Assembly: GCF_900142675.1 (NCBI RefSeq)
Contig: NZ_FRBS01000001.1
Location: forward strand, 620,001-684,000
Length of the DNA: 64,000 bases
Source of the DNA: Shouchella rhizosphaerae
Lineage (GTDB): Bacteria; Bacillota; Bacilli; Bacillales; Bacillaceae_D
Direction: 5' to 3'
Every line of letters starts with the position of its first letter. The stretch's first letter is position 1. A program made the translations under genes and the position numbers. Shown piece after piece: positions 1 to 64,000 of the stretch. The notes beneath the pieces are model-generated. The model saw only the letters and a list, made by a program, of their open reading frames with translations. It had not been told where the DNA came from and made no database searches.

Positions 1-1
1 G

Positions 2-220
2 AAACAAAAACCACGAAAAGGCCAAGAAGAGATTTTAGTGCTGATTCGCTGGGATTCAGAAGAGTCGTGGAAGGCTTGGGAAAAAAGTGATGCCCATCTG
101 GCTGGCCATCGTGCCAATCGTGGCAAGCCTAAACCTTCATTTATCATTGATTCCAACCAAAAAGTATACAACCACTTAGCTGGCAAATCGTTTCGCAAAC
201 CTGTTAAACACGAAAGCTAA
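2..220 (+). CDS. IsdG-like haem-degrading monooxygenase, C-terminal part (5' end outside window)
   Basis: The reading frame is open from the first bases of the window, so this is the end of a longer gene. The visible 73 residues carry the second half of an antibiotic-biosynthesis-monooxygenase (ABM) domain: the WDSEESWKAWEKSDAHLAGH stretch matches the strand-helix region of IsdG/HmoA haem oxygenases, followed by a short basic tail. Such enzymes open haem in the cytoplasm and release iron. An iron role fits the petrobactin operon and Fur box immediately downstream. A quinol-monooxygenase of the same fold cannot be excluded because the catalytic N-terminal half is missing. Confidence 0.7.
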   Translation, partial: KQKPRKGQEEILVLIRWDSEESWKAWEKSDAHLAGHRANRGKPKPSFIIDSNQKVYNHLAGKSFRKPVKHES

Positions 221-273
221 TGGACTATTGGAACGTTAAAAAGAAAGGCGATGAACCGGTGTTGTACAAGTAT

Positions 274-294
274 AACGGGGCAACCCGTTTTTTT
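274..294 (+). terminator. Rho-independent terminator after the haem oxygenase gene
   Basis: Six-base inverted repeat AACGGG/CCCGTT around a GCAA tetraloop, followed at once by a run of T. It separates the upstream gene from the asb operon. Confidence 0.65.
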
Positions 295-304
295 AAAACA
301 TAAT

Positions 305-319
305 TGAGAATAAATCTCA
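305..319 (+). promoter_or_regulatory. Fur box of the petrobactin operon
   Basis: TGAGAATAAATCTCA matches the Bacillus 7-1-7 Fur consensus TGATAATnATTATCA at 11 of 14 positions and is itself a perfect 5-base inverted repeat. It ends 25 bases before the asbA start codon, where a bound repressor would block the promoter. Iron control of asb genes is known in the B. cereus group; here it is inferred from the site. Confidence 0.75.
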
Positions 320-344
320 TTGGATTTCCAGAAGGGATGAAAAC

Positions 345-2162
345 ATGGCTCCATCAACGAAACATATTGCCGAAAGTGCGTCATTTCAAGCATTTGTAAA
401 CGGCTTTATTCGTGAGACGGGGGCAGGGTGCATAAAGGCATTAACAACTGTCGATGAAGTCGAATTACAACAAAAGATGCACGGCCCTTTCATCATGGAA
501 CTGCATTTGCCAATACAGAAAACAACGTTATGGATCGATGTGCCTTACAGGTCCCTTGTCGGCCGCCACACGTTTGGGGATGTTTTTCGAATTAAGCAAG
601 GAGGAAAGTGGCAGCAAGAAGAGCCTTTTTCAGCCATGATTTTGCTTGTACAAGAGTTGCATGCACAAGCGAAATCAAATCCGGAAAAGCGAAGCTCTTG
701 TTTTGAAGAATGCTTGTTGCGCATGATCGATAGTCTTCAAACGATGCACTCCTATATCGAAGTACGTCAAAAAGACGGGGGGGAACTATACGAAAGTAAA
801 CAATGTTTTATTGATTCGGAACAGTCGCTCTTGTATGGCCATTGGTTCCATCCAACACCGAAAAGTAGGCAGGGTATGGCTTATTGGCAACATTCATTAT
901 ATGCACCGGAGTTAAAAGGACGGTTTCAGCTCCATTATTTTCTTGTCCACCATGACCTTGTTGAACACGGCTCGTTGCTTGAGAGCAGCGCCTGTGAATT
1001 GGTGGCACAAGACGTTGGCGCTCCGTCATTTCGAAATAACGATCAAAATTGGATTGTCTTTCCGATGCATCCGCTCCAAGCCCAATACTTGCTAAAGCAC
1101 ACTTCTGTTATAAAGGCAATGGAACAAGGGTTGATAAAAGACATAGGACCAGCGGGGAAGCTTTTTAGCGCAACCTCTTCGATACGAACGGTTACAAGTG
1201 AATCAGGAAAATGGATGTATAAGTTTTCGATTCCAGTAAAAGTCACCAATTCACTCCGATTGAACCGGCGTCATGAACTTCAAGCAGGAATGTTGGTAGC
1301 AACGTTGCTCCACCACTCGGAGACGCTCCGGATAAATAAGGGGTTTCACATGATCGGGGATCCAGCTTATATGACGGTACGTTTGCCTGGAATGGAAGAA
1401 AGCGGGTTTGAAACGATCATTCGTGAAAATCCGTTTCAAGATGGCGGTGCCGGCGTCACTTCTATTGCTGCTCTTACCCAAGATCCATTGCCTGGCTATG
1501 ATTCAAAGCTTGCGGGCTTAATGAAAAAGGTCGCGGTGCGCGAATGCCTACCAGTCTCCACAGTTAGCATTCATTGGTTTAAACACTATATTGACGTGGC
1601 TGTTCGGCCACTTATCCATTTGTACGACGAACTTGGTTTGGCACTTGAAGCACATCAACAAAATAGCCTAATCAACATTTATAGCGGCTACCCGAGCGCT
1701 TTTTATTACCGTGACAATCAAGGCTATTACTTGGCAAATTCTTATAAAGACGCTCTGTTGGCAAAAGAGCCTAAATTAAAGGACGTCGATGGACTATTTT
1801 ACAAGGACGCCCTCATTGACGACCGATTTGCGTACTATTTGATCTTGAACCAAGTGTTTTCATTAATCTGCCGTTTTGGTGTTGACGGTCTCCAGGAAGA
1901 AGCGGTTTTGCTTGAAGTGTTGCGTTCAGCGCTCGCTGAACTGGAGGTTACTTTAGTTGGAGCAGGCAAGCGTTTTGTACAAGGGTTACTGGGAAACGAA
2001 CAGCTTGCTTGCAAAGCAAATTTACTAACGCGCTTCCACGATGTCGATGAACTAGCCGAAGAGTTAGAACAAGCGGTCTATACGTCAATCAAAAACCCGT
2101 TTAAAAGCACGGGTAAAAAAGAAGGTGTCGCCTATGCACATGCAGGCAGCGCCATATTCTAA
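345..2162 (+). CDS. asbA: Petrobactin synthesis protein AsbA (IucA/IucC-type siderophore synthetase)
   Basis: NRPS-independent siderophore synthetase of 605 residues that condenses citrate with spermidine using ATP, the first assembly step of petrobactin. Family signatures are the PMHPLQAQYL block near residue 240, the ATSSIRTVTS ATP-site block near 275, the KVTNSLRLNRRHE block near 300 and LALEAHQQN near 430. The ATG is preceded by GAAGGGA at a suitable distance. First gene of asbABCDEF, directly behind the Fur box. The gene order identical to the B. anthracis cluster is the main reason for AsbA rather than a generic IucA/C name. Confidence 0.93.
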   Translation: MAPSTKHIAESASFQAFVNGFIRETGAGCIKALTTVDEVELQQKMHGPFIMELHLPIQKTTLWIDVPYRSLVGRHTFGDVFRIKQGGKWQQEEPFSAMILLVQELHAQAKSNPEKRSSCFEECLLRMIDSLQTMHSYIEVRQKDGGELYESKQCFIDSEQSLLYGHWFHPTPKSRQGMAYWQHSLYAPELKGRFQLHYFLVHHDLVEHGSLLESSACELVAQDVGAPSFRNNDQNWIVFPMHPLQAQYLLKHTSVIKAMEQGLIKDIGPAGKLFSATSSIRTVTSESGKWMYKFSIPVKVTNSLRLNRRHELQAGMLVATLLHHSETLRINKGFHMIGDPAYMTVRLPGMEESGFETIIRENPFQDGGAGVTSIAALTQDPLPGYDSKLAGLMKKVAVRECLPVSTVSIHWFKHYIDVAVRPLIHLYDELGLALEAHQQNSLINIYSGYPSAFYYRDNQGYYLANSYKDALLAKEPKLKDVDGLFYKDALIDDRFAYYLILNQVFSLICRFGVDGLQEEAVLLEVLRSALAELEVTLVGAGKRFVQGLLGNEQLACKANLLTRFHDVDELAEELEQAVYTSIKNPFKSTGKKEGVAYAHAGSAIF

Positions 2163-3876
2163 GGCAGCGTTGCGGGTACGACGTCAATTGATGGAAGCGA
2201 TCCTATTTGAAAAGTTGCTGGACGTCGAGGAAACGAATAAAAGCAATGGGGATACGGTATTTACCGTGTACGGTCGTTCGTGTTTGTTCCAATGCATAGG
2301 AAAGCGGTCTGCTTTTGGGCGGATTCGTTTGCGGCAAGGACCGTACCGACTCATAGGCGAACGCCAAGTGCGGCTGGCGAGAATAGAGGAAATCGTCAAT
2401 GAACTGACTGCCGAAGAAACGAGAAAACAAGCGCTGATAGAAGAACTTTTCCAAACGATAAAGCTAAGTGATTGGAATGAAACGAAGCTTAGAAAGACAG
2501 TATCGAGAAGGGGATTGGCTTATGAACAATTGGAAGCAGCGCTAATCGAAGGCCATCCTTACCATCCTTGTTTTAAAGCACGAAAAGGGTTTTCGTTTGA
2601 CGATCATGATCGTTATGGGCCCGAAGCTCAACAATCATTTCACCTTGTCTGGCTTGGCGTTCGCAAGCAAGACGCGATTGTCCATTATCCTCAGGAAGCA
2701 GGTTCCTTTTTGCAGCAGGAATTAGGCGCTCCCGTCTGGCAAGCGCTCGTAAAAGCATTATCTGAAGCGGGCGGCCAACTTAGTGAATACGAGTTCGTCC
2801 CTGTTCATCCGTGGCAATGGCAAGCGCTTAATGAACATTTGCTCCAACAAGCGATCAAAAGGGGAGACGTGTTGTACTTAGGCCAATTTGGCGACGCATA
2901 CTGTGCGACTCAATCTTTAAGAACAGTCATGAATGTCGAGCATGGAACGAAAGCGCAATTAAAATTGCCGTTAAATGTCGTCAATACCTCTTCGGTTCGT
3001 ACAATCCCGCCTCATTTGATTGCAGCGGCTCCAGCTATTTCCGTGTGGTTACAACGCATCATTGACAGTGACCCGTTTTTAAAAGACGAAATCGGCGTTG
3101 AGCGCCTAGCAGAGTATGCCGGGGTGGCGTACGAACCTAAAGGCAAACAATGGAACAAAGCGATCCTTGGCCAGATCGGTTGTATTTGGCGCGAAAGCGT
3201 TCCCTCCAAACTGAGGCCAGGGGAGCAGGCGATTCCAATGAACGCTTTACCACTGATAGAAGAAGACGGCGCGTTGTTTATCGCCCCTTTTATAGAGCGG
3301 TTTGGGATAGAGGCGTGGCTTATGCAGTTATTCAGAATAAGCGTAATCCCTGTAATCCATTTCCTAGCTGAGCATGGAATCGCTCTCGAAGCACATGGGC
3401 AAAATGTCATTCTTGTAACTGAAAAAGGGTGGCCAAAACGCGTGATTTTGCGTGACTTTCATGAAAGTATCGAATACAAAGAGAGTTTTGTGAAAGAACG
3501 TGCTTGGATCCCGCACTTTTCCACATTGCATCAAGCATTTCAATCAGGGAAAACCGACGAGTATTATTGGATGTCTTCCCTTGAAGCACTAAGGGAACTA
3601 GTGATGGATACTGTTTTTGTTTATCAGCTCACAGAACTATCGTGGCAACTGGAACAACATTTTCACTTTAGCGAGCAGCAATTTTGGTCATTGGTCGATT
3701 GCGTCATCCGTGATTACGCTGCCAGGGAACTCGTACCGCCAGAGCGTTTGCAAGCTTTACGGTTAGCTGCTCCTGTTATCGCTACAGAGTCACTGCTAAC
3801 GAGCAAGGTGACAGGGAAGGAGAACTGTCGCCATTTGGTCAACAATGAACTTGGGAGGGAAAGCCGTACATGTTAA
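2134..3876 (+). CDS. asbB: Petrobactin synthesis protein AsbB (IucA/IucC-type siderophore synthetase)
   Basis: Second NIS synthetase of the operon, 580 residues from the chosen start. It attaches the second spermidine, or dihydroxybenzoyl-spermidine, arm to the citrate backbone. It shows the paired family blocks FVPVHPWQWQ, ATQSLRTVMN, KLPLNVVNTSSVRTI and ALEAHGQN. The ATG at 2134 is preferred over a GTG nine bases earlier because GAAGG lies 8 bases before it; it overlaps the end of asbA by 29 bases, suggesting translational coupling. The 3' end overlaps asbC by 7 bases. Confidence 0.92.
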   Translation: MHMQAAPYSKAALRVRRQLMEAILFEKLLDVEETNKSNGDTVFTVYGRSCLFQCIGKRSAFGRIRLRQGPYRLIGERQVRLARIEEIVNELTAEETRKQALIEELFQTIKLSDWNETKLRKTVSRRGLAYEQLEAALIEGHPYHPCFKARKGFSFDDHDRYGPEAQQSFHLVWLGVRKQDAIVHYPQEAGSFLQQELGAPVWQALVKALSEAGGQLSEYEFVPVHPWQWQALNEHLLQQAIKRGDVLYLGQFGDAYCATQSLRTVMNVEHGTKAQLKLPLNVVNTSSVRTIPPHLIAAAPAISVWLQRIIDSDPFLKDEIGVERLAEYAGVAYEPKGKQWNKAILGQIGCIWRESVPSKLRPGEQAIPMNALPLIEEDGALFIAPFIERFGIEAWLMQLFRISVIPVIHFLAEHGIALEAHGQNVILVTEKGWPKRVILRDFHESIEYKESFVKERAWIPHFSTLHQAFQSGKTDEYYWMSSLEALRELVMDTVFVYQLTELSWQLEQHFHFSEQQFWSLVDCVIRDYAARELVPPERLQALRLAAPVIATESLLTSKVTGKENCRHLVNNELGRESRTC

Positions 3877-5108
3877 CTGTAAACGATTGCACCTATACAA
3901 AAGATGATTTGAAGCGGTGCGAACAACAGTTTGCTATGCACTCCATCTGGAAAACAGCTGAACAATGGCGGATTGCTGTCTGCCCACAAGAAATTGAAAA
4001 ATGGATTGCGCTCCTGTTATACGTCAAAAAAAGAGGCGGCAGTATAGTGCCGATCCATCCAAGTACGCCTCTTGCTGCAGCGAAGAAGATTGCTGTGCAA
4101 GCTCGTTGTGCTTACTTATTCTTTCATACGTTTGAAACGCCATTGACGCTCTCAAACCCGGTCAGCACCTTTCCTCCAGGGCTTGTCCAGTTTAGTTCAG
4201 GCACGACCGGGGTACCAAAACAATTGGAGCGCAGTTGGTCATCGATTGATGAGGAGCTAGCCGCTTACACCGAGCGTATGGCTCGTGTGGACGTCGATAC
4301 GGTCGTGGTTGCCTGTCCAGTCACCCATTCCTATGGACTCATTAGTGGGGTGTTAGCCGGACTGTCCCAGGATAAGGAGGTAGTTGTGTTAACTGCGCAA
4401 AATCCAAAATATGTACTTAAAAAACTAACCGATTATCCCAACCATTTGTTGTATGGTGCCCCGCCACTTCTGTACGCATTGGCAAAGCTAAGCAATGGGG
4501 ACACGCTTCAGGCCGTCATGACCTCGGGAACACGTTTGCCAGAGGAATGGTTTCAGTCAATCCAATCAAACAGCCAAATGCTGCTGCAACAATATGGTTG
4601 CTCGGAAGCTGGCTGTATTAGCATCGCTATGCCACTTCGTTTTTCTGAAGAATTGGGCGTGCCCCTTCGCCATGTACAGGCCAAAGCAGGGACGGCGAGA
4701 AACAATCCTAGCGAGATTCAAGTCACCATTGGCAGACGCACAATCAACACAGGCGATCTAGGCTACATCGATCAAGATGGAGCTCTTTGCTTTCGGGAAC
4801 GACTGGACGACATGATTAATGTCGCGGGATTGAATGTTTATCCTCACGAAGTCGAACACGTATTGCGCGAACATCCTAGCGTAGAAGATGCGGTCGTCTA
4901 TAAAAAGGCAGATTCCTATGCAGGAGAGCGTGTTTGCGCGCAAGTGTCTGCCAGAACGGAGACGTTATCCCTTCCTGAATTGCGGAGCTATTGCATAAGC
5001 CGGCTAGCGCCTCATCAAGTTCCACATGAAATGACCATTGTTGAAGAGATTGCAAAAAGCGCGAACGGAAAAGTAAGCCGCGTAAAGTTAGGAGAAGCAA
5101 AAGGATGA
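3870..5108 (+). CDS. asbC: 3,4-dihydroxybenzoate-AMP ligase AsbC
   Basis: Adenylate-forming enzyme of 412 residues that activates 3,4-dihydroxybenzoic acid and loads it on the carrier protein AsbD. Visible ANL-superfamily motifs are the P-loop-like FSSGTTGVPKQ near residue 110, YGCSEAG near 245, NTGDLGYID near 290, the hinge NVAGLNVYPHEVE and the C-terminal catalytic lysine in SANGKVSR. It is shorter at the N-terminus than most ANL enzymes, as AsbC is. It overlaps asbD by 4 bases. Confidence 0.92.
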   Translation: MLTVNDCTYTKDDLKRCEQQFAMHSIWKTAEQWRIAVCPQEIEKWIALLLYVKKRGGSIVPIHPSTPLAAAKKIAVQARCAYLFFHTFETPLTLSNPVSTFPPGLVQFSSGTTGVPKQLERSWSSIDEELAAYTERMARVDVDTVVVACPVTHSYGLISGVLAGLSQDKEVVVLTAQNPKYVLKKLTDYPNHLLYGAPPLLYALAKLSNGDTLQAVMTSGTRLPEEWFQSIQSNSQMLLQQYGCSEAGCISIAMPLRFSEELGVPLRHVQAKAGTARNNPSEIQVTIGRRTINTGDLGYIDQDGALCFRERLDDMINVAGLNVYPHEVEHVLREHPSVEDAVVYKKADSYAGERVCAQVSARTETLSLPELRSYCISRLAPHQVPHEMTIVEEIAKSANGKVSRVKLGEAKG

Positions 5109-5371
5109 CGAAAAAGGAAGCTATGGATGCGATTTACACGATTTTAGAGCATGAATTAAAATTGCCAACGCTTGAACAGTTTCATCAAGACGCGCGAATG
5201 AACGAAGATCTAGCGCTTGATTCCATTATGATTTTGCAGCTTTTGCTTGAACTAGAGATGAAATATGGCGTTGCCATCCCAGATGAGCACATTGATATAA
5301 AAGCATTTTACACAGTCGGCGCATTGGCTGCGTTTGTTGCCGACAAACAGGAAGAGCCGCTTTATGATTAA
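5105..5371 (+). CDS. asbD: Aryl carrier protein AsbD
   Basis: Free-standing acyl carrier protein of 88 residues. Serine 40 in the DLALDSIMILQLL motif is the phosphopantetheine attachment site. It holds the activated dihydroxybenzoyl group between AsbC and AsbE. The start codon overlaps the asbC stop (ATGA) and the last codons overlap the asbE start, so stoichiometric coupled translation is likely. A phosphopantetheinyl transferase must be encoded elsewhere. Confidence 0.92.
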   Translation: MTKKEAMDAIYTILEHELKLPTLEQFHQDARMNEDLALDSIMILQLLLELEMKYGVAIPDEHIDIKAFYTVGALAAFVADKQEEPLYD

Positions 5372-6338
5372 AGTCCACTGTTTTGTCAGTTGCATATGCG
5401 AAGTTCTTAAAAAAAGAGGCATTGACCATCGTCCTTATTATTTTGGTGTGTGGGATGCTGATTTTGCCATCGACGATTCGTATGCTTTAGCTTATCATTC
5501 CGAAACAATCGACCATTCCTTTTTGAAAAACTGGTATCGTCATTTGTACGGAATTGACATGCACGAGTGGTATAAAAAGGAGCAAACGAAAGAAGCCAAT
5601 ATCGCCAAGCTTGAAACGTTGCTTGAAACGAGGCCTTCTTTTCGCAACGTAATGGTGATGCTTGATTTGGCGCTTTTGCCAGAACGGGAAAATAAATTCC
5701 ATCAAAAGCCGTTCCCTCATTATGTGCTGTTAGAAAAAACAGGCACGGAAAGCCAATGGCTTATGCTCGATCCCGACTACCGTTGGGAAGGCGTCATAGA
5801 AAAAGAGCGGATTTTAGAGGCGATCCGTTCCCCTGACGTAGGGGGTGGCTTTTATTTTGATGCGAAACAGATCCATCAGCCGACGCCAGAAACAGTCGAG
5901 GCCTATTTTCAAACATGTATGAAGTTGCATTCGAATCCTCTTACCGAAGGGGTGAGAACGATTGTTGAAGCCTATGTGAACGGAAGTGAAAAGGCGCGTT
6001 GTTCAGCGCTTGCCGTAGCTTTAAAACAGTTGCCTGTGCTGGCGATTCGCAAATATGCGTATGAACATGCGTTTGCTTACTTTTGGAAGGAACTTGGCTT
6101 TAAGGAAGCTGAATTTGAAGAGTGGTGCGATGAAATCGAGAAATTGGCGAAAGGCTATACGACGATTCATTACCGGGCAATGAAACTTTCTCGAACCAAA
6201 CATGAGCGGGATTATCAAGCGGTGCTTGCTCAACTGGAAAAACAAGATCTACGGGAAAGGCGAATCAAACACAGGCTATACGATTATTTTAGGGAATGGC
6301 AACAATTACAAGAAATGGCTAGGGGGGTGAACGCATGA
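5364..6338 (+). CDS. asbE: Petrobactin synthesis protein AsbE
   Basis: 324 residues, close to the B. anthracis AsbE length. AsbE transfers 3,4-dihydroxybenzoate from AsbD onto spermidine. I see no widely shared catalytic motif; the call rests on size, the exact position between asbD and asbF, and a petrobactin-specific family resemblance. The ATG at 5364 is chosen because AGGAAGAG lies upstream and it overlaps the asbD stop; an in-frame TTG 30 bases earlier lies inside asbD without a good ribosome site. Confidence 0.88.
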   Translation: MIKVHCFVSCICEVLKKRGIDHRPYYFGVWDADFAIDDSYALAYHSETIDHSFLKNWYRHLYGIDMHEWYKKEQTKEANIAKLETLLETRPSFRNVMVMLDLALLPERENKFHQKPFPHYVLLEKTGTESQWLMLDPDYRWEGVIEKERILEAIRSPDVGGGFYFDAKQIHQPTPETVEAYFQTCMKLHSNPLTEGVRTIVEAYVNGSEKARCSALAVALKQLPVLAIRKYAYEHAFAYFWKELGFKEAEFEEWCDEIEKLAKGYTTIHYRAMKLSRTKHERDYQAVLAQLEKQDLRERRIKHRLYDYFREWQQLQEMARGVNA

Positions 6339-7165
6339 ATGTGTCGATTTGTACCATTTCTTTTCGCCATGCATTAGTGTCGATCGACCAGCTTGCTGAT
6401 TGGGCGAAGGCCCACGATGTCGATGGAATTGAATTGTGGGCCCCTCATGCCCGCCACTTGTTTGCCACTCCATCCTACAATGGCGACTGGCTTAAAAAAC
6501 AGGGCCTGATCGTACCAATGGTAAGTGATTACTTTCCGCTTTATGAGGAATGGAATACATTAATAGAGGCTGCCAAACAGGCATCACGTCTATTGACGAG
6601 ATGGAATACGAACCACATCCGCACATTTGCCGGTGCAAAGGGAAGCAAGGATACGACAAAAGCAGAACGAGCCTATCTTGTAAAACGGTTAGCTTGTCTT
6701 TGTGACTACTTTTTCGACAAAGGGCACTATGTGTTGGTTGAAACACATCCCCATACGCTATGTGATACAGTCCCATCCACGCTGCAATTGTTGGCGGAAG
6801 TCGATCATCCAGGGTTAGCAATCAATTTTGATGTCCTTCATGTATGGGAAAGCGGAGCGGATGTAAACGGTGCGTTTAAACAATTGCAGCCTCATATCCG
6901 CCATCTGCATGTAAAAAACATTCGCTCGCCAGAAGACTTAGATGTATTTGCGCCTGAAAATGTTTATGCTGCTGCCGGATCTAGAGAGGGAATGGCCGGG
7001 CTGTTTAATGGATGCGTTGATTATGAGTCCTTTCTGTCAGCGAATCAATTGGACGGCGTCAATGTATCGATTGAATGGTTCGGGAACGAACCGTTTCACG
7101 TGTTAGAGCAAGACTGCCAGCAATTAATGAAATGGAAAACAGTCCCCAATAGAGTGGTGCATTAG
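6335..7165 (+). CDS. asbF: 3-dehydroshikimate dehydratase AsbF
   Basis: 276-residue TIM-barrel enzyme of the xylose-isomerase-like superfamily that turns 3-dehydroshikimate into 3,4-dihydroxybenzoate, the catechol of petrobactin. Metal-binding segments are recognisable: YVLVETHPHT, INFDVLHVWE, IRHLHVKNIR and VSIEWFG. It starts inside the asbE stop (ATGA) and is the last gene of the operon. Its stop lies only 10 bases from the convergent GmhB-type gene, and I see no terminator in between. Confidence 0.92.
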   Translation: MNVSICTISFRHALVSIDQLADWAKAHDVDGIELWAPHARHLFATPSYNGDWLKKQGLIVPMVSDYFPLYEEWNTLIEAAKQASRLLTRWNTNHIRTFAGAKGSKDTTKAERAYLVKRLACLCDYFFDKGHYVLVETHPHTLCDTVPSTLQLLAEVDHPGLAINFDVLHVWESGADVNGAFKQLQPHIRHLHVKNIRSPEDLDVFAPENVYAAAGSREGMAGLFNGCVDYESFLSANQLDGVNVSIEWFGNEPFHVLEQDCQQLMKWKTVPNRVVH

Positions 7166-7175
7166 AAGAATTGCT

Positions 7176-7721
7176 TTAACGGGCCGCAGCTCTCTTTTGG
7201 GCAATGATCCATGGAACGGCGGCACGCAAGTCCGGGAAGCGTGCGTCTGCTTGGAAATCGTCCTCAGTGCGTGCATGAACTAAGACCGTTTGGCAGCCTG
7301 CCTTTTGGCCCGCGCGAATGTCTGGCTCGCGGTCGCCTACCATGACACTCGCGGGCAAGTCAACGTGATGTTTGTCCGCTAGTTTTTTGAGTAAATAGGC
7401 TTTTGGTTTACGGCAAGGACATCCTTCATTAGGTTTATGGGGGCAATAAGCGATATCGTCGATTGTTGCCCCTTGCGCTTTTAAGTCGGCCTCCATTTTT
7501 TCATGGATGCGCTCGAGCTTTTTTTCTTTCATGTAACCAAGTCCAATGCCGCCTTGATTGGTAACAACAAAGACGAGAAAGCCAGCTTTGTTAAAGAAGC
7601 GGATCGCTTCGGCCACACCATCCAGCAAGTGGAAGTCGTTTGCATCGTTAACGAATTTGACACGCTTGGATAATACTTCGTTAATGACTCCATCACGGTC
7701 TAAAAAAACGGCTTGTTTCAA
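7176..7721 (-). CDS. gmhB: HAD-family D-glycero-D-manno-heptose-1,7-bisphosphate 7-phosphatase-like protein
   Basis: HAD subclass IIIA phosphatase, 181 residues. Motif I is FLDRDGVINE, the motif II threonine lies in VVTNQGGI, and motif IV is VMVGDREPDI. The zinc-binding CPHKPNEGCPCRKP insert is typical of GmhB. A TTG start at 7721 is chosen because AAAGGGAGG lies 6 bases before it; an in-frame ATG 18 bases further up has no ribosome site. Isolated gene with no other heptose genes nearby, so the physiological substrate is uncertain and a related sugar or histidinol phosphatase activity is possible. Confidence 0.85.
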   Translation of the reverse strand: MKQAVFLDRDGVINEVLSKRVKFVNDANDFHLLDGVAEAIRFFNKAGFLVFVVTNQGGIGLGYMKEKKLERIHEKMEADLKAQGATIDDIAYCPHKPNEGCPCRKPKAYLLKKLADKHHVDLPASVMVGDREPDIRAGQKAGCQTVLVHARTEDDFQADARFPDLRAAVPWIIAQKRAAAR

Positions 7722-7864
7722 GTTGATCCTCCCTTTCATGTTTTTAAATCCTCAGAAGTGCAAAAGTGTCGTTCCCATTTACGATGTGCATTTACAAACA
7801 GGAATATCCCGAGCCGGATTGTTCTTACATGTGCTAAAGTTAAAGAAAAAAGGAGGGGATAAAC

Positions 7865-9187
7865 GTGGACATAGCAGGCAAAAACAGAGAGCAATGGTTG
7901 GCAGCTTACCCACTTTTACAACAAATTGTATTGACAAAGGAAGTGTGGTGGGCCAATCCGAACAGGCAGCCTGCTAGCGAAGGGCTAGCACGCCTTTCTT
8001 TAAAGGAAGAGGACGTGAAGGAAGCAGAACAGCGGTTGCGACGCTTTGCCCCATACATAGCAAGCGTGTTTCCGGAAACGAAAGGGGCAGGGGGCTTGAT
8101 CGAATCGCCGCTTATCGACATTCCCACAATGAAGCACAAGCTTGACCAACGATTTGGCCAAAACGTGCCAGGCCGACTTTTGCTGAAAGGCGATCACGCG
8201 CTGCCTATTTCAGGCTCCATTAAAGCGCGGGGCGGTATTTATGAAGTGTTGAAACATGCGGAAAGCTTGTTGGTCGACCAACAAATTCTCACTAAACAAG
8301 ACGATTATTCATTGATCGCCACTGACGCAGTCCAATCGTTTTTCTCGTCTTATGCCATTGTTGTTGGATCAACAGGTAATTTAGGATTAAGCATTGGCAT
8401 CATTAGCGCAAAGCTAGGTTTTCGCGTGACGGTACACATGTCAGATGATGCAAAGCAATGGAAAAAAGACATGTTGCGAGAAAAAGGCGTGCGTGTGGTC
8501 GAACATTCCGCCGATTACAGCAAGGCAGTCGAAGAGGGAAGAAAAGAATCAGACGCCGATCCGAACAGCTATTTTATTGATGACGAACATTCAATTGATC
8601 TATTTGTAGGGTATGCTGTCGCTGCATTTCGCTTAAAAGAACAGTTGCAGGAAAAGGGAATTGCCGTCACAAAAGACCAACCGCTCCACGTCTATCTTCC
8701 ATGTGGCGTTGGCGGCGGTCCTGGCGGGGTTGCTTTCGGCTTGAAGCTCGTTTTCGGTGACGCTGTCCGCTGTTTTTTCGCAGAGCCTACCCATTCGCCA
8801 TGTATGTTAATTGGTATGTTAACTGGAAAGCACCAGCACATTTCTGTCCAAGACTTTGGAATCGACAACCAAACAGCAGCCGACGGTCTTGCGGTAGGGA
8901 GACCGTCTGGCTTTGTTGGCCGCATGATGGCTCCATTGCTTGAGGGCATCTACACAATCGCCGACCCGATGCTTTATACACTCTTGGCTGATCTCGCCGA
9001 CGCAGAAGGCCTCTATTTGGAGCCATCAGCAGTTGCGGGATTATACGGCCCTGTACAGCTTGAAAAGAGAGGGCTATATACCGATGCAGCGACTCATCTT
9101 GTCTGGGCGACAGGAGGAAGCATGGTGCCTAAAGAGATCATGGAAACGGATTACCAACTAGGTGTCAACTTACGGACTGAGCAGTAG
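7865..9187 (+). CDS. dsdA: D-serine ammonia-lyase (D-serine dehydratase)
   Basis: Pyridoxal-phosphate enzyme of 440 residues that deaminates D-serine to pyruvate and ammonia. The PLP lysine lies in [12 protein letters not shown] near residue 120, the phosphate-binding loop in [11 protein letters not shown] near 175, and a glycine-rich loop in [13 protein letters not shown] near 285. Length and motifs match DsdA rather than threonine dehydratase. The GTG start follows AAGGAGGGG at ideal spacing. Monocistronic, divergent from the phosphatase gene. Confidence 0.93.
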
Positions 9188-9294
9188 ATTGAGTGCAAAT
9201 ACTCACGCCGAGGTACAGAAAGCAAAACGGTACTGGTTTTCTCTTATCTATGCTACACTGGGCACTGGATAAAGAGAGAGGGAGTACGACAACT

Positions 9295-10077
9295 ATGAAA
9301 TTCGTATCGTGGAATGTCAATGGCCTGCGCGCATGTGTAAAAAAAGGCTTTTTAGATTTTTTTCAACAAGTGGATGCGGACGTGTTTTGCTTACAAGAAA
9401 CGAAGCTGCAAAAAGGGCAAATCTCGCTTGAGTTGCCTGGTTATGAACAATACTGGAACGATGCGGAGCGTAAAGGCTATTCAGGGACAGCGATTTTTAC
9501 TAAACACTCTCCGCTGTCTGTCACATATGGAATCGGCGATCATTTTCCAGAGAACGAAGGGCGGGTCATCACCCTTGAGTTTGAGACCTACTATGTCGTA
9601 ACGATGTATACCCCTAATGCCAAACGAGACTTAAGCAGGCTGCCATACCGGCTGCAGTGGGAGAAAGCCGCTAGGGAATACCTGACTCTATTAGCGACAC
9701 AAAAACCAGTTGTCTTCTGCGGTGATCTCAATGTCGCCCACCAGCCGATTGATGTTCGAAACGACCGAGCGAATGTCGGCAATTCAGGTTTTACGGATGA
9801 AGAAAGAGCCGAGTTTGGCAAACTGCTGGAGGCAGGGTTTGTTGATACATTTCGCCATTTTTACCCTGATGATGAGGATGCCTTTACATGGTGGTCGTAC
9901 ATGGCCAATGTCCGAGCCCGTAACATTGGCTGGCGCATTGATTATTTCCTTATTTCCAGGGCGTTGATGCCTTATCTTGTCGACGCTTCTATTCATTCAT
10001 CGGTTTTGGGCAGCGATCACTGTCCGATAGAACTATGCCTCGATTTGCAACCAAATGAATCATCGCGACCGTTTTAA
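9295..10077 (+). CDS. exoA: Exodeoxyribonuclease III / AP endonuclease ExoA
   Basis: 260-residue Mg2+-dependent 3'-5' exonuclease and abasic-site endonuclease of base-excision repair. Active-site motifs in order: SWNVNGLRA at the N-terminus, the metal-binding glutamate in [18 protein letters not shown] in the middle, RIDYFLIS, and the C-terminal GSDHCPIE. The ATG at 9295 is used: it lines up with the family N-terminus and follows GAGAGGGAGT, while the upstream frame extension has no family match. A terminator follows directly. Confidence 0.95.
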
Positions 10078-10112
10078 AGCGAGTTGCTCGTGCTCGTGCA
10101 ACTCGCTTTTTC
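10078..10112 (+). terminator. Terminator of exoA
   Basis: Ten-base inverted repeat AGCGAGTTGC/GCAACTCGCT with a 10-base loop and a run of five T, starting at the exoA stop codon. Confidence 0.9.
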
Positions 10113-10268
10113 GGTCTTCCTATCGATAGTGTGTCATTGCTGACAATGAAGAACACTGGGATAATTCGCCACTTCTGCTTATGCAAGTTGGTCATTATGC
10201 GTTATAATAACGTGGAGAACCAGCGCTTTGGCCTGGAATTGAATAAGGGAAAGAGAGTGGGTACCGCT

Positions 10269-10985
10269 ATGGGCCGTAAATGGAATAATATTAAAGAAAA
10301 AAAAGCTTCTAAAGATGCCAATACAAGCCGGATTTACGCCAAATTTGGCCGTGAGATTTATGTAGCTGCCAGACAAGGAGAGCCTGATCCTGAATTAAAC
10401 CAAGCTTTAAAAGCAGTACTAGAACGGGCGAAGACGTACAATGTCCCGAAGTCAATCATTGACCGCGCGATTGAGAAGGCGAAAGGCGGCTCTGATGAAA
10501 GTTATGAGGAACGTCGTTATGAAGGGTTTGGGCCAAACGGGGCGATGGTGATTGTCGACGCTTTAACAAACAATGTCAACCGCACCGCATCTGACGTTCG
10601 CGCTGCTTTTGGGAAAAATGGCGGGAACATGGGCGTCAGTGGTTCAGTCGCCTATATGTTTGACAGAGTAGCTGTGATCGGTTTTGAAGGAAAAACAGCC
10701 GATGAAGCACTAGAGATTTTAATGGATGCCGATGTTGACGCCAAAGACATCATCGAAGAAGATGACACGGTGATTGTTTATGCAGAACCAGACCAGTTTC
10801 ATGCTGTCCAAGAAGCGTTCCGAAACGCAGGGATAGAGGAGTTTTCTGTGGCCGAGTTTTCAATGATTGCCCACAACGAAGTGACGCTTTCAGAGGATGT
10901 GCAAGCACAGTTTGAAAAAATGATTGACGCGATTGAAGACTTGGAAGATGTACAACAAGTTTTTCACAATGTTGACTTGGCTTAG
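10269..10985 (+). CDS. yeeI: YebC/PmpR-family protein YeeI
   Basis: 238-residue YebC-family protein; members are described as DNA-binding regulators or, more recently, as translation factors easing proline-rich stalling. The N-terminus [13 protein letters not shown] and [15 protein letters not shown] mark the YeeI subgroup; [12 protein letters not shown] and the acidic C-terminal [15 protein letters not shown] are family hallmarks. The ATG at 10269 matches the family start; the frame continues 138 bases upstream without similarity. Single gene, no clear terminator downstream. Confidence 0.93.
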
Positions 10986-11220
10986 GAGGGACAAGGAAGA
11001 CTAACCATGGCTTTCTGCTGCCTAAATATCCTTTTAGGAGCATGCTGATTTACTGAGATGTCAGGCTATTAGTGGCGCCCGTTTCTGCTGATTGACGCTA
11101 GCGGAACGGGAAAAGCCATAGCCGTCGTGTTCTCTTCCCATACACGTTGCATTGTTGGTACCATTAACAGATATTTCGGAATAGGGGAGAATACCGAAAA
11201 ATTTTTGGGGAGGAAACAAA

Positions 11221-11823
11221 ATGAAAAAAAGCGCATGGTTTCTCATAAGCACATTGTTAACATTAGTGGCATGCCAATCAGAGGAAACAGGGATTTTGCC
11301 GAAAAAGGCATTGTCCGAATCGGAAGAACGGTATTTGCAAATCGGTACCACTTATTCGTTTTCCTTTGATTTAAGCAATGCTGGTCACCAAGAAATAGAA
11401 GAGCTAAGCTTTTATAGCAAACGGTATCAAGACGGTGAACCCGTAGAAGAAGACTCTAATGAGTTGTTCACACTGTTTTTTGACAAAGACACGCCTTTCT
11501 CGGCTTACGAAGAACTTACGTTAGCGATAAAGGAACAAGAATTGGATGAGACGTTATACTATACATGCTGGATAGAAGGTGTAGAGAAAGAAGGGGATCG
11601 GGTCATGTACTCGACTGGCCCTCTAGCAGTGCCTGCGCTTTCTGGAGTAGACGGGAAAGTGGCGCTAGAAGCAGAGCAGCTGGATTTGCAAATGGAAGAT
11701 AATCCCCTTGTTTTGATCCATTCAGGCAACAGTGGCGCATCGAATTGGTATGAACCAAAGCAGCTTCAACAAACGATTGCCGACGAACAAGATGTGCTCG
11801 TTTTCGGCCTTATTTGGCATTAG
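11221..11823 (+). CDS. Putative lipoprotein of unknown function
   Basis: 200 residues with a lipoprotein signal peptide: basic MKKSAW, a hydrophobic stretch, and lipobox LVAC with cysteine at residue 18. The mature part is acidic and contains alternating hydrophobic positions suggesting beta-sheet; no domain is recognised. GGGGAGGAAAC precedes the ATG. Likely anchored on the outer face of the membrane. The ORF stops in a natural position; no frameshift is seen. Confidence 0.75.
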   Translation: MKKSAWFLISTLLTLVACQSEETGILPKKALSESEERYLQIGTTYSFSFDLSNAGHQEIEELSFYSKRYQDGEPVEEDSNELFTLFFDKDTPFSAYEELTLAIKEQELDETLYYTCWIEGVEKEGDRVMYSTGPLAVPALSGVDGKVALEAEQLDLQMEDNPLVLIHSGNSGASNWYEPKQLQQTIADEQDVLVFGLIWH

Positions 11824-11896
11824 GCAAGGACGGCTCAAAAAGAGCGTATGGCCTTATGATGATTTAAGACAAATAGAACGATTGGAGCGATGGACG

Positions 11897-12781
11897 ATGC
11901 CGATGGCGATTGTGTTCGTGCTATGTGCTGCGATGCTATGGGGAACAACAGGGACAGCGCAAGCATTTTTAATTGGCGCCCATCCGTTAGTAGTGGGGGC
12001 TGCGCGGCTATTGCTCGGGGGAATGAGTTTACTCATGTTTGCTATTTTGACTGGCAAATCGCTAAATATAAAGGGGTGGCCGAAATGGCCATTTTTTGTG
12101 AGTATTGCGGCTATGGCTGCCTACCAACCATTCTTTTTTACGGCTGTGTCAATGACTGGCGTTGCGGCAGGAACCGTTATCGCCATTGGCAGTGCCCCAA
12201 TAGTAGCAGGCTTGTTGGAGTGGGCCTTTTTTAAGCGGGTTCCAGGAAAGCGTTGGATGCAAGCAACAGCCTTGGCGATTGCCGGCTGTGTGTTGCTAAT
12301 GACCGCTGGCGATCAGTCCGTAGTTGTGTCACCGCTAGGGGTTTTGTTTGCTATAGGGGCAGGGCTTTCCTTTGCTGCTTATACATTAGCAAGCAAAGGG
12401 CTTCTAGCCAAAGGGGAGCCTGAAGTCGTCGTCGCATTTATCTTTTCTTTCAGCGCGATCGTGTTGTTGCCAACGTTCTTTTTATTTGAGGTCAGCTGGC
12501 TGCTTCATTGGCAAAATGGGCTCGTTGTTTTGCATTTAGGCTTGCTTGCGACTGGCTTGGCCTACATGCTTTTTGCGAAAGGACTAAAAGAAATTCCAGG
12601 CTCTCTTGCTGTAACGCTTGCATTAGCCGAACCGCTTACTGCGGCCCTTCTAGGAGTCAGCCTTGTGGGGGAGTCGCTCTCTTTCTACTCATGGGGCGGC
12701 ATTGCGTTGCTGTTGCTTGGCCTTTTGCTTGCTTCTATTGCGCCAAAACAAACACAGTCAAAACGGAGTATATCGCAGTAG
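11897..12781 (+). CDS. EamA/DMT-superfamily transporter (ten-TM metabolite or drug exporter)
   Basis: 294 residues, about ten hydrophobic helices in two repeated EamA halves. The first begins at VFVLCAAMLWGTTGTAQ and the second near VVSPLGVLFAIGAG. The repeat-end motif FAKGLKEIPGSLAVTLALAE is typical of RhaT/YdcZ-like exporters. The ATG at 11897 is chosen because GGAG lies 9 bases upstream and it sits at the first helix; the longer frame would add 55 hydrophilic residues overlapping the preceding gene. Substrate unknown, amino-acid efflux being common in the family. Confidence 0.85.
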   Translation: MPMAIVFVLCAAMLWGTTGTAQAFLIGAHPLVVGAARLLLGGMSLLMFAILTGKSLNIKGWPKWPFFVSIAAMAAYQPFFFTAVSMTGVAAGTVIAIGSAPIVAGLLEWAFFKRVPGKRWMQATALAIAGCVLLMTAGDQSVVVSPLGVLFAIGAGLSFAAYTLASKGLLAKGEPEVVVAFIFSFSAIVLLPTFFLFEVSWLLHWQNGLVVLHLGLLATGLAYMLFAKGLKEIPGSLAVTLALAEPLTAALLGVSLVGESLSFYSWGGIALLLLGLLLASIAPKQTQSKRSISQ

Positions 12782-12784
12782 GCG

Positions 12785-12814
12785 AAAAAAATAAGCAGGA
12801 GGGGGCCTGCTTAT
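12785..12814 (-). terminator. Terminator of the 57-residue gene
   Basis: Stem ATAAGCAGG/CCTGCTTAT followed on the minus strand by a run of T (A run at 12785-12790). Confidence 0.8.
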
Positions 12815-12827
12815 GAACGGTGTTCCT

Positions 12828-13001
12828 TTATGTTGTTCCCACTTTCAACACATGCCATTTGCCACTTTCGGTTAAACGAGCATGTACTTGTCGAGCCAAT
12901 TCTTTTGCTGCCATCACATCAGTAAAAGCCTTGATGGGGCAATAGCGCTGGCTGTGAAGGACAGTTACCGAGCCGTCATGCAAACAAGCAAGGGTATACA
13001 T
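12828..13001 (-). CDS. Small hypothetical protein, 57 residues
   Basis: Starts at an ATG preceded by GGAGGT at 7 bases, which rules in favour of this start over an in-frame ATG 33 bases earlier. The protein is slightly basic, has no membrane helix and two cysteines, and looks like a compact alpha/beta fold (YTLACLHDGSVTVLH, then a helix rich in A, E and R). Its own terminator follows. Not recognised. Confidence 0.6.
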   Translation of the reverse strand: MYTLACLHDGSVTVLHSQRYCPIKAFTDVMAAKELARQVHARLTESGKWHVLKVGTT

Positions 13002-13172
13002 ATGGCCGACCTCCATTTGTTGTAGTGGATACAATGTTAGTTTGCTGCAAATGGCGGTTTAAGGCAATCTTTATTGCAAAGACTTTATTCTTTTTTAATT
13101 GTTGTCACATAACATGGGTCTTATTTCGCCCTGCAAAAGCCATATCTATCTTTTTAGGCGGAAAAGTACAGT

Positions 13173-13508
13173 TTAATCAGGAAGGCCGAGAGCAATTTTG
13201 GCGTAACGTGACATTCTATCTTTTGACCAAGGCGGGCTCCAAACGATATTCACATCAACTTTTCCAATCTCCCCAAGTTCTTGTAATTCGGAAAGGGCCC
13301 GCTTGACGTCCGCTTGAATTGTTCCTGCAAGTGGACAGCCCATGGTCGTTAGCGTCATTTCTACCGTAACGTTGAACTCATCGTCTAGTTCAATGCCATA
13401 AACGAGGCCGAGATTGACAATATCAACACCAAGCTCAGGGTCAATCACTTCTTCTAATTGCGCCATTACCCGTTCTTTCGTTTCGTTTCTTTCTTCTTCT
13501 GTAGGCAT
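13173..13508 (-). CDS. yitW: MIP18/PaaD-family iron-sulfur assembly protein (SufT/YitW type)
   Basis: 111-residue DUF59 protein. DPELGVDIVNLGLVYGIEL and the LTTMGCPL active loop with its conserved cysteine are diagnostic. Such proteins help maturation of Fe-S enzymes in the cytosol. GGAGGTGAGC precedes the ATG. Stands alone here, not beside a suf operon, as in B. subtilis. Confidence 0.92.
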   Translation of the reverse strand: MPTEEERNETKERVMAQLEEVIDPELGVDIVNLGLVYGIELDDEFNVTVEMTLTTMGCPLAGTIQADVKRALSELQELGEIGKVDVNIVWSPPWSKDRMSRYAKIALGLPD

Positions 13509-13619
13509 AAGCTCACCTCCGCTAGATGTTTCCTTCTATTGTACAGACGGACAAAGAATGTTACCAGCAATCTGCTTATGGGCTTAGTCTGTCCAAATCA
13601 TCCTTCTTTATTGACCACG

Positions 13620-13648
13620 AAAAAAGACGGCGCAAAAGATGCGCCGTC
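13620..13648 (-). terminator. Terminator of metP-metS
   Basis: Nine-base stem GACGGCGCA/TGCGCCGTC with a 5-base loop, and a T run on the minus strand directly after it, 11 bases past the metS stop. Confidence 0.9.
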
Positions 13649-13659
13649 CTCATACATGG

Positions 13660-13776
13660 CTAGTTTGTCTTTTTACGACGTTTGGAGACAATGTACGCAT
13701 AGGCAATGCTTGCCACCATACCACCCCATAGAATAACCATACCAAGAATCATCATGACAATGGCGCTTCCACTCAT
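13660..13776 (-). CDS. metS: Small subunit of the methionine/alanine NSS transporter (MetS)
   Basis: A 38-residue ORF beginning MSGSAIVMMILGMVILWGG: one transmembrane helix, then the positively charged tail SKRRKKTN that should face the cytoplasm. It starts 2 bases after the metP stop with an AGGAGG ribosome site inside the metP 3' end, and a strong terminator follows. Position and composition match MetS, the small partner of the MetP neurotransmitter:sodium-symporter known from Corynebacterium. Substrate in this organism is inferred only. Confidence 0.88.
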   Translation of the reverse strand: MSGSAIVMMILGMVILWGGMVASIAYAYIVSKRRKKTN

Positions 13777-13778
13777 TG

Positions 13779-15278
13779 TTAATCATCCTCCTTCTTATAG
13801 GCTTCCAATTTGCCAGGAGGCCATTTAATCAGGCTAAGTAAAAGGCCGACAACAAAAGCTGCCCCGGCAACGCCCCAACCTGAAATAGCTAAGAAAGAAA
13901 GGGGCATATCCTCATAAGGTGCGCGAATGTTATTAATGAACGCAAGAATGATATTGGCGCCAAGGACGAGGGGAGTAATAAACATTAAGCTGAATTTCCA
14001 CCATGAGCCAATACGGAAATCAGATACTTCATTCATATGCCCTTGCAAGAAATCGAGCTTGCGCAAAATCCAAGCAACGATAATGACAGAGACAAGGCCA
14101 GCAAATGCAATGCCGAACTGGTTAATGAAGTTATCGACAGCATCTAACACGTTAATGCCCCCACGCGTCGCATACAACAACGAAATGATTGCCGATAAAC
14201 CGCCGCCAACGATAACCGATTTCGTTCGTGATACTTTGAATTTGTCTTGTACGCCAGCTATATACGTTTCTGTAATTGAAATCAACGACGTAATACCGGC
14301 CAATACGAGGCATCCGAAAAACAAGACGCCGAACAAACCGTTGAATCCTGGCATCGTATTAATGATTTCAGGAATCGCGATAAAGGCTAGACCAATGCCG
14401 CTCGTTGCCACTTCTGCCACAGGAACACCGAGATTACCAGCCATAAAACCTAGCGTCGCGAAAATGCCGATGCCTGCAAGTAGCTCGAAGCTTCCGTTGC
14501 TAAAAGCAGTAATAAACGCACTATTGTTCAAATCTTCTTTCTTAGGCAAGTAGCTTGCATAAGTAATCATAATCGCAAAGCCGATTGAAAGGCTAAAGAA
14601 AATATGCCCATAGGCGGCAACCCAAACACCAGGTTGGGCTAACGCTTGCCAATCAGGTCGGAAAAAGACATCCAATCCATTGACAGCACCTTCTAATGTG
14701 AGGGCACGTACAACAATTGCTAAAAACATCACAACAAGTAAAGGAATAAAAATGCGGTTTGCCCATTCGATGCCTTTTTTCACACCAGCTAACATGATCA
14801 CAAATACGCCTGCCCATACAACGATAAGCGGAATTAACACATTGCCATTCAATCCACCAAGCACACCAGCTTCAGTGGCTTCAAGGTAGTCCCCTAAAAA
14901 GAAACCTTGGGTGTCGCTGCCCCAACTTTGATTAAATGAAAACACCATATAGGACAGAGCCCAAGCGATAATAACCGAATAATATGTGGCCACAACAAAA
15001 GAGATCGCGACTTGCCACCAACCAAGCCATTCCGTCTTTTTATTGATGCGCGCAAATGAAAGCGGGGAAGATCCTCTGAATTTTTGGCCGATTGAAAATT
15101 CCATTAATAATAGCGGGATCCCTGCTGTAAGCATGGCAAACAAATATGCGAGAAAAAATGCGCCCCCTCCATTGTCATAAGCTACATAGGGGAAACGCCA
15201 TATATTTCCCAACCCAATTGCGGATCCAATAGCGGCCATAATAAAGCCGGCTCTTGTTCCCCATTGTTCTCGAGCCAA
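13779..15278 (-). CDS. metP: Sodium-dependent methionine/alanine transporter MetP (NSS family)
   Basis: 499 residues with about 12 hydrophobic helices. The Na+-site helix 1 signature is SAIGLGNIWRFPYVAYDNGG; the unwound helix 6 segment is FFSLSIGFAIMITYASY. A TTG start at 15278 is supported by AAAAGGAGGAG immediately upstream and by alignment with the family N-terminus MAREQWGTRAGF. It forms a two-gene operon with metS. Sodium coupling suits an alkaliphile. Whether the substrate is methionine, alanine or another neutral amino acid is not shown by sequence. Confidence 0.9.
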   Translation of the reverse strand: MAREQWGTRAGFIMAAIGSAIGLGNIWRFPYVAYDNGGGAFFLAYLFAMLTAGIPLLLMEFSIGQKFRGSSPLSFARINKKTEWLGWWQVAISFVVATYYSVIIAWALSYMVFSFNQSWGSDTQGFFLGDYLEATEAGVLGGLNGNVLIPLIVVWAGVFVIMLAGVKKGIEWANRIFIPLLVVMFLAIVVRALTLEGAVNGLDVFFRPDWQALAQPGVWVAAYGHIFFSLSIGFAIMITYASYLPKKEDLNNSAFITAFSNGSFELLAGIGIFATLGFMAGNLGVPVAEVATSGIGLAFIAIPEIINTMPGFNGLFGVLFFGCLVLAGITSLISITETYIAGVQDKFKVSRTKSVIVGGGLSAIISLLYATRGGINVLDAVDNFINQFGIAFAGLVSVIIVAWILRKLDFLQGHMNEVSDFRIGSWWKFSLMFITPLVLGANIILAFINNIRAPYEDMPLSFLAISGWGVAGAAFVVGLLLSLIKWPPGKLEAYKKEDD

Positions 15279-15807
15279 GTGTACTCCTCCTTTTAAAAAA
15301 TGATGAAATGTTTAAAAAACATTCTTCTCCAAGAGTCTACCGCTTCTGACTTCATTTGAAAAGATATTTTCTGAAAAAAATCAAAATAAATGGCTTTGGT
15401 TTCCCAAATTATCAAGCAACTGGGGGAGGGGTAGTGTCCGTTTTGACCGTCGGGCGGTTAAGAGAATACCGTTTTTTGTCAGTCCATTAGCTGACCTCCT
15501 CTATTTGTAATCGCTTTCATAACTATCGTGATTGAATAATGTCCATATAGAATCATACGAACTGGCAGTGCCGTTTATGAAAGATGGAGTGGGGATATAG
15601 ACTTAAAGCTAGAAGAATTATTAAAAAAGATCTTATCTGTGTCAAGGACAGTAGCCAACAAGCCTATCTGTTTTTAATTTCCGATATGTTAAACATTTTT
15701 ACCATGTTGGCATTTACGGCTTTATGTATCGCTTCACTGATAGTGTTGGGCTTTTTGGGGGGACAAACAGCGCATGGACAAAGGCTGTCTCATGCGCTGT
15801 TTATTTG
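15279..15807. other. 529-base intergenic region between metP and the AraC-family gene
   Basis: Upstream region of metP. It contains the metP ribosome site, an AT-rich segment at 15290-15400 and no recognised riboswitch: I looked for a SAM or T-box signature for a methionine transporter and found none. The rightmost part holds the hairpin after the AraC gene. A plus-strand 85-codon frame at 15584 lacks a ribosome site and is not called. Confidence 0.5.
15767..15800 (-). terminator. Hairpin downstream of the AraC-family gene
   Basis: Perfect 10-base inverted repeat ACAGCGCATG/CATGCGCTGT with a 14-base loop, 7 bases after the AraC stop. The following T run is poor on the minus strand and better on the plus strand, so direction is uncertain. 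Confidence 0.55.
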
Positions 15808-16668
15808 TCATTTTTTTACTGGAACCCATATCTCGCTGTAATAGTCCTTTGAATAAGGATCAGCATCACTAACGTATACTTCCATTTCGGGTCCACCTGA
15901 ATGTTCATATCCTGTTGCCGGAAACCATTCAGAAAAGATTCGCTCCCATACTTTTGGCATTGCATTAGGCATTGCCCCGTGTACCGGAAAAATAGCCCAA
16001 GTTGCCGCAGGAATTTGTCTTGTTTCCCAATCAACAGGAATTTGATCACTATTCTTTTCTGCAGCGATGAGGTAGGTTAAATTTTCCTGCTGTTTGTCAA
16101 AATCAATGCAAATACCAAGCAATCCAAGAGGGCCGCAATTTTTAGCAAGTTGTTTTGACAATCCATTCCGATTCGATTCATTCCAGAAAGCAGCAATCTT
16201 TCGGTTGTTCTCTCCGCCAATTGTAGTCGTACGAATGCTTTTTCCTACAACGGTAAACGCGTCTTTCTCAACAATTTTGTAATCCATTTCCACATCACCC
16301 TTTAATTGAATTTGAAAAGAGATCTTTGGGTAAGCCTTCAAGGATTGACTATGTTTTTTAGCATCGGATGGAGAGATACCATGTATTCGCCGAAATGCTT
16401 TCGTAAAAGATTCTGGGCTTTCATACCCATACTTCATTGCCACATCGATTACTTTAGATTTGGAATGAACGAGTTCTTGTGCAGCTACTGTAATACGGCG
16501 ATTCCGAATATATTCAGATACGGCATAGCCGGTTAACATACGGAACATCCGTTGAAAGTGAAACCTAGACATACAAGCAACCGCAGCAATTTCGTCAAGC
16601 AAAAGCTCGTTATCTAAATGGCTTTCTATATACTCAATGCTATCAAGCATTCTTTGAAGGCTTTTCAT
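15808..16668 (-). CDS. AraC-family regulator with C-terminal GyrI-like effector-binding domain
   Basis: 286 residues. The N-terminal 105 residues form two AraC helix-turn-helix motifs (LDEIAAVACMSRFHFQRMFR and VAMKYGYESPESFTKAFRRI). From about residue 125 a GyrI/Rob-type small-molecule domain follows, ending DPYSKDYYSEIWVPVKK. This Rob-like architecture typically senses drugs or amphipathic compounds and activates efflux. AAAGGAGAAC precedes the ATG. It may control nearby exporters, but no site was identified. Confidence 0.9.
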   Translation of the reverse strand: MKSLQRMLDSIEYIESHLDNELLLDEIAAVACMSRFHFQRMFRMLTGYAVSEYIRNRRITVAAQELVHSKSKVIDVAMKYGYESPESFTKAFRRIHGISPSDAKKHSQSLKAYPKISFQIQLKGDVEMDYKIVEKDAFTVVGKSIRTTTIGGENNRKIAAFWNESNRNGLSKQLAKNCGPLGLLGICIDFDKQQENLTYLIAAEKNSDQIPVDWETRQIPAATWAIFPVHGAMPNAMPKVWERIFSEWFPATGYEHSGGPEMEVYVSDADPYSKDYYSEIWVPVKK

Positions 16669-17066
16669 CGTATGTTCTCCTTTCTGTACTAAGTCTACGA
16701 ATATTGTGTTAGTCGTTCCTGTTCATCTGTGCTCAATTGTGACAGATTATTACCGCCAAATTCATTAGAGAAAGTATGCCATCATCATAGGGAAAGCTGT
16801 ATGAATGGGGATTTGTGTATTCAATGGGATCGCTCGTACAGATAGAGGTGAACACTATGTAGCTATGTAGAAGGGCATGATAAAACTTTACCACGAGAAA
16901 AGGCGGAGATCAAAAACATGTAAGGCTCATCCATGCATGTCAGAGCAAAACGGAGTCAAAAAGTCTGTAAAACTAGTTGAATGCAATCGTATTAGTAATA
17001 AAAAAGGATCTCAAATACTCCGATTTAAAAAGATGGGAGACGCTTTTCGTTAACTCATTATTGCTG
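16669..17066. other. Intergenic region upstream of the AraC and PadR genes
   Basis: About 400 bases between two divergently oriented regulator genes. I see no ORF with a ribosome site and no strong hairpin; it should hold the AraC-gene promoter on the minus strand. Confidence 0.5.
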
Positions 17067-17118
17067 TTGACAAATGGATCGAGTCCATATATCTTTTAGA
17101 TATATCTTAAAGATATAT
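17067..17118 (+). promoter_or_regulatory. Promoter and operator of the PadR-family gene
   Basis: A -35 TTGACA at 17067-17072 and a -10 TATCTT at 17090-17095 are separated by 17 bases. Two overlapping palindromes cover and follow the -10: ATATATCT-TTT-AGATATAT at 17087-17105, and ATATATCTT-A-AAGATATAT at 17100-17118 with perfect 9-base arms. PadR regulators bind such AT-rich dyads and repress their own operon, so autoregulation is inferred. Confidence 0.8.
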
Positions 17119-17128
17119 GGAGGGCGAG

Positions 17129-17641
17129 ATGAAAACAGAGGCTAAATGGATTGTGCTTGGCATACTGTCAGGAGGATGTAGAACGGGATACGAAATAAAA
17201 AAGGTCATTGATAATAGTTTTGAGCATTTTTGGAAAATGAGTTATGGACAAATTTATCCCGCGCTTAAAACGTTAGTTAAAGAGGGGTATGTTAGTCAAA
17301 TCGGAAGCGATGGGGATCGGAAGGAGTATGAGATAACGGAGGCAGGAAAGCATAAACTTCATGATTGGCTGGTGGCTCCTATTTACGATAGTGGACTTCA
17401 TAAAAATGAACTGCTCGTAAAACTGTTTTTTGGAAACGAAATGAACCGAGAACACGCTTTTCACCACATTTGTGAACATGAACGGTTGTTACAAGGAAAA
17501 ATGAAAGTTTACGAACAAATGGAAAAACAGCTAAGTATCCACCCCGGCGCTGAATTTTGGTTATATACGTTAGATTATGGAAAAGAAGTAGCTAAAGCCG
17601 AGCTGCAATGGTGCAAAAAAACAAAGGAGAAATTAAAATGA
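17129..17641 (+). CDS. PadR-family transcriptional regulator
   Basis: 170 residues: a winged-helix PadR domain (ILSGGCRTGYEIKKVID, SYGQIYPALKTLVKEGYVS, DRKEYEITEAGKHKL), then a C-terminal helical dimerisation domain of the Vir_act_alpha_C type. The ATG at 17129 follows GGAGGG that overlaps the operator; an ATG 12 bases earlier lies inside the operator and lacks a site. The stop overlaps the next start (ATGA), so the regulator and the DUF4188 protein form a coupled pair, as often seen for PadR and a phenolic-stress or detoxification gene. Confidence 0.9.
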   Translation: MKTEAKWIVLGILSGGCRTGYEIKKVIDNSFEHFWKMSYGQIYPALKTLVKEGYVSQIGSDGDRKEYEITEAGKHKLHDWLVAPIYDSGLHKNELLVKLFFGNEMNREHAFHHICEHERLLQGKMKVYEQMEKQLSIHPGAEFWLYTLDYGKEVAKAELQWCKKTKEKLK

Positions 17642-18102
17642 CAAAAGCGAAGCGAGTTAGTGCTCCCAATGACCAAGATGTAGTCATTTTTATCGTTGGC
17701 ATGAAAATCCAGCAGTGGTGGAATATCAAAGCATGGGGACCCGTTTTTAGTGCCATGCCACCGATGCTAAAAGAACTTTCCAGCAAAAAAGGCACTGGTT
17801 TTCTTCATTATGAAGCTGGTTGGAATGGCAGGAATATTGTGATTACTCAATATTGGGAAAACATAAAGTCGTTACATGATTTCGCCCATGGAAAAACGCA
17901 TATGAATGCTTGGACGCATTTTTATAAAAAAGCGGCTGACTCAAAAGGAGTTGGTTTTTTCCATGAAACCTATGTCGTGAAAGCAGGTAGCTATGAATCC
18001 ATTTATGTCAATATGAATAAACCGAGAGGGCTGGCAGCTGCATATTCTTCTTATGCAACAGAAACGGATTCCACAATGAGAAATCGATTAAAGAACGTAT
18101 AG
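17638..18102 (+). CDS. DUF4188-family protein (monooxygenase-like alpha-beta barrel)
   Basis: 154 residues. VVIFIVGMKIQQWWNIKAWG, GFLHYEAGWNGRNIVITQYW and the FHETYVVKAGSYESIYVNM segment match DUF4188, a dimeric alpha-beta-barrel family grouped with haem-containing aldoxime dehydratase-like and monooxygenase-like proteins. AAAGGAG precedes the ATG. Translationally coupled to the PadR gene, which probably represses it until an unknown ligand appears. Reaction unknown. Confidence 0.8.
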   Translation: MTKAKRVSAPNDQDVVIFIVGMKIQQWWNIKAWGPVFSAMPPMLKELSSKKGTGFLHYEAGWNGRNIVITQYWENIKSLHDFAHGKTHMNAWTHFYKKAADSKGVGFFHETYVVKAGSYESIYVNMNKPRGLAAAYSSYATETDSTMRNRLKNV

Positions 18103-18483
18103 CTTGTTTAACGCATGACCCGACCACTTTTAAAAGGATTTTCAAGGTCTATGGAAAAGTTGAATATTGGCGCCCTACCCATTAATCGTTTGCAGAAAAG
18201 TATGATATATTGTAAAGAGACGGAGGATTAGATACTAGAAAGGAAAATAAAATGATCGCCGTCTCATGTACAAATAATGTATTGGAGAATCACCACGACG
18301 AGTGGTGAATTTAAAGTAAGGGGCGTATATCGATCAAAATCTATGATTGATGATTATTTGCTCGAGTGAAAGGACAATTTTGCCACTGAACAAACCATTA
18401 AATCGGGCGCCGATTTTAAAGCTGGAAAACTATCCAGAACAACTGCTGATAGAGGCTCTTAGAAAATAAGCTCCGTAAATAGT
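18103..18483. other. Intergenic region with a possible gene remnant
   Basis: Mostly non-coding. At the right end a plus-strand frame closing at 18469 reads PILKLENYPEQLLIEALRK, which looks like genuine protein sequence but has no start or ribosome site and an upstream stop, so it may be the tail of a decayed gene. A small hairpin TCACCAC/GTGGTGA lies near 18290-18310. Confidence 0.4.
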
Positions 18484-18500
18484 AATGATATAGAATCATT
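18484..18500 (+). promoter_or_regulatory. Dyad upstream of the MFS exporter gene, possible operator
   Basis: AATGAT-ATAGA-ATCATT, a perfect 6-base inverted repeat about 45 bases before the start codon in an AT-rich promoter-like stretch. A regulator-binding role is inference. Confidence 0.4.
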
Positions 18501-18542
18501 GTATAGATAGTCATGAGAGAAGAATTCGGAGGAATTTGTAGA

Positions 18543-19754
18543 ATGAAGGCATTGGCAACAAGAAACAGAGGGGCTATTTTATTGCTCATGTTTAATATCT
18601 TTATAGGATTTGTAGGCGTTGGCTTGGTTATCCCGATTATGCCGACATATATGAACGTTCTTGGCATCTCTGGAACGATCGTTGGCCTTCTGGTCGCTGT
18701 ATTTTCATTAACTCAATTTCTAGTGGCGCCTTATGCAGGCAGTTGGTCTGATCGTTATGGGCGAAAGTGGATCATTGTCGCCGGTCTGCTGCTTTTTGCT
18801 GTATCCGAGCTGCTTTTTGGCCTGGCTACGAATGCAGTGTTGCTGTTTATCTCAAGACTGCTTGGCGGTGTATCCGTTGCCTTTATTATGCCCGCCGTCA
18901 TGGCCTACGTCGTTGATATTACGACAGAAGAGGATCGGGGAATGGGAATGGGCTGGATTAATGCGGCGATTTCAACAGGTTTTATCATCGGTCCGGCGAT
19001 CGGTGGTTTTTTAGTCGAGTACGGTATGCGAGTGCCTTTCTTCGCCGCAGCTGGAGCTGCCGCCTTATCCGCTGTCGTTTCAATGAGTATTTTGCCAGAG
19101 TCACTGGATAAGAACAAGTTGCCTGCTCCAGAGGCACGTATGGACCGAAAAGAGTCTCAACTCGCACAGCTTGCCAAATCTTATCGCACCCCTTATTTTA
19201 CAGGGCTGTTGATCATCTTGATCACTTCGCTCGGATTGTCCCAATTTGAGACGGTGTTAGGACTTTTTGTTGACCATAAGTACAGCTATACGCCTAATGA
19301 AATTGCCTGGTTAATCATGATCGGGGCGATCGTTGGCGCTGTGATGCAGCTGACGCTCTTCGGGCGGCTGATCAATTGGATTGGGGAGAAGAAGCTGACG
19401 GTCTATTGCTTATTAGTGATGGCTGTTTTTATGGTTGCGACCATCTTTTCGGCCCAATATTGGATGATGGTTGTATCGGTCACGCTTGTTTTTCTGGCAG
19501 TTGATTTTGTACGCCCGGCGATTAGCACTTATTTTTCCAGAATTGCCGGCAACGAACAGGGGCTTGTTGCCGGTTTGAATGCTTCCTATACGAGTCTAGG
19601 GAACATCGGCGGCCCGATCCTTGCCGGGGCCTTGTTTGATGTTCAAATCAACTCCCCATTCCTGGTCGGCAGTCTGATTGCTTTAGGCGGCTGGATCCTT
19701 AGTCTGCGCTGGATGCGTAAACAAACGGAACGGTCGCCAGGCACGACCGTTTAA
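18543..19754 (+). CDS. MFS multidrug efflux transporter (Bmr/NorA-like, 12 TM)
   Basis: 403 residues, 12 helices. The drug:H+ antiporter motif A is GSWSDRYGRKWI after helix 2; the antiporter motif C is GPAIGGFLVE at helix 5. GGAGGA lies 9 bases before the ATG at 18543. Visibly more GC-rich than the genes to its right, which suggests separate acquisition. A stem AACGGTCG/CGACCGTT overlaps the stop codon. NorA/Bmr-like proteins export fluoroquinolones and dyes; the actual substrate here is unknown. Confidence 0.88.
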   Translation: MKALATRNRGAILLLMFNIFIGFVGVGLVIPIMPTYMNVLGISGTIVGLLVAVFSLTQFLVAPYAGSWSDRYGRKWIIVAGLLLFAVSELLFGLATNAVLLFISRLLGGVSVAFIMPAVMAYVVDITTEEDRGMGMGWINAAISTGFIIGPAIGGFLVEYGMRVPFFAAAGAAALSAVVSMSILPESLDKNKLPAPEARMDRKESQLAQLAKSYRTPYFTGLLIILITSLGLSQFETVLGLFVDHKYSYTPNEIAWLIMIGAIVGAVMQLTLFGRLINWIGEKKLTVYCLLVMAVFMVATIFSAQYWMMVVSVTLVFLAVDFVRPAISTYFSRIAGNEQGLVAGLNASYTSLGNIGGPILAGALFDVQINSPFLVGSLIALGGWILSLRWMRKQTERSPGTTV

Positions 19755-19963
19755 TAGACCGTTTTGGCTGTCCAAATTTTAATTGGTTTTATTTACTAAT
19801 ATTCAAATAAAGAAATGTTCAAGTGAGAGGCATTCAATGAACTGCCGGATCCATAATCTTTCAATGCCCGCAGACAGATGGAATGGGCCGGAGATTTCAC
19901 AATGATCTTTGTTCCTTATTCGGGAGCTATCTATTCAAGAAGAAGAATGAAGGAGAGAGGGCA

Positions 19964-20701
19964 ATGAAAGCGTCTCAGAGTGTGATTGACATTTGGAGAA
20001 GATTCGACGACTTTCCGATGGAAACCTTAACTAAAGCTTGGTATAGCCAGATTGCTTCGGTTAACAAGCAACGAACAGTGGATTTAATGAAATTACATCG
20101 GGAGGAATATGGAACGTCTGGCAACTGTTTTGATTTAGCGATTTGGTTAATTAACGAATTTAGGGAGAATAAATTACAAGCTTATGCCGTGTTTACTCCT
20201 CATTTCCATGTGGCGGTAGTCGTTATTGATGATGAAGGTTATAAGTATTTGTGCGATCTTGGAGATCAATGGGTTCAGCCTATACTGATAGACCGGGAAC
20301 ATGAGGAATATACCGAGGAATTTGTGGAAGGGTTCTTTCCAGGCGCTCAAATTAAGCTGACAACACAGTTGGAAAACCTTATTGTGACTTATAGAAGGCC
20401 GAGTGGCAAGGAAAGCAATCAGTCATTTAACTTGACCCCGGTTTCCGATAGTGAATTGATTGCGGCAGGAGAAAAAACGCAGAGAAACATCACAAGCCCC
20501 CTTGTTGAGAAACGTTTGTTTATGGACGATCAAGTCGGTCATTGGGAATTTGATAATTACAAAAGTTTTATTAGTCGTAATACTGGCAGGGAAATCGAAG
20601 ATCAGTTAAGTGGTATAGAGGAATGGGCCAACCGAATTAGTAGGGTAAGTGGAATAAATGAGGCGGTTGTATTACGAGCATTGGAAGTGTATTCGCGATG
20701 A
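19964..20701 (+). CDS. Putative arylamine N-acetyltransferase/transglutaminase-like cysteine enzyme
   Basis: 245 residues, not a standard named family. A C-H-D arrangement resembles the NAT and transglutaminase fold: Cys55 in GTSGNCFDLAIWL, His82 in PHFHVAVVV and Asp98 in YKYLCDLGD, in the order and approximate spacing of arylamine N-acetyltransferases. The C-terminal third (about 185-245) is helical and has no recognised match. AAGGAGAGAGG precedes the ATG at 19964. Activity is inferred from the triad only. Confidence 0.5.
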   Translation: MKASQSVIDIWRRFDDFPMETLTKAWYSQIASVNKQRTVDLMKLHREEYGTSGNCFDLAIWLINEFRENKLQAYAVFTPHFHVAVVVIDDEGYKYLCDLGDQWVQPILIDREHEEYTEEFVEGFFPGAQIKLTTQLENLIVTYRRPSGKESNQSFNLTPVSDSELIAAGEKTQRNITSPLVEKRLFMDDQVGHWEFDNYKSFISRNTGREIEDQLSGIEEWANRISRVSGINEAVVLRALEVYSR

Positions 20702-20927
20702 CATGCATCAGGGGAAGGCGTAAAGTCAAATTGATCGATTTCACAGAGCCCCGTGTCCCCATTTCACCTCATCCTATTTTTAGAGCTAGGGCTATCCTTT
20801 CGATTTGCAAGAAATGTTTAGCAGAGAAGTTCAATAAGCGAAACTGAGACTCCGTTCGCGAGTTCCTCGGGTTCAATGACGACTATTAGAGGAAATCAGC
20901 TCCCGCTTTTATTCAAGGAGAATTAAT

Positions 20928-21692
20928 ATGAATCAACAAGTTGTCTTAGACAAGGTAACTAGTCTTTTAAAGAAAAAATTATCTGGCTCTCTTATAGGAA
21001 TTTATTTACATGGTTCTATGGCAATGGGGTGTTTTAATCCGTTACAAAGTGATGTAGATATTTTAGCAGTGGTTAAAGAAAAGCTATCTGTTGATACTTA
21101 CAGGAAAATTGCTAATAAACTTATTCGCCTTGAAGAAGAATGGAAGATGGTGAGAGGATTTGAAATCAGTATAGTATTAGAGACATATACTGTTGATTTT
21201 GTATATCCAACCCCTTTTGAATTTCATTATTCTTCATTCCACAAAGTAAAGTATCTAACGGATGAGACCTATTTCTGCGGAGGATATGAAGATCCTGATT
21301 TAGCAGCTCACTTTGTTGTGACATATAATCGCGGGAGTGTACTTTTCGGAAAACCAATTAAGGAAGTATTCAAGGCTATTGATCACAACTATTATATCGA
21401 TTCAATTAAGTCTGATGTTAATGGAGCATTTGAAGGAATCATTGATAATCCAGTTTATTATGTGCTTAATCTAGCAAGAGTACTTCTGTATGTAAGGGAA
21501 TCCGCCATTTCTTCCAAAAAAGAAGCAGGTGAATGGGCTTTAAATGAATTGCCCAATCAGTATAAGTATACAATTGCGCAGTGTCTTGCAAAGTATGAAA
21601 ATGGATTAGAGACCTTAAATCTCGACGAGGATATGCTCCTAAACTACACAGAATACATGTTTAAGGAAATTGAACAATTCAGTTATAGGTAA
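20928..21692 (+). CDS. AadA-like aminoglycoside nucleotidyltransferase (ANT(3'')/ANT(9) family)
   Basis: 254 residues. The nucleotidyltransferase core is LHGSMAMGCFNPLQSDVDIL with GS at 29-30 and metal ligands Asp42 and Asp44; Glu79 in RGFEISIV fits the catalytic glutamate of AadA. The C-terminal domain (DUF4111) has PVYYVLNLARVLLYV and KKEAGEWALNELP, close to ANT(3''). It would adenylate streptomycin or spectinomycin-type drugs. AAGGAG precedes the ATG. Clearly AT-richer than neighbours. Resistance is not demonstrated by sequence alone. Confidence 0.85.
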   Translation: MNQQVVLDKVTSLLKKKLSGSLIGIYLHGSMAMGCFNPLQSDVDILAVVKEKLSVDTYRKIANKLIRLEEEWKMVRGFEISIVLETYTVDFVYPTPFEFHYSSFHKVKYLTDETYFCGGYEDPDLAAHFVVTYNRGSVLFGKPIKEVFKAIDHNYYIDSIKSDVNGAFEGIIDNPVYYVLNLARVLLYVRESAISSKKEAGEWALNELPNQYKYTIAQCLAKYENGLETLNLDEDMLLNYTEYMFKEIEQFSYR

Positions 21693-21847
21693 AAGTTCCA
21701 AGTATCCTCCACTCCCACCCGTTTGAACTGAAGTTTGCTTTGATTTATTATTGTGGTACTGCCGTCAGAACTACTTACCGCTCTAGAGGCTGAGTGGTAA
21801 GTAAACATTAGTGAGACGCATAAAACTTGTACGGAGTGGCATTTGAA

Positions 21848-22414
21848 ATGTTTAAAAACAACAAGCAAGAAATAAGAACAAATTACGAATTGGCATTATT
21901 GGAGAAAGCACAAAAAATGATTCCACAAGTGCCTCCTCTACCGTGGAGACAACAGACCGTACTCTCTGCCTCTGGAGTAATCGCAGCAGGATGGGACTCA
22001 AAAGAGAATATCATCCTAATTAGCTCAAATTCAGGTTATAGCATCAACCATTCAATGACTGGAGAGAGAATCCTAAGGGACAGGGACACCGACAGAACTG
22101 AAAACAATATCATAGACAGGGGATTGAAATTTATCATTCCAGAATCGGCGGAGGAGATAGAAATTTTTGGCATAGAAGCGGGTGACGGAGTGCATTTAAC
22201 TGATGAAGGATGGAGTTTAGAGGTGATTTATCCTTGGTGGCCGCGAGCATCCGTCATCATCGACCATGTGTTTGTTCAAGGGTATGAATACTTGCTGAAT
22301 GCGACAATGTTAGACATTCCCCGTTTGGATGGTTGGATAAAATGTGGTTTTGCTCCATCAGGTAATCAATTTATGGTAATTGGGTCTGGTGGCGCAGTTG
22401 TCTATGCGAAATGA
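21848..22414 (+). CDS. Hypothetical protein, 188 residues
   Basis: Soluble, mixed alpha/beta protein with no signal peptide or membrane helix. Segments such as VLSASGVIAAGWDSKENIILISS and the C-terminal SGNQFMVIGSGGAVVYAK suggest a beta-rich fold. GGAGTGG lies 8 bases before the ATG at 21848, which decides against an ATG seven codons earlier. AT-rich like the nucleotidyltransferase gene before it. Not recognised. Confidence 0.6.
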   Translation: MFKNNKQEIRTNYELALLEKAQKMIPQVPPLPWRQQTVLSASGVIAAGWDSKENIILISSNSGYSINHSMTGERILRDRDTDRTENNIIDRGLKFIIPESAEEIEIFGIEAGDGVHLTDEGWSLEVIYPWWPRASVIIDHVFVQGYEYLLNATMLDIPRLDGWIKCGFAPSGNQFMVIGSGGAVVYAK

Positions 22415-22425
22415 TAGCAGGGGCA

Positions 22426-22662
22426 GAGAAGGCGCTATCATACGCACCTTCTCATCCTTGTATGCCGTTGTTTTCTGCAGACTAGTTTGATTGAAACGGG
22501 TTTAATTTGCGGATTTATATTGGCCTTATTGATAATTTCACGTACCAAATTAATTGAATAGAAAACACCAATACACAAAATCAACTAAGGGAAGCTTCAG
22601 TTGCTGTTAAAAAGATGCAAAATGAACACGAGATGATAGGGGTCTTGTGTTTTTTATTTTTT
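22426..22662 (+). terminator. Weak hairpin and a T-rich terminator before the sigY operon
   Basis: Hairpin GAGAAGG/CCTTCTC at 22426-22453 follows the hypothetical gene but has no T run. A second stem AACACGAG/CTTGTGTT at 22625-22651 (one G-U pair) is followed by a long T-rich tract to 22662 and sits just before the sigma-Y-type promoter. No gene is seen between the two. Confidence 0.55.
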
Positions 22663-22664
22663 CA

Positions 22665-22690
22665 TGAACGATTTTATCATCTACTCCGTC
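22665..22690 (+). promoter_or_regulatory. Sigma-Y-type (ECF) promoter of the yxl-sigY operon
   Basis: TGAACG at 22665-22670 and CGTC at 22687-22690, with a 16-base spacer. This is the -35/-10 pair I recall for the autoregulated sigma-Y promoter of B. subtilis. It lies 43 bases upstream of the first gene of an operon that itself encodes SigY. Confidence 0.75.
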
Positions 22691-22732
22691 TTATATGTGA
22701 ACTTACATTTACGATTAAAGGGGAAGGATAAG

Positions 22733-22936
22733 ATGAATACAGATTTTGCTGATGTTCCTTGGGGGCTGCTTGCGCCCGTTATCATTTTGAATTTAATTTT
22801 GGTCATTGTCGCGCTCATCGATTATGTGAAGCTAGCAAAAACGAAAGGCGCCCACCTGTTCTGGATTCCGGTTATTTTATTTGTTAGCTTTTTCGGACCG
22901 GTAATGTACTTGATTTTCGGGAGGAGGAACCACTAA
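22733..22936 (+). CDS. yxlE: Small membrane protein YxlE (PLDc_N domain)
   Basis: 67 residues: two transmembrane helices (LLAPVIILNLILVIVALIDY and the one before GPVMYLIFGRRNH) joined by a short charged loop, the layout of the phospholipase-D-nuclease N-terminal domain. In B. subtilis YxlD and YxlE assist YxlC in restraining SigY. GGGGAAGG precedes the ATG at 22733; the longer frame crosses the promoter. The stop overlaps the next ATG by one base (TAATG). Confidence 0.8.
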   Translation: MNTDFADVPWGLLAPVIILNLILVIVALIDYVKLAKTKGAHLFWIPVILFVSFFGPVMYLIFGRRNH

Positions 22937-23850
22937 TGAGTTTCGTATCTGTTCGGCACTTAACGAAGACATATACCGGGCAACCTGCAGTCGATAATCT
23001 TTCTTTCGAACTGCAGCCGCATTCCTGCATCGCTTTATTAGGAGTGAATGGGGCTGGCAAAACGACAACATTAAAGATGTTATCAGGATTAGTCAAACCT
23101 ACATCAGGCACCATACAGTTCCACCAGCCAACACCACACGGAAAGGGCCACATTCGTGCCGATATCGGCTACTTGCCCCAGTTTCCCGTCTTTTGCGATT
23201 GGATGACCGGTTTTGAATTTCTCCTCTATGTCGGGCAACTCGCTCATTTGCCGAGACGGGAAGCGAAACGTAGAACCAAAGAATTACTAGACAAGGTGGG
23301 GCTGACCGAAGCGGCTCATCAGCGTATTGGTCAATATTCAGGTGGTATGAAGCAACGTCTTGGCATTGCCCAAGCTCTGATTCACCAGCCTAAACTGGTC
23401 ATGCTAGATGAACCGGTATCTGCTCTTGATCCCGTCGGACGCCGGGAAATTCTCCAGCTGATGCAAACATTAAAGGAGGAAGCAACGGTTCTTTTCTCGA
23501 CCCATGTCCTGCATGATGCGGAGGAAGTCAGTGACGCAGTGCTCATTATTGATCAAGGCCAGCTAAAGTACGGGGGGACGCTCGATTCGCTTCAGCAAGA
23601 ATGGCAAGATGCGGCCATCATAATCGAAGCCCAGGATGACCTGACTAACCAGCTCAGGAACTGGCGGGAACAAAAACGTATTGTTGACTTTGTTACAGAA
23701 GACGATGGTTACAAAATATTGGTAGAGGATATTGAGTTGGCGGTGCCCTTCCTTTTACACGCTTTTGCTCAGCGCCAGGTTCGGTTAACGAAATTCGAAG
23801 TAGCTAAAATGTCTTTGGAAGATTTATTTTTAAAGGTGGTGCAAAAATGA
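22936..23850 (+). CDS. yxlF: ABC transporter ATP-binding protein YxlF
   Basis: 304 residues. Walker A is GVNGAGKTT near residue 38, signature SGGMKQRLGIAQ near 137, Walker B LVMLDEPVSALDP near 157, and the H-loop FSTHVLHD near 192. A C-terminal extension after 220 is typical of ABC-2 exporters. Coupled to yxlG by an ATGA overlap. The transported substrate of the YxlFG exporter is unknown; the operon context makes it part of the SigY regulon. Confidence 0.88.
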   Translation: MSFVSVRHLTKTYTGQPAVDNLSFELQPHSCIALLGVNGAGKTTTLKMLSGLVKPTSGTIQFHQPTPHGKGHIRADIGYLPQFPVFCDWMTGFEFLLYVGQLAHLPRREAKRRTKELLDKVGLTEAAHQRIGQYSGGMKQRLGIAQALIHQPKLVMLDEPVSALDPVGRREILQLMQTLKEEATVLFSTHVLHDAEEVSDAVLIIDQGQLKYGGTLDSLQQEWQDAAIIIEAQDDLTNQLRNWREQKRIVDFVTEDDGYKILVEDIELAVPFLLHAFAQRQVRLTKFEVAKMSLEDLFLKVVQK

Positions 23851-24626
23851 AGCAATGGCTCGTGTTGTTTCAAAAAGAACAGGTAGAACTATGGAGGAAT
23901 TACAAGTGGATATGGGTTCCTGTTGTGTTTCTATTATTAGGAAGTTCGACGCCGCTCTCTACCTACTTTATGCCACAAATCTTAGAGGACTTCGGCGGGT
24001 TACCAGAAGGGACCGTCATCGACATTCCAACGCCAACAGGAACTGAGGTGCTCGCGCAAACGTTATCTGATTTCGGATTGCTCGGCGTCCTTGTCTTGAC
24101 GTTGGCGTTGATGGGGATTGTATCGGCTGAACGGCGGAGCGGAGTAGCTGCGATCATTTTACTGAAGCCAGTACCCTACTTTTCTTATCTCACAGCCAAA
24201 TGGGCGGCGATTATTTGTTTTACGTGGGTGTCACTTGGCCTTGGTTACGGGTTAGCGATGTATTACACGACCCTTCTTTTCGATGCGGTTTCGCTTGAAC
24301 GTTGGGTCAGTAGTTTTTTTCATTTTGGATTGTGGTTAACGTTGGTTATGACGATTGTTCTGTTTTATAGCACCATTCTTAAACAAACAGGCGCAGCAGC
24401 CTTTTGTGCATTAGGTACCATTCTTCTCATCAGCCTGCTTTCATCGTCCTTTCCAGCCTGGTTCTCGTGGAGTCCTGCACAGTTGGCCAATCACGCCACA
24501 TTGGTTTTATTGGAAGGAGAGGGTTTGGCTGATTATACACCTGTTTTGTTGTCGACTTTGTTTGGGATCATCGGCTTGCAGCTTGGAGCAATCGCCATTT
24601 TTACACATAAAGAGCTTGTTGACTAG
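23847..24626 (+). CDS. yxlG: ABC-2-type permease YxlG
   Basis: 259 residues with six hydrophobic segments, beginning with a helix near VPVVFLLLGSSTPLSTYF and an extracytoplasmic loop of about 50 residues before helix 2 (LLGVLVLTLALMGIV). AERRSGVAAIILLKPVPY is the conserved cytoplasmic loop of ABC-2 permeases. Partner of YxlF. A 59-base gap separates it from sigY, without a terminator. Confidence 0.85.
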   Translation: MKQWLVLFQKEQVELWRNYKWIWVPVVFLLLGSSTPLSTYFMPQILEDFGGLPEGTVIDIPTPTGTEVLAQTLSDFGLLGVLVLTLALMGIVSAERRSGVAAIILLKPVPYFSYLTAKWAAIICFTWVSLGLGYGLAMYYTTLLFDAVSLERWVSSFFHFGLWLTLVMTIVLFYSTILKQTGAAAFCALGTILLISLLSSSFPAWFSWSPAQLANHATLVLLEGEGLADYTPVLLSTLFGIIGLQLGAIAIFTHKELVD

Positions 24627-24685
24627 CTTCAGTATCAATGAGCATGATAGAAAGGAACGATCTGCCTTGTTTAAGGAGACATGCT

Positions 24686-25216
24686 ATGGATGAAACTGCA
24701 CTTATTCGTAAAGCCCAAAAGGGAGACCAAGTGGCGCTAGCTACTCTCCTGCACGAGAATTATTTATTTCTGAGGAGATATGCGTTAAAGATTACATTGA
24801 AACCATCATTGGCCGATGACTTAACACAGGAAACGATGACCAAGGCGATCGAAAAAATTCATCTTTATAAAGGGCGTTCTAAGTTTTCAACATGGTTGAT
24901 TTCCATCGCTTCTAACCTATATATTGATATGTGCCGCAAGCAGAGCAAAGAGGAACTAATGGCAGATACAGAAACGCCATTGCACCAGTTGAAGTGGGAA
25001 TTTGCCCACCGTCAGCTTGAATGGATGGATGTTGTAGATGAGTTAGGGAAATTATCAGAAGGGTATCGTCTGCCCTTGATTTTGAAGCACTATTACAGCT
25101 ATAGATATGAAGAAATAGGCAAGATGTTAGGCATACCAGAAGGAACTGTGAAATCAAGGGTTCATCACGCATTAAGTCTGTTAAGGAAGGAGTTGAACGT
25201 GAATGACGAAGGATAA
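24686..25216 (+). CDS. sigY: ECF RNA polymerase sigma factor SigY
   Basis: 176 residues, the two conserved sigma-70 regions only. Region 2 is LADDLTQETMTKAIEKIHLY with KFSTWLISIASN; region 4 is YEEIGKMLGIPEGTVKSRVH. The ATG at 24686 follows AAGGAG at 7 bases. The name SigY rests on the flanking yxlC, D, E, F and G genes rather than on the sigma sequence alone. In B. subtilis sigY is the first gene of its operon; here it is fourth. Confidence 0.85.
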   Translation: MDETALIRKAQKGDQVALATLLHENYLFLRRYALKITLKPSLADDLTQETMTKAIEKIHLYKGRSKFSTWLISIASNLYIDMCRKQSKEELMADTETPLHQLKWEFAHRQLEWMDVVDELGKLSEGYRLPLILKHYYSYRYEEIGKMLGIPEGTVKSRVHHALSLLRKELNVNDEG

Positions 25217-25583
25217 GAGGCAGAATAAATCGGAGACGGAAGAGAAGGGGAAAAACGGAAGGCCCTCAGCACAGCTAACCGACAAACAGACGATTATCGA
25301 GCTGCGTTCGGGTTTAGAACGTCTTGATCAGCTCGATGCAGCGGATGAGCCAGACCTTTCTTTTTTCCTACAGCAAGTAAAGGAAACAAAAGCCAATAGC
25401 AGGAAAAAGTTGCTTAAGGAACTAGTGGGATTGTGGGGGCTCGCTCTTGTTATTTTAGCGCTTTGGACAACAACCTACTTTCATTCGCCAACGGTCTTCC
25501 TGATCTTACAAGGGATCGCTGTTGTTATACTGCCGTTCATCGTATATTTTACGACGAAAAAAGAGGTGAACAAACGCTCATGA
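25203..25583 (+). CDS. yxlC: YxlC-like anti-sigma factor
   Basis: 126 residues. A charged cytoplasmic N-terminal part of about 75 residues, with IIELRSGLERLDQL resembling the start of B. subtilis YxlC, precedes two helices (ELVGLWGLALVILALWTT and VFLILQGIAVVILPFIVYF). Cytoplasmic N-domain plus membrane anchor is the layout of an anti-sigma factor. It overlaps the sigY end by 14 bases and yxlD by 4, so the pair is made together. The N-terminal extension is longer than in B. subtilis. Confidence 0.78.
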   Translation: MTKDKRQNKSETEEKGKNGRPSAQLTDKQTIIELRSGLERLDQLDAADEPDLSFFLQQVKETKANSRKKLLKELVGLWGLALVILALWTTTYFHSPTVFLILQGIAVVILPFIVYFTTKKEVNKRS

Positions 25584-25798
25584 CGAACACGCATCCTTCT
25601 GACGTTCCTTTCTATCTATGGGTAATCTTAGCCGCTATTTTATTTACGCAAAGTACGGTTCTATTTATTAACGCCAGGCGGCACGGCCATAATTACTGGT
25701 TATGGGGAATGATTGGCCTGCTGAATTTTCCAACCGCCACTCTGCTTTATTTGATTTTCGCAAAACGGATGCCCAGAAAGCTATGGAAAAGGCAGTAG
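25580..25798 (+). CDS. yxlD: Small membrane protein YxlD (PLDc_N-like)
   Basis: 72 residues, two helices (FYLWVILAAILFTQSTVLFI and the one ending NFPTATLLYLIFAKR) and a basic C-terminus. Same layout as YxlE at the other end of the operon. The ATG overlaps the yxlC stop. With YxlC and YxlE it probably forms the complex that holds SigY at the membrane. The longer upstream frame lies inside yxlC and is rejected. Confidence 0.75.
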   Translation: MTNTHPSDVPFYLWVILAAILFTQSTVLFINARRHGHNYWLWGMIGLLNFPTATLLYLIFAKRMPRKLWKRQ

Positions 25799-25839
25799 AA
25801 TGGTAGAAAGGGGCAGTTACTCTCTCTGTAAAAGATTGA

Positions 25840-26070
25840 TTTGTAAAAGAAAAGCTAAGAAAACTAACATTAAAGGGATTGAAAGCTGATCCATCTAAGT
25901 ATGTCCAAGATTCAGTAGCCAATTGGTTGAATGATGCCGCAAAGTCGCAGCCGGATTGGATCGTTCAAGTATGTCATGCATGGCTGGCAGTACCAGATAC
26001 AAAAGCGATGAAACGAATGACAACACGGGCACAAAGGGCTAGAACGGAGAACTTCGGTAAGCAATCATGA
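25840..26070 (+). pseudogene. Remnant of a DNA-alkylation-repair (AlkC/AlkD-type HEAT) gene
   Basis: A frame open from 25840 to 26070 without a start or ribosome site encodes about 76 residues. DPSKYVQDSVANWLNDAAKS followed by QPDWIVQVCHAWLA is characteristic of a HEAT-like repeat in AlkC/AlkD DNA glycosylase-like proteins. A complete gene would be about 200-370 residues. The segment begins directly after yxlD, so most of the gene appears deleted. Expressed function is unlikely. Confidence 0.65.
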
Positions 26071-26423
26071 TGTGGGGGCATTACAAGTTAGCCTGCCCCC
26101 GCTTACTTGATAGAAGACCTATATTCCATAACAGTGATGCAATGATCCGCAAGAGCCACTAGCAACTTGCTACACATCGCTTCGTCCTAATTGCTGTAAA
26201 TCGCCTGAACCAAGTTCAAAATACTCCGCTTCCTGAGCTGCAGCAGTTTGCTTATCGTTACTACCTCTGTCGGAACGACCTATTATATCGGAAGCTTTCC
26301 CTATGAAGTATCGTATAATTATTGTATATATTTGAAGGGATGGATGGAAGTCGTTGACGTATAATACCCGAAAACAGAACAATGATAAAAGTTCTTACCT
26401 TCAGTATATAGGAGAGGTTAGAT
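26071..26423. other. Intergenic region with one GC-rich hairpin
   Basis: Perfect stem GGGGGCA/TGCCCCC at 26074-26100 directly after the repair-gene remnant, without a T run. The rest is unremarkable; an AT-rich segment at 26310-26410 should contain the promoter of the Nudix gene. Confidence 0.5.
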
Positions 26424-26834
26424 ATGCTACCTAAACATCGATTAACTGCAGGAGCTTTAGTACGTAATGAAAACAATCACATCTTACTCGTCAAGCATCC
26501 CAAGCGAGGATGGGAACTGCCTGGCGGTCATGTCGAAGAAGGCGAATCGATCACCAATGCGTTAAAAAGAGAGGTGATGGAAGAAAGCGGGGTGGAAATT
26601 GAGATTGGTCCGTTTTGTGGAATCAGTCAGGATGTAAACAAGGCAATTTGTCATACATGGTGGTTGGCAAGGGCCACCACCTCGAAGCTTAAAACAAGTG
26701 AGGAAAGCATAGAGGTTAAATTTGTGACAGAAGAAGACGCCATAACGATGATGGCCAGGGAAGATTTTAAAAAGGAGTTAAAGAGATTATTGATCCCGCA
26801 ACTGCATCCGTTTTATCTCGTTTTTTACGGCTAA
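26424..26834 (+). CDS. Nudix hydrolase
   Basis: 136 residues. A full Nudix box begins at GGHVEEGESITNAL and continues KREVMEESGVE (G-x5-E-x7-REUxEExGU). Such enzymes hydrolyse nucleoside diphosphates linked to another group; the specificity is not visible. The short length and preceding TAGALVRNENNHILLVKHP strand are typical of MutT-like stand-alone enzymes. GGAGAGG precedes the ATG. Confidence 0.9.
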   Translation: MLPKHRLTAGALVRNENNHILLVKHPKRGWELPGGHVEEGESITNALKREVMEESGVEIEIGPFCGISQDVNKAICHTWWLARATTSKLKTSEESIEVKFVTEEDAITMMAREDFKKELKRLLIPQLHPFYLVFYG

Positions 26835-26996
26835 GGCAGATTATCTTGTTTTTGGCTTGGTATCTTTTATTATTAATTTGATAATCTGATGTTGTGATTA
26901 TATCCGCTAATTTTATTGACTCGGGCCTTTTCACCGCAAATAATAAGTATAGGACACACAATACGAATGATTGCATGTGAAGAAGGAGCCACAATC

Positions 26997-27920
26997 ATGA
27001 ATACATATATAGTACGAGGCAAAAAAATCCATGTAGAGATTTTCGGAGATCGGTCACTACCAGCTGTGCTTTTTCTTCATGGCGGGCCTGGAGAAAGCTG
27101 CTACGAATTTGTTTATCATCAGTCCAACCGTTTTTCAGATCAATTTCAATTGGTAGCGATTGACCAAAGAGGGGTTTGCCGCTCGGAAGGTTTATCAGAA
27201 ACTGAACCATTCGGGCTTCAAGATTTAGTGGAAGACTGTGAGGATTTGAGGAAACAACTGGGCATTAACCGATGGGCAGTCATTGGCCATTCGTTTGGTG
27301 GGTATCTTGCTTTGCTTTATGCCTCAGTTTATCCAAACGCTATCACAAACGTTGTTTTTGAATGTCCAACCTTTGACTTTGCATGGACGGCAAAAAGTTT
27401 GTTGCGCAGAGCAGCTTCTGTCTTTTTAGAGCTAGGAATCGAAACGAAATCCGAGGAATGTCTAAATCTAGCAACCAGCAACTTATCAAGTGAGCACCTA
27501 TTTGATTCGTATTTACGCCTAGGAGAGGAGCTAGGGGAACATAAAGAGGATATTTACCGGGTAAATGCCGATACTTCAATAGATTATTCGGCATATACGG
27601 ATGAAGAATGGGAGGCGTTTGATGACCGAACGGACATTCATCTTGAGCGTTTACGAGAAGAGGGAAGGATCTTCCAATCGATCGTCTCCTTGCTTCCCAG
27701 TCTTTCGGTTCCTTCTTTGCTTGTGATAGGGGACGCGGACCCGGTCACATGCGATAAACATGTGGAAGCTTATAATCAAATGGCAAACGGTCATAAAGTG
27801 GTGATTAAGAATTGTGGGCATACTCCCCATGCCGAATATCCAGATGTCTATTATCGAATTGTGTCTGCGTTTTTGTTACAGGGTGAATGGCGCTTTGTAG
27901 AAATAGGCAATGGAGCATAG
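26997..27920 (+). CDS. Alpha/beta hydrolase, proline-iminopeptidase-like
   Basis: 307 residues. The oxyanion loop FLHGGPGES, the IDQRGVCRSEG strand, the nucleophile elbow GHSFGGY (serine near residue 103), the acid in IGDADPVTCD and the histidine in CGHTPHAEYP form a complete catalytic apparatus of the S33/proline iminopeptidase type. The ATG at 26997 follows GAAGGAG. Probably an aminopeptidase or esterase in the cytoplasm; substrate not predictable. Confidence 0.85.
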   Translation: MNTYIVRGKKIHVEIFGDRSLPAVLFLHGGPGESCYEFVYHQSNRFSDQFQLVAIDQRGVCRSEGLSETEPFGLQDLVEDCEDLRKQLGINRWAVIGHSFGGYLALLYASVYPNAITNVVFECPTFDFAWTAKSLLRRAASVFLELGIETKSEECLNLATSNLSSEHLFDSYLRLGEELGEHKEDIYRVNADTSIDYSAYTDEEWEAFDDRTDIHLERLREEGRIFQSIVSLLPSLSVPSLLVIGDADPVTCDKHVEAYNQMANGHKVVIKNCGHTPHAEYPDVYYRIVSAFLLQGEWRFVEIGNGA

Positions 27921-27956
27921 AGCATACACGTACTTTAACAAGGATGTGAGTAAATA

Positions 27957-28412
27957 ATGGTTTTTCATGCGAAAATAGCGATTGTTCCTATGATTATATT
28001 TATATTTTTATTGGTAGGCGCCATGGTCGCGATGGCTGTTTTTCCTCTCACTTTTATTCTCGGAGAGGTGTCTTCATCCCTTATTTTTTTCAATTCGGTT
28101 GCGATGTTTATTGTTACAGTTGGCTTTCTCTTGTGGTATATAACCTCCATTAAATTTGTTTTGACAGAGGAACATCTTCTAATTAAAGGAGGTCCATTTA
28201 AACGTAAAATATTGTACCCAAACATAATAAAAGTCGTCCCAACAACTGCTCGATTCACCGGTTATCAAATTTCTTCGTCTGATAAGGGAATTGAATTGCG
28301 TTACAAAACAGCCAATGCTACTAGAACGATAAAAATATTACCAAAGGATAAATTGAAATTTATTGCCGAGTTGAGAAAACGGTGTCCAAATGCACAGATT
28401 AGTGAATTTTAA
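27957..28412 (+). CDS. Membrane protein with bacterial PH-like domain
   Basis: 151 residues: two N-terminal helices (VPMIIFIFLLVGAMVAMAVF and the one before LWYITSIKFVLTEEHLLIK), then a beta-rich segment LLIKGGPFKRKILYPNIIKV typical of short bacterial PH (bPH) domains. Starts 36 bases after the hydrolase gene with AAGGATG upstream, so probably cotranscribed. Function unknown. Confidence 0.7.
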   Translation: MVFHAKIAIVPMIIFIFLLVGAMVAMAVFPLTFILGEVSSSLIFFNSVAMFIVTVGFLLWYITSIKFVLTEEHLLIKGGPFKRKILYPNIIKVVPTTARFTGYQISSSDKGIELRYKTANATRTIKILPKDKLKFIAELRKRCPNAQISEF

Positions 28413-28629
28413 AGAGGGAATGGGGAGGCAATGTAGAAGTAAAAGAAAATAGGGGAATAGGCTCTATATGCAAACGAAGAAAATGATTGATCTGGATTTG
28501 TTACCTGCATCTGCATGATCAAAGCGGGTAGACATACAGTGAATACGCATATTAGATAGCCAGTAGTGGATGTACGTTAGACGCCTTTGCAATACATATG
28601 ATATGGATAGTAGAAAGCAGGTTATCTTA

Positions 28630-28938
28630 ATGAAAGTAATTACTTTATGCGGCTCTACAAAATTTAAGGAACAATTCGAGAAAGCAAATGCTTATCATAC
28701 ATTGCAAGGAAATATTGTGATAAGTCTCGGGTTTTTCGAGCAAAGTGAAGGTATAAAAATCACACAAGAGCAAGCAGAATTGTTGGAGGAAATTCATTAT
28801 AAAAAAATAAATATGTCTGACGAAATTTTTGTGATTGATGTTAATGGCTATATGGGGGAAAGCACAAAAAAAGAAATTGAGTATGCAAAACAACAAGGTA
28901 AATTAGTAAGTTACTATTCTGAGAGCGATATAAAGTAA
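28630..28938 (+). CDS. Nucleoside 2-deoxyribosyltransferase-like (DUF4406-type) protein
   Basis: 102 residues of a small Rossmann-like fold. ITLCGSTKFKEQFEKAN is the phosphate-binding start of the deoxyribosyltransferase-like family, and DEIFVIDVNGYMGESTKKEI carries the conserved acidic and GES residues. Members split or transfer nucleoside sugars; some act in phage or nucleotide defence. The ribosome site (AGCAGG) is weak and the gene is AT-rich. No partner gene is adjacent. Confidence 0.7.
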   Translation: MKVITLCGSTKFKEQFEKANAYHTLQGNIVISLGFFEQSEGIKITQEQAELLEEIHYKKINMSDEIFVIDVNGYMGESTKKEIEYAKQQGKLVSYYSESDIK

Positions 28939-29065
28939 TAAATCACCTATTTCACTAAACTGCGGCAGGTCAAGGGTATAACCCATCGCTCACTGCTGTA
29001 TTTTTTGATAATAATGTTATTGTAATTTTGAGGCGGAATATGTAATACAAAAGGATGGTGTCTCT

Positions 29066-29581
29066 ATGGACAAGAACGAGGAAGTATCTCTATCGCTTAG
29101 AAAGATTGCGAATTCCAGTGAAATGAACCAGGTAGCTGCGGCGATGAAAGAAGTGAGGCGGTCTGGTAAAGCTGCTTTGCCACTATTGATAGATGCGCTT
29201 CATGGTGAGGATCCGATGTTGCGTGACATTGCATGTGCCGTTCTCGGAGAGCTAGGTTCAGACGCAGGAGAGGCAGTGCCGAAACTGATCGAGCTGATGC
29301 AAACAAGCTCTGAGGAGACAAGGATGGCCGCAGCTCTCTCGTTGATGCGCATCGGCCCTGACAGTCTACCATTATTGGAAGAGACAGCCAAGAAATCAGT
29401 AGGTTTAACGAAATTCTGGGCTTGTTGGGCTATATCTTGGCTCGATCCTTCTCGGTTGGATCAGGATATGATCGTATGTCTAAAAGCTGAGCAGGAACAA
29501 CCAACGAGTGAAGTAACGCCATTCGCGGCAGCGGAAGCAGTCGGGAAAGTGATCGCATGGCAATTGAAAGAAGCTGACTAA
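29066..29581 (+). CDS. HEAT-repeat protein
   Basis: 171 residues, all helical, with at least three HEAT repeats: ALPLLIDALHGEDPMLRDIA, VPKLIELMQTSSEETRMAAA and SLPLLEETAKKSVGLTKFWA. Such scaffolds bind proteins or DNA; some PBS-lyase HEAT proteins act on bilins, but no catalytic residues are recognised. AAGGATGG precedes the ATG. A hairpin follows. Confidence 0.8.
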   Translation: MDKNEEVSLSLRKIANSSEMNQVAAAMKEVRRSGKAALPLLIDALHGEDPMLRDIACAVLGELGSDAGEAVPKLIELMQTSSEETRMAAALSLMRIGPDSLPLLEETAKKSVGLTKFWACWAISWLDPSRLDQDMIVCLKAEQEQPTSEVTPFAAAEAVGKVIAWQLKEAD

Positions 29582-29612
29582 AATGATTGTTTATCCTTTC
29601 TAAGATAAGACG

Positions 29613-29642
29613 GCGGGCATCTTAAGTACAACAAATGCCCGC
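29613..29642 (+). terminator. Hairpin after the HEAT-repeat gene
   Basis: Stem GCGGGCAT/ATGCCCGC with a 14-base loop, 31 bases after the stop; the following T content is modest. Confidence 0.55.
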
Positions 29643-29716
29643 TGTTCCTGTCAATGAGGGCTCGGGTTCGGGGAGGAAGCAAAGTATTTGTTAGACCCGT
29701 TCAATTCAATACGTTG

Positions 29717-29757
<41 letters not shown>

Positions 29758-29767
29758 GATGAAAAAG

Positions 29768-29820
29768 AAAGATCGTCTCGAATGACAAGTTTACTTCAGT
29801 TTTCGAGACAAAAAATCTTT
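29768..29820. repeat. Compound inverted repeat
   Basis: GTCTCGAA at 29775-29782 and TTCGAGAC at 29802-29809 are perfect complements. Outside them AAAGAT at 29768 and ATCTTT ending at 29820 are complements again, with unequal gaps. It lies in a gene-free stretch (29650-29880) between the HEAT gene and cat and may be an unidentified hairpin or a remnant of a mobile element end. Confidence 0.45.
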
Positions 29821-29882
29821 TCATTGCTAGCGCTAATCACTTACTTATTATCATATCTTAATTATTTGTCCAACAGAAACCA

Positions 29883-29914
29883 AATTAAAAGGAACTGTTG
29901 CACACAGTTCCTTT
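29883..29914 (-). terminator. Terminator of cat
   Basis: Perfect 11-base stem AAAGGAACTGT/ACAGTTCCTTT with a 5-base loop, followed on the minus strand by TTTTAATTT; 30 bases after the cat stop. Confidence 0.85.
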
Positions 29915-29943
29915 AATAATACGATTCATCCACTAACGACCAG

Positions 29944-30591
29944 TTAAATCCAGTCTTCACTTTCATCAGCAAGTTTTTGTAAGTCATTGATAAAAACACT
30001 TGCATGGTAGCCATCACAAATAGCATGATGCATTTGGATAGAGACAGGCAGGAATAATTCATCATTTACTTGTGAATACTTCCCTCCAGTTATTATGGGT
30101 AAGAGAAAATCTCCGCCATTATTTATATTTAGATTAAATGCTGTAAAAGAACTCCAAGGAATCATAGAAATCGGAATAGTGTTATCTGGTATTGGTTTTT
30201 TTGGAAATAATCTCCTCGTGCCATTGTATCTTTCTGCATCATTTTCATATTTAGAATGAAACTCAGAAAAAATAGTTAAGTTTGGTGACCAGATGCCAGA
30301 AAATGTGTGTGATTTGTTATCAAAAATGGTATAGAGTGGGCAAATCTCCGTCCAGTAACCTAAATTTCCTTCTGAGTTAAAATTTATTCTAAATTCTCTA
30401 TGGGCGTTCACGATTTTTGTCACCATAAAAATAAACGCAGGATATAACTTATAATGCTTTTTCTTTAAGTTCTTCATAAGTATAGTTATATTAATTTCAT
30501 TCGTCAGACTGAATGTTGTCTGCTGCTGTAAATAGTGTTCAAAATATTCTTTTCGATCCCATGTATCACGATTAATAGTGTTAAATTTCAT
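29944..30591 (-). CDS. cat: Type A chloramphenicol O-acetyltransferase (catBcl type)
   Basis: 215-residue trimeric enzyme that acetylates chloramphenicol with acetyl-CoA. The active-site motif QMHHAICDGYH carries the catalytic His189 and the structural Asp193 (HxxxDG); the N-terminus FNTINRDTWDRKEYFEHYL is the usual CAT opening. The ATG at 30591 follows AGGAGG by 8 bases; a TTG two codons earlier is less likely. AT-rich compared with core genes. A chromosomal gene of this kind is known from B. clausii probiotic strains. Expression is governed by the leader described next. Confidence 0.93.
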   Translation of the reverse strand: MKFNTINRDTWDRKEYFEHYLQQQTTFSLTNEINITILMKNLKKKHYKLYPAFIFMVTKIVNAHREFRINFNSEGNLGYWTEICPLYTIFDNKSHTFSGIWSPNLTIFSEFHSKYENDAERYNGTRRLFPKKPIPDNTIPISMIPWSSFTAFNLNINNGGDFLLPIITGGKYSQVNDELFLPVSIQMHHAICDGYHASVFINDLQKLADESEDWI

Positions 30592-30598
30592 AATCAAC

Positions 30599-30637
30599 GC
30601 CTCCTAATATAATATAATTAAATTTATCTTAGGAGGC
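30599..30637 (-). promoter_or_regulatory. Translational attenuator hairpin of cat
   Basis: GCCTCCTAA at 30599-30607 and TTAGGAGGC at 30629-30637 (plus-strand reading) pair perfectly over 9 bases. The downstream arm contains the cat AGGAGG ribosome site and the upstream arm contains the last codons of the leader peptide. In this state the ribosome site is hidden; a ribosome stalled in the leader would open it. Confidence 0.88.
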
Positions 30638-30658
30638 TATTTTCACTGCTTTTTTCAT
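30629..30658 (-). CDS. cat leader peptide, 9 residues (MKKAVKIAS)
   Basis: Short ORF with its own AAGGATGA ribosome site 6 bases upstream and a TAA stop inside the attenuator stem. Size and position equal those of the leader peptides of other inducible Gram-positive cat genes (nine codons, starting with M-K/V-K). Drug-dependent stalling here should induce cat. Confidence 0.85.
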   Translation of the reverse strand: MKKAVKIAS

Positions 30659-30697
30659 GACAGTCATCCTTTTTTATAGGCAATTTCATGCCATCAT

Positions 30698-30725
30698 ATT
30701 ATCAAGTATCTATAACAAGAGTCAA
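30698..30725 (-). promoter_or_regulatory. Promoter of cat
   Basis: -35 TTGACT (plus-strand AGTCAA at 30720-30725) and -10 GATAAT (ATTATC at 30698-30703), 16-base spacer, about 40 bases ahead of the leader peptide. Confidence 0.65.
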
Positions 30726-30769
30726 CAAACCTTCCAAATACATATACATTCATAGAATAAACCTTTTAA

Positions 30770-31360
30770 CTAATCCTTCAATCCTAATCCATCTAGAATT
30801 TTCTGGACGTACTTTTCCACCCTTGCTGCTCGTGTTTTTGGTTGCTTGGCACCAGAAAAATAAAGAATGTATGCTCGTTGCCTTCCTGGCGTCAATGCCT
30901 CAAAAGCGGTTTTCAAGGCGGGCATTTCATCGAATTTATTTTGCAGCTCTTCTGGAATGTTCAAGTTGGTATTATCTTGATTTACTTTCAATCCGGCTTT
31001 CTCTACTGCAATTGCTTCATCTATATAGTCTTTTAAAATAAGCTCTTTTTCAATGATTTCCTCAATATTTGTAAAGCGAATTTGGCGGGCCGCTTGTACG
31101 TTCTCTGTTTGTTGGATGAGTATCCCGTGGGCATCCTTTAACAAGGCACCTTTATGAAAAAGCAGCGCGCAGTAGTCTTTAAATCCATGTATTAATACGA
31201 TGTTTTTGTTTTCAAATGTATAGCAAGGGTGCATCCACTTAAATTCTTCAGTCAGGTCGCAGTCCAGAATAATCTCTCTTAACTTCTTATATTCTTCCTT
31301 CCACTTTTTAGCGTTATTTAAAAATTCATCAACCTTAGGATTCGTACTGTTATTTGGCAT
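30770..31360 (-). CDS. ydeI: YdeI/OmpD-associated family protein
   Basis: 196 residues in two parts: an N-terminal DUF1801 domain (LREIILDCDLTEEFKWMHPC, VLIHGFKDYCALLFHKGALL) and a C-terminal helical part with ALTPGRQRAYILYFSGAKQP and TRAARVEKYVQKIL, the YdeI/OmpD signature. Members are linked to tolerance of cationic peptides in enterobacteria; the role in Bacillaceae is not established. Lies upstream of the cat promoter on the same strand. Confidence 0.85.
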   Translation of the reverse strand: MPNNSTNPKVDEFLNNAKKWKEEYKKLREIILDCDLTEEFKWMHPCYTFENKNIVLIHGFKDYCALLFHKGALLKDAHGILIQQTENVQAARQIRFTNIEEIIEKELILKDYIDEAIAVEKAGLKVNQDNTNLNIPEELQNKFDEMPALKTAFEALTPGRQRAYILYFSGAKQPKTRAARVEKYVQKILDGLGLKD

Positions 31361-31480
31361 TGAGGGCTACACTCCTTCTATTTTTGGCGATATCATTAGT
31401 AATGTAAGCGCTGCAAAAATCTTATCATGTCACTTTTTGAAGTTCAACATACACTTATGAGTTCAGAAGTTCACTACAAT

Positions 31481-31771
31481 TTAACGTTTAAATGAGAGTT
31501 GTTTTTCTTCCAATGCAGCTCTAAGAGTTGGCAAGGATGCTGGTCCTATTCCATGAATCTTTAAAATTTCCTTTTCACTAAAGCGTGATAGCTGCTCTAA
31601 TGTCGTGATTCCCTCGTGTATCAATGCATTTCTAGCGGGAGAAGAAAGCTTTGAAAGAAATCCGCTACTTGGTTTGCTTTCTTGTTGACACGTTGGACAG
31701 CTTGGACAATCTGTACTTTTATAATATTTGTGTCCTTTATCGCACGTTTTTAATTCTTTTGAAGTGTTCAT
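31481..31771 (-). CDS. Small protein with RNA-polymerase-alpha-CTD-like helix-hairpin-helix domain and Cys cluster
   Basis: 96 residues. The N-terminal 28 hold cysteines at 10, 22, 25 and 28 plus a histidine at 14, a likely zinc knuckle. From about 38 to 90, LSSPARNALIHEGITTLEQL and EKEILKIHGIGPASLPTLRA match the C-terminal domain of RNA polymerase alpha (two HhH units). It is not RpoA, which is over 300 residues. DNA or RNA-polymerase contact is inferred. GGGGAGGATGAG lies upstream of the ATG. Confidence 0.75.
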   Translation of the reverse strand: MNTSKELKTCDKGHKYYKSTDCPSCPTCQQESKPSSGFLSKLSSPARNALIHEGITTLEQLSRFSEKEILKIHGIGPASLPTLRAALEEKQLSFKR

Positions 31772-31978
31772 CTCATCCTCCCCATTCTAAGCATCCCTGC
31801 TTTTTACATTTAGCTGTTCTAATTTTATAATTTTTTTCAAGTCCTGCATACTACCAATAACAAACTCCAGTTGATTTTTGGTTTATCCTTATCTCGTTGT
31901 TGATGTGGGAACGAAACTTTTTTTGTGTTGGCTCGTAAATAAGAGTAAGAGATAGATAATAAAAAGGAGTGATGGGAC

Positions 31979-32665
31979 TTGCCTTTTATTGCTGAGCAAT
32001 TGTTGCTATTAGCGATTAATCCGCAAACTGCGAAGCCTTATTACCGAGCTTCGACGGCTCTGCCTTATGCGCTTAATGGCGCCCTATTGGCTGAATTGAT
32101 GATCAATGGCAATATTGAACTACAACATAAGAAAGCAGTTGTTGTGAATGAAAATACGAATGATCCTTTGCTTAAGCAAACACTTGCACGTATGAAGGAG
32201 AAAAAGCCTCGCTCTCTCAAGTATTGGGTGCAAGGCCTCTCTTCTTCCCGCACTCAGCAAGAGGTGGCAGCATTGCTTGAGGAACAGGACCAGCTAACGG
32301 TTCGTAAAACACGTTTTCTAGGCCTCTTTCCAAGTTATGAATACCATTTAGAACGAAACGACTTACACGCCCACGCCTATCGTTTGTTCCGGGCGGTGTT
32401 GGATAAAATGAGTAGTCAAGAGCCCCTCAACCGAGAAGAAGAACGATACGCAGTGTTGCTTGCCTTTTTGCATACGAGCAAGCTTTTGCCTATTATCTTT
32501 AAAAAACGAGCTGAGGTACGAGAAGCAGCAGCGCATTTGAAGCGGATCAGCAAAGACTTACCTGTCTCTGCTGAAGTTAAAAAGACAATTGATGCCATGG
32601 AAACAGCAATGATTGTAGCGATGACTACGATAGTGGTCACATCAAATTCCTCTAACTCTTCGTGA
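31979..32665 (+). CDS. GPP34 (Golgi phosphoprotein 3-like) family protein
   Basis: 228 residues, helical. IAEQLLLLAINPQTAKPYYR, YALNGALLAELMINGNIEL and the beta-hairpin LTVRKTRFLGLFPSYEYHLE correspond to the GPP34 fold; the eukaryotic members bind PI4P. Bacterial homologues occur in Firmicutes and Actinobacteria with unknown function. The TTG start follows AAGGAG by 9 bases. The C-terminus ends in a hydrophobic AMIVAMTTIVVTS stretch that may associate with membrane. Single gene. Confidence 0.8.
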   Translation: MPFIAEQLLLLAINPQTAKPYYRASTALPYALNGALLAELMINGNIELQHKKAVVVNENTNDPLLKQTLARMKEKKPRSLKYWVQGLSSSRTQQEVAALLEEQDQLTVRKTRFLGLFPSYEYHLERNDLHAHAYRLFRAVLDKMSSQEPLNREEERYAVLLAFLHTSKLLPIIFKKRAEVREAAAHLKRISKDLPVSAEVKKTIDAMETAMIVAMTTIVVTSNSSNSS

Positions 32666-32700
32666 CGGAGAAGCTTCGCCTGAAATCTGTAAAACAATTA

Positions 32701-32733
32701 GCCTGTAGAAAACGTAGGTGTTTTTCTACAGGC
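32701..32733. terminator. Bidirectional hairpin between the GPP34 and YitT-family genes
   Basis: Perfect 12-base stem GCCTGTAGAAAA/TTTTCTACAGGC with a 9-base loop, 35 bases from either stop codon. The T run is inside the stem. Confidence 0.7.
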
Positions 32734-32761
32734 TGAGGTGCCGTTTTACCGGTATCTTTTT

Positions 32762-33616
32762 TTAATGGTCCTCTTCTCCTTTGAATGCAGCCCCTCTCGA
32801 TTCATGGGCATCGATAATGGTGAAAAAGGCGTTTCGGTCATGTTCATAGATAGTATTTTTAAGTTGCATGATCTCCAGTCTTCCTACTACCACGTACAAG
32901 ATGTCTTTTTCTTTTCCTTGATAGCCCCCCTGCCCTTTTAGCCTTGTTACACCTTTGCCCAGTTTCGCCGTAATTGCTTCAGTAAGTTGTTCATAGTGGT
33001 CCGAGACAATCATGACCGCTTTCGTTTGGTCGGGCCCCTCTACCACTGCATCGATCGTTTTGGCGGCTACGTAATAAGTTAGAATAGAGTACATGGCGTT
33101 TTCGAAGCCATACACAAAAGCAGCCCAAGCGAAAACGGCCACGTTAAAAGCGAGTACACATTCACCGACTGTAAAGGGAATTTTACGAGTTAACAATAAT
33201 CCTAATACTTCTGTGCCGTCCAGCGCGCCTCCACTTCGAATGACCAACCCTACCCCAAGTCCTAATAGCAGTCCGCCAAATATGGTTGCTAGCAAAGGCG
33301 TCGTCGTCAGAGGTTCTAAATGCCAATGATGCAAAAGCGATTCTGATACAGCGAGGATAATGTTTCCAGTCAAAGAATAGATTAAAAAACGTTTGCCGAG
33401 GTAGAGAAAGCCAAAATATAAAAACGGGACATTTAAAAGAAGGACGAGAATGCCAAAATTAAAAGATGTAATCGCATTTAAAATCAACGAGATGCCGATA
33501 ATGCCTCCATCGATAATACTGTTTGGCAATAGGAACCATTCAATCGCTATAGCGGCTAAAATGGCACCTGCCATCACAGTGAATATTCGAAAGCTCAGTT
33601 GCTGTGAAGCTGGCAT
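32762..33616 (-). CDS. YitT-family membrane protein (DUF161/DUF2179)
   Basis: 284 residues: five or six N-terminal helices in a DUF161-type repeat (LLPNSIIDGGIIGISLILNA, LLATIFGGLLLGLGVGLVIR) and a C-terminal soluble DUF2179 domain (KAVMIVSDHYEQLTEAITAK, KGVTRLKGQGGY). The ATG at 33616 follows GGAGGG by 7 bases; the longer frame is not supported. Function of the family is unknown. Confidence 0.88.
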   Translation of the reverse strand: MPASQQLSFRIFTVMAGAILAAIAIEWFLLPNSIIDGGIIGISLILNAITSFNFGILVLLLNVPFLYFGFLYLGKRFLIYSLTGNIILAVSESLLHHWHLEPLTTTPLLATIFGGLLLGLGVGLVIRSGGALDGTEVLGLLLTRKIPFTVGECVLAFNVAVFAWAAFVYGFENAMYSILTYYVAAKTIDAVVEGPDQTKAVMIVSDHYEQLTEAITAKLGKGVTRLKGQGGYQGKEKDILYVVVGRLEIMQLKNTIYEHDRNAFFTIIDAHESRGAAFKGEEDH

Positions 33617-33798
33617 AGACAGTCCCTCCATCTCATTACTATGGACAAAATTGAATTTTTTTATGCAAAAGGACCCAATTGTAAAATGAGACTTTCGGCT
33701 TAAAAGAGTGACAGATTGACGAAATTGCGAAGAGCGCTTCAAGCATGGGCTTCTTTATCCGAATTAAGTAGTAAGGACAGATTTAAAAGGAGACTCAC

Positions 33799-34605
33799 AT
33801 GGACAAGACATCATTTATCGGCATTTTTTTAGGAATAGGTACAGTTATATTTGGAGTCATTTTAAAAGGCTCTAGCTTAGAGGTGCTCCTGAATCCCGCC
33901 GCTATTGTCATCATCATAATTGGTACGATTGCAGCTGTTTTAATCGCCTTTCCTTTTTCAGACATTAAACGAGTTCCAAAATTGTTTGGCGTGTTGCTGT
34001 CTGAACGGAAAGAAACCTCTCAGCATGAAATCGTGGAAAAGTTCGTAGAGTATGCGACCATTTCTCGTCGTGACGGGATGCTTGCCCTTGAAAGCAAGAT
34101 TGAAGATATAGACGATCCGTTTTTTCAGCAGGCAACACGGATGATGATCGATGGCCAGGACCCTGACTTTATTCGCCATACATTGCATGAGCGGATTGAT
34201 GCCATGCAAGAACGCCATGCAACAGGAGCGGCCATTTTCAGCCAAGCTGGCACCTATTCGCCAAGCCTTGGCGTACTCGGGGCGGTGCTGGGGCTTATTT
34301 CTGCACTTGGCAATTTGGATGACATTAACAAATTAGGCGAGTCGATTGCAGCTGCTTTTGTTGCAACACTGCTTGGGATCTTTTTTGGCTATGTGCTTTG
34401 GCATCCATTTGCCAATAAACTACGGCGTAAGTCAAAAATTGAAGTATTGAATCAGCATATGATTATCGAAGGCACGATTGCCATTATTAATGGCAGCTCG
34501 CCTCGGGCGGTTGAAGAGTATTTGTCGGTTTATATGGAGGAAAAGAAGCAAAAAGCATACAAAGAAGGAGCAGAACAACGACATGTCACACAAGCGGAGG
34601 CCTAG
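33799..34605 (+). CDS. motA: Flagellar stator subunit MotA
   Basis: 268 residues, four transmembrane helices with a large cytoplasmic loop between 2 and 3. The conserved proline of helix 3 lies in YSPSLGVLGAVLGLISALG; SRRDGMLALE is the cytoplasmic-loop signature. With MotB it forms the ion-driven stator. AAAGGAG precedes the ATG. No other mot set is seen in the window. Confidence 0.95.
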   Translation: MDKTSFIGIFLGIGTVIFGVILKGSSLEVLLNPAAIVIIIIGTIAAVLIAFPFSDIKRVPKLFGVLLSERKETSQHEIVEKFVEYATISRRDGMLALESKIEDIDDPFFQQATRMMIDGQDPDFIRHTLHERIDAMQERHATGAAIFSQAGTYSPSLGVLGAVLGLISALGNLDDINKLGESIAAAFVATLLGIFFGYVLWHPFANKLRRKSKIEVLNQHMIIEGTIAIINGSSPRAVEEYLSVYMEEKKQKAYKEGAEQRHVTQAEA

Positions 34606-35341
34606 GCGGCATGACAGTAACACACATGTAGACGAAACATGGCTTCTACCTTATGCCGATATGCTTACTTTGCTTGTCGCCTTGTTTATTGTCCTATTTG
34701 CGATGGGCCAAATTGATCAAGCCAAGTATGACCAACTCAAAATTGTGCTTTCCGAAACGCTTGGCGGACAAGGGATTCTTGATAATCAAAATGCCCTTGA
34801 CGAAGTGGATGAACAGGCGCGGAATACCCTTGAAAGCGATCCTTCTGAATTAAGCGAAGCCTCAAAACTGGAACGAAGTGAATTGGAACAGCTTCAGGCA
34901 CGCTTAAATGGGTATATTGAAGAAAAGCAGTTGGCGGATCGGCTACAAACGGAACTTGGTGCTTCCGGATTGTTAATTACGATCAATGACGGCATCTTGT
35001 TTGCTTCAGGGAGTGCCGAGCTTAAGAGCGATTCGATCGAACTAATCGAGCAACTATCAGCTATGCTTGCTTCTGACCCACCTCGCTATATTCAAATTTC
35101 CGGGCATACCGACAATGTGCCGATGGGAAACAACGAATTTGATTCGAACTGGGAATTAAGCAGCGCCCGTGCTTACAATGTCATGAAACTGTTTTTTGAA
35201 TACGATCATTTTGAGCCGGCGCAACTGTCGTTTGCAGGTTACGGTGAGTATCACCCGATTACTTCAAACGAGACTGCTGAAGGAAGGCAAGCCAACCGAC
35301 GCGTGGAAGTCCTCGTTCTCCCGTTGGAACCAATCGAATAA
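34583..35341 (+). CDS. motB: Flagellar stator subunit MotB (dual-ion B. clausii type)
   Basis: 252 residues: one helix with the ion-carrying Asp26 in PYADMLTLLVALFIVLFAMG, a plug/linker, and the OmpA-like peptidoglycan-binding domain (SGHTDNVP, NWELSSARAYNVM, NRRVEVLV). V37, A40, G42, Q43 and Q46 are all present. These are the residues I recall as setting Na+ versus H+ use in the B. clausii stator. The ATG at 34583 overlaps motA by 23 bases with AAGGAG upstream. A strong terminator follows. Confidence 0.95.
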   Translation: MSHKRRPRRHDSNTHVDETWLLPYADMLTLLVALFIVLFAMGQIDQAKYDQLKIVLSETLGGQGILDNQNALDEVDEQARNTLESDPSELSEASKLERSELEQLQARLNGYIEEKQLADRLQTELGASGLLITINDGILFASGSAELKSDSIELIEQLSAMLASDPPRYIQISGHTDNVPMGNNEFDSNWELSSARAYNVMKLFFEYDHFEPAQLSFAGYGEYHPITSNETAEGRQANRRVEVLVLPLEPIE

Positions 35342-35344
35342 AAA

Positions 35345-35376
35345 ACGGAGTGGGTTCCGCCCCACTCCGTTTTTTT
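35345..35376 (+). terminator. Terminator of motAB
   Basis: Stem ACGGAGTGGG/CCCACTCCGT, 6-base loop, six T. Confidence 0.93.
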
Positions 35377-35465
35377 AGGTGCCATTTGACAGCATGCTTT
35401 GTCAAGAACTACAATAATCTCGTTACCTGTTTTGGCGATGTTTACATGAAAAGAAGGTGAACCTG

Positions 35466-36593
35466 TTGTCGCGAGACGTTGCTTGGATGATTGGCCGAAC
35501 GATTGCCATTGTTGTTTTTCTTATAGGTTCTTTATGGGTGTTCGCAAAGGTCTTCTCGCTTACATACCCTTTTTGGTTTGCGGCTTTGTTTGCCTGGATG
35601 CTACAGCCAGTCGCCCGTTTCTTTCAACAAAAGCTGCGCTTCAGCCGTGGTTTTGCCAGTTTGTTTGGTTTGCTAGGCGGAATCTTGGTCATTAGCGCGA
35701 TTCTAACGGGGTTGGTTTTTCTTATTTATTTTAGTTTGCGCCAATTTTTTGAGCAAGTACCAACGTGGATTGAAGAAGGCTCTGAAAAAATGCAAATCTT
35801 CTTTAATGAGACGGTTTGGCCGTACTGGCAACAAGTACTTGGCTTGTTTGATACGATCGATGTAGGCACACACAATGTTCTGTCGGAAGGAATTGACCAG
35901 TTAGGGACAGTGCTTGGCAATTTTCTTGGCGATATCGGGCAGGGGGTTGTTGACTTTTTAACAACCGCGCTCTTAGGGTTACCGAACTTTTTGGTGGCGT
36001 TTCTGTTTATCATTTTGAGCATTTATTTTATGGGGAAAAGTTGGAGTTATTACCAGGATGTTTATGATCGCCATGTGCCACTACGGTTGCGTAAAAAAGG
36101 CAAAGAGTTCGTACAAGCGATCCGGCGGAGGCTGTTTGGCTTTCTTCGAGCCCAGTTCATCCTCATGTTTGTCACCGCTTGTATTGTCTTTGTCGGCCTT
36201 TTGATCATTCAGATTGACAATGCGTGGATGCTTGCCATTGTCGTCGGAATTGCTGAGCTGCTTCCTTATTTAGGGACTGGCACGATCTTAATTCCTTGGT
36301 TTATTTACTTGTTTATCACAGGCGATGTGTCTGGCGGTTTCGGGATTGCGATTTTATACATCATTGTCGTCATCATCCGGCAACTACTTGAACCAAAAGT
36401 GCTTTCAAGTCATATGAACTTAAATCCAATTGCAGTCTTAATTTCTTTGTTTGCCGGCCTCCGCTTGTTCGGTGCATTCGGCTTGTTTTTAGGCCCTGCT
36501 ATTTTGGTGTTCATCGTAATTTTGAATGACATTGGCTTTTTTCGAGCCGTCCTTCAGTTTATCCGCAACGGTTTTACTGAACCCGAGCAATAG
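35466..36593 (+). CDS. ytvI: AI-2E family membrane protein YtvI
   Basis: 375 residues with about eight helices; the IVVGIAELLPYLGTGTILIP and VIIRQLLEPKVLSSHMNLNP blocks define the AI-2E/PerM family, and length and N-terminus fit YtvI, annotated as a sporulation integral membrane protein. The TTG at 35466 lies 6-7 bases after AGAAGGTGA and is preferred over a GTG that overlaps this ribosome site. Transported substrate unknown. Confidence 0.85.
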   Translation: MSRDVAWMIGRTIAIVVFLIGSLWVFAKVFSLTYPFWFAALFAWMLQPVARFFQQKLRFSRGFASLFGLLGGILVISAILTGLVFLIYFSLRQFFEQVPTWIEEGSEKMQIFFNETVWPYWQQVLGLFDTIDVGTHNVLSEGIDQLGTVLGNFLGDIGQGVVDFLTTALLGLPNFLVAFLFIILSIYFMGKSWSYYQDVYDRHVPLRLRKKGKEFVQAIRRRLFGFLRAQFILMFVTACIVFVGLLIIQIDNAWMLAIVVGIAELLPYLGTGTILIPWFIYLFITGDVSGGFGIAILYIIVVIIRQLLEPKVLSSHMNLNPIAVLISLFAGLRLFGAFGLFLGPAILVFIVILNDIGFFRAVLQFIRNGFTEPEQ

Positions 36594-36618
36594 CCCGCTC
36601 ATCGGAGCGGGCTATTGC
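36587..36618. terminator. Bidirectional terminator overlapping both stop codons
   Basis: Fourteen-base perfect stem GCAATAGCCCGCTC/GAGCGGGCTATTGC with a 4-base loop. It contains the ytvI stop codon in one arm and the last codons and stop of the convergent yteA gene in the other. Confidence 0.75.
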
Positions 36619-37136
36619 TTTGGCCAATCTTGTTCATTTGTTGAATGGGAGAACGCGTCCTCCCCTGATTGATGGCTTGCCTGTTGTTCTTGTTCAAGGG
36701 CACGCGTTGTCTCTGTATCGCCCTCCATTCGCACATAGTCCACTCCACTAGCTTCTTGACGATCCTCCGCTAAAAGCGTTTCTTTTTCTCGTTGCGCTTC
36801 CGGTGTTCGCTTCGCATAAGGGAGTGCTTCCAGACGTTCATAAGGAATCGGTTGCCCTGTATCGATGCAGATTCCGTATGTCCCTTCTTCGATTCGCTCT
36901 AGCGCTTCTGTGATGTCTTGAAGGCGTTTTTGGTCCGCTTCGTTAAGTGATTGTTGGATGACACGGTCTTCGTATTCAGAAGCCGTTTCACCAATATGGT
37001 TATCGGCGCCCCGGGCAATGTCGCCGCGGCTGTCCGACATTTCGCCAGTGGTTCGTCGCTTCTTTGTTTCAAGCTCGTCTTTCATTTCTAGCAATTTGTG
37101 TTTTAAATGAGCAAGTTGTTTCTCTGAAAGTCCCAT
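36612..37136 (-). CDS. yteA: TraR/DksA-type protein YteA with degenerate zinc finger
   Basis: 174 residues. The coiled-coil part (LAHLKHKLLEMKDELETKKR, DRVIQQSLNEADQKRLQDI) and YGICIDTGQPIPYERLEALP match the Bacillus YteA/YocK group. Only one of the four zinc-finger cysteines remains (YGIC), so zinc binding is doubtful. The acidic, glutamine-rich tail is species-specific. The ATG at 37136 follows GGAGGT; the longer frame is rejected. Confidence 0.85.
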   Translation of the reverse strand: MGLSEKQLAHLKHKLLEMKDELETKKRRTTGEMSDSRGDIARGADNHIGETASEYEDRVIQQSLNEADQKRLQDITEALERIEEGTYGICIDTGQPIPYERLEALPYAKRTPEAQREKETLLAEDRQEASGVDYVRMEGDTETTRALEQEQQASHQSGEDAFSHSTNEQDWPKQ

Positions 37137-37386
37137 GTTTACTAAACCTCCCTCTACATCCTTATACTGCTCCTTTCCCGAAAAGGCGGTTAGGCAAACA
37201 ATGAGGGTGCAATTGGCAGATTCACAATGTTGTAGATGACAGGCAAAACGGCTCGCTACGGAAGCCATTTGCATCATTGCCCGAATTCCATACCAATACA
37301 ACAAATTTCTAATATTTGGTAAATTCCCTAGGTGTTGTTCGACTAAGTTTCGTGCTAAAATAAAGAAAAACCGTAAGCGAGGAAGC

Positions 37387-37740
37387 ATGATGGCCAAACA
37401 TCGGATTTATACAACGAGTGTCGCGAGCGTCTATCCCCATTATGTCGCGAAGGCAGAAAGAAAAGGGCGCACCAAAACCGAAGTCGATGAAATCATTTGT
37501 TGGCTGACCGGATATAGCCAAGAAGAGTTCGAAGCGCAACTGGAAAAACAAACAGACTTTGAGACATTCTTCGCAGACGCTCCAAAGCTAAATCCTTCGC
37601 GCCATTTGATCAAAGGCGTCGTCTGCGGTGTCCGAGTGGAAGACATTGAAGAACCAACGATGCGGGAAATTCGTTATTTGGATAAGTTGATCGATGAGCT
37701 AGCAAAGGGAAAAGCAATGGTGAAGATTTTACGAAAATGA
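37387..37740 (+). CDS. DUF2200-family protein
   Basis: 117 residues. [40 protein letters not shown] and the [20 protein letters not shown] stretch are highly conserved in DUF2200, a small cytoplasmic family with no known activity. Two adjacent ATG codons follow GAGG; the first is used. Confidence 0.9.
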
Positions 37741-37779
37741 GACGCTACACAAAGAAGCTGAAAAAAGAAAAATAGTCTA

Positions 37780-37814
37780 CTAAAAAAGCCTTGAAGCTCA
37801 TGCTTCAAGGCTTT
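37780..37814 (-). terminator. Terminator of parE-parC
   Basis: Stem AAAGCCTTGAAGC/GCTTCAAGGCTTT, 4-base loop, T run on the minus strand. It probably also serves the convergent DUF2200 gene. Confidence 0.9.
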
Positions 37815-37823
37815 GAGGTTTCC

Positions 37824-40247
37824 TTATTGAATCACACGTACTAACGTAAGCGCGTCGCCGCTTTCGTGTTGGTCAAAAGCATAGGAGCCGTTGGAATAGC
37901 GATCAGCACGACGATAGTCCCTTGGCGAGATGGCAATCATGTCTCCTTTTGCCGTTTCGATAGCAAACGTTTCATCTTGAGAGCGGACCCGCTTGAGCCC
38001 AACTAATCGATGAGGGTTGTTTTTTAATTCCCTTAGCATTAACACGCCTCGTTTGGCGCGGCTTGACTTTTCAAATTCAGTAATGGCCATTTTCTTGACC
38101 GCTCCACGATGTGTGGCAACGAGAAATTCAACAGAATCTTCAAGGCCAAATGCTTCGGCGCCAATGCAGTAATCACCTTCTTTTAAATTGATTCCCTTTA
38201 CACCAGCGGCACGTTGGCCGACTAAAGAAACATCTTCTTCCGAAAACCAAAGGCCATACCCAAAGGCAGTGGCTACGAACAGTTCTTGCTGGCCGTCTGT
38301 CAAAAGCACGCGAACGACTTCGTCCCCTTCTTTTAGCTTTAAGGCCATCAGTGGTTTGGAATAACGTTGGGCTTGGTATAAGTTTAACGTTGACCGTTTG
38401 GCCATTCCTGCTCGCGTCATAAAGAGCAAATACTTCGTCTCAGCAAACTCGCGAATGATTTGTGCAGCAATAATTTCATCATCGGCATCAATCGCAACGA
38501 GGTTGGCAACATGTTGGCCGTCGTCTTTCCAACGGATGTCTGGCAGCGAGTGGACAGGCACGTACAAGTAACTCCCCCGTTTGGTAAACAGTAGCACCAC
38601 ATCAGTTGTATTGGCTTCTTGGGATAATAAGAGACGGTCTCCTTCTTTCATTCCTGGCCCATCCTGGCTAGAGGCTGAGTAGGAGCGCAGGCTTGTCCGT
38701 TTGACGTAGCCTGCCTTTGTGATCGTCACGCGCACGTCTTCCGAGGCAATCAACATGTCCATGTTGATTTTGATTTCTTCAATTTCCGCTCGAATTTCGG
38801 TACGGCGCGGAGAAGCAAATGTCTTTTTAATTTGGTTTAATTCCTTTTTAATGACGGAAATGAGTTTCTTTTCGCTGGCCAAAATCGCTTTTAATTCGGC
38901 AATTCGCTTTTCAAGCTCCTCTGCTTCTTTTTGAAGCGTCGTAATGTCGGTATTGGTCAGACGGTAAAGTTGGAGTGTGACAATTGCTTCTGCTTGTGGT
39001 TCAGTAAAGCCAAACTGGCTTTGCAAATTGGCTTTTGCGTCTTTTTTATCTTTTGAAGCACGGATCACAGCAATGACTTCATCCAAAATGGAAACGGCTT
39101 TGATAAGGCCTTCGACAATGTGGGCGCGGTCAACGGCTTTTTTAAGCTCGAATTGGGAGCGTCGCGTAAACACTTGCTTTTGATGGTCGATGTACGCTTG
39201 CATCAAGTCGAGCAGCCCCATTAACTTAGGTGTTTTATTGTGTATCGCCACCATATTAAAGTGGTACGTCACTTGCAAATCGGTATTTTTAAACAGGTAA
39301 TGGAGAATCGCTTCTGGATCAGCTTCCTTTTTCAGTTCAACGACAATGCGCATCCCGGTACGGTCTGTATCGTCGCGGACTTCGGCAATACCGTCCACTT
39401 TTTTGTCAAATCGGATTTCATCCATTTTTTTAACTAAGCTCGCCTTTACTACTTCGTAAGGAATTTCCGTAATGACGATTTGCTTGCGGCCGCCACGCGT
39501 TTCTTCAATCGCTGTCCGGCCGCGGACGACGATTTTGCCTTTCCCTGTTTCATAAGCTTGGCGGATGCCGTTTGAGCCTTGGACAATTCCGCCAGTAGGG
39601 AAGTCAGGGCCTTTAATAATTTCTAACAATTCATCAAGGCTCGTATGTGGCTTTTGCATCAACAACGTAATGCCGTCAATGATCTCTGGCAAGTGATGAG
39701 GCGGTATGTCTGTCGCGTAACCAGCCGAAATACCTGTTGAACCATTCACAAGCAAATTTGGAAACATCGCTGGCAAGACGACGGGCTCTTCAATTGAATC
39801 ATCAAAGTTCGGGATGTAGTCGACTGTGCCTTTATCTAAATCACGCATCAACTCTGCACTAATCGCCGATAGCCGCGCTTCCGTATAACGCATGGCCGCC
39901 GGTGGATCGCCATCCACTGAACCGTTGTTGCCGTGCATGTCGATTAATTGTTCACGCACTTTCCATTCTTGGCTCATGCGGACCATTGCTTCATACACGG
40001 AACTGTCGCCATGGGGATGGTAATTGCCGATGACGTTTCCAACCGTTTTGGCTGCCTTTCGATACGGTTTATCGGCCGTATTGCCTTCATTGTACATTGC
40101 ATACAAAATACGGCGTTGCACAGGCTTTAGTCCGTCTCTGGCATCAGGCAATGCCCGTTCCTGGATAATGTATTTGCTGTAGCGGCTAAAACGGTCGCCG
40201 ATGACATCTTCTAAAGGAAGGTCGAGATAACGTTCTGATTTTGCCAC
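37824..40247 (-). CDS. parC: DNA topoisomerase IV subunit A
   Basis: 807 residues. The catalytic tyrosine lies in AAMRYTEARLSAIS; the quinolone-determining loop HPHGDSSVYEAMVRMSQEW keeps the Ser and Glu of the susceptible type. The C-terminal beta-pinwheel (from about residue 500) is complete. A GTG start directly follows the parE stop, so both subunits are coupled. Decatenates daughter chromosomes. Confidence 0.96.
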   Translation of the reverse strand: MAKSERYLDLPLEDVIGDRFSRYSKYIIQERALPDARDGLKPVQRRILYAMYNEGNTADKPYRKAAKTVGNVIGNYHPHGDSSVYEAMVRMSQEWKVREQLIDMHGNNGSVDGDPPAAMRYTEARLSAISAELMRDLDKGTVDYIPNFDDSIEEPVVLPAMFPNLLVNGSTGISAGYATDIPPHHLPEIIDGITLLMQKPHTSLDELLEIIKGPDFPTGGIVQGSNGIRQAYETGKGKIVVRGRTAIEETRGGRKQIVITEIPYEVVKASLVKKMDEIRFDKKVDGIAEVRDDTDRTGMRIVVELKKEADPEAILHYLFKNTDLQVTYHFNMVAIHNKTPKLMGLLDLMQAYIDHQKQVFTRRSQFELKKAVDRAHIVEGLIKAVSILDEVIAVIRASKDKKDAKANLQSQFGFTEPQAEAIVTLQLYRLTNTDITTLQKEAEELEKRIAELKAILASEKKLISVIKKELNQIKKTFASPRRTEIRAEIEEIKINMDMLIASEDVRVTITKAGYVKRTSLRSYSASSQDGPGMKEGDRLLLSQEANTTDVVLLFTKRGSYLYVPVHSLPDIRWKDDGQHVANLVAIDADDEIIAAQIIREFAETKYLLFMTRAGMAKRSTLNLYQAQRYSKPLMALKLKEGDEVVRVLLTDGQQELFVATAFGYGLWFSEEDVSLVGQRAAGVKGINLKEGDYCIGAEAFGLEDSVEFLVATHRGAVKKMAITEFEKSSRAKRGVLMLRELKNNPHRLVGLKRVRSQDETFAIETAKGDMIAISPRDYRRADRYSNGSYAFDQHESGDALTLVRVIQ

Positions 40248-42239
<1,992 letters not shown>

Positions 42240-42249
42240 CTATAAATCG

Positions 42250-42258
42250 ATTATACCA
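42250..42258 (-). promoter_or_regulatory. Promoter of parE-parC
   Basis: Extended -10 TGGTATAAT on the minus strand about 35 bases before the parE start; no good -35 is seen, as usual for extended -10 promoters. Confidence 0.55.
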
Positions 42259-42413
42259 TAACGAATACGAATGTTTGTTCTGTATAGGTGAAATAATGGC
42301 TGCCCTTCTTCATTTTAACCATTGTTTTCCTGTATGCAACAGTTTTTTCTAATAGCACCTTACCATGTTTATCTTTGTTGTTGCAAATGCCTGGCTACCT
42401 TGTTTGACAAAAT

Positions 42414-42440
42414 CAAGCCCGCACCTATGATGCGGGCTTG
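42414..42440 (-). terminator. Terminator of yneT
   Basis: Stem CAAGCCCGCA/TGCGGGCTTG with a 7-base loop, then ATTTTG on the minus strand, 4 bases after the yneT stop. Confidence 0.85.
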
Positions 42441-42443
42441 CGC

Positions 42444-42851
42444 TCATTTAAACTTAGCATGCTCTACTTTGATGCAACGGTCCATGACTGTTTCAACCCC
42501 ATGTGCTTGCAAATAATCATATGCTTCCTCGTTAACGACGCCTAATTGCGACCAAAAGACGCCAATGCCTGCTTTGACTGTGTCTCTGGCAATCTCAGGG
42601 AGAAACTCGCTGCGGCGAAAAACGTTAACGAGATCGACCTCACCCTCAATATCGAGGAGCGATGGGTACGCTTTTTCACCGAGCACTTTATCGACGCGGG
42701 GGTTGACAGGAATAATGGTGTATCCTGCTTTTTGCATCGCCTCGGATACCATGTAAGACGTGCGTTCCGGATTGTCAGATAAGCCAACAACGGCAATGCG
42801 TTTTTTCGTATGAAGCAGTTCTTTCATTCGTTCATCACTTGGGTTTTTCAT
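42444..42851 (-). CDS. yneT: CoA-binding domain protein YneT (YccU family)
   Basis: 135 residues with a Rossmann-like CoA-binding fold: RIAVVGLSDNPERTSYMVSE, IPVNPRVDKVLGEKAYPSL and the VFWSQLGVVNEEAYDYLQAH segment. Function unknown. Its start lies 6 bases after the opuFB stop with AAAGGAG inside that gap, so it can be read from the transporter operon; the following terminator separates it from parE. Confidence 0.92.
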   Translation of the reverse strand: MKNPSDERMKELLHTKKRIAVVGLSDNPERTSYMVSEAMQKAGYTIIPVNPRVDKVLGEKAYPSLLDIEGEVDLVNVFRRSEFLPEIARDTVKAGIGVFWSQLGVVNEEAYDYLQAHGVETVMDRCIKVEHAKFK

Positions 42852-42857
42852 CTGTGT

Positions 42858-44432
42858 TCACTCCTTTTCGTCTTTCAGCAGGCCTTTCTCTTGCAAAAAT
42901 TCGCCTGCTACTTGATAAGGGTCTTCGTCGTTAATGTCCACGCGATAGTTCAATTCAGATATTTCTTCGACAGAACCAAGTCCAGCGAGTTGGTTTAAAA
43001 TCGACTCCAATTCAGGATATTCTTCGATCGCTTTTTTGCTTACTAGCGGCGCTGCTTGGTAAGGCGGAAACAACGACTGGTCATCTTCTAAAACAACCAT
43101 ATCATACTGGACAAGTTGCGGGTCTGTCGAGAAAACATCGCTTACTTCTATGCTCTCGTTTGCGATCGCTTGGTAGCGAGTGGAAACGTCAATCGATGTG
43201 ACATGTTCAAACGAAAAGCCATACGCTTCCTCAAAACCAAGATAGCCATCTTGTCTGTCCATGAATTCAAAGCTGAAACCGACGTGAAGTTTAGTAGCGT
43301 AAGGGCTCAAATCGCTTATTTTCTTGATGTTGAGTTGTTCAGCCTGTTCCCGTGGCATCGCCAGCGCATACGTGTTTTGAAAGGCCATCGGCTTAAGCAA
43401 TACGTCACCGTATTCAGCAAGGAGGCCATTGCGCGCTTGTTCGTAGGATGTCTGTTCATGATAACTGAAATCTTCTGTTCCCAACAAATCACTAAGAACC
43501 GTCCCTGTAAATTCCGGATAGAGATCAATATCTCCAACACGTAAGGCGTTGAAATTCACGCTTGTCTCACCAAGAGGAGCGACCACTTCAACAGTAAGGT
43601 CAGTGTCTTGTTCGATTAAATGTTTATACATATTGGCGAGGATTGGTGGTTCAGGGCCGAGTTTTCCGCCGATAACTAAATCTGGTTCATCGCTTTGAAT
43701 AAAGGAAGCGATCGGCGAAATCGCGACGATGGCAATGGCAACAAGGAGCACGCTCGCAAGCGGCTTATACGTTGTTCCTTGTGCGTGCGCTGCACGCTTC
43801 TCGCTGAAGCGCAACACAAAATCGAGTGCTAGCGCAAGCAACGCAGCTGGAAGGGCGCCGAATAAAATGTATTCATTGCTTGTCCGCTGAATACCGGTCA
43901 TAATGATTTGCCCAAGTCCGCCGCCGCCAACAAGCGCTGCCAGGGTGGCAGTGCCGACAATCAGCACCATTGATGTACGGATGCCTGCCATGACTGTTGG
44001 CATGGCGATGGGTAGTTCTACTTTCAGCAAACGGCGGTATGAATTCATGCCTATTCCTTTCGCCGCCTCGATCAGGGATGGGTCAATGCCTTTAATTCCT
44101 GTATATGTATTGCGCAAAATCGGCAGTAACGCGTAGGCAGTAAGCGCAATGATAGCTGGAGTCGTGCCAATCCCGACAAAAAGGACTAAAAAGCCAAGCA
44201 AGGCGAGCGATGGGATCGTTTGCAAGACGGCAGCAGTGCCGATCACCCACTCCGATATTCGTTTATAACGAGTAAGCAAAATCCCTAGTGGCACGCCAAT
44301 CGCCACTGCAATTAGCAAGGAAGCAAGCGACAATTGAATATGTTCCCAAAATGCGCGTATTAATAAATCGGAACGCTCGTGAAAAAGGTTGATATAAGAT
44401 GTCCAAAAGGTAGCCATATGTTTTTGCTGCAT
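42858..44432 (-). CDS. opuFB: Compatible-solute ABC importer, permease fused to substrate-binding protein (OpuFB type)
   Basis: 524 residues. Residues about 25-215 are a BPD-type permease (VLQTIPSLALLGFLVLFVGI, EAAKGIGMNSYRRLLKVELP, GGGGLGQIIMTGIQ); from about 250 an OpuAC-like binding domain follows (LVIGGKLGPEPPILANMYKH, VGDIDLYPEFTGTVLSDLL). Such TMD-SBP hybrids are the OpuF class for glycine betaine and relatives. No clear ribosome site precedes either possible ATG (44432 or 44417), so the exact start is uncertain; a 76-base gap separates it from opuFA. Confidence 0.88.
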   Translation of the reverse strand: MQQKHMATFWTSYINLFHERSDLLIRAFWEHIQLSLASLLIAVAIGVPLGILLTRYKRISEWVIGTAAVLQTIPSLALLGFLVLFVGIGTTPAIIALTAYALLPILRNTYTGIKGIDPSLIEAAKGIGMNSYRRLLKVELPIAMPTVMAGIRTSMVLIVGTATLAALVGGGGLGQIIMTGIQRTSNEYILFGALPAALLALALDFVLRFSEKRAAHAQGTTYKPLASVLLVAIAIVAISPIASFIQSDEPDLVIGGKLGPEPPILANMYKHLIEQDTDLTVEVVAPLGETSVNFNALRVGDIDLYPEFTGTVLSDLLGTEDFSYHEQTSYEQARNGLLAEYGDVLLKPMAFQNTYALAMPREQAEQLNIKKISDLSPYATKLHVGFSFEFMDRQDGYLGFEEAYGFSFEHVTSIDVSTRYQAIANESIEVSDVFSTDPQLVQYDMVVLEDDQSLFPPYQAAPLVSKKAIEEYPELESILNQLAGLGSVEEISELNYRVDINDEDPYQVAGEFLQEKGLLKDEKE

Positions 44433-44508
44433 GCTTAAAGCGCGCGAACGCTGTCCTGCTTAAGCTTGCAGTTCTTCCCCATTTTGTATGCACGCGGACA
44501 GTGCTAGA

Positions 44509-45543
44509 TTAAAGTGTTTTTAGGCTCAGTTTGGCCAAGTCTTCATAAGAAATGGTGCCAATTAGGTGATTTCCTTCCGTGACTGGAAGGGCTGGCACAC
44601 CTTGTTTTTGTAAAGCTTCAAACGCTTGCTCAAGCGTGCTGTCCCGATTTAAAGTCAACGGGTCATCAAGCAAAACGCCATGATAAAAAGCGCGGATTAG
44701 TTCCTGCTTATCGTTGATTTCATATTGCAACTCGGCTTGATTCGTGTTCACTCTTTCTTTTACGTAGGCGCTTTGGTAAACAGGCATCATTACGTCTTTT
44801 AGTGGCAAGTGCCCAGGAGAGATCGTGTGCCCCATCATTTCTTTCACAAGGTTTGTGCGCGGATTTTCCCTTAGTTCCTGAGGCGAGCCAATTTGCACGA
44901 TTTCTCCTTTTTCCATTACCCCAATGCGGCTGCCGAGTTTCGCCGCCTCTTCCATATCGTGTGTGACAAACACAACTGTTTTCTGAATGGTTTGTTGCAA
45001 CGCTTTAATATCGTGTTGGAGCTGGCTCCTTGACAACGGGTCAAGGGCGCTGAATGGCTCGTCCATTAACAAAATATCTGGATCAGCCGCAAGTGCTCGA
45101 GCCACCCCTACACGTTGTTGTTGACCGCCGGACAAATCACTTGGCATGCGCTCCCGGTAAATCGTAGGTTCAAGTCCGACTAAATCAAGCAATTCATCGA
45201 CGCGCTTTTCAATCGTCGACTTCTTCCATTGTTTCATTTCTGGCACAATCCCAATGTTGTCTGCCACAGACATATTCGGAAATAACGCGATTTGTTGTAA
45301 AACATAACCAATGTTCCAGCGCAATTCATGAATGTTTGCTTGAGCGGTATGTTGGCCGTCGATGAAAATCGCGCCAGAAGAAGGTTCAATGAGACGATTA
45401 ATCATTTTAAGGGTTGTGGTTTTCCCACAGCCGCTCGGGCCAATTAACACAAAGAATTCCCCTTTTTCGACTTTAAAGGAGAGCTTGTTTACAGCTGTTG
45501 TGCCGTCAGCATATACTTTAGAGACTTGCTCAAAGGCAATCAC
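44509..45543 (-). CDS. opuFA: Compatible-solute ABC importer ATPase with CBS domains (OpuFA type)
   Basis: 344 residues. Walker A GPSGCGKTTTLKM, signature LSGGQQQRVGVARALA, Walker B DILLMDEPFSALDP, and the OpuA-specific VTHDMEEAAKLGSRIGVMEKG. The last 90 residues hold CBS modules that in OpuA sense ionic strength or c-di-AMP (ALPVTEGNHLIGTISYEDLA). GTG start with GGGGGAGAAGG upstream. First gene of the operon, behind a sigma-B-like promoter. Confidence 0.9.
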   Translation of the reverse strand: MIAFEQVSKVYADGTTAVNKLSFKVEKGEFFVLIGPSGCGKTTTLKMINRLIEPSSGAIFIDGQHTAQANIHELRWNIGYVLQQIALFPNMSVADNIGIVPEMKQWKKSTIEKRVDELLDLVGLEPTIYRERMPSDLSGGQQQRVGVARALAADPDILLMDEPFSALDPLSRSQLQHDIKALQQTIQKTVVFVTHDMEEAAKLGSRIGVMEKGEIVQIGSPQELRENPRTNLVKEMMGHTISPGHLPLKDVMMPVYQSAYVKERVNTNQAELQYEINDKQELIRAFYHGVLLDDPLTLNRDSTLEQAFEALQKQGVPALPVTEGNHLIGTISYEDLAKLSLKTL

Positions 45544-45583
45544 GTTATCCTTCTCCCCCTTATGATTAGGCGCTTTTTAGTTT

Positions 45584-45608
45584 ATACCCGATTTTATGTT
45601 TTTTAACC
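45584..45608 (-). promoter_or_regulatory. Sigma-B-type stress promoter of opuF
   Basis: Minus-strand -35 GGTTAA (one mismatch to GTTTAA) and -10 GGGTAT (exact), 13-base spacer, 41 bases before the opuFA start. The pattern GTTTAA-N12-15-GGGTAT is the general-stress sigma-B consensus of Bacillus. Confidence 0.7.
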
Positions 45609-45636
45609 ACAGCATCCCTTCCGAGGAAAGAATAAT

Positions 45637-45660
45637 CCCCGCAAGGTTGCCCCTGCGGGT
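45637..45660 (-). terminator. Terminator of fadH
   Basis: CCCGCA/TGCGGG stem with a 10-base loop just after the fadH stop; T content beyond it is moderate. Confidence 0.7.
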
Positions 45661-45665
45661 TGAGG

Positions 45666-46457
45666 TTATGTGCGAAAAGTAGCAGCGCCTGTTTGAAAGC
45701 CAGACTGGCCAATGTGTTGACCCCCATCAATCGTGATACAAGTGCCGTTAATATACTCCCCGTCTGGAGACAACAAATAAGAAGCAAGTTTGGCCACTTC
45801 TGTCGTCTTGCCAAAGCGGTTCAGGGGGATGCTTTTTACCGCTTTAGCATGAGCATGCTCATCGTGAAGCAGTTTTTCAACGCCGCCTGTGTTTTCAATC
45901 GGGCCAGGCGCAATCGCATTGACGCGTATCCCATACTGGCTTCCCCATTCGACGGCCAACGTTTTCGTCATCGCTAGGACGCCCGCTTTGGCACTGGCTG
46001 AATGGACGACTCCTGGGCCGCCTGTCCATGCATAGGTGGCGACAATGTTGATGATCGACCCTTTTGCATCGTCAGCAATCCAGCGCTTTCCAACTGTTTG
46101 CGTGACATGCCATGTTCCATGTAAAACGATGTCAATGACCGCTTTCCAACCATTTTCAGACAAGTCCTCAGCTGGACATAAAAAGTTCCCAGCCGCATTG
46201 TTGACAACTCCGGTCAATGGCCCAAGCGATTCGTAAATCGCGGTTACCATCTTTTCGACATCGGCCCGGTTCCGCACATCGACTTCATAGGTCGCCACTT
46301 GACCAGGGAATGTTTCAATTTCCTGTTTGGCTTGCGTTAATTTGTCGCCATTTCGTGCACAAATAGCAACAAATGCCCCCTCCTCAGCAAACTGTTTAGC
46401 AATCGCTTTGCCCATGCCACTGCTTCCGCCTGTAATTAATAGGACAGGCTTGTCCAT
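45666..46457 (-). CDS. fadH: 2,4-dienoyl-CoA reductase FadH (short-chain dehydrogenase)
   Basis: 263 residues of the SDR fold. NADP-binding TGGSSGMGKAIAKQ, NNAAGNFLCPAEDLS, ATYAWTGGPGVVHSASAKAG and NAIAPGPIENTGG agree closely with B. subtilis FadH (YkuF), which reduces 2,4-dienoyl-CoA during degradation of unsaturated fatty acids. The usual SDR catalytic tyrosine is shifted (YAW segment), as in FadH. The ATG at 46457 follows AAGGAGG. Confidence 0.9.
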   Translation of the reverse strand: MDKPVLLITGGSSGMGKAIAKQFAEEGAFVAICARNGDKLTQAKQEIETFPGQVATYEVDVRNRADVEKMVTAIYESLGPLTGVVNNAAGNFLCPAEDLSENGWKAVIDIVLHGTWHVTQTVGKRWIADDAKGSIINIVATYAWTGGPGVVHSASAKAGVLAMTKTLAVEWGSQYGIRVNAIAPGPIENTGGVEKLLHDEHAHAKAVKSIPLNRFGKTTEVAKLASYLLSPDGEYINGTCITIDGGQHIGQSGFQTGAATFRT

Positions 46458-47018
46458 AACGGCCTCCTTCCTTCTCGCAAGTCGGCTTCCTCTCACTTTT
46501 ATTATCCTAAATAAGACTCGATAATGAAAGAGATATGGACTAAAAACGAAGGATTTTATAACGGATTGGCGTCGCCTCGCAAAAATAGCCGGTTAACACT
46601 GTCCGTTTCTATCGTACGCGCAAAGGTGAGGAAGCGACCATGGCTAAATGCCGCTTATCATCAGCAATCAGTACATTGCCATTATGAACCTAAATCTTCT
46701 CCGTTTGTACCCTAAACTGTCGCTCAACTGTTGTAGAAACTTTTCGTCACGTCCTCACCCCACTGATAAACTGTTAAACGTGATTAATTTCAGTGGTTAG
46801 AAAAAAGTATTATCGCCGAACTCGAAGGCTGAAATGTTTCCAACTCATCGGCCATCGTCGTATCAAAGGGAAGCTTTTGTTTGGGAAGGAAGCGGATGGT
46901 AGCGCCCTTCTCCCCTTCCCATTTGGGAGCGCTAATTTTTTTGAATTTAGCTGTATAGCCGAGAAAAAACAGGGCAAACTACGAGCAGCTAACTCATAAT
47001 AAAAAAGGAGCGTTTGGC
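46458..47018. other. 561-base region without a supported gene
   Basis: Upstream regions of fadH and the MarC gene. Two short plus-strand frames (46524-46715 and 46793-46999) have no ribosome site and unlikely residue composition. A terminator-like hairpin at 46900-46942 shows that some plus-strand transcript may end here. Confidence 0.55.
46900..46942 (+). terminator. Terminator-like hairpin without an upstream gene
   Basis: TAGCGC at 46900-46905 pairs with GCGCTA at 46929-46934, followed by A and seven T. Inner pairing is weak. Confidence 0.5.
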
Positions 47019-47612
47019 ATGGTGTCGTTTTTCATCCACGCGTTCGTTTCAATTTTTGCGATTCTTTACCCCATAGGCAATCTCTCTGTGCGGCTAGGGC
47101 TCGCCCATATAAAAGGGGATACTCAACGAATACATAAAGCAGCAAAAGCCATCCTTGTTGTTTTAGGAGCCTTAACTACGTTGTTACTGCTGGAACAATG
47201 GCTGTTACTGCTTTATAACATTTCCATTGAAGCCTTTACGATTGGCTGTGGGCTATGTTTATTAGTGATTGGTTGTAAATTGCTGCAAGGGAAAACGAGG
47301 TATCGCAGCAAGCAAAAAACCATTTTCGCTACAGTTGCTAGCCAAGGCGCTGCCGGTGCAACGATGTGCTTAACGGCGAATCAGAATCACCGCTGGTTTT
47401 ATGTGCCGATTACCTTTTTAGCATTCGTGAGTGTGCTCGTTTTATCGCTTTTGCCCCTCTTGGTTGCGAATTGGCTTCGTGGGCGCACGGGGCAAAAGGG
47501 CCTATCGTTGGTGAAACGAGCAACAGGTGTTGCCTTAACGGTGATTGCGATTGAAATGGTCGTCATGGGCTTTGCCGATATCCTTCCGTCTTTTGAACAA
47601 GAAGCAGCATAA
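47019..47612 (+). CDS. MarC-family integral membrane protein
   Basis: 197 residues, six helices. FAILYPIGNLSVRLGLAHIK and IGCGLCLLVIGCKLLQG are the MarC/UPF0056 blocks (the usual P-x-G-N-x-P core is here PIGNLSV). Once thought to export drugs, the family has no confirmed role. AAGGAG precedes the ATG; a terminator follows the stop. Confidence 0.85.
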   Translation: MVSFFIHAFVSIFAILYPIGNLSVRLGLAHIKGDTQRIHKAAKAILVVLGALTTLLLLEQWLLLLYNISIEAFTIGCGLCLLVIGCKLLQGKTRYRSKQKTIFATVASQGAAGATMCLTANQNHRWFYVPITFLAFVSVLVLSLLPLLVANWLRGRTGQKGLSLVKRATGVALTVIAIEMVVMGFADILPSFEQEAA

Positions 47613-47614
47613 AG

Positions 47615-47645
47615 AAAAAGATTGCCGGCTAAGGCAATCTTTTTT
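47615..47645. terminator. Bidirectional terminator between marC and ypwA
   Basis: Stem AAAAAGATTGCC/GGCAATCTTTTT, 6-base loop, T run on both strands. Confidence 0.9.
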
Positions 47646-47649
47646 GTTG

Positions 47650-49152
47650 TTAAGAAAGTTCGTATAGGTTGCTGTATTTCTCGGTTAAATAGGATAGTAA
47701 AGGCTTGGCGTCGATCGATTTCCCAGTAATATCAGCAATGATTTCTTGCGGTTTTTTTAAGCTGCCATAACGGTGAACGTGCTTTGTCAGCCATTCGCGA
47801 ATAACGCCGATCTGTTCTTGTTCAAGCAATTGATCGAAATTTGGCAAATCGTTTAACATCGCTTGCTTCATTTGTGCCGCGTATATGTAGCCAAGTGCAT
47901 ACGAAGGAAAATAGCCAAAGGACCCGGATGACCAGTGGACGTCTTGGAGGACGCCTTCTCCATCGTTTTCAGGTCGAATGCCTAAATATTCTTCCATTTT
48001 ATCATTCCATAGACGTGGCAAGTCTTTGACTTCAATTGTCCCTTCAAACAGGCCTTTTTCTAGTTCATAGCGCAAAATAATGTGTAGGCAATAGGTAAGT
48101 TCATCTGCTTCAATACGAATGAGGGATGGCCTAGATTCGTTTAAAGCAAAGTAAAAGTCCTCAAGCTCGACATCGTCAAATTGGCTGCCGGCATGTTGTT
48201 TTAAAAGGGGATACACGTTTTTCCAGAAAGGAAGCGATTGGCCGACAAATTTTTCAAAGAACAATGATTGCGACTCATGTATACCCATAGAAGTGCCACC
48301 AGATAGAGGCGTTCCGATGAACTCGTGATCGATGTTTTGCTCATAAAGGGCGTGGCCGCCTTCATGGATTGTGCCAAGCAAGGCAACGCGGAAGTCATGT
48401 TCGTTGTATTTAGTCGTGACGCGGACATCATTTGGGTTAATGCCAATCGCAAATGGATGGACCGTTTCATTTAGGCGTCCTTTGTCAAAATCGTAGCCAA
48501 TATGTTTTAGTACAGCGTGGCTAAGTTTTTCTTGGTCCGCCTTCGGGAAATAAGCATAGAGCGGCGCTGTATTTGGCTGTTTCTTAGCGTTAGACACCTT
48601 TTTTACAAGTGGAATCAATGCTGCTTTTAGTTCTGCAAAGACTCGGTCGAGTGTATCGGTGAAAACGCCTGGCTCATAATCATCGAGGAGCGTGTTGTAC
48701 GGATGACCTTCATAGCCACGGTACTCAATAAACTTCTTGTTGTATGAGACTAATTCTTCCAAGTAGGGCTGGAACATCGCAAAGTCGTTCTTTTCCTTCG
48801 CCTCCTCCCACACCGACTCGGCTGTCGATTGCAACATGACATATGCTTTAAACTCGTCAGCAGGAATTTTCGTGTTGCGGTCATACGTTTTCTGGCAATG
48901 TTCCTTTGATTTTAACACTATATCCGACAAATCCGTAGCTTTATCCAATGCAGCGAGCATGTCTTTCATCTGATCGGACACAGACATAGCAAACACTTCA
49001 GCGGATAACGTACCAAGCACTTCAGCACGCTGTGGGACGCCTGCTTTTGGCGCGCCCGTACGACCATCCCAAGCCATAAGCGCCATTGCTTGCTTATAGT
49101 GGTTGATTTTTTTTACGTATTCAAGAAACTTTTTTTGGATATCGTTTTCCAT
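47650..49152 (-). CDS. ypwA: Metal-dependent carboxypeptidase, Taq type (M32)
   Basis: 500 residues. The zinc motif HEGGHALYEQ and the third ligand region GIHESQSLFFE define peptidase family M32; DPY-like N-terminal helices and the C-terminal SSGSFGYFPSYALGYIYAAQ are also conserved. Removes C-terminal residues from peptides in the cytoplasm. The ATG at 49152 is used (AAAGGTGG upstream); a GTG 15 bases earlier overlaps the ribosome site. Confidence 0.93.
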   Translation of the reverse strand: MENDIQKKFLEYVKKINHYKQAMALMAWDGRTGAPKAGVPQRAEVLGTLSAEVFAMSVSDQMKDMLAALDKATDLSDIVLKSKEHCQKTYDRNTKIPADEFKAYVMLQSTAESVWEEAKEKNDFAMFQPYLEELVSYNKKFIEYRGYEGHPYNTLLDDYEPGVFTDTLDRVFAELKAALIPLVKKVSNAKKQPNTAPLYAYFPKADQEKLSHAVLKHIGYDFDKGRLNETVHPFAIGINPNDVRVTTKYNEHDFRVALLGTIHEGGHALYEQNIDHEFIGTPLSGGTSMGIHESQSLFFEKFVGQSLPFWKNVYPLLKQHAGSQFDDVELEDFYFALNESRPSLIRIEADELTYCLHIILRYELEKGLFEGTIEVKDLPRLWNDKMEEYLGIRPENDGEGVLQDVHWSSGSFGYFPSYALGYIYAAQMKQAMLNDLPNFDQLLEQEQIGVIREWLTKHVHRYGSLKKPQEIIADITGKSIDAKPLLSYLTEKYSNLYELS

Positions 49153-49227
49153 TTTGCTTATTACCACCTTTCTATTTTCTACAATAGCAAGGCTTGTATC
49201 GTTTGGACAACTATTTTATAAGCGATA

Positions 49228-49236
49228 TGGTACACT
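49228..49236 (+). promoter_or_regulatory. Promoter of yneR
   Basis: Extended -10 TGGTACACT about 25 bases before the start codon; no well-spaced -35. Confidence 0.45.
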
Positions 49237-49261
49237 AAACAACGGATAGGAGTGGAAACAA

Positions 49262-49570
49262 ATGAACATTCATGTATCGAAGCAAGCGGCTGCTTTCTAT
49301 AAAAGAGAAATGGAATTGCCTGCAGGCGCGATTCTTCGCCTGTATGTTCGTGTTGGTGGTGTTGGCTCTGGCGGTTTTTCAGTTGGTATTATGAGAGAAG
49401 AGGAACTTAATAACCGCTATTATATCGAATCTGGCTCGCTTTATTTTACTGTTTCAGAAGATGATTTCTGGTATTTGGACGGCATGACCATTGATTATGA
49501 CGCTGACTTGGAGATGATCGTCTTTCAGCAGCCACGTTTTGCTGATTTGCACCATCCACTGGAAACGTGA
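49262..49570 (+). CDS. yneR: HesB/IscA-like protein YneR
   Basis: 102 residues. LRLYVRVGGVGSGGFSVGI and FWYLDGMTIDYDADLEMIVF follow the HesB/YadR fold, but the three cysteines of true A-type Fe-S carriers are absent, as in B. subtilis YneR. A role in Fe-S assembly is therefore doubtful. GGAGTGG precedes the ATG. Confidence 0.85.
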   Translation: MNIHVSKQAAAFYKREMELPAGAILRLYVRVGGVGSGGFSVGIMREEELNNRYYIESGSLYFTVSEDDFWYLDGMTIDYDADLEMIVFQQPRFADLHHPLET

Positions 49571-49739
49571 CAAGGTTGTTGATGTAGATGGCAAAGCTGG
49601 GTTTTAAACGAAATGGACTTTTTATAAACGGGTAGCGACCTGAATCTACGAAATTTAGGCGCTTTCCCGCTTACGGCGATAAGCCAAAAGGATTCCCCTT
49701 CTGATCTTATGCTCCTTTTTTGCAATACGGGTAAAAGTT

Positions 49740-50300
49740 TTAGTCATTCTTTTGGGCCACAATGATATACACGGGTTGATTAGCCACTTTAGCTTGAAGA
49801 TAAAAAGCTTGGACGATATCAAAACCAGCACGAAGAATTTCTTCTTTCATCTTTTCCGATGAAACTCGCGGGCCAGTTGATAACTCTGCCTCCTCTAATT
49901 CAATACAGAGAAACACGCCTTTGCTTTTTAAGACCCTATATATTTCACCTAATGCGAGCGAAAGTGGTTTCACTTCGTGAAGCGATATGGAAGCAACTGC
50001 CTTATCGACTTTTTCGTCATCTAGTTGTATATCTTTGAAATCTGATACGAGCGTTTTTATATTGGTTATGCTTTGTTCCTTCGCCTTCATTTCCAAGTAC
50101 TTTAACATCTCTTCATCAAAATCGAGTGCAATGACTTCATCTACATACTTAGAAATGGGAAGACTTATATAGCCTGCTCCTGCTCCAAGATCTAATAATG
50201 TATCCTCTTTATGAAGGGATATAAACTGAAACAGCTCATCAGCAGAGGGACGCTTTATCTTCTCCAAATTAGTTATTTTTCTATTTAATTTCTGATTCAT
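49740..50300 (-). CDS. Class I SAM-dependent methyltransferase
   Basis: 186 residues. The SAM-binding motif I is TLLDLGAGAGYISLPISK, the acidic end of strand 2 is IALDFDEEMLKYLE, and SISLHEVKPLSLALGEIYRV carries motif IV to V. A UbiE/Methyltransf_11-like small-molecule enzyme; substrate unknown. The ATG at 50300 is preferred because AGGAG lies 7 bases before it; an ATG two codons earlier is too close. Confidence 0.85.
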   Translation of the reverse strand: MNQKLNRKITNLEKIKRPSADELFQFISLHKEDTLLDLGAGAGYISLPISKYVDEVIALDFDEEMLKYLEMKAKEQSITNIKTLVSDFKDIQLDDEKVDKAVASISLHEVKPLSLALGEIYRVLKSKGVFLCIELEEAELSTGPRVSSEKMKEEILRAGFDIVQAFYLQAKVANQPVYIIVAQKND

Positions 50301-50392
50301 GGTCATTCTCCTTTTATTATAGATATTTAGACTCTGTTATAACTTTAATTAAGTCATGACTTATTGTCAACATTTTTGTCTATTGAACAAAG

Positions 50393-50431
50393 AAACCCCC
50401 ATGCCTGATGATAAATGGGGCATGGGGGTTT
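50393..50431 (-). terminator. Terminator of the T-box-controlled MFS gene
   Basis: Thirteen-base stem AAACCCCCATGCC/GGCATGGGGGTTT, then TTTCTTTG on the minus strand, 43 bases after the MFS stop. Confidence 0.9.
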
Positions 50432-50473
50432 GTGACATCTTCTTTTTTATAACGTTGTTTATGTTGCCCTTTT

Positions 50474-51727
50474 CTAATTGGTATCAGAGGCTTGCAGTGC
50501 ATGTTCCTCAGAATAATATGCTGCTTTCGATGGTTGTGTATTGCAAATAAACAATATTATTGTCACAACAAACATAAGGAGGCTTCCGCACACAAGGATG
50601 AAGCGAATAGAGATGAATTCAGCCATCATTCCAAAAATGATCGTGCCAATAATGATGAAAAACGCCTCGATGAAACCATAAACACTACCAACACGCCCCA
50701 TCATGCTAATTGGAACATTATTTTGGTAAAATGTGTAAAATCCTGTATTCATAAACGCCATTGAAAATGATAAAGTAAAAAAGCCAATTGCTGCCGTTAA
50801 AAAAATAGTTGAAAAAGCATATATGATATAACCGACGGAAATCATCAAGGCTCCAAGACCGATTAGCCAAGAGGTAGCTACTTTTTTAACAATGAGTATG
50901 TTTACAAAGGAGCCTACAATGATGCCAACACCCGCAATACTTACTAGTAATCCATAATCTCTTTCTGATAAAGAAAGCACTTTTGTTGAAAATGCCGCTT
51001 CCAATGAATCGATCGCAGTTGCCAAAACCATTACCCCACTAAATAGGAAGTAAATGACCATAATATACACGTGTTTACGACTAAAATCTACGACTAATTG
51101 CCAATCAAGTTTTAAGATCTTCAAGCTTATTTTTTCTACTTCCGCTTCCATAACATCATCTTTTTCAAGATTAGGCATGAATAATGTGAGTAGTGCTGAT
51201 AAAAACAGAGCGATGGCATTCATGTATACCGCAAAATTGGGGGTGCCAATCATAAACATCATCCCTGCAATAGCAGGCCCAATAACAAATGCCCCAGAAT
51301 CGATGAAGCTTCGAAGAGAATTAAACCGTTTTCTTTGGTCCCGTGGGATTAACTTCGTAATATAAGTCATGGATGTAGGCTCATACATGGAACTAGCTAT
51401 ATTTATTAAGAAGACAATGCCGTATATTGCCCAAAGAGAGGATAATGAAGGAAGTACAGCAATAAACACTGCTTGGAATATAGCGCACCATACCATAAGG
51501 TGCTTTTTATTTAATCGGTCAATTAGACTCCCTGACCAAAAGGTGGTAAACAATGCAGATAAAGCGCGAAGTATATATAGACCCGAGACAGCCATTACGC
51601 CCATCCGGTCAAGAACAATTAAATTTAATGCGATAAAATACACCCATTCTCCTATACTGGAAATGCCAATACTAGACAATAAAATGGACGGGTATTTCCA
51701 CGACTTTATAAACTTTTTTATACGCAT
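50474..51727 (-). CDS. MFS transporter under T-box control
   Basis: 417 residues, 12 helices. The sequence resembles the MFS group that includes macrolide and siderophore exporters (LIDRLNKKHLMVWCAIFQAV as the motif-A loop, FNSLRSFIDSGAFVIGPAIA at helix 5). AAAGGAGTGG precedes the ATG at 51727; an in-frame GTG four codons earlier overlaps the ribosome site. It lies behind a full T-box leader, so expression should follow the charging level of one tRNA. An amino-acid or peptide-like substrate is inferred from that. Confidence 0.88.
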   Translation of the reverse strand: MRIKKFIKSWKYPSILLSSIGISSIGEWVYFIALNLIVLDRMGVMAVSGLYILRALSALFTTFWSGSLIDRLNKKHLMVWCAIFQAVFIAVLPSLSSLWAIYGIVFLINIASSMYEPTSMTYITKLIPRDQRKRFNSLRSFIDSGAFVIGPAIAGMMFMIGTPNFAVYMNAIALFLSALLTLFMPNLEKDDVMEAEVEKISLKILKLDWQLVVDFSRKHVYIMVIYFLFSGVMVLATAIDSLEAAFSTKVLSLSERDYGLLVSIAGVGIIVGSFVNILIVKKVATSWLIGLGALMISVGYIIYAFSTIFLTAAIGFFTLSFSMAFMNTGFYTFYQNNVPISMMGRVGSVYGFIEAFFIIIGTIIFGMMAEFISIRFILVCGSLLMFVVTIILFICNTQPSKAAYYSEEHALQASDTN

Positions 51728-51766
51728 TTTTATTTCCACTCCTTTGAAAATCTAAATTTGGAAAAT

Positions 51767-52070
51767 AAAAAAACTCACCCCCAAGACTATTGTCTTGAGG
51801 ACGAGTTGTTGCGCGCCGTGGTGCCACCCCAGTTTGGCAATATGTCACCATATTCCCCTCATTAGGTACGGTATGAAGTCCATACGTATACCCTAGCTCT
51901 ATAACAGGAGCTCCTGTCACACTATCACCTACATGGGATCCAATGTGCCGCTCTGAGGCTTGCTTCCAACCATTCCTCCTTACTCCTTTTCACCAACTGG
52001 AGCTCTCTTTGAAGAATTCCTGATTGTACTCTTCTCTTCATCGCATTTTTTTGATTGTCGCTTAATGAAT
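51767..52070 (-). promoter_or_regulatory. T-box riboswitch (tRNA-sensing leader) of the MFS gene
   Basis: On the minus strand the leader shows, in order: AGTA (52030-52027) and its S-turn partner GAA (51966-51964) of Stem I; the AGAGAGC...GTTGGTG distal-loop sequence near 52010-51990; the T-box core GGGGTGGCACCACGG (TGGCACCACGG at 51826-51816); and a 14-base terminator stem (51805-51774) followed by seven T. TGGC predicts a tRNA with discriminator G. Specifier candidates are AGC (Ser, fits discriminator G) or GCA (Ala, fits the position after GAA); unresolved. A -10 TATGAT lies at 52084-52079. Confidence 0.92.
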
Positions 52071-52262
52071 GTTAGACAATCATAGCAAATCTTCACGTGG
52101 GAAGTAAAGTACTTTATACGTCAAATTATCCTTGTTTCAAGTGAATGGTCGTCGGTGGTATCCCCCACTGCAACAAGGTTTAGCTTGTTCCTGTCGCAAA
52201 GTGGAAAATTGGATGGGGCCTCTTTCCCTTTGTTGTTTGTTTTAGACCATATATAGCGCTGC

Positions 52263-52541
52263 CTAGTCTTGCAAGTCTTCTTCTGCCTCATGCAATTGAT
52301 GAGCCGCTTGGTCGAGCAAAGCCGATGAATGAGCTGCAAAAGCGTTATCCATGTTATGCTGGTGAGCAAGTGCATGTGTAAATTGTTCGCGTGCTTGCTT
52401 TAATGCCGCATTTGCATTTTCAATTTGGTCAGGGTCCATGCTATGGGTAGCTTGGCCAACCGCATGTTGTGCAGCTTGGATGGCAAGTTCAATTTGCTTG
52501 AGATCGCTGTAGCCATATACATCTTTAGGGTAATTGTTCAT
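52263..52541 (-). CDS. DUF2564-family small protein
   Basis: 92 residues, almost entirely helical, forming a likely helical hairpin. LKQIELAIQAAQHAVGQATH followed by SMDPDQIENANAALKQAREQ matches the small Bacillus DUF2564 family as I remember it. Acidic C-terminus AEEDLQD. GGAGGCAGAC lies upstream of the ATG. Function unknown. Confidence 0.75.
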   Translation of the reverse strand: MNNYPKDVYGYSDLKQIELAIQAAQHAVGQATHSMDPDQIENANAALKQAREQFTHALAHQHNMDNAFAAHSSALLDQAAHQLHEAEEDLQD

Positions 52542-52619
52542 GAGTCTGCCTCCTTTATGGCTAGCATGAACGGATTTATACCCATTTATTCAAATTAGTT
52601 AACATAATAAAAATACGGT

Positions 52620-54140
52620 TTACTTACTTTGAAAGGCTGCAATGGCGCTAAATTCTGTTTCTAGTTTTTGGTACAGGCGTTCATACATAGCAAACAGCTC
52701 TTGGTATACTTCTGTATGCTGAAGGTTAGGCTTAAAAAGGAGTGCCTGCTCTTTTTTCTCTGTTTTTGCTGCGGCAAACATATCGAGTTCCCCAATGGCA
52801 TGTTTGGCAAGCAAAACAGCTCCTAGCGCTGAAGCATGGTGAGACGGAGGCAAAGAGACATCTTGGCCAATGATATCCGCCAGCATTTGGACCCATTCAG
52901 GCGAGCGAGCAAATCCGCCTGAAGCTTGGACGCGGTCGATTGTGCCAAGGGATTGCTTCAATGCGTTTACAACGGAGCAAATGCTATAGAGGACTCCTTC
53001 CATTACAGCTCTTGCAAAGTGAGAATGTTGATGGTGCATAGAAACGCCGAAAAAAGTCCCTCTTGCATCCGGGTCCCAAAATGGAGCACGCTCCCCATTT
53101 AAAAATGGAAGAAACAGCAAACCTTCGGAACCAGCAGGAACATTGGCCGCTGACTTAATAATCGATTCATGGATAGAGCGTCCATTTGCTTCCGTTTGCA
53201 TTCCTTTTGAAAATTGGTCAATAAACCATTGCAATGCCATACCACCGTTGTTGGTCGCACCGCCTGCGATGAACTTTCCTTCTGTAAGCGCATAACAAAA
53301 TGTTCGCTGTAACTCGTCCGTCACTACGTCATCTACAAGCGTTCGCACAGCTCCACTTGTCCCAATAGTAATCGCAACCGTTCCTTTTTCTAGCGCGTCA
53401 GCGCCAATATTGGCCAATACGCCGTCCCCTGCGCCAATAAAAAAACGGCAATCCGTTCCAACTGGAAGCAGCGCTTGTGCCTCTGCTGTTAGCGGCGGCA
53501 ATTCGTAAGTTGTGGGCACGAGCGAAGACAACTTATCTTCACTAATTTCAAGAAAAGCTAATACGTCTTTATCCCATGCTTGTTTCCGTAAATGATAAAG
53601 GCCTGTCCCACTCGCCATTGAATGATCGACCACATAGTGGCCAGTCAATCGCAAACATAAATATTCTTTCATCGTGATAAATTTATACGCTTGTTTAAAA
53701 ACAGATCGCTCATTTTCTCGTAACCAGTGGATTTTGCCAATCCAAGACATCGGATGAATCGGTATTCCTGTATTTTCATAAAAATGTCTTCCTTGGCTTG
53801 TCCCTTTTAACGTTTTTATAAAAGGGGCGCAACGATTGTCTGCCCAAGTAATCGCAAGCGTCAGCGGTTTGCCGTTTTGGTCAACGGCGATGAGTGAATG
53901 CATGGCTGAGGACAAGGCAACCAATGAAACATCTTTTCCTTGTATTTGCCCTTTATTTATAACGTGGTGAAGGACTGTAAAACAAGCATCAACGACGACA
54001 TCTGGATCTTGCTCTGCATAGTTTACCTTCCGTTTTAGCAATGGATAGGCAATTTCACATGCGCAAATTTCTTCGTTGTTCGCTGTATAGAGCACGGCTT
54101 TTGCGCTCGTAGTGCCTATGTCTAAACCAATTGAATACAC
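52620..54140 (-). CDS. gntK: Gluconokinase (FGGY family)
   Basis: 506 residues. The ATPase fold begins YSIGLDIGTTSAKAVLY; SSAMHSLIAVDQNGKPLTLA and ITWADNRC form the sugar site; IGAGDGVLANIGADALEKG and ITIGTSGAVRT are the gluconokinase-type phosphate motifs; FLPFLNGERAPFWDPDARG is strongly GntK-like. It phosphorylates gluconate to 6-phosphogluconate. The GTG at 54140 follows AGAGGGGGA and starts at the conserved N-terminus. No gntP permease or gntZ is adjacent. Confidence 0.9.
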   Translation of the reverse strand: MYSIGLDIGTTSAKAVLYTANNEEICACEIAYPLLKRKVNYAEQDPDVVVDACFTVLHHVINKGQIQGKDVSLVALSSAMHSLIAVDQNGKPLTLAITWADNRCAPFIKTLKGTSQGRHFYENTGIPIHPMSWIGKIHWLRENERSVFKQAYKFITMKEYLCLRLTGHYVVDHSMASGTGLYHLRKQAWDKDVLAFLEISEDKLSSLVPTTYELPPLTAEAQALLPVGTDCRFFIGAGDGVLANIGADALEKGTVAITIGTSGAVRTLVDDVVTDELQRTFCYALTEGKFIAGGATNNGGMALQWFIDQFSKGMQTEANGRSIHESIIKSAANVPAGSEGLLFLPFLNGERAPFWDPDARGTFFGVSMHHQHSHFARAVMEGVLYSICSVVNALKQSLGTIDRVQASGGFARSPEWVQMLADIIGQDVSLPPSHHASALGAVLLAKHAIGELDMFAAAKTEKKEQALLFKPNLQHTEVYQELFAMYERLYQKLETEFSAIAAFQSK

Positions 54141-54266
54141 GAAAAAAATCCCCCTCTCCCTTCTTATCATTACGCAAATTCGCTTTTTTGTCACGGCTTT
54201 TGTGGGAATTACGTGTAGGGTAAGATGGTCAGTATTTCTGTTGATTATCTCATAAGTAGAAGGATT

Positions 54267-54560
54267 TCAAAAAGGAATTTCTTTTCGCCGCTCCCCTATT
54301 TCAGAAAACCAATTGGCATCTTTCAATTCCAGTGCAAGTAATTGCATCGTATGGTAATCCTCGTCTTCTAACGTCAATTCGGCTTTATGTATGTCTTTAT
54401 AGTAAATTAAAATCGGCGCTTTTGACCGTTCGGGATGAAGCGTATGGAAATAGTACGTTTGGTATAAAGGATCTTTGCAATGAAAGGATTTGTTTTTTTC
54501 AATCCACCCTAAAATCGTGTGATTGCCTCGTTTTATTGTTACCCACGAACCATCTAGCAT
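54267..54560 (-). CDS. Hypothetical protein, 97 residues
   Basis: Soluble, rich in tyrosine and histidine in the middle (CKDPLYQTYYFHTLHPERSK), with a helical C-terminal part (DYHTMQLLALELKDANWF). AAAGGAG lies 8 bases before the ATG at 54560. No family recognised and no operon partner. Confidence 0.65.
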   Translation of the reverse strand: MLDGSWVTIKRGNHTILGWIEKNKSFHCKDPLYQTYYFHTLHPERSKAPILIYYKDIHKAELTLEDEDYHTMQLLALELKDANWFSEIGERRKEIPF

Positions 54561-54831
54561 AGCGTGCACTCCTTTAGGTGTAGTGTTGTTTATTTTGTTT
54601 TTTTTATGTGAAATACGATAAGTGAAATTATGAGGAAAGTGGTGGAAAAGTAGAGCTACACGTATCAGTCATGGAAAGACATATGTGGCTCCACGGGGGA
54701 TCTATCAACGAACAACCTATTGTTTGCGCCCGTTTATCAACATAGCGGACTTCGTGATTCCAGGCAGTTTTATTTATGCATCATTTTTGAATGAGTTCTT
54801 GCCGGTCATTGATTCGCTCTTTCTATTTTGC

Positions 54832-55182
54832 CTATTGCTGCTTTAACAGCATGGCAGCTGGGATCCAGCCTTCCTCGCCTTTTTCAGTACGAGCAAACAG
54901 CCAGCCGTTTAATTCTTTATTGACAATAAGCCGTTGTCCTACTGCAACTGTCAACTCGTGTGCAGTATAGGATTCCAACAAATAGGCCTCTCCCTTTTCA
55001 TTTGGAACTGTTAAAAATTGTTTCGGTACCCACCCCTTCTTATGCGATTTGTCCGCTTCACAAAAAATCCACTTTGGGTAATCGGTATCTTCCTCGCCAT
55101 ATTGGACGCTCTCGCCTTTTTCTAAAATGAGTGGATCAGGATAACACGTTTGATACCTTTTAGTAACAATATATAATGACAT
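54832..55182 (-). CDS. Protein with two SH3-like domains
   Basis: 116 residues in two repeats of a variant SH3 fold: the first around SVQYGEEDTDYPKWIFCEAD and KKGWVPKQFL, the second around LTVAVGQRLIVNKELNGWLF and EEGWIPAAML. No signal peptide, so it is cytoplasmic, unlike wall-binding SH3b proteins. AAGAGGAG precedes the ATG at 55182. Probably a protein-binding adaptor; function unknown. Confidence 0.8.
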   Translation of the reverse strand: MSLYIVTKRYQTCYPDPLILEKGESVQYGEEDTDYPKWIFCEADKSHKKGWVPKQFLTVPNEKGEAYLLESYTAHELTVAVGQRLIVNKELNGWLFARTEKGEEGWIPAAMLLKQQ

Positions 55183-55453
55183 CTGACGACTCCTCTTCCA
55201 TTTTTTTTTATTATAGAAGCCAGATAACATTTCGTCAAAATTAAAAAAACATCTCCACAGTGGCGAACAATCCATGTGAAATGGCCAATAAAAAAACGCC
55301 CTGCCTAGTGGTTACTATTACCCGGCTTAAACGATGTACATGCCATGAACAGTGAGCTTATCAATCTTTTTCCCACCCCACATTCTCTTTTTCATGCATA
55401 AAAGAAGTGGCTCAACACAGACTAATGGACATGCCAATCTCGGAGTGATGCCA

Positions 55454-56974
55454 ATGCCTAAACAAAGCAAACAAGGCCGTTTCGAACGAAAAATTCGTAA
55501 ACAAAAACGTTCAAGCGCGAAGACGCTGGAAGAGCTCCTTGACTTGTGTCGGCGATCAAATGATTTTCATTCCTTTAAACAGGCGGACGACAATCCTTTT
55601 GAGATTTATTATTTTTCATCGATCGTCAAACCCAACGTCATCCATGAACAGATTTTGCCAGTTCTTGCTAATAAGCAACTTAAAACACTCGTTGGTGTAA
55701 AAGAAGCGATTAGAGTAGAAGAAACGAAAATTGAACATCAGTTAGCTAAAATTGAACAAGCTTTAATGCGCGGCGAAGTCCTTATTTGTCTTCAACAGGC
55801 ACCGACAGAAGCGTTGCTTGTCCCAGCACAGCAAGCTGAAACTCGTTCGATCAATCCGCCTGAAGTCGAGTTTAGTGTAGTTGGGCCAAAAGAAGCGTTT
55901 GTTGAACCGCTGTCGACCAATATTAACTTAGTGCGCAAGCGGCTGCCGATTCCAGACCTTGTCATAACCGAACGAATCGTTGGCCATTTAAGTAAAACAA
56001 AAGTAGCAATTTTACATATAGACGGCATTACAAATAATCAAGTCGTACAAACGGTCACACAACGCATTGAAGACATCGGCTTTGATGAAATCATCGATAG
56101 TTCTTATATCGCGCAATTGATTTCAGATGACTCCAATTCGATTTTCCCGCAACTGATTGATACAGAACGCCCCGACCGAGTTGCTGCGATGCTCGCCGAA
56201 GGAAAAGTTGCCGTAATTGTTGATGGCTCGCCCCATGCACTTACTGGGCCAACTTCATTTGTTGAATTTTTTTCTGCTATTGAAGATTATTTTTTGCCAT
56301 GGCCACTCGCCTCTGCTTTTCGTCTTATCCGGCTATGTGCTGTATTGTTTTCGATTTTGTCGACAGCCTTGTATGTGGCTGTGATGACGTACCATTATGA
56401 AATGATTCCGACACAACTGCTGAATACACTCGTTTCCTCGCGAAGCGGCATTCCCTTTCCGCCTATTTTTGAGGCGTTGATTCTCGAACTTGTCATTGAG
56501 TTGCTAAGAGAGGCTGGAGCACGATTGCCGAATAAAATTGGCCAAACGATTGGGATCGTTGGCGGTATTGTTATCGGAACTGCTGCCGTCGAAGCAGGCC
56601 TTACAAGCAATATACTCTTAATCATTGTTGCTTTGACTGCGCTTGCTTCCTTTACGACACCTATTTACCAAATGGGCAATACAATCCGGTTGATTCGTTT
56701 TCCTTTTATCCTTGCTGCCCAGTGGCTTGGCTTTTTAGGAGTAGCGGCTTGTTTCGCCCTCATTCTAAGCCATTTACTTGTTTTAACTTCGCTTGGACAA
56801 CCTTATTTAGCACCAATTTATCCGTTGAGAGTAACTGATTTGAAAGACTCCTTTTTTAGGTTGCCGTTTAACAAACAGAAAAAGCGCCCCGTAAGCGTAC
56901 GAGCTAAGAAACGCAAGCGCTTTAGCTCCAGCCACGACGGCAACCATCTAAAAAAGCGCGACATCGAGGAGTAA
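55454..56974 (+). CDS. Spore germination receptor A subunit (GerA/GerKA family)
   Basis: 506 residues. A long cytoplasmic N-terminal domain (about 1-280, with FSSIVKPNVIHEQILPVL and VAVIVDGSPHALTGPTSFVE) is followed by five or six helices including MIPTQLLNTLVSSRSGIPFP and IVGGIVIGTAAVEAGLTSNI. Basic C-terminal tail. With B and C subunits it forms the nutrient receptor in the inner spore membrane. CGGAGTG precedes the ATG at 55454. Expression is expected from sigma-G in the forespore, but I could not point to a clear site. Confidence 0.92.
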   Translation: MPKQSKQGRFERKIRKQKRSSAKTLEELLDLCRRSNDFHSFKQADDNPFEIYYFSSIVKPNVIHEQILPVLANKQLKTLVGVKEAIRVEETKIEHQLAKIEQALMRGEVLICLQQAPTEALLVPAQQAETRSINPPEVEFSVVGPKEAFVEPLSTNINLVRKRLPIPDLVITERIVGHLSKTKVAILHIDGITNNQVVQTVTQRIEDIGFDEIIDSSYIAQLISDDSNSIFPQLIDTERPDRVAAMLAEGKVAVIVDGSPHALTGPTSFVEFFSAIEDYFLPWPLASAFRLIRLCAVLFSILSTALYVAVMTYHYEMIPTQLLNTLVSSRSGIPFPPIFEALILELVIELLREAGARLPNKIGQTIGIVGGIVIGTAAVEAGLTSNILLIIVALTALASFTTPIYQMGNTIRLIRFPFILAAQWLGFLGVAACFALILSHLLVLTSLGQPYLAPIYPLRVTDLKDSFFRLPFNKQKKRPVSVRAKKRKRFSSSHDGNHLKKRDIEE

Positions 56975-56990
56975 AAAAAGGAGTGGACCA

Positions 56991-58106
56991 ATGATGCCAG
57001 CTACACACACTCAAGCCCCAAGTGAAAGTCGGCTACTCTCGCCGTTTTTCAGCTTTTTTATCGTTGTCGGCGCTCAAATCAGCGTTGGCGTCCTTGGTTT
57101 TGAGCGAATTATCGCTACGTTTTCAGGCCAGGACGCTTGGTTATCTGTGGTGCTGGCAGGGATGACAGTCCATGTACTCGTGTGGCTTCTATACGGCATA
57201 TTGAAGCGAGGGGAAGGAGACCTTGTCGCGATCCACAAAGCCGTGCTTGGAAAAGCAGTTGGTGGTTTGCTGAACCTTTATTTTATCGGCTATTTTGCCT
57301 TGCTTGCTTACACGGTCATTCGTACGTATATCGAGATTATTCAAATGTGGATGTTTGTCGAAGTGTATGTATGGGTATTGTTTTTGCTGCTCGTCTGCCT
57401 TGCCTATTCTTATGTAACAAATGGGCTGCGTGTCGTTGTCGGTCTTTGTGTGATTGGCCTCTTTGTTTCAGCCCCATTGCTTTTGGCAAATTATTTTGCA
57501 TTTACACATGCGAATGTTAGCAATCTGTTCCCTTTGTTCGAACATTCACCGCAAGCCATTCTCCTCGGCAGCAAAGCAATGACGCTTAATATGCTCGGCT
57601 TCGAGGTTTTATTGGTTGCCTATCCCTTTTTAAAAAACGGTCCTGCATCGCAAAAATGGAGCCATTTAGCGGTCTTCACAACCACACTCATCTACACGCT
57701 TGCAATTGTGTTAACGACTATCTATTTTAATCAAAATCAACTTAATCAAACGATTTGGGCCACAATTACCTTATGGAAAGTCGTCGATTTGTCCGTCATC
57801 GAACGCTTTGAGTACATTGGTATTTCGACTTGGCTATTTGTTGTGTTGCCTACCATTTGCTTGCTGCTTTGGGCAGCAAGCCGCATTGCAAACCAAGCCT
57901 TCTCCATCAAACAACGCACCGGATTGCGCCTGTTAATTGTCTTGCTGTTTGTTTGCTCCTTTTTCGTCGTAGGGCGTAAGGAAGTCAATCAATTGAATGA
58001 TATGACAGCCGCAATTGGCTTTTGGACCATTATTACTTACGTCCCATTCTTATACATTGCCCAAAAAGTAAAGCTTGCTGTTATTAAAGGAGGGAACAAA
58101 CGATGA
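56991..58106 (+). CDS. Spore germination receptor B subunit (GerB/GerKB family)
   Basis: 371 residues, ten helices, an APC-superfamily permease-like protein (endospore germination permease). VVGAQISVGVLGFERIIA and LNLYFIGYFALLAYTVIRTY are family blocks. The subunit is thought to bind the germinant; the ligand cannot be read from sequence. AAGGAG precedes the ATG; 16 bases after the A gene, and its end overlaps the C gene by 4 bases. Confidence 0.92.
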   Translation: MMPATHTQAPSESRLLSPFFSFFIVVGAQISVGVLGFERIIATFSGQDAWLSVVLAGMTVHVLVWLLYGILKRGEGDLVAIHKAVLGKAVGGLLNLYFIGYFALLAYTVIRTYIEIIQMWMFVEVYVWVLFLLLVCLAYSYVTNGLRVVVGLCVIGLFVSAPLLLANYFAFTHANVSNLFPLFEHSPQAILLGSKAMTLNMLGFEVLLVAYPFLKNGPASQKWSHLAVFTTTLIYTLAIVLTTIYFNQNQLNQTIWATITLWKVVDLSVIERFEYIGISTWLFVVLPTICLLLWAASRIANQAFSIKQRTGLRLLIVLLFVCSFFVVGRKEVNQLNDMTAAIGFWTIITYVPFLYIAQKVKLAVIKGGNKR

Positions 58107-59176
58107 AAAAATGGCTGCTTGCCCTTTGCTGCGTTTTAGTGCTAGGAGGATGCGCGCCTCGTACAAAAGTGATTGAAGACATTCAGCTCATTCAAGCAAT
58201 TGGCTATGATTATGTGAATAAAAACGAATTCAGGAGCGTAGCGAGTTCACTCATCGTCCTTCCTAGCGAGGAAACGCTGCCGCAAACAAAAGTATTTACT
58301 GCTACCGGAAATACTTCCCGGATCACACAAAAAAAAATGCAAACAGAGTCTTCCAAATACATGGTTGTCGGCCGGATTGGGCTCATGTTGTTTCAAGACC
58401 GCCTTGCCGAAGACGGCATTTTTTATTTTTTAAATGTCCACCAACGGGATTCAATGATCGGACGCAATCTTCGCCCTGCGATTGTTGAAGGAAAAACATT
58501 CGATTTGCTCTCTAAAAATTACCATTTAGACACGACTGTTTATCAATATTTAAATGAATTACTTGAACAGAGTGAACGGGAAATTTACCCACGTGTCACA
58601 CTGCATACCGCCTTATACCAATATTACGCAGAAGGCACTGATATGTTTTTGCCCATCATTAAAGGCAATGATGATCACGCTCGTGTAACAGGCTTGGCAT
58701 TGTTTAAAGAGGACCGTTATATCGATAAGCTGAATGTCCATGAAGCTTCCTTTTTTAAATTGCTTTCAGAGCCGTTCCGAGGTGGTTTTTACCAAGTGCA
58801 AATTAGCAGTGATTCGTTTGCAAGCCTTGAGAATGTCCAAGCAACACCGCAATACACGATTACCAAAGACGATAACGGCTTACATGTTTCTATTCTCGTC
58901 TACATGAAAGGCGTTGTTAGTGAAAGTGGCGGCTTAAGCATGAGTGCCAAAGACCTCACTAAAATAAAAGAGCTCGGCATTCAACAGTTCGAAGAGCAAA
59001 TGCAAACACTAGTTAACAGGTTCCAACAGCGCGGCATCGATCCGATTGGCCTTGGCGACGTGGCCAGTAGCAAAATCCGCCATTTGAATATGGAGCAATG
59101 GCATGACACTTACCCATCTCTTGATATTGATGTCAACGTCGATCTAACCGTGATCGGAAGCGGCATTACAGATTAA
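58103..59176 (+). CDS. Spore germination receptor C subunit, lipoprotein (GerC/GerKC family)
   Basis: 357 residues. Lipobox VLGGC with cysteine at residue 17; then the GerC fold (IQAIGYDYVNKNEF, VGRIGLMLFQDRLAEDGIF, ALYQYYAEGTDMFLPIIKG). The C-terminal domain has RGIDPIGLGDVASSKIR. It completes the A-B-C receptor operon. The ATG overlaps the B-gene stop. Confidence 0.93.
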   Translation: MKKWLLALCCVLVLGGCAPRTKVIEDIQLIQAIGYDYVNKNEFRSVASSLIVLPSEETLPQTKVFTATGNTSRITQKKMQTESSKYMVVGRIGLMLFQDRLAEDGIFYFLNVHQRDSMIGRNLRPAIVEGKTFDLLSKNYHLDTTVYQYLNELLEQSEREIYPRVTLHTALYQYYAEGTDMFLPIIKGNDDHARVTGLALFKEDRYIDKLNVHEASFFKLLSEPFRGGFYQVQISSDSFASLENVQATPQYTITKDDNGLHVSILVYMKGVVSESGGLSMSAKDLTKIKELGIQQFEEQMQTLVNRFQQRGIDPIGLGDVASSKIRHLNMEQWHDTYPSLDIDVNVDLTVIGSGITD

Positions 59177-59217
59177 AGCGTCAAACCCGTATCTGTCTTT
59201 AGGCACAACTTGGTGAT

Positions 59218-59427
59218 TTAATAAACTGCAACTAAAAAATCGCTCTTGCTGTATACTCGGATTGGAATATCAGGATACTCTTTTTTCAAAGAAGGAATTT
59301 GTTGCAATGCTTTTTCCTTTTTCTTGTAATACTCAGGCTTACCTACCCGCTGCCCTGCTTCATCAATGAGCGTAATCAGCCACATTGCCTCAAATACGTC
59401 GTATGTGATTTCAATTCTGCTATCCAT
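59218..59427 (-). CDS. Small hypothetical protein, 69 residues
   Basis: Begins MDSRIEITYDVFEAMWLITL; predicted small alpha/beta protein with a lysine-rich helix (YKKKEKALQQIPSLKKEYPD) and a hydrophobic C-terminal strand. GGAGG lies 9 bases before the ATG at 59427, which decides against an ATG eight codons earlier. It could be reached by transcription from the small-RNA region to its right if that terminator is leaky. Not recognised. Confidence 0.65.
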   Translation of the reverse strand: MDSRIEITYDVFEAMWLITLIDEAGQRVGKPEYYKKKEKALQQIPSLKKEYPDIPIRVYSKSDFLVAVY

Positions 59428-59549
59428 AAAAACAAGCCTCCATTTATTCATTGATACTGTTTCATATCATTGTAGCAAAAAAGCAAGAAAAATGTCGATT
59501 TTTCTTGCTTTTTGTTCCTACTGCGATTAAGAAAATGGATTCTGCAAGC

Positions 59550-59620
59550 AAAAAAAGCCTTTGCCGCAATGGCAAAGGCTTCAAAGGAAAACTTTGAAAA
59601 GGGATAAGGGGGATCTTACA
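59550..59620 (-). ncRNA. Candidate Fur-regulated small RNA, FsrA-like
   Basis: About 70 bases between a strong Fur-overlapped promoter and a strong terminator, without any ORF. Features: a C-rich single-stranded 5' part (GATCCCCCTTATCCC on the minus strand, 59614-59600), a small hairpin TTCAAAG/CTTTGAA, and the terminator stem AGCCTTTGCC/GGCAAAGGCT followed by seven T. C-rich unpaired stretches, size (B. subtilis FsrA is about 84 bases) and Fur control are hallmarks of FsrA, which represses iron-rich enzymes. Homology to FsrA was not tested. Confidence 0.72.
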
Positions 59621-59626
59621 AACTAA

Positions 59627-59655
59627 ATGATAATGAATATCATTTTCAATGTCAA
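59627..59655 (-). promoter_or_regulatory. Fur box and promoter of the small RNA
   Basis: Minus-strand -35 TTGACA (59655-59650), 17-base spacer, -10 TATCAT (59632-59627). The Fur site TGATAATGAATATCA at 59628-59642 agrees with the 7-1-7 consensus at 13 of 14 positions and covers the -10 and half of the spacer. Confidence 0.85.
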
Positions 59656-59688
59656 GCCCTTTTTGTGCTTTCTTCTTTAAAATGCCTT

Positions 59689-59754
59689 TAAAAAAGGAGC
59701 TGATTTTGGTCAGCTCCAATCATGGCTCACCCCACTACCAGAAAGAAGGGAGAT
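59689..59754 (-). ncRNA. Second candidate short RNA upstream of the Fur-controlled RNA
   Basis: From a consensus-like promoter (59761-59789) to a terminator with stem GGAGCTGA/TCAGCTCC (59696-59717) and a run of seven A on the plus strand, i.e. T in the RNA. About 66 bases, containing GTAGTGGGGTGAG. A 15-codon frame starting inside it runs through the terminator and is unlikely to be translated. No family recognised. Confidence 0.55.
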
Positions 59755-59760
59755 AACTGT

Positions 59761-59789
59761 ATTATAACGAATTGCATTTTTGCTGTAAA
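59761..59789 (-). promoter_or_regulatory. Promoter of the second short RNA
   Basis: Minus-strand -35 TTTACA (59789-59784), 17-base spacer, -10 TATAAT (59766-59761), one mismatch to the sigma-A consensus in twelve positions. No operator recognised. Confidence 0.75.
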
Positions 59790-59830
59790 CAAAAAAAGTT
59801 GACCGAAGGAAACTTTTTGACCCACAACTA

Positions 59831-59869
59831 AAAATGGCAACAGCACCGATCAAGGGCTGTTGCCATTTT
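59831..59869 (-). terminator. Terminator of the chemoreceptor gene
   Basis: Fourteen-base stem AAAATGGCAACAGC/GCTGTTGCCATTTT with an 11-base loop, then TAG; 6 bases after the chemoreceptor stop. Confidence 0.88.
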
Positions 59870-59874
59870 ATTCA

Positions 59875-61104
59875 TTAAGCCAACTGCGTATCGAGTTCGT
59901 AAACAACATCTGTTAAAACAGTCGCTGAAGCGGAGATTTCTTGCATCGATGCGCTCAGTTCTTCCACCACTGCCGCTACATGTTGTACGCTGCCATTTGC
60001 TTGTGCCGCTATCGCAGAAATGTCGGCAATCGTGCCCGAAATGCTGTCCATATGGCTAGAAACTTCGCGGATAGATTCTGAGACATCTTGGATGAACTCA
60101 TCGACTTCCAGAGCATTGTCGTAAATGTCTTTAAAGACAATGCCAACTTCACGGCTCATCGTTATCCCGTCTTCCACAGAAATAGTGCTTTTTTCAATCA
60201 CTTCGGCTGCTTGTCTGCTTTGCTGGTGAATTTCAGAAATGATCTCTTGAATATCGCTTGTCGCAACATTTGTTTGTTCTGCCAATGATCGTACTTCGTT
60301 AGCGACCACAGCAAATCCCCTTCCATGTTCGCCTGCCCGCGCTGCTTCAATTTCTGCATTAAGGGCCAGCAAATTGGTTTGCTTTGAGATGCCGACAATA
60401 AACGTGAGAATGTGTTCAATTTGCTCTGTCTTTTTTCCAAGCTCACGAATGACTTCGTGGGAATGCTGGACATGATCGCCAATCAGATCAATTTGGGCCG
60501 TAATATTTTCGACGGCTTTGTTCCCGTTTTTAGTATGGGTTAAAGCCGTTTGCGAAGATTGGGCGACAAATTCGGTGCTCTCTAATACTTCTTTTACGTT
60601 AAAGACAATTTCCGCAGCTGTGCTATTCACGTTTTGGATAGCTTCTACTTGTCCTGTGTTGCCTGCCGCTACTTCCTGCATCACTTCTGCAATCTCCGCT
60701 ACGCCTTCGCTAGTTTCAGCGGCAGATGCTTGCAATTGGGCGGAAACGGTAGTTGTTTTTGCAGTTAGCTCGTTGTTCTTTTCTTGATTGTCTTTTACCG
60801 TTAGCGCCTCAAGCAGCATATCGAGCTGACTCGCAGCTTTCCCTTCTTTAATTGCACCAAAATTGACCTGTTGTTCTGCTTTTTTTAAAGGGGCAAACAT
60901 ACGCTTAGAGAAATAGCTAGCAAGGAGCACGGTGAGTCCGCTGGCAATTATAAGGCTCACCCATAGTTCAAAACGAGCAAACGAAAGGGGATAACTAAGT
61001 TGCCCGGCAAGCGCCAGCACAACAACCGGAACAATCATTGCTATAAGGGTGCAGCCAGCTAATCGAATTTGCAGTTGCTTATAAACTGAACCTTTTCTTT
61101 TCAT
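59875..61104 (-). CDS. Methyl-accepting chemotaxis protein without an extracellular sensor domain
   Basis: 409 residues. Two N-terminal helices (about 20-35 and 46-65) are separated by only some ten residues, so there is no external ligand domain. A short linker leads to a complete signalling domain with the invariant hairpin tip [20 protein letters not shown] near residue 255 and a CheW-binding region. It must sense a cytoplasmic or membrane signal, or a partner protein. Follows the STAS-like gene by 27 bases in the same operon. Confidence 0.9.
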
Positions 61105-61131
61105 ATTTGCTAACCGTGCCTTTCCGTGTGT

Positions 61132-61509
61132 TTACATTTTAAAATCGGGAGCGCCGATAAATGCAAGCGCCTGGTCTAAATCGGTAAATGCCCGCACGCT
61201 TTCATATGTTCCGGCCTTTTTTGACAAGCGGTTTAACTGCATTTTCAACGTAACACTTGGCGTAATTGTTGCATTCTTATCAACATTGCTAGCTACCCAC
61301 TCCATTAATTCTCCCCATATTTCGCTCACTTCTGGTTTGGCAACCGTTTTAATATGGCTATTGTCATTTAGGAATTTCTTTATGCCTGGCTTGCTTAGTT
61401 CGCTTTTGACAAAAGCTGCTTGTTCTTTCGCTTCCTCCACAGTCGCAGCCATTTCCAAATACTTAAAGTAAAAAACGTCATCTTTTATTTTCGTTTCAAA
61501 TTTTGCCAT
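61132..61509 (-). CDS. STAS/SpoIIAA-like small protein, possible chemoreceptor partner
   Basis: 125 residues, one soluble domain. Alternating strands and helices and the end SVRAFTDLDQALAFIGAPDF resemble the STAS/SpoIIAA-like fold found in small ligand-binding regulators. The match is weak and the family uncertain. GGGGGA lies 7 bases before the ATG at 61509. Placed directly before the sensorless chemoreceptor gene, it may supply the sensing function; this is inference. Confidence 0.55.
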   Translation of the reverse strand: MAKFETKIKDDVFYFKYLEMAATVEEAKEQAAFVKSELSKPGIKKFLNDNSHIKTVAKPEVSEIWGELMEWVASNVDKNATITPSVTLKMQLNRLSKKAGTYESVRAFTDLDQALAFIGAPDFKM

Positions 61510-61572
61510 TTTTGCTTCCCCCAATTCAAATGTTGTTAAACCGAAAAATCAGTCTTGATATGTGGCTAATTG

Positions 61573-61944
61573 CTATGGTGTGTATTCATCCCATACTTGC
61601 TTAAATACAAATAAGGCATGGATGGCTTTTGGAAATCCGGCATACGCACTACAATGATTAATGACTTCCAAAATCTCTTCCTTTGACACCCCGACACGCA
61701 ATGCTGCTTTGTAATGATAGGTTAGCCCCCTGCCTTGGTCCCCTTGTGTAATTAAAGAAGAAAGCGTAATTAACGCCCGTTGTTTTAAGTCAAGTGCGTC
61801 TCCCGCATATACATCGCCATAACCAAACTCAAGCGCTAGCTTCGCAAGGCGCGGCGAAAACGCTTCGACTGCCTCCATGGCCTCGATCCCTGCTTCGCCC
61901 GCCATCTCTTCAATTTGTTTCCATCCTAATTGTGCTTTTTCCAT
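61573..61944 (-). CDS. Carboxymuconolactone-decarboxylase-family protein (AhpD-like fold)
   Basis: 123 residues. LKQRALITLSSLITQGDQGR, LRVGVSKEEILEVINHCSAY and GFPKAIHALFVFKQVWDEY match the CMD family. The two cysteines of AhpD peroxidase (CxxC) are missing; only the E and H positions remain, so it is not an AhpD reductant. Gap of 17 bases to the TPP-enzyme gene upstream on the same strand: probably one operon and a shared pathway. Confidence 0.85.
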   Translation of the reverse strand: MEKAQLGWKQIEEMAGEAGIEAMEAVEAFSPRLAKLALEFGYGDVYAGDALDLKQRALITLSSLITQGDQGRGLTYHYKAALRVGVSKEEILEVINHCSAYAGFPKAIHALFVFKQVWDEYTP

Positions 61945-61961
61945 GGTTTGAGTTCCTTTCT

Positions 61962-63596
61962 TTACCCTCGTCCGAGCGTTGGCGGCGTCTCTTCTTTGCT
62001 GACCATGACTTCAACCACTACCGGCCCCTCAAATCGGTTCCCTTTTTGCACCGCTTCTTTCACTTCTGCAACAGTGTTGCAGCGAAACCCTTTTGCCCCT
62101 AAAGATTCTGCAAATAGGGCAGCATTGATTTCCTGTTCATACCTTGTTCCTGCTGTCCGACCTAAATTATGCTTCATTCCTTTGTCAACCATATCAAGCA
62201 TGCCATTATTAAAGACAACGAATAGGACATTCGTTTTTTGGTCGACTGCTGTAGCGATTTCTGTCCCGTGCATGTATAAGCAGCCATCTCCAGTAAAACA
62301 AGCAATTGGTCGTTGAGGTTGAGCCATCTTTGCCCCTATTGAAAGACCGATCGCATGGCCCATTGCCCCAAACACATCATCGAAGTAAAACGTTCCCGGC
62401 ACCAATGTACGAAAATGCTTAATTGCATAAAACGTGTGGCTGCCGTCATCTCCATAAACAACAGTGTCTGCTGGCAGCACTTCCCGAAGTGCGCCCATTG
62501 TTTGCGCAGTAGAAAGTCGATCACAACCATCGACTGGCGCGCGGTTCCTGTCTCTGTACTCTCGCAAATCAACCTGTTGCCGTTGTGGAAACTCCTTTGC
62601 CTCAAGCAACAGTTGCTGTAAATTGATTTTGGCGTCTCCTTGGACAAATAGCGTATCAGCAGGCAGCGATTTCCCGACAAATAGCCCTTGATAATCAAAA
62701 TGGAGCACTTGACTTGGCATTCCTCCTGCTGTAAGCCCTACTGTTGACATATCGCTTAGTTTTGAGCCTACTACAAGAAGCAAGTCAATCGGCTTGTCTT
62801 TTACATAAGCAGCAGCTCCTTCTGTACCGCCTAATCCGAGACTGCCAAGAGAAAGAGGATGATCGGTCACAAACGTCCCTTTTCCACCAGGAGTCGTCAC
62901 AACAGGTATACTCCACTTTTCCGCTACTTGTTCCACTTCCTTGTAAGCACCAGAAAAATGGGCACCTTTCCCAACTAGCATGAGTGGACGTTTTGCTCTA
63001 TTCAACGCTTTAATGGCTAGTTGAATGTTTCCTGAGCGTATGTGGTCTTGCACCGGTAAACGAGAAAGCGTAAATTCATCCACTTCCTCAATCAAAATAT
63101 CCAACGGAACGGACAAATGGACCGGCCCCTTTGCTCCTGTCAACGCCTGTTCTTCCGCATGCTGTAAATAGCGCTTGAGCATTCCTTTGCTTTCGACTTT
63201 CGCACTGAATTTTGTAACAGGCTTGAACAAAGCTACTAAATCAGTGCCAAACATGCTTGAATCTTGGCCAAGCGCCATCCCTGATTGTGAAAGTGGCGGA
63301 TGTCCTGTAATGAATAAAACGGGTGCATGGAAGGCTTGAGCCTGGGCAGCCGCAGTAATCATGTTTGTGCCACCTGGACCAGACGTCCCAATTGCCACTC
63401 CTAGTCCGCCTGTTTGCAGGGCATATCCAGTAGCCATAAAGCCTGCGCCACCTTCATGTCTAGCCAGGACAAACGATACTCCACTTTCCTCCATCGCCAA
63501 AATCAGTGGAACAACCGGTTTTCCAGGAACGCCAAAAACTGTCTTGCAACCTTTTTCCTTTATAAATTTCACTATCATTGACGCAACTTTTGGCAT
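61962..63596 (-). CDS. Thiamine-diphosphate-dependent enzyme (acetolactate synthase / benzoylformate decarboxylase-like)
   Basis: 544 residues, three-domain TPP enzyme. The cofactor-activating Glu48 lies in ARHEGGAGFMATGYA; GTSGPGGTNMITAAAQA is the usual N-domain motif; the TPP-Mg motif runs from GDGCLYMHG at 436 to NNG at 463-465. Too divergent from IlvB to be the biosynthetic enzyme by sight, and no small subunit gene is nearby; a catabolic 2-oxoacid decarboxylase or carboligase acting with the CMD protein is likely. GGGAGGAGTATG forms the ribosome site and start. Confidence 0.85.
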   Translation of the reverse strand: MPKVASMIVKFIKEKGCKTVFGVPGKPVVPLILAMEESGVSFVLARHEGGAGFMATGYALQTGGLGVAIGTSGPGGTNMITAAAQAQAFHAPVLFITGHPPLSQSGMALGQDSSMFGTDLVALFKPVTKFSAKVESKGMLKRYLQHAEEQALTGAKGPVHLSVPLDILIEEVDEFTLSRLPVQDHIRSGNIQLAIKALNRAKRPLMLVGKGAHFSGAYKEVEQVAEKWSIPVVTTPGGKGTFVTDHPLSLGSLGLGGTEGAAAYVKDKPIDLLLVVGSKLSDMSTVGLTAGGMPSQVLHFDYQGLFVGKSLPADTLFVQGDAKINLQQLLLEAKEFPQRQQVDLREYRDRNRAPVDGCDRLSTAQTMGALREVLPADTVVYGDDGSHTFYAIKHFRTLVPGTFYFDDVFGAMGHAIGLSIGAKMAQPQRPIACFTGDGCLYMHGTEIATAVDQKTNVLFVVFNNGMLDMVDKGMKHNLGRTAGTRYEQEINAALFAESLGAKGFRCNTVAEVKEAVQKGNRFEGPVVVEVMVSKEETPPTLGRG

Positions 63597-64000
63597 TCAT
63601 ACTCCTCCCTACGCACTATTACAGCTTCAGTGGTACCTCTCAAACAAATCTCGATAAATGTACTCTCCAAGGTAAGTGAGGTTAGTGCTGTACTTATTTA
63701 CATATTATTTCTTATGGTAATTAAATCGTTGTATACACCACCTTCATTACACCTCATTTGGTCGTGTTTAAACCAAGCTCCTCTTTTATATCGGAAACGG
63801 ACCGCTATCCTTTAAGGCAGCACCTGTGAACAGATTGTAAAAAAGTAAGGCATTATGAAGAAAATTTTGAGATGGCCCCATCGAGCAGGTGTATGGAAAA
63901 AAGCTCACCACTCTTATTCACACAAACAGCCGACGACGTCCCTTACGTTATTGAAGTAGGACGCTATCGGCTCGAATAAATTCTGATCCTGTTTATTGCT
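63597..64000. other. Right-end region without a supported gene
   Basis: Upstream region of the TPP-enzyme gene. It is AT-rich to about 63840. Plus-strand frames of 28-34 codons near 63855-63980 have at best weak ribosome sites and no recognised similarity; they may be the decayed end of a gene or chance. Confidence 0.45.

Follow-up and report, generated by a model that had tools for sequence, protein, structure and literature searches.

The window analysed here (the whole stretch of 64 kb) carries on its minus strand, at 51767-52050, a genuine T-box, and comparison with related leaders argues that this is, very probably, a transcriptional T-box which is specific for tRNA-Gln(UUG) and controls a single MFS gene. 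The leader RNA is an ordinary T-box; its interest lies in the pairing with the MFS gene and in the spread of this pair. Judged from the same comparisons, the specifier is CAA, glutamine, one base further on than the GCA read in the original prediction. Both the glutamine specificity of this normal T-box and a partnership between T-box and exporter-like MFS gene over many genera are well supported by sequence comparison.

The T-box leader and its parts

The T-box family RF00230 is the only Rfam family that scores over its cut-off in the whole 64 kb window. Its covariance model matches the minus strand at 51794-52050 over the full model length (1-219) with 101.9 bits (E 3.8e-22), the gathering score being 93 bits. 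The original prediction had placed a T-box before an MFS gene and had proposed this alignment as a check; the score above the threshold bears it out, and the AGTA, AGAGAGC and GAA motifs, the GGTGGCACCACGG core and the terminator all lie where they had been located from the letters. Besides the score, the leader shows a Stem I with AGTA/GAA loop and distal motif, and a UGGN antiterminator that is mutually exclusive with the terminator.

All features lie on the minus strand. A promoter-like site (TTTACT-18-TATGAT, the second hexamer being preceded by TG) is found at 52079-52108 by a consensus scan that is weak alone, with 7 sites in the region against a mean of 8.3 in shuffles; DNA similarity with distant genera reaches 52115 and thus takes in this site. 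The leader extends from Stem I to the terminator (51767-52050, i.e. the RF00230 match plus the terminator down to 51767). The 5' strand of the specifier (S-turn) loop contains AGTA at 52027-52030, located by motif and aligned to the AGUA of the model, and is followed by AGAGAGCTCC at 51999-52008, the distal Stem I motif with its helix, which was located by the RF00230 alignment and by motif and is 95.2% paired in 42 related leaders. The 3' strand of the loop, GAA-G-CAA-G, occupies 51959-51966 according to the RF00230 alignment, motif and conservation, and within it the codon CAA (Gln) lies at 51960-51962. Further downstream are the Stem IIA/B region with an AGCU/AGCU pseudoknot (51895-51917; 88.0% of cells paired by pair counts), the Stem III hairpin (51839-51854; 97.9% of cells paired, double changes in 7 of 9 pairs) and the T-box sequence with the 5' side of the antiterminator (51816-51831, from the RF00230 alignment and motif; helices 100% and 97.0% paired), whose UGGC for the tRNA acceptor end is at 51823-51826. 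The intrinsic terminator, with 16 pairs, -21.2 kcal/mol and a T tail, lies at 51767-51807 (97.6% of cells paired) and excludes the antiterminator.

Behind the terminator follows the single, NorA-like MFS transporter gene, identified by Pfam at 50474-51727, with its ATG at 51725-51727 and a Shine-Dalgarno sequence AAAGGAG at 51739-51745. The probable end of the transcript is a hairpin with a T run 3' of the gene, at about 50393-50428, read by eye and absent from the list of the terminator scan; the next gene encodes a methyltransferase.

Covariation supports the helices of the leader. For 42 related leaders, 43 pairs drawn by hand were compared with shuffles: double-sided changes occur in 24 of the 43 pairs (mean of the shuffles 12.4) and in 126 cells (29.6 in the shuffles). 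One helix as drawn (columns 208-212) failed in these 42 leaders, with 29.8% of cells paired. The pairs of the antiterminator and the IIA/B pseudoknot are 95.0% paired, with 29 double-change cells versus 4.2 in shuffles.

The specifier codon and its register

Within the host genus, 11 of 13 genomes have a T-box, recognized by motif, immediately upstream of the best MFS match, and six of these 11 T-boxes score over the Rfam cut-off; in a twelfth genome (G008), a T-box precedes an MFS copy that the search recovered in two pieces. At the level of the order, 212 of 397 genomes contain an MFS match (loci were taken among the matches listed). The search of the order gave 30 loci and 60 further matches among the matches listed, the latter chosen by rank for the first 40 or so and otherwise by choice; in all, 127 upstream stretches were examined. 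A strict T-box core is found in 106 of the 127, and one leader (L158) was dropped, as it starts at the edge of its stretch. The columns of the remaining 105 leaders were aligned without requiring CAA. The three codon columns are then nearly invariant (C 104 and G 1; A 105; A 105), the base before them varies (C 42, G 31, A 25, T 7), and the two columns behind show G 92 and A 13, then C 59, T 21, A 17 and G 8. The bulge reads UGGC in 95 of these leaders and UGGU in 10.

A strict core is lacking in 21 stretches: five of them retain CAA in register, one (L134) has CAA with a C behind it, and 15 show none. The latter are nine more distant relatives with 33-39% identity (L033-L041), three remnants (L086-L088), and L025, L144 and L156, in which no trace was seen; overall, the leader is absent or decayed in L025, L086-L088, L133, L144 and L156. 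In a second set, the best 80 of 525 named loci, 70 have the strict core, all 70 with CAA and a bulge of UGGC (61) or UGGU (9); two of the other ten keep CAA with an altered core, and eight do not show CAA. When 20 of these named loci were run against Rfam, 17 scored over the cut-off. By title, the 70 belong to Bacillus, Lysinibacillus, Sporosarcina, Priestia, Peribacillus, Metabacillus, Halobacillus, Oceanobacillus, Fictibacillus, Paenibacillus and Paenactinomyces. Some genomes occur in both sets, and the counts of the two are not independent.

Some individual loci deserve mention. The sole exception to CAA in the 105 leaders, L137 (G362), precedes an MFS relative and has the specifier GAA (Glu) with a UGGU bulge; it may possibly represent a natural change of specificity from tRNA-Gln to tRNA-Glu, two tRNAs that GltX charges. 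In L280 (Anoxybacillus rupiensis), what appears to be the end of a transposon-type gene stands in place of the 5' portion of the leader, and T-box core and terminator remain. About 500 bases with repeats separate T-box and MFS gene in L158 (G330). Paucisalibacillus globulus (L214:586-1470) has two CAA T-boxes in tandem, the first before an apparently decayed MFS copy, and the T-box at L056:16-235 would have CGC (Arg) as its specifier in this register; judged by eye, the gene behind it may encode an acetyltransferase.

The register was calibrated on T-boxes with recognizable genes. The host genome contains 20 T-boxes at E <= 0.001, 12 of them over the cut-off; the 19 others together with 28 from relatives gave 47 calibrating T-boxes, whose genes were named by eye from the first residues of the proteins. 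In this set, zero or one base separates the expected codon from a preceding GAA or GGA. The window leader reads GAA-G-CAA-G-CCTCA-GAG, i.e. CAA lies at one base plus five before the [GA]AG of Stem I. This is the place of the expected codon in 36 of the 47, the others being at one plus three (four: two hisS, and two serS with short leaders), at one plus six (one, glyQ) or missed by the pattern (six, of which five are one plus five by eye and proB, L014, is ambiguous, with one plus four as a possibility). The one-plus-four register, which a Lys reading would need, is absent from the 41 caught by the pattern. Ten sources were given to Rfam for alignment, and of the nine host T-boxes aligned, seven have the expected codon at the model position of CAA; in ileS, codon and GAA have an A in common, and hisS does not fit this position. 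In the register of T-boxes with named genes, the window leader therefore has a glutamine and not a lysine codon, CAA standing here where the asd and lysK sisters described below have AAA.

These sisters share the scaffold of the MFS leader. In Paenibacillus cellulositrophicus, a search of plasmids revealed a sister leader upstream of asd whose specifier is AAA, and blastn with this leader gave matches in 104 of 398 genomes of the class, from which 30 loci and 20 of the longer remaining matches were taken. L339, which shows CAA and has no core match, was left out, so that 49 leaders remain. In the fixed register, AAA precedes asd in 20 of 20 cases and class I LysRS (lysK) in 5 of 5, and CAA precedes GlnRS (glnS) in 8 of 8 and MFS genes in 16 of 16. 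Because C or A in the first position follows the gene in these sisters and the next frame gives AAG everywhere, the CAA/AAA frame is taken as the register. The genes were sorted by sequence signatures, three of the 16 MFS genes by eye; the window's own leader (L321) is among these 16, as is at least one genome already counted in the sets above (G120). All asd and LysRS sisters and seven of the eight glnS sisters (all but L311) come from one bacterial family (f50), and thus represent few independent events. Six sister proteins passed the NCBIfam test (one asd, three glnS, two LysRS by TIGR00467); the three glnS proteins score 583 to 613 bits with TIGR00440 (cut-off 425.8), one of them being 0.8 bit short of a second model. 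The class I LysRS genes behind AAA T-boxes are those of L326, L329, L332, L336 and L340, two of the five NCBIfam-tested. The glnS T-boxes (L311, L315, L316, L318, L319, L320, L322, L327) agree with the MFS leader in scaffold and in CAA but control GlnRS and have the bulge UGGU in all eight; UGGU is likewise found in all asd and LysRS sisters, and UGGC in 13 of the 16 MFS sisters. One GlnRS gene, that of L311 (TIGR00440, 612.9 bits), belongs to a genome of the host's own order (G068) and was possibly acquired.

These results have to be weighed against lysine, the assignment with precedents in the literature. If the T-box read AAG, one base further, the MFS protein would be a lysine permease; Table 1 of Wels et al. 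2008 lists an MFS gene of B. anthracis under Lys, its Table 2 names BH0807 a lysine-specific permease (PMC2494555), and AAR is kept in 105/105 MFS leaders. In this frame, however, there would be no constraint on the conserved C, and a pyrimidine would follow the codon in 80 of 105 leaders, where a purine is favoured according to a passage of PMC7583486. AAG would also stand in every sister, so that lysK and glnS would be indistinguishable, and the true lysine genes on the scaffold (asd 20, lysK 5) have A where MFS and glnS have C. The host has a tRNA-Lys(UUU), but with no CUU anticodon among the 64 tRNA genes found, AAG lacks a Watson-Crick partner there. We consider lysine very improbable and, by the comparison of AAA before asd/lysK with CAA before glnS/MFS, refuted. 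Least probable of all are alanine (GCA) and serine (AGC), the two readings given in the original prediction: their letters are present in this genome, but they are not kept in the 105 relatives, where the first base of GCA varies freely and AGC falls with it, and their register fits neither the sisters nor the calibrating T-boxes, glyQ at one plus six excepted.

With CAA as the preferred specifier, the conflict that had been seen between codon and bulge disappears; the codon had been misplaced. The prediction of a discriminator G from UGGC holds insofar as the three host genes for tRNA-Gln(UUG) have G73, which matches UGGC, but the cue is weak in general and was rejected as a deciding one, as seven of eight valS T-boxes (L001, L183, L184, L191, L193, L196, L202) have UGGC despite A73 in the host tRNA-Val, and the glnS sisters have UGGU.

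The MFS protein and its probable exchange between genera

The MFS protein is of the drug-exporter kind named in the original prediction, NorA-like in both sequence and fold. Pfam assigns MFS_1 (PF07690; 1.2e-30) and MFS_3 (PF05977; 2.9e-17), both over the cut-off; with the H+ antiporter model TIGR00900, the protein reaches 113.8 bits against a curated cut-off of 319.6, and it is not filed there. All seven solved-structure chains matched by sequence are NorA. In a fold search with the AlphaFold model (pLDDT 83.0, pTM 0.82), NorA takes ranks 1, 2 and 5, LmrP rank 3 and MdfA rank 15; AmpG, SV2A, a galactonate symporter and VMAT2 are also among the neighbours, the TM-score of VMAT2 being above that of NorA. 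The drug-proton antiporters NorA, LmrP and MdfA share their fold with the protein, and NorA is also weakly similar in sequence, but identity over the fold alignment is only 16-17%. All 13 aligned MFS proteins have the GP of helix 5, which we take to be the antiporter motif. From sequence and model, the protein is probably an exporter, and most likely a proton-coupled one of the NorA/LmrP/MdfA type.

The distribution of the gene suggests exchange. MFS identity is 89% to Shouchella clausii and S. tritolerans and 96% to another genome of the genus. In Peribacillus cavernae (L207, with the coordinates of G244), the MFS protein is 88% identical versus 82% for GatB, and in Halobacillus karajensis (L209) 84% versus 79%; two genomes of the same genus, G012 and G005, have only 46% and 45% for MFS, with GatB at 92% and 91%. 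At the DNA level, similarity to L207 (87%) covers 50460-52115 of the window and that to L209 (85%) 50471-52115, with a sharp stop at both ends, and the shared stretch comprises promoter, leader and gene. It is likely, on this pattern, that these three form one cassette which was exchanged between genera; old paralogues with losses are a possible alternative. Five plasmid or large-replicon records encode an MFS relative, and four were taken for reading: three have a CAA T-box with strict core, the fourth (L288) has CAA by eye and an altered core, and one of the four is typed as mobilizable. A search of a phage collection gave no match for the cassette, and no defence-system model was matched. 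Among 332 flanking frames of at least 90 residues, the neighbouring genes gave little hint of a substrate, the widest shared group occurring in 7 of 80 loci, by title Lysinibacillus.

Two further views accept glutamine and differ in what the switch would do. The MFS protein might import glutamate, glutamine or a peptide, so that starvation would raise uptake; T-boxes are common before amino acid importers according to parts of Wels et al. 2008 (PMC2494555), and symporters occur among the fold neighbours. All sequence-matched chains being NorA, the presence of NorA, LmrP and MdfA in the fold ranking and the invariant GP speak against it, however, and the apparent exchange and the plasmid copies suit a resistance gene better; we regard an importer as unlikely, at perhaps a third of the weight that we give to export. 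That the leader is a relic without control of its gene would agree with the decayed leaders of L086-L088, L258, L260 and L268, but every part is intact in this genome and compensatory changes are frequent among relatives, which makes a relic highly improbable.

Charging of tRNA-Gln and the meaning of the switch

The tRNA response of the window leader is one that we infer from its pairing partners. The CAA specifier would pair with the UUG anticodon, and the UGGC bulge with the GCCA at the 3' end of uncharged tRNA-Gln. Held by this pairing, the antiterminator would let transcription enter the MFS gene. With a charged tRNA, the aminoacyl group would block the switch, and the terminator would form, with the MFS gene off. 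In the host genome, GatB scores over its cut-off (610.8 bits) and a profile search found no GlnRS over the cut-off; GltX would thus load tRNA-Gln with glutamate first, amidation coming second. T-boxes sense aminoacylation sterically according to a section of PMC7583486, and Glu-tRNA-Gln should therefore count as charged. Since GatB is present and no GlnRS is found over the cut-off, the switch should report the loading of tRNA-Gln with glutamate, and not glutamine itself. The signal would be a failure of this loading, by low glutamate or a blocked GltX, and we infer that the switch is a reporter of failed glutamate loading by GltX.

As an RNA, the leader does not differ from other RF00230 T-boxes in parts, order or switching logic, but its specificity belongs, with Lys and Glu, to the least common ones in the TBDB, whose description, as far as consulted, also weighs three frames (PMC7778990). 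Judged by description, the MFS T-box of B. anthracis (Lys) and that of BH0807 in B. halodurans (a lysine permease), which appear in the tables of Wels et al. 2008, are probably of this family, being from Bacillales with an MFS gene or permease under a T-box. In the parts of that study considered here, the specificity was lysine and transporter T-boxes were held to be lineage-restricted, whereas our comparisons point to glutamine and many genera; the legend of its Fig. 6 uses one colour for Pro or Gln (PMC2494555). An MFS gene is also under T-box control in the operon thrS - ArsR regulator - MFS of some Bacillus, where its role is called uncertain in the text seen (PMC12452182), but by that description the T-boxes are tandem and the operon includes a synthetase and a regulator, unlike the cassette of the window. 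We found no paper that assigns Gln to this MFS T-box, and an earlier Gln call elsewhere in the literature is possible.

If glutamine is right, a widespread T-box would move from 'Lys' or unassigned to Gln, with glnS versus lysK on one scaffold as a natural control. In contrast with the lineage restriction proposed in 2008, T-box and exporter-like gene remain associated, and apparently move as a pair, in many genera. A more tentative and rather doubtful proposal is that of a mobile relief cassette, in which a natural inhibitor of GltX or of GltX-GatCAB would switch on its own export by hitting its target; if this were true, the T-box would sense the mischarging step in Bacillales without GlnRS, and relatives in which this scaffold precedes a GlnRS gene (such as L311) would possess the matching bypass. 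In any case, the leader offers a direct test case for tRNA-Gln sensing by a T-box where GlnRS is lacking, as steric sensing would mean that Glu-tRNA-Gln, too, switches the gene off.
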